This document shows, in pieces, positions 1 through 20,413 of a stretch of 20,413 nucleotides of DNA. Origin of the DNA: a virus; IMG/VR virus record IMGVR_UViG_3300006128_000080, positions 1-20,413 of that record, one strand, 5' to 3'. The notes below the pieces were generated by a model. The model did not search any database, had not been told where the DNA came from, and was given only the letters and a program-made list of their open reading frames with translations. Position 1 is the first letter of the stretch, and each line of letters starts with the position of its first letter. The position numbers were made by a program, and so were the translations under genes.

Positions 1-429
1 CTGGAACTGTATGGATTGTTGGCCACGGGATCAAATCAAACTTTTGGTACCAGTTGTGTAAATTATAAAACTTGTTGGCACCCAGTTGTGGTCAACAACG
101 GAATCAATAACTATCAGAATTATTTTTATAACATATACAGTCTGCAACAATTTCTTTCTACCACCAATGCACAGGATCATTTGGCCTATCAACTTTTGGT
201 GGATCTGTATCTGTCGGCCATCAATGCTGATGTTATATTGTCCACTGACAGTGCAGATACTGTGGCTGGTATGTTGTATGTGTGCTGGACCCTGGGAGTG
301 GGTGCATCCAGCTCGGCCAGTACACCGGGCGGATCCGGAGCATGGGCCTGGAGATATTTCAATTTTGATTCTACAGGAACCAACAGTTTCAACAGCGGAC
401 GCTACGCTGCCACATCTTTGAGTATATAA
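1..429 (+). CDS. C-terminal part of an upstream virion protein, possibly a tail-lysozyme/hub-type protein (5' end outside window)
   Basis: The frame is open from base 1 to a TAA at 427-429, so 142 C-terminal residues of a longer protein are visible. The TTG at 16 is just an internal codon and there is no reason to start there. The segment is rich in Tyr, Asn and Ser. It contains an 'AGMLYVCWTLGVG' helix-like stretch, then a Gly/Ser linker and an ending 'FNSGRYAATSLSI'. From memory, a helix of the 'AGMLxxxHxLGxGG' kind followed by a short Gly-rich 'GxxYxxGxxA' end occurs at the C-terminus of phage lysozyme-like or hub-associated proteins. The match here is loose and I see no catalytic Glu. Its place directly before the gp25-like gene fits a baseplate hub or central-spike protein (gp5-type). 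Function is tentative; that it is coding is well supported. The stop codon lies inside the late-promoter-like TATAAATA at 425-432. Confidence 0.6.
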   Translation: MELYGLLATGSNQTFGTSCVNYKTCWHPVVVNNGINNYQNYFYNIYSLQQFLSTTNAQDHLAYQLLVDLYLSAINADVILSTDSADTVAGMLYVCWTLGVGASSSASTPGGSGAWAWRYFNFDSTGTNSFNSGRYAATSLSI

Positions 430-432
430 ATA
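425..432 (+). promoter_or_regulatory. T4-type late promoter motif TATAAATA
   Basis: This is an exact match to the T4 late-promoter -10 element TATAAATA, which is read by the sigma-like gp55 with the sliding clamp in T4. It sits across the stop of the upstream gene and five bases before... the gp25-like reading frame, whose ATG begins at 437 (four bases lie between). With T4 spacing (element at about -13 to -6), transcription would begin at about 438, practically on the ATG. It could therefore give a leaderless or truncated gp25 message, or mainly serve the genes downstream. No mapped start exists here. Confidence 0.55.
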
Positions 433-436
433 CAGT

Positions 437-814
437 ATGTCTATTACCTATCGCGGATTCAGTACTCTAGTGAGCAAGAAAAAATACAGTCTTACTGACT
501 ATGACCTTGCAAAACAGGATCTCATCAACTACTTCAGCATCCGTAGAGGTGAAAAACTCATGCAACCCAATTTTGGTACCATAATATGGGAACAGTTGTT
601 TGAGCCCTTGAACGAGACCACGCAGAACGTGATCACCAGCGATATACAACGTATTGTGGCATACGATCCAAGATTGACTGTGAATCAAATCTCGGTCACG
701 CAAGAAACCAACGGCATAATGATACAGATCAGCCTCAATTATGTGCCAACCAATCAAAGTGACACTATACTTCTCACATTTGACCGAAACAGTCAACATC
801 TTACCACTAATTAA
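437..814 (+). CDS. gp25: Baseplate wedge protein, gp25/TssE-like
   Basis: This 125-residue protein matches T4 gp25 (132 residues), a baseplate wedge component that helps start sheath assembly. TssE of type VI secretion systems belongs to the same fold family. The hallmark is visible around residues 35-57: an 'RRGEKLMQPNFGT' stretch followed by 'WEQLFEPL', equivalent to the conserved 'RGER..P.FG....LFEP' signature. After it comes an amphipathic segment ('VITSDIQRIVAYDPRL') and two C-terminal beta strands, the usual gp25 order. The ATG at 437 lies only 7 bases after the upstream stop, and no clear Shine-Dalgarno is visible, so translation probably depends on coupling to the upstream gene. The protein would act in the inner baseplate beside the gp6-like product encoded next. 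The family call is firm. Confidence 0.93.
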   Translation: MSITYRGFSTLVSKKKYSLTDYDLAKQDLINYFSIRRGEKLMQPNFGTIIWEQLFEPLNETTQNVITSDIQRIVAYDPRLTVNQISVTQETNGIMIQISLNYVPTNQSDTILLTFDRNSQHLTTN

Positions 815-834
815 CTACCCATATTACTAGCCTA

Positions 835-842
835 AATAAATA
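835..842 (+). promoter_or_regulatory. T4-like late promoter motif AATAAATA
   Basis: AATAAATA lies in the 47-base gap between the gp25-like and gp6-like genes, the only real intergenic space upstream of the giant gene. It differs from the T4 consensus TATAAATA at one base and fits the NATAAATA form described for cyanophage late promoters. With T4 spacing, transcription would begin near 848. That leaves a short leader holding the AGG at 851-853, eight bases before the ATG at 862. I see no hairpin or terminator in this gap. Confidence 0.6.
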
Positions 843-861
843 CACGATATAGGTAAAGAAT

Positions 862-3800
862 ATGGCACAAACAACCCGTCAAACAAATCTCTTAGTTGAA
901 CAAGATTGGACCAAGGTCTATCAAAGTTTTACTAATGCAGATTTTACTAGCTACGATTTTGAAACTCTTCGAGCTAGCATGATCAAATATTTGCAAACCT
1001 ACTACCCAGAATCGTTCAATGATTTTATTGAAAGTAGTGAATACCTAGCCCTAATTGACATGCTGGCTTTCCTGGGGCAGAGCCTGGCATTCAGAACCGA
1101 TCTAAACGCACGTGAAAATTTTATAGATACTGCACAACGCCGTGACAGTATTCTTAAACTGGCACGTATGCTCAGCTACAATCCTACTAGAACCAACAGT
1201 GCCAGCGGACTATTAAAAATTGACAGCATCAGTACCACCGAGAGCTTGATGGACAGCAACGGTATTGATTTGACCAATACCACAGTGTATTGGAATGATT
1301 TGACCAATGACAACTGGCTTGAGCAGTTTACCACCATAATCAATTCGGCCTTGGTTACCAGCCAAACTATTGGCAAGCCAGGCAACAGTCAATCAATCAA
1401 TGGAATACAGACTGACGAGTACGGAATTAACCTAAATCCTGCTCTGTTGCCAGTGGCACCATTTTCGGTAAACATCAATTCAAGCACAGTGAATTTTGAA
1501 GCAGTCAGTGCCACTACTGTGGGACAAACCTACATATACGAACGTGATCCCACACAACAAGGGCAGTTCAATATACTGTATCAAAACGACAACAACGGAA
1601 ATGGCAGCAACAACACCGGCTTCTTTTTGTATTTTAAACAGGGCGGACTACAAGCCACCAACTTCACAATCAACAATTCCATCCCCAACAACTTTGTGCC
1701 TATTACCACAAACAACATCAACGCCACTGATGCTTGGTTGTACAGCTTAAATGTCAACAACAGTGTGCAAACACTATGGCAACAGGTTCCTGCGCTTCCT
1801 GGTGTAAACGTAATTTACAATCAGCTCACAAATAAAAATCTATATCAGCTGAATACCACCAATAACGATCAAGTCAACATTGTATTTGGTGACGGTAGTT
1901 TTGCTAACATTCCGCAAGGCGCTTTTAGATTCTATTATCGCAGCAGCAACGGATTAAACTACTCAATCACACCTGACGATATCAGCAATGTAACAATATC
2001 ATTGAGTTATGTTAACACTAATGGAACTCTACAAACACTGACCATAAGTGCTAGCTTAAAGTACACAGTTACCAATGCCACTTCGGCACAGAGCCTTGAT
2101 TCAATCAAGACCTATGCGCCACAACAGTACTACACACAAAATCGCATGATTACTGGCGAAGATTATAACATCTTCCCGTTAACCAACTTTACTAGTATAC
2201 AAAAAGTCAAAGCAGTTAATCGTACCAGTAGCGGAGTCAGTTTGTATCTGGATACACTAGATCCCACTGGCACATTCAGTAGCACAAATATTTTTGCTGA
2301 TGACGGGGTTTTAGCAGCTAACACTTATGTGGGCTCAAGTACATTTAGTTTTGTTACTACCAATGATATCTATAACACCATCTACAACAAAATTATCCCT
2401 ATAGTAAGCAGTGTTGGCATGACCAATTACTACTATGCCAACTACACCAGATATCTGCCACCACACAACAACATAACATTTACTCAAGCCACAAACGGAG
2501 TCACAACTAACTCTAGCTGGGGCAATTTATACTACTCGGGTACTGTACAAACCATTGGCTCCATTGCCAGCGGCAATTTACAGTATATTAATGCGGGCTC
2601 AAGTTTGCAATTCACCAACAATGGATCAACTTTTTATGCCAGTGTGAGTCGAGTAGTCAACAACACACAACCCTATTTTGGTACTGTGGTTCCAAATGGA
2701 TCTACATTAACATCAATTATTGCACCGTTTAAAAATGATTTGTCAAACAGTTTGGTATCTACCATTGTGTCACAGATTGTTGCTCGAGTCAACTTTGGGC
2801 TCACATACGATCAAACACAACAGGCCTGGATCAATATTCCGCCCAGCAACATAGGAACCAGCACCAATTGGCTCGTGAAATTTACTTATAACAATGGGTT
2901 GTATAACATTATCTATCATCAATTGGAATATAATTTTATAAGTGTCGGCGAGACTAATTTTTATCTAGATCCCACAGTCAAGGTATATGACAGTGTGATA
3001 GGTGCTAGTGTATCTGACACTGTTAAAATATTAAAGATCAACAGTGTGCCCAATGGTAATACACCAATTGGTAGTGACATTACCTGGAACATCTATAATG
3101 TGATAACTGCCAATGACGGTTATGTAAATGGCGGTCAAGTGCTAGTAAACATGCCACAAACTCAAGTGTCCGGTGTTCCTGACAATCCTGATTTATTTAC
3201 AACCATTGCCGGTGCATCCAGCGCCAGAGGCGGATTGTATTTCCAGTACCGACACAATGCACCCAGCAGAAACCGAATTGATCCTACACCAGTCAACATA
3301 ATTGACCTGTATATTCTAACTGCTGACCATGCCACCAGCTACATCAACTATTTGCGTGATCTAACTGGAACTGTAAAAGAACCAGTGGCACCTACCAGCA
3401 GTAGCTTGGAAATAGCCTACAGTGCCTTGGACAACTACAAAACAGTGGGCGACACTATAATTTATAATCCGGCACAGTTTTTACCCTTGTTTGGTGCCAA
3501 AGCACAATCTAGTCTACGAGCAAGATTCAAAGTAGTCAAGAATCCGGCTGTTGGTATAACCGACAACGAAATAAAAAGCAATATTATCAGCGCCATCAAT
3601 GCCTACTTTGACATACACAATTGGGACTTTGGTGATACCTTCTACTTCAGTGAACTAGCAGCATATCTGCACACTTCGCTAGCACCCAATTTGGCCAGCG
3701 TGTTGATTGTGCCTGAAGACGATACATTGGTATTTGGCAATTACTTCCAAATCAACAGTGAGCCGTGGCAAATTATTACCAGTGCTGCCACTGTTGACAA

Positions 3801-3870
3801 CGTGGATATTATAAGTGCAGTTACTGCAGCTGAACTCAATCTTGGTAACACACTAGTAGGAACACCCTAA
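862..3870 (+). CDS. gp6: Baseplate wedge protein, gp6-like (enlarged)
   Basis: This 1002-residue protein resembles T4 gp6, the wedge protein that dimerises to form the continuous inner ring of the baseplate and is related to the gpJ/gp47 family. The N-terminal 120 residues carry the typical arrangement: 'DFTSYDFETLRASMIKYL', then 'YLALIDMLAFLGQSLAFR', then 'RDSILKLARMLSYNP'. The C-terminus has the family ending: 'ISAINAYFDIHNWDFGDTF' followed by 'FSELAAYLHTSLAPNLASV'. The middle, roughly residues 130-800, is Asn/Thr/Ser-rich and beta-like. It accounts for the extra length, since T4 gp6 has 660 residues. The ATG at 862 is chosen because AGG at 851-853 is correctly spaced and late motif AATAAATA lies at 835-842. 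Its stop overlaps the next start by one base (TAATG at 3868-3872), which suggests translational coupling. The terminal similarities are recognised from memory of the family; no alignment was run. Confidence 0.88.
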   Translation: MAQTTRQTNLLVEQDWTKVYQSFTNADFTSYDFETLRASMIKYLQTYYPESFNDFIESSEYLALIDMLAFLGQSLAFRTDLNARENFIDTAQRRDSILKLARMLSYNPTRTNSASGLLKIDSISTTESLMDSNGIDLTNTTVYWNDLTNDNWLEQFTTIINSALVTSQTIGKPGNSQSINGIQTDEYGINLNPALLPVAPFSVNINSSTVNFEAVSATTVGQTYIYERDPTQQGQFNILYQNDNNGNGSNNTGFFLYFKQGGLQATNFTINNSIPNNFVPITTNNINATDAWLYSLNVNNSVQTLWQQVPALPGVNVIYNQLTNKNLYQLNTTNNDQVNIVFGDGSFANIPQGAFRFYYRSSNGLNYSITPDDISNVTISLSYVNTNGTLQTLTISASLKYTVTNATSAQSLDSIKTYAPQQYYTQNRMITGEDYNIFPLTNFTSIQKVKAVNRTSSGVSLYLDTLDPTGTFSSTNIFADDGVLAANTYVGSSTFSFVTTNDIYNTIYNKIIPIVSSVGMTNYYYANYTRYLPPHNNITFTQATNGVTTNSSWGNLYYSGTVQTIGSIASGNLQYINAGSSLQFTNNGSTFYASVSRVVNNTQPYFGTVVPNGSTLTSIIAPFKNDLSNSLVSTIVSQIVARVNFGLTYDQTQQAWINIPPSNIGTSTNWLVKFTYNNGLYNIIYHQLEYNFISVGETNFYLDPTVKVYDSVIGASVSDTVKILKINSVPNGNTPIGSDITWNIYNVITANDGYVNGGQVLVNMPQTQVSGVPDNPDLFTTIAGASSARGGLYFQYRHNAPSRNRIDPTPVNIIDLYILTADHATSYINYLRDLTGTVKEPVAPTSSSLEIAYSALDNYKTVGDTIIYNPAQFLPLFGAKAQSSLRARFKVVKNPAVGITDNEIKSNIISAINAYFDIHNWDFGDTFYFSELAAYLHTSLAPNLASVLIVPEDDTLVFGNYFQINSEPWQIITSAATVDNVDIISAVTAAELNLGNTLVGTP

Positions 3871-6800
3871 TGCCAATTAGAAACACAATTAATCTTCTAC
3901 CTGAAGCATTTAGAAGCACAACCAATCAACGTTTTTTAGGGGCCACTGTAGATCACTTGACTGCAGAATCAGCCAATGTGCCGGTTAATGGCTATATTGG
4001 AAGAACGTTTGCGCCCACCTACAAACCTGGTGACAATTATGTTCCTGAAGCATCCGCCCTAAAAACCAATTATCAACTTGAACCCAGTGTGGTGATACGA
4101 GACAAAAATGGCAACGTTATTTTAAACAGCGACTACATCGAACTGTTGCAAAATATTGCCAACAATGGCGGTAATTCGCGTCTTCAGCAACGCCTATTTG
4201 AGTCACAAGACTACAATTTTGATGGGCATTTTGATTACGACAAATTTGTAAATCACAACAACTACTACTGGATGCCTAGCGGTCCGGACTCAGTCACAGT
4301 CAGTGCCAATCAAACTCCGTATGTGGCCAACTACACAGTGACTCGCGACACCAATGTTGGCGGATACACATTCAGTGGACTAGGCGGCCATCCCAATACT
4401 CAAATCAGTCTAGCACGTGGCGGCACATACACGTTCAACGTTGATCAGCCTGGCAATCAATTTTGGATTCAAAGCGAACCTGGAGTGCGTGGGGTTGACT
4501 CAAAAGTAAACACCATTAACACTCGTGATGTTTTTGGTGTTAAAAATAACGGCACCGACAATGGTACAATCACTTTCAATGTACCCTTGGCTGACGCACA
4601 GGATTTTTATACTGGGTTAGTAAACAAAGACACAGTAAACGCAGCAGTAACATTTAGATATACTGATATTCAAAATCAATTGTTGAGCACGTTCTTGACT
4701 CAATTCCCTGAGGGATTGGATGGAATCAATTCACAACTCAATAACAAAACTTTTATTTTTATCAATAATGATCTTGACGACAGTTATTGGACCACACCTG
4801 CACTGCCTGACAGTTTTGTTCCTCCTGACAGTTATGTGGCATCAAGTATTTCTCCAGGAGATGTAATTGGTTATCCCGCCACACTAGAAGTACCTCCATA
4901 CCTGTATGCACCTAGAACCAGTGTTTGGCAAATTACTCTAGTGCCCAGTGGCAACGACTACCTAATACAAATTAAACCAACAACATTGGTTTCTAGTTTA
5001 CAGAAAGTGTCTATTGGATCTGGAGCCACTTACGCTTCAAATCAATTCTGGTTAAACAACAATTATGCCTACAATATTGTACCGCTAATAACTGCCACCA
5101 CCAATTACTTGTATTATCAGGACAGTAACAATCCTGACTTTGTTGGCGAAATCAAAATTGTTGACAACACAGCAGTGCCCATCAACGTTACAAACGATAT
5201 CATTGGACGTCGAAGCTACACCAGTCCCAATGGAGTAATTTTTACCAATGGACTAAAAGTATTCTTCGATACCAGCGTAGTACCTGCTAGCTATGCCAGC
5301 GGCACCTACTATGTGGAAGGTGTTGGTACTGCCATAACACTGGTTCCAATCTCACAATTGGTTGTGCCTGAAGCCATTGGTCAAAATATTGCTACTACTC
5401 CTGAATATGTTACCATTAATCGTGCCAGCCAGGATCACAATCCATGGAGCCGATACAATCGTTGGTTTCATAAAGATGTACTAACAGCCACAGCCAAGTA
5501 CAACAATGCTGCCAGCGTTGATTACGGACCAAACATTGCGGCTCGCCGTGCCATTATTGAGTTTGAGCCTAATTTACAACTGTTTAATTTTGGCGTACAA
5601 GGCAAGTCCTGGGTCAATGTGCTTACAACGTCGGCCACAAATGCTTTTGCCACAATTGAAGGTCAAACCAGCTATACACTAGATGGAGTTGCATTGACCA
5701 CTGGCATGCGAGTTATATTTGCCAATGACTACGATCCCAACGTTACTAACACAATCTGTCAAGTGGATATTGAAACCATTGGTGGACAATCATTTCTAAG
5801 ACTGATCCCCACCAGCGACGATCCGGTACAGGCCGGAGAAAATGTTTTGGCCACTAGCGGCATACATGCCGGCGTCAGTTACTGGTTCAATGGTTTGTCT
5901 TGGACACAGAGTCAACAAAAGACCACAATTAACCAAGCACCCTTATTTGATCTTGTAGATGCCAACGGATACAGTTTTGGTGACACCACAGTATATCCAA
6001 ACACCACATTTGCTGGCACACCATTTTTTGGTTATGCAGTTGGTACTGGCACCAACGACAGTGTGCTGGGATTTCCCTTGGTATATCAAAATTTTAACAA
6101 CATTGGTGACATTGTTTTTGTTAACTATTATGACAACACAGACACCAAATATCCTCTTAATCAATTCACATACACCACAAACATCAATACTGGTACTACT
6201 GCCAATATCAGTTATAACTCAGGTTACCTAGCAAAAAATTCTGGGTTATCCACCCCAACAAAATTGAATAACTGGATTGCCACAGTTGAATCTACCAAGC
6301 AGTACCAGATCATCAGCAAGACCTATGAAGGGTATGTACTAGATATCAGTGGTACTAATTATCCGTTTATTCAAATTGACATATTGCCTGACGCAGAAAA
6401 AACCATACCCTATATCAAGGTCTACGTCAATAATACACTGCAAACTATTGATCAATACTCAATAACAAATTTTGGAGTATATCCAGTTGTTATTTTTAAA
6501 TCCACAGTGGCAATGGGCGATAAAATTGATGTTGCAGTTTATAACGCAGGTACAGCCAGTGGCCTAGGCTACTATCAAGTGCCGCAAAATCTTGATTTTA
6601 ATACTTTAAATAATAATTTTACAACCATAACGCTGGGACAGGTTAGAAATCATTATTATAAACTGATTGAAAATACCAATGTTGGCACTATCAATATTCC
6701 TGTACAAGACAACTATATAAAGGCCAAGGGCGGAACACTACTACAACACAGTAGTCCTTTAGTTTACGCTATGACATTCATGGCAGATCCTGTGGTGAAT

Positions 6801-9800
6801 TTCAAGAATGGACTTGATCTTGCACGTAAAGAATACAGTAAATTTAAAAATAAATTTATAAGTCTATGCAGTACATTGGGCACTCTTAAGCATTCAGACC
6901 CAGTGTCTGGGGTAGATACCATATTGAAAAATATCAACAGTGCCAAAAATAGCAGTTTTCCATGGTACTACAGTGACATGGTACCACAAGGCGGTGAGTA
7001 CAACACAACCACATACACTGTGCTCAATGCCAGACAACTGCAATACGAAATAAAAAGTATTTTTAACAATACTGTATTGAGTAATCGTGCAGTCATTATC
7101 TATTATACTCCGGCCAATACAACCGCAACACGTCAGCTGACTTTTGGTAAAGATTATACTTTCAGTCAAGTAATTCCAGCAGTGTTGTTTGACATCACGC
7201 TCACTGTTGGCGATACGATTAGCATCAGAGATTATATTACCACAGACGGTAATTATGTACCAGAAACTCCCACCAAGTTGGGACTGTATCCAAAAACTGT
7301 ACCAGTAAAATATCTAGATTCTACCTATATAAAACCCACCTATGTAATTAGAGGTCATGATGGTTCATTGACTCCGGCCTACAATGATTTTAGAGACGAT
7401 TACTTGCTGGAATTAGAATTAAGAATTTATAACAATATCAAGACCAACTACAACAAGAATTTTATAAATTTATATGATACCATCCCAGGCAAATTCAGAC
7501 GCACCGACTATGCAATTGCTGAATGGAATCGAGTACTGACACAGAATTTCTTATCTTGGGTTGGCATCAACAACATTGATTATACCACTAACAAATGGTA
7601 CAATGCCAACAATCCCTGGACCTGGAACTATACCAAATTCCTAGATGTCACGGCAACAACCAGCAATGCTAGTTACTTGAGTGGCTCTTGGCGTGCAGTA
7701 TATCAATACTGGTATGACACTGACACTCCACACTTGACCCCGTGGGAAATGCTGGGATTTGGTGCTGAACCTACATGGTGGCAAAAGCGTTACGGTCCTG
7801 CTCCTTATACAAGCGGTAACTTGGTGTTGTGGGAAGATCTAGCAGCAGGTTACGTTTGGAACAATGGCGATTCATATACAGATAGTCGTTTTGTTCGTCC
7901 TGGTTTGAACAAATTTATCCCTAGCGATCTTGCTGGCAACTTGCTGGATCCTACACAAATAGGGTTAGTAAAACAAGTTAATAATGCAACAGCATCCAGC
8001 AATTTTGCAGTAGGCGACCAAGGACCTGTAGAGACTGCATGGAGACGCAGCAGTGATTATCCGTTTGCTGTACAACATGCCATGGCATTCACAAGACCAG
8101 CACAGTATTTTGCAACACAAATTGACACCAGTCGTTTCTCGATAAATCCCATAACAGGACAGTTTAGTAACAGTGCCAATCAAAAGATAACTCCTTCGGC
8201 CCTGGTAGTCAACGGTGACACAGTGTCTGTTCCGGGATCGGTATTGCGTTCTAGCGGATACCTTAACTGGATCATTGACAACATAAAAAATCTAGGCATT
8301 GATCCAGTAGCAAAATTGAATACCTATTTTGCCAATTTTAATGTACAACTTGCCTACAAGGTGTCAGGTTTTACCGATCAAAATTTAATCACGGTCACTG
8401 CTGAACAAACCAGTCCGGGCAGTACCAATGCCAGTATCATTATACCACAAGAAAATTACAAAGTGTATCTTGGCCAACCAGTTTCAAGGGGCAGTATCAC
8501 ATATAGTGCAGTGATTGTAACAAAAACTGCTGCTGGGTATTCGGTGTCAGGATACGATACTGTAAATCCATTTTTTGTGGTTGTTCCTAGCGCAGCCAAT
8601 AACAATACCAGCACAATAACTGTTAACGGGGTTGACATAAAAGTGTATCGGGATGGCAACGGAAAGTTTTATAATGTTCCATACGGCACCACAATACCCA
8701 CTGAACAACAGTTGGTTGACTTCTTGGTCAGCTATCAACGTTATCTAGTCTACTCGGGATTTACATTTGATATATTTGACAATGACCTAAATCAAATGCG
8801 AGACTGGCTATTGAGTGCACGTGAGTTCTTATTCTGGTCACAACAAAACTGGGGACCAGGAACCTTGCTGGTACTAAGTCCAGTACTAGACACCATCAAG
8901 GTCAAGAGTCAAGGGGTAATCATTGGCGAAGTTACCAATACACCAGGTGGCAGCCGAATCATTGATACCAATTTCTCCCCCATTAAAAGTAGCTCGTTTA
9001 ATATACTGCGAAATGATTTTCCTTCGGGGCCTGAATACAATCAGTTTTCGTTACAGGTTGTTGACGGAAAATCTGTGATTGGTTTTGCCAGTTTGAATCT
9101 TGTGCAATATCAAAACACCTTGATATTTGACAATGTGGACGACTTTGGCGACATCATCTATGTTCCTGAACAAGGCACACGACAGTATCGTTTAAAATTG
9201 AACGGAACAAAAACTGGACAATGGGACGGAGCATTTGCGCCCACTGGCTATGTGTACAGTAACCCCACAATCAATTCATGGCAACCTGGCACCGATTATA
9301 AACAAGGTGACATTGTGTTGTACAACAACAGTTATTACACTGCACCTACCAATATTGTAGCAACTCAAACTTTTGCTCTAAGCAATTGGACACGAATACC
9401 GGCCAGCTCGATACAAAAAGGCTTACTGCCAAGTTTTGCACACAATGCCCAAGTATTCCAAAACATCTATGATGTGGATCGACCACCAGAAGATCACAAC
9501 TATCAAATCTTCAGTGCAGGCTTGATTGGGTTCCGTGAACGACCATTCTTGAGCAATCTTGGTCTAAATGTATCTACTCAAACCAAGTTCTACCAAGGCT
9601 ATATCAGTCAAAAGGGCACAGCAAATGCCATCGAAGCTCTAACCAAAGCCACGTTTGACAATGTCAACGGAACTATCAATACCTATGAAGAATGGGCTTT
9701 CCAGGTTGGTCGTTACGGCGACATCAACAACAACCTATACACTGAATTTGTACTAGATCAAAGTGTGTTCTCTAGCAATCCAGTTGCACTACTGTTGACC

Positions 9801-12800
9801 AACAACTACTCAACTGCAAACATAATTGTAAATCTTGCAGTGACCGGCAACACCACCACTTCAAATGTGTATAATGCCAGCAATATTTTTAGTTCGTCAA
9901 CCAACTTATTCTCTAACAGAAACAATGCAACTGTGTACCCTGCAGATTTACCTTCTCCAGGGTATGTCAATACCAACGACGTTGACCTAGAAATTTTTGA
10001 CATGACTGCCAATATCAACATTACCAATGCAGTTATTGGTAACAAAATTTGGACTGCCAAAGATGTCAACGGAAATTGGAATGTGTATCGTGTAACAGAA
10101 ACTGCAAATCTATCTGCGATCAATCTAAGATACACACTGGATTCATATGCACAATTGACATTCAATAATCCACATAATTTATCAGTCAATGACTTTTTTA
10201 TATTAACCGGATTCAACAACAAATTTGACGGAACATATCGTGTAACAGCAACACCAACTCAACTGTCAGTTGTGATTGTGTTACAGAATCCTGCTGATCT
10301 AATTAAACTAAACAGCACAGTTTCTGGCAGCGGAAAAATATTTTTATTGAAATCGCTACTGCTGAATTCAATACATGCGGTGGATAGCATACGTCCGCCT
10401 AATAATTGGATCAATAATGATCGTGTATGGATCAGCAGCGCAACGCCAAACGGATGGGGAGTTTATTCATTCAACCGTCCCTGGGCAGCCAACACCAGCG
10501 TGACAGTGACTGCTAACACTGTGGTGGCAAACACACAGTTTGGATCAGCAGTGGCAATCAGCACAGATGAAAAGTGGTTGTATGTTGGCAATCCTGGAAC
10601 CAAAACAGTACAGGTATTTGCCAATATTGGATACACCTACTCGGCCAACATCACAATCAGTAATGCAGCGCCTGGCTTTGGCACCACACTAGATACTCAA
10701 GGAAGTATTCTAGCAGTGGGCGCACCAGCATCGGGCAATGTACAAATTTATCAACACACTGGCGGTGCTTATGTGTGGATGCAGACTTTGACAGGAACCG
10801 GAAGTAATAAATTTGGTTCAAGTATAACTCTAAGTCGAGACGCACATTGGTTGTACGTTGGCGAGCCTGGCGGCAACAATGTGTATGCCTACTGGACTCA
10901 GCAAACTAGTGGAGCCAATGTGAACTATTCGCTTGTGACCGGAATCAATTTGGCCACAGGTGGTGCATTTGGATCTAGTGTTCGAACTGCTCAAAATGGT
11001 AATCTTGTCATTGTGGGCGCACCCTCAGCAACTAATCAAGTGCCCGGTAACGGAAACGTTTATGTTTACTCACAGACTGCAAATGTATTCACTCTAGTGC
11101 AAACATTAACAAGTCAATTCAAGGGCACTAACTCGGCATTTGGTACCAGTATAGCAATTGATCAGCTGGGCGGAAATCTATTTGTGGGTATACCAAACAG
11201 TCAAGCATCGCCTTACCGCAATGGATTAGTTGAACGCTACGTACTCGCCAGTGGAACCTACAGTTATGCCGGCAACATTGCTCACCCCGATTCCGCAGTT
11301 GGCTCATTTGGAACAGTCATGAGCATCACTGCTGATGCTCAAGTGTTGGCAGTATCAGGACAAGGTAGCAGCACCGAGGAAGATACTGTATTTGACAACA
11401 ATACCACAGTGATTGATGAAGGATCAACCAAGTTTGTAGAATTAGTTCCCAGCAGTGGCGCAGTATACATGCTGGAGCCCTTGTACGATCAAACACAATC
11501 GAATGATATAGGACAGTATTCATTTACACAATATCTCAGCGGGCGTGTCAGTACAGGAGATAATTTTGGTAGCAGTATTGCTACCACTAGAGACTTGGTC
11601 ATGGTAGGAGCCAGTGGCGCCAACAATGCAGCCGGTGTAGCGCACATTTACAACAATCCTGCACAGGCAACATCGTGGACACTGACAAGACAACAACAAC
11701 CCGCAGTTGATATATCCAGCATAAATCGTGCTTTTGTGTACAACAAAACAGACAACGTTATTCTTGGCGCTGTTGATTTTTTTGATCCTGCCAAAGGCAA
11801 AGTGTTAAACACTGTAGCAGTTGACATTGATTATCAATTGACTCATGATCCAGCACAATATAACGCTGGTACTGGAACTGTGATTGCTGACTATCACTGG
11901 GGCCCAGAGCAAGTTGGAAAAATTTGGTGGGATCTAGATGCAGTAAGATACATCAATTACGAACAAGACAGTTTGATTTACCGATTGAATTCATGGGGTA
12001 GAACTTTTACTGGCAGTCAAATTTTGGTGTACGAGTGGGTAGAAAGCTCAACACCGCCCAGTCAGTATACCGGTGATGGCGTACCAGCCTTTAGCGACGA
12101 CAGTGCTTACAGTACCTACGGGTATGTAAACAATGCTGGCGTGGTCAAATTAAAATACTACTTCTGGGTAAGAAACAAAACCAGTATAAATTCTGCGGCT
12201 GGCAAATCAAACAGCGTGTACAGTATTGCAGCAGCCATTGCCAATCCTCAAGCACAAGGAATACCTTATGCCACAGTGCTAAGAAATGACAGTGTGGCTC
12301 TCTACAATGTCAATGGGTTATTGACTGGTCAAAACAGTGTGTTGCACATAAGCAGCAAGAGCACAAATGCAAAATTGATACACAGCGAGTATGCATTGGT
12401 ACAAGAAGGCAATCCGCTAAGTGCCATACCAACTTTCATTGAACGCAAATTGGTTGACAGTTTGTCAGGGCAGGACAGTGCCGGAAACGCAGTACCTGAT
12501 CCCAATCTAACCTTGGCACAGAGCTACGGCATACAGATACGTCCGCGCCAAAGCATGTTTGTTAATAGACAACTGGCCATTGCCAATTATATTTCGTTTG
12601 TTAATACCAAGTTGTTGTCATATCCAATTGTACAACGCAAGATAATGACAACCTTGAACAGCCAAGAAGCAGTTCCTTTGGCAACATCAGGCGCTTACAA
12701 CAAGACTGTAACCACTTATGCTGAATTGGGCTATGTGAACACTGTGGGACTGTTGACTGGATACGCAGTTCTAGTAGAATCTGATGTGACCAATCTTGGT

Positions 12801-15308
12801 AAATGGGCAATTTATACTTGGTCTGGCTCTAGCTGGGCCGTTACTCGTGTACAGAGTTATAGAACTAATCTATATTGGACTTATACTGATTGGTACCAGG
12901 CCGGATACGACTATACTGTGGCTCCGTATTTGACTGTGGACAACAATCTTGAACTGGGCAAACAGACCTTAGTGGCCAATACCTATGTAAAAGTGTTGGA
13001 CAACGGCAACGGAGAATTTGTTGTCTATTATGTGGATAGCACATTGACTAAAAATGTTGTGGGAATACAAAACGGAACAGTACAGTTTTCAACTGGAACT
13101 ATTCCGTCAATTGAAATGCGTCAATTGGCCTTGGCCATACAAAACGATTTGTTCATTGATGATTTATCTTCGTACTACAATCAATTGTTCTTTACCATGA
13201 TCAAGTACGTGTTGACCGAACAAAAGAATCTTGATTGGGTATTCAAGACCAATTTCTTGAGTGTGACTCAACGTATTCGTGCCTTGGCACAATTTCCAAG
13301 TTATATTGCTGACAACCAAGAGTACTATCTGGACTATATCAAAGAAGTCAAACCCTACCGAACAGTTGTTAGACAGTTTGTGGTAGATTACCAAGGTAAT
13401 GATCAATACGGCGGAGACATGAGCGACTTTGATTTGCCACCTTATTGGGATGCCAATCTACAACTGTATCGTAGCCCCAATGGTGAACAAGCGTCAGATG
13501 CCTCCGCACTCACTAACGGACAATACAGTCAATGGACTAACAATTACACCTACAAAGTGGTTGATGTTGCTATTGAAAAGGCTGGTACTGGTTTTACTTT
13601 TGCACCAGCAATATCGTTTGAACCACCAAAATTTGCAAATGGCACACCCAACACCAGCGGTACCGCACAAGGTTACGCCACAATTGACGGAGTAGGTGGT
13701 ATAGCTTCTGTGGTCATTACCGATCCTGGATCGGGCTACACATTTAAACCAAATGTGATCATAAATGGTGTAGGTACCGGTGCTGGCGCTTACGCAGTAC
13801 TACGCAATGTGTATGATGGAAACAATAGCGGACACAATCTGGTACGCAGTTTATCAACCACAATCAAATTTGATCGTGTAAATTACACCAATGCCAACAC
13901 TTTTGTTACCTGGAACGATGTTGTTGCTGCAAACACCTATGCAGTTATACCTGCAAATACCATTCTGGTCAATAATTCAGAATTGTTTGCACTCACCAAC
14001 TCATATACATTTGACCCCACTGTACCGGCAACAACCTACTTTCCGTTGTCGACCACAACACCAGTGGCCTATGGTGATTTAAACAACGCCAATGATCGTA
14101 TTATTGCACAAAACGGCAACATTGATTTGGCTTATACACAATTGGGCTTGGATTATCCTGGAATTGTTGTTGACGGTAATACGTTTGTGGGCAATGTGTA
14201 CGATACAACCATAAGCAGTGTGTACACTGACAGCTTGGGAGTAGATCCTGGCAGTATCAATATTGATGGCGGTCCTTATGTAGGCGTGTTTGAATCTTGG
14301 GCACCAGAAGAACTGGTACCTGGGCGCATGTTTGATAATTTAAATCTTACTGCATACGATACAAATGCCATATCTTTTAGAGCGTTCCAGACCATGAACG
14401 GCAATCTGCGTTATTATAGAATAGCCAGTTTGTACAGTAGCACATTATCGGCCAATCTAAACTCAACAGATACCACGATTGAAGTAACCAATGCTGGCGC
14501 ACTACCAGCACCCAGTGCGACCAACAACTTCCCGGGTGTGGTGTTTATCAATGGTGAAAAAATTACCTACTGGAGAAACTATGCTACAGAAACTCCAGTG
14601 GCCTGGGCTGCCAATTTGGTCCTAAACACAAGAACCTTGATCAGTTATTCCGGCAACACCTACATTACATTGGGCAACATATTTGAATATACCGGCAATA
14701 TTGCCAATGTTGTCAGCAATATTCAACAGGTAAGTACCAATACCCTGGCACAAATTCGCAGAGGCGCTGATGGAACTTATACTCCAGCAGTGCATGTGAC
14801 CGGTAGCCGAGTAGTTGATGGTAGTGCACAACAGTTGGTACCTACCAGTGATTTACAGTATGCCAATATTGGATCAAATGCCGTAACCTATAACGTTACA
14901 TCAAATGTTTCCTATGCTTTGCGATTGACTGCCAACATTTCGGCTAATGTGGGCGATTATATTACCCAACTGTTCACATCTAACAGCGCAGTTGCAGCCA
15001 ATGTTGTAGTGCTAGGCAATGTGGCCAATGTGGCAGTGGTACCAGTAAGTTTTATTTCAGGCAGTCTCGCAGTGTTGGCCAACACTGTAAAAATAAATCA
15101 AACAGCAGCAGGCGTGAGCACAGTGTCAATTGCCAAATTGGGCATGGTCAACACCGCAGGCAACGTGACAATTGCGGCCAATACTGTACTGGCCAAGAGC
15201 AACATTTGGTATAATCCTGGACTGAGCCTGGATTCAAGCACTACAGGACCAGCATTATTCCTATCAAGCACACCAGGATTTACTCCTACACCAGGAACTA
15301 CGCCATGA
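3870..15308 (+). CDS. Giant mosaic virion protein in the gp7 (baseplate wedge) position
   Basis: One uninterrupted frame encodes 3812 residues. AGGA at 3858-3861 precedes the ATG by eight bases, and the start overlaps the gp6-like stop. Lying directly after gp6 places it where T4 has gp7 (1032 residues, a wedge protein that reaches outward to fibre proteins). Marine T4-like phages carry comparably large proteins here, some annotated as VrlC-like. Recognisable phage-type stretches are 'DYNFDGHFDYDKF' (about residue 115), 'DHNPWSRYNRWFHKDV' (about 525) and 'TPWEMLGFGAEPTWWQKRYG' (about 1290). Inserted modules are a cupredoxin-like domain (about 164-265), a W/Y carbohydrate-binding-like module (1804-1840), a seven-bladed FG-GAP-like propeller (about 2224-2595), GTGFT/GSGYT repeats (about 3230-3311) and a 'GEKITY...RRGADGT' module (about 3518-3655). 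There is no signal peptide or membrane segment. The stop shares ATGA with the next start. Virion role is probable; gp7 equivalence rests on position, not on visible sequence identity. Confidence 0.85.
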   Translation: MPIRNTINLLPEAFRSTTNQRFLGATVDHLTAESANVPVNGYIGRTFAPTYKPGDNYVPEASALKTNYQLEPSVVIRDKNGNVILNSDYIELLQNIANNGGNSRLQQRLFESQDYNFDGHFDYDKFVNHNNYYWMPSGPDSVTVSANQTPYVANYTVTRDTNVGGYTFSGLGGHPNTQISLARGGTYTFNVDQPGNQFWIQSEPGVRGVDSKVNTINTRDVFGVKNNGTDNGTITFNVPLADAQDFYTGLVNKDTVNAAVTFRYTDIQNQLLSTFLTQFPEGLDGINSQLNNKTFIFINNDLDDSYWTTPALPDSFVPPDSYVASSISPGDVIGYPATLEVPPYLYAPRTSVWQITLVPSGNDYLIQIKPTTLVSSLQKVSIGSGATYASNQFWLNNNYAYNIVPLITATTNYLYYQDSNNPDFVGEIKIVDNTAVPINVTNDIIGRRSYTSPNGVIFTNGLKVFFDTSVVPASYASGTYYVEGVGTAITLVPISQLVVPEAIGQNIATTPEYVTINRASQDHNPWSRYNRWFHKDVLTATAKYNNAASVDYGPNIAARRAIIEFEPNLQLFNFGVQGKSWVNVLTTSATNAFATIEGQTSYTLDGVALTTGMRVIFANDYDPNVTNTICQVDIETIGGQSFLRLIPTSDDPVQAGENVLATSGIHAGVSYWFNGLSWTQSQQKTTINQAPLFDLVDANGYSFGDTTVYPNTTFAGTPFFGYAVGTGTNDSVLGFPLVYQNFNNIGDIVFVNYYDNTDTKYPLNQFTYTTNINTGTTANISYNSGYLAKNSGLSTPTKLNNWIATVESTKQYQIISKTYEGYVLDISGTNYPFIQIDILPDAEKTIPYIKVYVNNTLQTIDQYSITNFGVYPVVIFKSTVAMGDKIDVAVYNAGTASGLGYYQVPQNLDFNTLNNNFTTITLGQVRNHYYKLIENTNVGTINIPVQDNYIKAKGGTLLQHSSPLVYAMTFMADPVVNFKNGLDLARKEYSKFKNKFISLCSTLGTLKHSDPVSGVDTILKNINSAKNSSFPWYYSDMVPQGGEYNTTTYTVLNARQLQYEIKSIFNNTVLSNRAVIIYYTPANTTATRQLTFGKDYTFSQVIPAVLFDITLTVGDTISIRDYITTDGNYVPETPTKLGLYPKTVPVKYLDSTYIKPTYVIRGHDGSLTPAYNDFRDDYLLELELRIYNNIKTNYNKNFINLYDTIPGKFRRTDYAIAEWNRVLTQNFLSWVGINNIDYTTNKWYNANNPWTWNYTKFLDVTATTSNASYLSGSWRAVYQYWYDTDTPHLTPWEMLGFGAEPTWWQKRYGPAPYTSGNLVLWEDLAAGYVWNNGDSYTDSRFVRPGLNKFIPSDLAGNLLDPTQIGLVKQVNNATASSNFAVGDQGPVETAWRRSSDYPFAVQHAMAFTRPAQYFATQIDTSRFSINPITGQFSNSANQKITPSALVVNGDTVSVPGSVLRSSGYLNWIIDNIKNLGIDPVAKLNTYFANFNVQLAYKVSGFTDQNLITVTAEQTSPGSTNASIIIPQENYKVYLGQPVSRGSITYSAVIVTKTAAGYSVSGYDTVNPFFVVVPSAANNNTSTITVNGVDIKVYRDGNGKFYNVPYGTTIPTEQQLVDFLVSYQRYLVYSGFTFDIFDNDLNQMRDWLLSAREFLFWSQQNWGPGTLLVLSPVLDTIKVKSQGVIIGEVTNTPGGSRIIDTNFSPIKSSSFNILRNDFPSGPEYNQFSLQVVDGKSVIGFASLNLVQYQNTLIFDNVDDFGDIIYVPEQGTRQYRLKLNGTKTGQWDGAFAPTGYVYSNPTINSWQPGTDYKQGDIVLYNNSYYTAPTNIVATQTFALSNWTRIPASSIQKGLLPSFAHNAQVFQNIYDVDRPPEDHNYQIFSAGLIGFRERPFLSNLGLNVSTQTKFYQGYISQKGTANAIEALTKATFDNVNGTINTYEEWAFQVGRYGDINNNLYTEFVLDQSVFSSNPVALLLTNNYSTANIIVNLAVTGNTTTSNVYNASNIFSSSTNLFSNRNNATVYPADLPSPGYVNTNDVDLEIFDMTANINITNAVIGNKIWTAKDVNGNWNVYRVTETANLSAINLRYTLDSYAQLTFNNPHNLSVNDFFILTGFNNKFDGTYRVTATPTQLSVVIVLQNPADLIKLNSTVSGSGKIFLLKSLLLNSIHAVDSIRPPNNWINNDRVWISSATPNGWGVYSFNRPWAANTSVTVTANTVVANTQFGSAVAISTDEKWLYVGNPGTKTVQVFANIGYTYSANITISNAAPGFGTTLDTQGSILAVGAPASGNVQIYQHTGGAYVWMQTLTGTGSNKFGSSITLSRDAHWLYVGEPGGNNVYAYWTQQTSGANVNYSLVTGINLATGGAFGSSVRTAQNGNLVIVGAPSATNQVPGNGNVYVYSQTANVFTLVQTLTSQFKGTNSAFGTSIAIDQLGGNLFVGIPNSQASPYRNGLVERYVLASGTYSYAGNIAHPDSAVGSFGTVMSITADAQVLAVSGQGSSTEEDTVFDNNTTVIDEGSTKFVELVPSSGAVYMLEPLYDQTQSNDIGQYSFTQYLSGRVSTGDNFGSSIATTRDLVMVGASGANNAAGVAHIYNNPAQATSWTLTRQQQPAVDISSINRAFVYNKTDNVILGAVDFFDPAKGKVLNTVAVDIDYQLTHDPAQYNAGTGTVIADYHWGPEQVGKIWWDLDAVRYINYEQDSLIYRLNSWGRTFTGSQILVYEWVESSTPPSQYTGDGVPAFSDDSAYSTYGYVNNAGVVKLKYYFWVRNKTSINSAAGKSNSVYSIAAAIANPQAQGIPYATVLRNDSVALYNVNGLLTGQNSVLHISSKSTNAKLIHSEYALVQEGNPLSAIPTFIERKLVDSLSGQDSAGNAVPDPNLTLAQSYGIQIRPRQSMFVNRQLAIANYISFVNTKLLSYPIVQRKIMTTLNSQEAVPLATSGAYNKTVTTYAELGYVNTVGLLTGYAVLVESDVTNLGKWAIYTWSGSSWAVTRVQSYRTNLYWTYTDWYQAGYDYTVAPYLTVDNNLELGKQTLVANTYVKVLDNGNGEFVVYYVDSTLTKNVVGIQNGTVQFSTGTIPSIEMRQLALAIQNDLFIDDLSSYYNQLFFTMIKYVLTEQKNLDWVFKTNFLSVTQRIRALAQFPSYIADNQEYYLDYIKEVKPYRTVVRQFVVDYQGNDQYGGDMSDFDLPPYWDANLQLYRSPNGEQASDASALTNGQYSQWTNNYTYKVVDVAIEKAGTGFTFAPAISFEPPKFANGTPNTSGTAQGYATIDGVGGIASVVITDPGSGYTFKPNVIINGVGTGAGAYAVLRNVYDGNNSGHNLVRSLSTTIKFDRVNYTNANTFVTWNDVVAANTYAVIPANTILVNNSELFALTNSYTFDPTVPATTYFPLSTTTPVAYGDLNNANDRIIAQNGNIDLAYTQLGLDYPGIVVDGNTFVGNVYDTTISSVYTDSLGVDPGSINIDGGPYVGVFESWAPEELVPGRMFDNLNLTAYDTNAISFRAFQTMNGNLRYYRIASLYSSTLSANLNSTDTTIEVTNAGALPAPSATNNFPGVVFINGEKITYWRNYATETPVAWAANLVLNTRTLISYSGNTYITLGNIFEYTGNIANVVSNIQQVSTNTLAQIRRGADGTYTPAVHVTGSRVVDGSAQQLVPTSDLQYANIGSNAVTYNVTSNVSYALRLTANISANVGDYITQLFTSNSAVAANVVVLGNVANVAVVPVSFISGSLAVLANTVKINQTAAGVSTVSIAKLGMVNTAGNVTIAANTVLAKSNIWYNPGLSLDSSTTGPALFLSSTPGFTPTPGTTP
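4359..4665 (+). other. Cupredoxin-like beta domain inside the giant protein, metal ligands apparently lost
   Basis: Residues about 164-265 show the order seen in cupredoxin-like domains of marine phage and bacterial proteins. First comes an 'LARGGTYTFNV' strand, then 'QPGNQFWIQS', then a loop, 'KNNGTDNGTITFNVP' and a last strand. In copper-binding relatives the second element is usually 'GHPFWI' and the last loop holds Cys/His. Here these positions read 'GNQFWI' and 'FYTGLVNKDTV', so the expected His and Cys ligands are missing. The fold is probable from the motif order. The domain is likely structural and not redox-active. Confidence 0.55.
9279..9389 (+). other. Small CBM5/12-like (chitin-binding-type) module inside the giant protein
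   Basis: Residues 1804-1840 follow the spacing typical of CBM5/12 domains: W1804, then 'GTDYKQGDIVLYNNSYYTA', a loop, and W1840. The Trp, Tyr, Gly-Asp, Val, paired Tyr and final Trp are the residues that build this small fold and often its sugar-binding face. Such modules occur in chitinases and in phage tail proteins. Sugar binding is inference from the pattern alone. Confidence 0.5.
10539..11655 (+). repeat. Seven FG-GAP-like repeats, predicted beta-propeller, inside the giant protein
   Basis: Seven repeats begin with Phe-Gly at residues 2224, 2270, 2315, 2367, 2424, 2480 and 2566. Each continues as 'FGSS/FGTS' plus a hydrophobic strand, then a second strand of the 'LYVGNPG', 'LAVGAP', 'VIVGAP' or 'VMVGASG' type, and a third ending 'VQVF', 'VQIY', 'VYAY', 'VYVY' or 'AHIY'. 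This is the pattern of FG-GAP or integrin-alpha-like propellers. Spacings are 46, 45, 52, 57, 56 and 86 residues. Blade six holds an acidic insertion of about 30 residues after 'SGQGSSTEED'. The Ca-binding DxDxDG loop found in many FG-GAP proteins is absent. Seven repeats match a closed seven-bladed propeller. Confidence 0.75.
13557..13802 (+). repeat. Paired GTGFT/GSGYT repeats near the C-terminus of the giant protein
   Basis: Residues about 3230-3311 hold two copies of a beta unit. Copy one reads 'VAIEKAGTGFTFAPAISF' and is followed by a 'TSGTAQGYATI' segment. Copy two reads 'VVITDPGSGYTFKPNVIING' followed by 'VGTGAGAYAVL'. This 'I...G.GYT..P.V...G.G.GA.A' unit recurs in tail and fibre proteins of marine phages. 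It is probably a structural stalk or capping element. Confidence 0.55.
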
Positions 15309-16003
15309 TAAATACTGACAACACACCCAATTTAGAGGAAAAACCCGTGGAAAAATCAACTCACCCTGCTCCAAACGAAGATAGCGGAATATACGTTAGG
15401 GGACATGTCAAGATCACTGATGTAACTGATCCTGATAATCCGGTAATCATCCGCGACAAGTTCAATGCCATACACTACGAGAACTTCAGTCAGGCTCTTG
15501 CCTGGAGTATTGCCAACAAAGGCGAGAATTTTATATATGAAATGACCTTTGGCAATGGCGGCACATCAGTGGACCCTACCGGTATCATTACATATTTGCC
15601 CACAAACACCACAGGGCAAAACGCCAATTTGTACAATCCCACCTACAGCAAGATTGTGGACAACACCAGTGTGGCCAATCTTGATCCTATCAACAACAAA
15701 ATGACTGTGACGCATATTCCGGGCACAGTGTATACTGACATTTTGGTCAGTTGTTTGTTGGATTACGGCGAGCCAAATGGACAAGCCAACTTTGATAACA
15801 GTTCTGACATCAATGGTCAATATGTATTTGACGAGTTGGGACTACGTGGACGCAGTGTTGACCAATCAGTTGGATTGACCAGCACCGGTCTTTTGCTCAC
15901 ACACGTGGTATTCATGCCAGTTCAAAAATCACTCAATAGATTAATTCAAATTGACTATACAGTAAGAGTTCAAACACTAACAAACCTAAGTTCGAACGGA
16001 TAA
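15305..16003 (+). CDS. Conserved phage structural protein, baseplate/fibre junction (function unknown)
   Basis: The protein has 232 residues from ATG 15305, or 218 from GTG 15347. The ATG start overlaps the giant gene's stop (ATGA); the GTG has the better Shine-Dalgarno, so the start is undecided. The first 25 residues are polar and acidic. A beta-rich body follows with 'NAIHYENFSQALAWSIANKG', 'YEMTFGNGGTSVDPTGII', 'TDILVSCLLDYGEPNGQ', 'YVFDELGLRG' and a C-terminal 'QKSLNRLIQIDYTVRVQTL'. I recognise this style from structural proteins of marine T4-like phages ('EMxFGNGGTxVDPTGxI...VFDELGL...NRLIQIDYTxR'). It does not look like T4 gp8 or gp9, although it sits where T4 has those genes. There is no signal peptide or membrane segment. 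Its place between giant wedge protein and fibres suggests a connector or peripheral baseplate part, which is inference. Confidence 0.85.
   Translation: MINTDNTPNLEEKPVEKSTHPAPNEDSGIYVRGHVKITDVTDPDNPVIIRDKFNAIHYENFSQALAWSIANKGENFIYEMTFGNGGTSVDPTGIITYLPTNTTGQNANLYNPTYSKIVDNTSVANLDPINNKMTVTHIPGTVYTDILVSCLLDYGEPNGQANFDNSSDINGQYVFDELGLRGRSVDQSVGLTSTGLLLTHVVFMPVQKSLNRLIQIDYTVRVQTLTNLSSNG
15307..15314 (+). promoter_or_regulatory. Late promoter-like motif GATAAATA
   Basis: GATAAATA overlaps the end of the giant gene (stop TGA at 15306-15308) and the first possible ATG of the next gene (15305). It fits the NATAAATA late-promoter form and, like the motifs at 425 and 835, is followed by C. With T4 spacing, transcription would begin near 15320. 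That is downstream of the ATG at 15305 but upstream of the alternative GTG at 15347. It may drive the fibre genes separately from the baseplate genes. Confidence 0.45.
15334..15349 (+). promoter_or_regulatory. Shine-Dalgarno AGAGG with alternative in-frame GTG start
   Basis: AGAGG at 15334-15338 lies eight bases before an in-frame GTG at 15347. This is a better ribosome-binding context than that of the ATG at 15305, which overlaps the previous stop. Use of the GTG would remove 14 residues and would suit messages beginning at the GATAAATA motif just upstream. Confidence 0.4.
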
Positions 16004-16009
16004 TAAATT

Positions 16010-18016
16010 ATGAGTTACTTAATTAATCTAACGCAAAATGGAACTCTGCTAACAACAGTGGCAGATGGCACAGTTAACAAGAACACTGGCCTAACTCTTG
16101 TGGGTAGAAACTATCCCAGTTACGGACAGATTCAAAATGAAAACTTTGTAAAACTGCTGGAAAATTTTGCCGATACCATTAATCCCACTCTAAGTAGTGC
16201 AGCAGTAACTCCACTCACTGGTATGTTATGGTACGACAGTGGACTACAGAAGCTAAAAGTCTATGACGGCAACAACTGGAGCGCAGTCAGTGAACGCATA
16301 GTATCTGCTACCGCACCAACCTCGGTCTATTATACTATCAAACCAGGCGATCAGTGGTATGACACCACAAACAATCAGCTAAATGCCTGGGACGGATCAG
16401 CTTGGCAAATAGTTGGCCCGGCATTTAAGTCTTCACAGGGTGTAACCGGAGCTCAGGTCGGCACCATTGTTGATACCAACAGTGTGGGCCATACAGTGGT
16501 CAATACCTATACTAATGGTAATTTGATTTCAATTACCAGTTTTGATTCAGCATTTACTCCGGCCAGCACCATCACAGGATTCTCTACCATTGTGCCCGGT
16601 ATCAATTTATTGAGCAATGTGATTGTAAATGGCAACGTAACAAATAGTGCCACCTTGGGTGGCATCAGCCCCAGCAGTTTTGCCAGAGTTGATCGATCAA
16701 GTAATTTTACAAACAGTGTTGGAATCGCAGGCAATCTTACTCTAGGCAGTGTAACTGGCGCTTATGCCAACATACATTTCAGTGGCACCAACAATCTTGT
16801 GTTACACAATTGGGCCTATCAAGGCAATGTCAACTTCTATGTAAACAGCAGCCTAGGTAACATAACCACACTGCACTTTAGCGGTGCTACTGGTCTCGGA
16901 ACTGTTTATGGCAATCCAGTTGACCCCATGGGCATAGCAACCAAGAGCTATGTGGATGCTGCAGTTGGTGCACAGGTACAAGATGTACAAAACGTAGCCG
17001 ATCAATTCTACGGTGATATTGCTAGTCTAGCACAAGACTATCTAGCCAATGTAAATGTAATCAATGGTGCAATTGCCAATACTGCTGTCAATGCCACTGC
17101 TAATTTAAATTCATTGCACTCGTTGATAGACAGTAATGTTGCTGCGATCAGTGCCAATATCGGCGCATATCAATTGTATGCTAATGCCAATGCCAAGAGT
17201 ATTCAGTCCAATGTAAACTCATTGTATCGAACATTGTTTGGTCCCGATGACGTATCTGGTCTAGTGTCAACCTTGGCCAGAATCAACAATCCAGCATTTA
17301 CCGGAAATCCCACAACCACAAATGTACCAAGTTTGGTGGCAGCAGTGGCCGAACTGGGCGCACTTGACATACAGGTTACATTTAATCAGGCATTATCAAT
17401 CAATCCCGGTGATTTTGTAATTCAAATTGACCCCACTTCAGGACAAGCATTATCTAACATTGTGAGTATATCAACCACAACTGATAGTCAAACAGCTGAT
17501 TTTGTTGTGACCACTGGTGCCATAAGCACATGGGCAAACACCGTGACGTTCCTAAATGGTGCATTATTATCTGGCACACACATAACATCATTTACCACAG
17601 TTGGAGAACCACTGGCATTCAGTGGACTTGGCGATTCAAGTAGCAGTATAGCGTCTACACTGTATGTTGACGTTACTGCCAATTTGATTTATGCTGACTA
17701 CACTACCAAATTGGCAACTTTAGGTAGCACTCTAACAGGCGATGTCAACAATTTGCTGACCTACAAAGCAAATATAGCAAGCCCGCAATTGACCGGATAT
17801 CCAACTGCACCCGATCCTGCTGCATTGACATGGGGCACAAGCGCACACAACTTCACTGGCGGGGGTACTTTACCAGGGACTGGTGTAATATCATATTTGG
17901 CTACAACCAACTTTGTTGAACAATCAATAGCTGCACAAAAATTCAATTACACAGTGAGCCCCAATGCACCCAGTGGCGGCAGTGATGGTGACTTCTGGTT
18001 CCAGACCGTGAGTTAA
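16010..18016 (+). CDS. Modular tail-fibre-like protein with coiled-coil-like section
   Basis: The protein has 668 residues. Residues 1-60 form a domain ending 'YGQIQNENFVKLLENFADTI', shared with the next-but-one gene, and possibly the attachment domain. Two 'WYD...LKVYDG..W' units follow (W74 to W90 and W116 to W132); such units are common in marine phage fibres. Residues 308-408 begin 'GIATKSYVDAA' and continue as an Ala/Asn/Val-rich helical stretch, probably a trimeric coiled coil. An 'AFTGNPTTTNVPS' unit (about 429) and a 'QLTGYPTAP' unit (about 593) bracket a beta-rich insert beginning near residue 451. The 'IA..xYVD' motif recurs at 309, 547 and, as 'LATTNFVE', 630. The C-terminus, 'GGSDGDFWFQTVS', resembles a cut-short 'GD.W' unit. 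The CDS starts 6 bases after the previous stop, with only a weak GGA upstream. It lacks an obvious receptor-binding tip, so it may be a stalk that carries the glycine-rich protein. That pairing is inference. Confidence 0.85.
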   Translation: MSYLINLTQNGTLLTTVADGTVNKNTGLTLVGRNYPSYGQIQNENFVKLLENFADTINPTLSSAAVTPLTGMLWYDSGLQKLKVYDGNNWSAVSERIVSATAPTSVYYTIKPGDQWYDTTNNQLNAWDGSAWQIVGPAFKSSQGVTGAQVGTIVDTNSVGHTVVNTYTNGNLISITSFDSAFTPASTITGFSTIVPGINLLSNVIVNGNVTNSATLGGISPSSFARVDRSSNFTNSVGIAGNLTLGSVTGAYANIHFSGTNNLVLHNWAYQGNVNFYVNSSLGNITTLHFSGATGLGTVYGNPVDPMGIATKSYVDAAVGAQVQDVQNVADQFYGDIASLAQDYLANVNVINGAIANTAVNATANLNSLHSLIDSNVAAISANIGAYQLYANANAKSIQSNVNSLYRTLFGPDDVSGLVSTLARINNPAFTGNPTTTNVPSLVAAVAELGALDIQVTFNQALSINPGDFVIQIDPTSGQALSNIVSISTTTDSQTADFVVTTGAISTWANTVTFLNGALLSGTHITSFTTVGEPLAFSGLGDSSSSIASTLYVDVTANLIYADYTTKLATLGSTLTGDVNNLLTYKANIASPQLTGYPTAPDPAALTWGTSAHNFTGGGTLPGTGVISYLATTNFVEQSIAAQKFNYTVSPNAPSGGSDGDFWFQTVS

Positions 18017-18018
18017 AA

Positions 18019-20223
18019 ATGCCAGTACTTTCTACCAATAACCTTAACTTTGCAAATGTATTTGTTCAACAGAGTGGAGTACAAGTAACAGCCAATTATA
18101 TCCATGTAAAACAAAGTGGTAAATGGAACAAAGTTAGCGATGTTTACCGAAACGTAAACGGCACATGGCTACAGATATGGCCCACCACTGGAGTTGTATT
18201 ATTTGACAGAGACGCCACAATAACTGTACCGCCTGGAATTAATTATGCCACCATCCTGGTTATTGGTGGCGGTGGCGGTGGCGGACAAGGTAAAACTGCC
18301 CAAGGACATAACGGAGCCGGGGGCGGTGGTGGCGGTGGTGGAGTAGTTTACGAACAAGGAATTCCAGTAACTGCAAGTGAAAAATTTATTATCACTATAG
18401 GTAAAGGTGGTGCTGGAGCCGCTAGCAATAGTGGTAACGGTGGTGCTGATGGGGGCGATACATCAATTACAGGTTGCGTGAGCGGAACGCCCACAACTTA
18501 CACTGCACACGGGGGCACTGGTGGATCAGGATTTAATGGCCCACATGGACCGTCTGTTACAACTAGTAGTGGATGTTGTAGTAGTTACACAACTTATTCG
18601 CCTTACATAGGTCCAGGCGGATCTGGTGGCGGTGGTTATAGCACACGTGATAGCCCAGGAATAAGCCCACCCACTCCAGGTGGTGCACAAGGTTATGCTG
18701 GCGGATACGGAGCAACTAACAACAGTATTGATGCTGGTGGTGGTGGTGGAGGTGCCGGCGGACAAGGCGGTGCAGCCGCTGTTGGAGTTGGAGGTTCCGG
18801 CGGTGTTGGAATACAAAACAATATCACTGGACAATGCACTTACTACGCTGGAGGTGGTGCCGGCGGTGTTACCAATCCTGGGCAAGGTACAGGTGCCAGT
18901 GGCGGACTAGGTGGTGGAGGCGATAGCGGACAAGATGCCACATATTATGGTGGAGGCGGTGGAGGCGGTGGTGCCGGCTCAGATAGTTCTGTGGGTCCAG
19001 CATCTGGTAATGGCCACGACGGAGCAGTAATAGTTAATTTTTATTCTAGATACAATGGCGCAGTCAAATTAGAAACCGACAGCGGTACCGGAAAAATTAA
19101 TGTGCCCACTGGCCGTGAAATAAGTTATACAAACACCTGTTTTGATCCCAAGGCATTGGTTTACATGGCCGACGGTACTTACAAAATGATTAAAGATATT
19201 GTTGTTGGCGATAAAGTTGTAAACAGTAAAGGCGGTGTTAATACTGTGATTGGAATAGAAACTCCGGTGTTGGGCACTCGCTTGATGTACAAGTTTAATA
19301 ATCATTGGGCATTTGTATCTGAGGAACATCCATTATTAACCACACAAGGATGGGCAGCATTTGATCCAGACAGTTCGGCAGTTGAAGCACCGTTTAAAGG
19401 CAATCTAAAGAAAATCACAATTGGCACTGAACTTGTTAAATTTGATGGAACTGAAACAGTCGCCAGTATTTCTACTGAAACTCAAGATCCTGATTATGTA
19501 ATTTATAATTTGTCACTGGATGGCGACCATACTTACATAGTTGAAGGATTTGTAGTACACAACAAAGACGACGGATGCTTTGCTGAAGACGCAGTAATAA
19601 GTATGGCAGATGGCTCCTTCAAAGACATTGCTGATGTGCAAGTTGGTGACAAAGTTTATAATTACAACAAGACATCAGTCAATCAAGTGGTATATATAGA
19701 ATCGGTGTACAATGACACTTTACCAATGTATTCACCATCAGACGAATTCGTCCCATTTGCAACACTGAATCATCCGTTGTATATTGATGGGGTATTGACT
19801 ACTCCTACTGCTGATTATCCTTATCCTTGGCTTGACGTAAAAAATACAATTGATGCTATCACTGCACCAATTAGTCATAAAACAGTTTATAACTTATGGG
19901 TCACTGTCGATCACACCTATGTTGTAAACGGGTACGGGACACATTCTATCATTGATGACGGCGGATTCCTACCAGAATTGATTGAGCGAAATAAGTTAAC
20001 GCACGACGAAGCCATGCAATCTATTAGAATCTGCACATCTGCTGGCATTGATATCATGTACGGAAGTTACATCTTTATCAAACTCTTCAAGAAAATACCA
20101 GCATTATGGATTAAAACTTTCTTTGCTAGAAGTCTGTTAACTGAATCAATTGCACAAAAATTTGTGTTGTCAGTGTTTAAAGTGTCGGGCAAGATAGCAA
20201 ATTTAATAAAGCAATTTAGATAA
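18019..20223 (+). CDS. Glycine-rich adhesin-like protein with two C-terminal Hint (intein-like) domains
   Basis: The protein has 734 residues and starts 2 bases after the preceding stop, without a strong Shine-Dalgarno, so it is probably coupled. Residues 1-60 contain a 'VKQSGKWNKVSDVYRNVNGTW' type beta module. Residues 83-342 are the polyglycine region, introduced by 'ITVPPGINYATILVIGG' and closed by 'GHDGAVIVNFYS'; it holds C153, C186-C187 and C273. After a 31-residue linker, Hint domain 1 spans C374 to N515. Four residues (KDDG) separate it from Hint domain 2, C520 to S643. Residues 644-734 form a tail that becomes cationic and hydrophobic from about 675. Glycine-rich domains act as receptor-binding tips in phages such as S16 (gp38). 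Hint domains cleave or splice themselves. A self-processing, fibre-tip adhesin is the best reading. It could instead be a virion protein where Hint is a vestigial fusion. The Gly-rich family and first Hint domain are firm; the processing is inferred. Confidence 0.88.
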   Translation: MPVLSTNNLNFANVFVQQSGVQVTANYIHVKQSGKWNKVSDVYRNVNGTWLQIWPTTGVVLFDRDATITVPPGINYATILVIGGGGGGGQGKTAQGHNGAGGGGGGGGVVYEQGIPVTASEKFIITIGKGGAGAASNSGNGGADGGDTSITGCVSGTPTTYTAHGGTGGSGFNGPHGPSVTTSSGCCSSYTTYSPYIGPGGSGGGGYSTRDSPGISPPTPGGAQGYAGGYGATNNSIDAGGGGGGAGGQGGAAAVGVGGSGGVGIQNNITGQCTYYAGGGAGGVTNPGQGTGASGGLGGGGDSGQDATYYGGGGGGGGAGSDSSVGPASGNGHDGAVIVNFYSRYNGAVKLETDSGTGKINVPTGREISYTNTCFDPKALVYMADGTYKMIKDIVVGDKVVNSKGGVNTVIGIETPVLGTRLMYKFNNHWAFVSEEHPLLTTQGWAAFDPDSSAVEAPFKGNLKKITIGTELVKFDGTETVASISTETQDPDYVIYNLSLDGDHTYIVEGFVVHNKDDGCFAEDAVISMADGSFKDIADVQVGDKVYNYNKTSVNQVVYIESVYNDTLPMYSPSDEFVPFATLNHPLYIDGVLTTPTADYPYPWLDVKNTIDAITAPISHKTVYNLWVTVDHTYVVNGYGTHSIIDDGGFLPELIERNKLTHDEAMQSIRICTSAGIDIMYGSYIFIKLFKKIPALWIKTFFARSLLTESIAQKFVLSVFKVSGKIANLIKQFR
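18265..19044 (+). repeat. Polyglycine-rich adhesin region (residues 83-342)
   Basis: About 260 residues are dominated by Gly runs of four to eight, separated by short loops rich in Ser, Thr, Ala and Tyr. The order is the common phage glycine-rich domain: 'VPPG...VIGGGGGGG', '...KFIITIGKGGAG', many GG runs, and a closing 'GAVIVNFYS'. In the S16 gp38 structure, such runs pack as polyglycine-II helices with variable loops exposed for receptor binding. The DNA is a string of near-identical GGC/GGT/GGA tracts, so it is prone to recombination and slippage. It also produces a spurious long open frame on the - strand. Confidence 0.8.
19138..19563 (+). other. Hint domain 1 (intein-like, apparently cleavage-competent)
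   Basis: Block A begins at C374: 'CFDPKALVYMADGTYKMIKD' followed by 'IVVGDKV'. The block B position is 'SEEHPLLT' with H437. Block F is 'DGDHTYIVEGFVVHN' ending in H514-N515. The nucleophilic Cys, block B His and His-Asn end are the residues needed for N-S acyl shift and Asn cyclisation. There is no homing-endonuclease insert, since the domain has only 142 residues. The residue after Asn is K516, not Cys/Ser/Thr. This resembles bacterial intein-like domains, which usually cleave without clean ligation. Confidence 0.82.
19576..19947 (+). other. Hint domain 2 (diverged tandem copy, terminal Asn replaced by Ser)
   Basis: Block A begins at C520: 'CFAEDAVISMADGSFKD' followed by 'IADVQVGDKV'. It is identical to domain 1 at 15 of 27 positions. 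Block B is 'TLNHPLYI' (T582, H585), the classical TxxH form. Block F is 'VDHTYVVNGYGTHS', where H642 is kept but Asn is replaced by S643. Both copies are followed by a DDG motif (517-519 after domain 1, 646-648 after domain 2), which supports a duplication. Cys-based N-terminal cleavage could remain possible, while Asn cyclisation is not. Confidence 0.72.
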
Positions 20224-20244
20224 GTATACTAAAGAGAACGAAAA

Positions 20245-20413
20245 ATGCCATATACAATTTCAACCAGCGATAATTCAGTACAAATTACTGTACCCGACAG
20301 TCAATTTGATAACACTACCCTGTTGACTCTAGCCGGACCAAATGCTGTTGGTTATGGACAATATCTAGATAAAAATCAACTGATGTTGCTGGAAAATTTT
20401 GCATCAAACATTC
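20245..20413 (+). CDS. N-terminal part of a second fibre-like protein (runs off window)
   Basis: The ATG at 20245 follows an AGAGAA stretch at 20233-20238 with acceptable spacing and lies 21 bases after the previous stop. Fifty-six residues are visible. Residues 28-56 ('TLAGPNAVGYGQYLDKNQ' and 'LMLLENFASNI') match the N-terminal domain of the 668-residue protein at 16010-18016 at 15 of 29 positions. The shared domain is probably an attachment or trimerisation head, so this is likely another fibre or a paralogue. The rest is outside the window. Confidence 0.8.
   Translation, partial: MPYTISTSDNSVQITVPDSQFDNTTLLTLAGPNAVGYGQYLDKNQLMLLENFASNI

Follow-up and report, generated by a model that had tools for sequence, protein, structure and literature searches.

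A glycine-rich phage adhesin ending in two Hint domains of different families and a helical domain, a candidate autoprocessing array with relatives in uncultivated viruses

A-type bacterial intein-like (BIL) domains end in HN, have no nucleophile at +1 and reside in non-conserved host proteins (PMC7765530, PMC4031507). They form a thioester on Cys1, cyclise their Asn and can ligate through the freed amine, with cleavage as the dominant outcome (PMC4031507). In B-type BIL domains block G is absent (PMC7765530), and Tetrahymena BIL2, from the BUBL1 polyubiquitin locus, is reported to form an isopeptide through the epsilon-amine of Lys (PMC8616854). Single Hint domains of phages have already been annotated; the architecture described below appears to be new within the Hint/BIL superfamily. 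The cultured Providencia phage PSTNGR1 and Achromobacter phages JWF and 2-1 resemble our case in having, beside tail genes, a tail protein with an endonuclease-free C-terminal Hint of 130-160 aa, but their Hints are single-copy and have neither HN/K nor a helical domain. Adjacent Hints, 7-16 residues apart, are also present in the viral contigs L062 and L072 (L numbers denote loci examined here), although in both contigs the neighbouring Hint is of the classical intein kind, with Cys at +1 in L062 and Ser and Cys in L072. The pair in L062 (5302-8805) consists of back-to-back inteins separated by a seven-residue extein, CKVPFDL, and the second has an endonuclease-sized insert.

The stretch of DNA analysed here, hereafter the window, is a viral fragment of 20,413 nucleotides that includes a contractile-tail module. 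In it, genes of the baseplate wedge, recognized by PHROG matches, are followed by a 3,812-aa ORF, a 232-aa gene and then the 734-aa Hint adhesin (Table 1); relatives of the 232-aa gene in jumbo phages of the RaK2/121Q/CBB type are 35-49% identical. The 3,812-aa ORF (3870-15308) is in a single frame directly 3′ of a gp6-like baseplate gene and encodes an unusually long tail protein.

Table 1. Positions of the Hint adhesin and its parts in the window.
Feature	Coordinates	Strand	Evidence
734-aa ORF, phage adhesin, Gly-rich, tandem Hints at the C-terminus	18019..20223	+	intact ORF; Gly_rich_2; phrog_2295 9e-32
Gly-rich region, residues 66-342	18214..19044	+	Pfam PF21722 (Gly_rich_2) E=4.4e-11
Hint1, residues 374-515: Cys1; blocks B (SEEH), F (YN...HTY) and G (VVHN)	19138..19563	+	profiles, tree
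Hint1 block B, S434-E-E-H437	19318..19329	+	His invariant, alignment A3 column 64
H514-N515 / K516, putative site of Asn cyclisation, Lys at +1	19558..19566	+	family HN + K/R conservation
Linker KDDG between Hint1 and Hint2	19564..19575	+	sequence position; comparable linkers in other arrays
Hint2, residues 520-643: Cys1, T582-L-N-H585, D631, degenerate block G	19576..19947	+	alignment A5, structure model
Hint2 block B, TLNH	19762..19773	+	sequence conservation
~90-aa five-helix C-terminal domain	19951..20220	+	alignment; helices pLDDT 92-98 in model

Two Pfam profiles, Hom_end_hint (PF05203, E=4.5e-11) as well as Hint (PF01079, E=8.5e-11), matched the full 734-aa protein above their curated cut-offs, each in two stretches, confirming the tandem Hints of the original prediction, and Cys374 (codon from 19138), Asn515 (19561-19563), the KDDG linker and Cys520 were all found in the intact ORF where that prediction had placed them. 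A family HMM scored the two domains at 4e-40 and 2e-38, and they match each other at ~1e-7 in single-sequence phmmer. TIGR01443, the intein C-terminus, matched Hint1 only and not Hint2. The domains do not qualify as pretoxin HINT (PT-HINT), a class in which a PF07591 match precedes a toxin domain, as PF07591 was matched below its cut-off and the tail resembled no known domain; a weak match of PHROG_36001 to both Hints was uninformative. As had been read earlier, neither domain carries an endonuclease: at 142 and ~124 aa they are too short to hold one, and no LAGLIDADG or HNH match was obtained from Pfam or NCBIfam.

Hint1 belongs to a large HN-K family of phage Hints and is 71% identical to the Hint of L160. 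As the original prediction held, VHNK Hints are present in other phage proteins. Like class 1 inteins it has Cys1, a TxxH-type block B (SEEH) and a C-terminal HN, but residue +1 is K516 instead of Cys, Ser or Thr. The C-terminal HN, the lack of a +1 nucleophile and the non-conserved host protein are the features that define A-type BILs. The host is a variable adhesin, and the original view that this is no classical intein in a conserved enzyme is supported. The closest PDB entry to the Hint1-family profile was the A-type BIL of Clostridium thermocellum (2LWY, 2e-11), followed by Tetrahymena BIL2 (3e-9). Hint1 shares with 2LWY the Hint fold, Cys1, the block B His, the C-terminal HN, the absence of Cys, Ser or Thr at +1 and a variable host protein. 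Unlike it, the phage Hints are found on virion proteins, have strictly Lys or Arg at +1 and Asn in block F, and occur in tandem arrays with one-residue spacers.

Hint2 is of a different kind. Its C-terminal end reads NGYGTHSI, without Asn, and ~90 residues follow; it has the intein motifs except block G, as in B-type BILs. The original prediction treated the two Hints alike, which does not hold, and it ended the feature at 19947, where the Hint positions were right but the functional unit continues to 20220. The polypeptide it noticed after Hint2 does exist, but it had missed that this is a conserved domain accompanying the Hint2 family. In the alignment of the window Hint2 and its tail with 44 other non-redundant sequences, end to end (A5), identity is 31-50%, C1, T63, H66 and D112 are invariant in 45/45 sequences, and block G is lost throughout, with Ser or another residue replacing Asn. 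Likewise, Cys1 and the T and H of TxxH are invariant over 39 tail-Hints of 30-50% identity. The helical domain is always downstream of a Hint2-family Hint and never occurred without a Hint in the loci examined.

An AlphaFold2 model of Hint2 with this domain, made from the 45-sequence alignment, shows a Hint fold plus a five-helix domain (pLDDT 96.5, pTM 0.90); a mixed alignment (A4), in which Hint1 was paired with the wrong Hint, was left out of modelling, and the model of the full tandem (pLDDT 70.6) is too weak for the relative orientation of the two Hints. Searched against the PDB with Foldseek, the Hint2 model best matched Tetrahymena BIL2 (6TMM/6Y75, 8e-7), and other top matches were a Vint domain, also from Tetrahymena, the BIL of C. 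thermocellum and inteins; the helical domain on its own matched nothing in the PDB. BIL2 is also similar in lying between independently folded domains, but it is eukaryotic, has ubiquitin-like exteins and lacks a helical C-terminal domain. Hint2 resembles B-type BILs and the Hedgehog Hog domain in keeping the N-S shift residues without a C-terminal Asn, and Hog in particular in always having a dedicated domain after it. In contrast to Hog, whose architecture of a Hint without Asn and then a domain it matches, its helical domain is unrelated in sequence to known recognition regions, and neither Pfam nor Foldseek gave a sequence or fold match to any of them, adduct-recognition regions included. 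Foldseek matches to Hedgehog were weaker than to BIL2 (E 2-3e-3), and nothing points to sterol. The window's helical tail had no Pfam, PHROG or NCBIfam match at E<0.1. Two resemblances of this tail, to the C-termini of the L017/L018 adhesins (read by eye) and to an 'ICTAMN' module, were rejected by profile comparison (E 0.48 and 0.24, respectively).

The different make-up of the two Hints is reflected in a tree of 119 Hints, in which 39/39 tail-Hints fall in one clade (support 0.992) and the window Hint1 falls in an HN/K clade of 8 members (support 0.961). This tree rejects tandem duplication as the origin of the pair: since Hint1 and Hint2 belong to separate clades, the pair is a fusion of two distinct families and not a recent duplication.

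Relatives of both Hints were gathered by iterated searches of IMG/VR, so that the counts are of retrieved samples and are lower bounds. Among the matches listed, 74 HN-ending Hints remained after reduction to 70% identity, and their +1 residue was most often K (51 Hints), followed by C (10), R (6) and T (3), the remaining 4 having some other residue; those with C or T were mostly classical inteins in other proteins, together with L048, L181 and L216. The preference for K/R, on which the original prediction had not remarked, was not selected for, since the search alignment stopped at Asn. As an independent test, IMG/VR was scanned for VHN-x-CFxxGT with x left free and a Hint required on both sides, and of 32 such junctions 25 had K, 6 had R and one had Y (K/R 31/32). 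These +1 counts come from related sequences, many of which are not independent events, and after clustering at 40% identity +1 was K in 12/26 clusters and C in 8/26. In the 57 non-redundant Hints with K or R at +1 (about 30-50% identity), Cys1, the block-B His and HN are invariant (57/57), block B of the family being (T/S)xxH. The block-F Asp of inteins assists the +1 nucleophile. Block F is Asn in 57/57 K/R Hints, compared with Asn 5, Asp 4 and Cys 1 in 10 Hints with C/T at +1 (Fisher 2.6e-5 for Asn). The block-F Asp and the +1 nucleophile are both lost while Cys1, TxxH and HN are fully kept, a pattern that favours cleavage, or ligation by an amine, over canonical splicing.

The tandem arrangement, which had been regarded as unfamiliar, proved to be recurrent. 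Adjacent Hints were found in at least 29 distinct ORFs among loci retrieved from uncultivated phages, with up to seven copies among the matches listed: L133 has seven, L110 five, L122, L190 and L235 four each, and L167, L168 and L238 three each. A Hint2-family Hint with its helical domain (Hint2-helix) terminates six of these ORFs, the window included, and all array Hints other than this cap end in HN. The spacer is often a single Lys (VHN/K/CFIAGT), and the linkers seen were K, KD, KG, KEG, KGG and KDPGEG; among the matches listed, L167 (KDPGEG) and L168 (KEG) have the layouts closest to the window, which with two Hints and KDDG is the minimal, shortest array. A further tandem subfamily with Arg at +1, VHN/R/CFVAGT (L251, L253, L254, L256, L258 and L264), differs in sequence from the Lys arrays and possibly comes from other virus groups. 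L181 (1300-7065) has three tandem Hints whose block F contains Asp and whose two internal +1 residues are Cys, and by these residues is a predicted splicing-competent natural counterpart of the Lys arrays. In L200 (2881-5667) the three Hints have Lys, Ala and Gly at +1, the last two breaking the Lys/Arg rule. In open-access full text we found no description of phage Hint arrays of up to seven, of the Lys/Arg rule at +1 for Hints, or of a Hint-helix cassette common to hubs, long tail proteins and adhesins, and the poly-Hint arrangement in phages is apparently widespread and undescribed.

The Hint2-helix cassette caps unrelated phage structural proteins, namely DUF4815/phrog_358 long tail proteins (L054 and L058), gp5-like baseplate hubs (L065, L082 and L087), Gly-rich proteins (the window and L094) and an Ig/LRR protein (L049). 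The N-terminal flank is mostly Gly-rich, with Gly at residue -1 in 22/39 Hint2-family Hints. The cassette is frequent in uncultivated viral contigs and was not found in 50,697 cultured phage records, which gave weak Hint-only matches alone. A single Hint-helix match was obtained from 84,980 bacterial and archaeal genomes, in a Burkholderiales groundwater MAG, where the cassette is part of a Pro-rich protein fragment at one end of a 279-kb contig (L243, JACPOK010000026.1, 1-8918); this sequence is probably phage-derived. Searched as exact peptides against viral contigs, the window's own Hint pair and the tail alone had no relatives, and the relatives of its Hints were reached by profile searches. 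Many single- and double-Hint proteins have, after HN/K, an alternative to the helical cap, a C-terminal module of ~110 aa that starts [IV]ICT(A/E/K)(M/L) (L163, L172, L175, L192, L213, L223 and L233). In profile comparison it weakly resembles the 'CCVISTAL' C-termini, without Hints, of the Gly-rich adhesins L017/L018. A search without a positive control found no Hints in 33 distinct records of tail-module relatives.

In DUF4815 proteins the K/R Hint ends one residue before a conserved DP(L/I)AQ(T/S)F motif. The Hint-free homologue of phage Melnitz runs uninterrupted across this site, and L232 is ~45% identical to the Melnitz protein on either side of its Hint. Since the site is a linker, splicing and cleavage are both conceivable here. 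Other Hints lie 1-3 residues from the C-terminus (L067, KIA; L201 and L215, KD; L216, T). Having so few residues after HN, they argue against the joining of exteins as a general purpose; such Hints would be senseless as splice elements and sensible as cleavage elements.

With moderate confidence, we favour the reading that the C-terminal half of the adhesin is a two-member autoprocessing array, in which an A-type BIL (Hint1) is followed by a distinct Hog/B-type-like Hint2-helix. In Hint1, the C-terminus of the adhesin would be shifted onto Cys374 as a thioester and Asn515 would cyclise, cutting HN/K516 and releasing the downstream part; because Cys, Ser or Thr is missing at +1, canonical splicing is not available to it. 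Adhesin 1-373 would then mostly be freed, or be ligated to Lys516 through its amine. Hint2-helix (520-734) keeps the residues for the N-S acyl shift and, lacking Asn, would be limited to opening the bond before Cys520, so that Hint2 and the helical domain may be shed in one piece or the upstream chain passed to a nucleophile. The helical domain may bind that nucleophile, as the Hedgehog recognition region does, or may be an assembly aid shed together with Hint2. We infer this array chemistry, its products and its role in virion-protein maturation from sequence. More generally, the phage Hints are most likely A-type and B-type/Hog-like BILs that would cleave a structural protein from its C-terminal array, and array Hints would probably cut themselves from, or join themselves to, their neighbours. 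Self-cleavage of the adhesin, proposed originally, is plausible as a general idea, but freeing of its tip is too specific, since the modules are also on hub and DUF4815 proteins. Against our reading, the single-residue gap between HN and DPLAQTF in DUF4815 proteins would fit splicing too.

An unlikely alternative is that Hint1 is an ordinary mini-intein, or a degenerate remnant of one, that inserted beside a resident Hint2 and splices or decays without phage function. The K/R Hints of DUF4815 proteins do interrupt a sequence that is unbroken in Hint-free phages, Melnitz among them, and the close relatives L048 and L181 combine a block-F Asp with Cys at +1. However, Hint1 has no endonuclease, Lys at +1 and Asn in block F, the fully conserved catalytic residues speak against decay, arrays of 3-7 Hints and copies 1-3 residues from C-termini do not fit, and Hint2 and the helical domain are left unexplained. 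The same conservation bears on a purely structural use, which we consider quite improbable: caps and chaperones are common at the C-termini of fibrous proteins, where these Hints reside, but Hints that merely space adhesins or cap their trimers would not need invariant Cys1, TxxH and HN. N-terminal Lys and Arg are destruction marks of the proteobacterial Aat/ClpS/ClpAP route, and a cut at HN/K or HN/R would expose them, so that the shed array might be destroyed by the host. Charge or such a degron would explain the K/R set (31/32 junctions), as isopeptide formation alone does not. We nevertheless hold this to be highly improbable, given that the degron would land on an essential-looking half of the DUF4815 proteins.

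Ligation of the arrays through Lys, as for Tetrahymena BIL2, is possible by analogy, and it leads to a rather unlikely reading in which a Lys side chain, either that of the +1 residue or one belonging to a different virion or host protein, attacks the thioester of Cys374 or of other array Cys residues, and an isopeptide covalently staples structural proteins together. K is at +1 in 51/57 K/R Hints, BIL2, which ranks first among the structural matches and second by sequence, is reported to use this chemistry (PMC8616854), and the joint absence of a +1 nucleophile and of Asp in block F suggests non-canonical chemistry. Yet ~10% have Arg at +1, which is incapable of isopeptide formation, and no acceptor can be named for Hint2. 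Carried further, and just as tentatively, poly-Hint arrays of the form [Hint-Lys]n plus a Hint-helix cap, with n=1 in the window, might be enzyme-free conjugation devices in which each thioester is resolved by lysine; virion proteins would then be shed, capped or cross-linked in a programmed order. More generally, if the domains are active, a widespread phage maturation chemistry has been overlooked by genome annotation, and the arrays would be a natural source of modules for sequential, enzyme-free protein cleavage and ligation. The phage arrays make the long-standing question of the purpose of BILs testable in the virion.

Two related tail-fibre-type genes, at 16010-18016 and 20245-20413, flank the Hint adhesin; their N-terminal domains are paralogous, with 42% identity across 56 aa (E=1e-8). 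At the position equivalent to the window's adhesin, L018 has a pair of adjacent Gly-rich genes (6225-7151 and 7565-8302), whose CCVISSAL C-terminal modules are near-identical while their N-termini differ.
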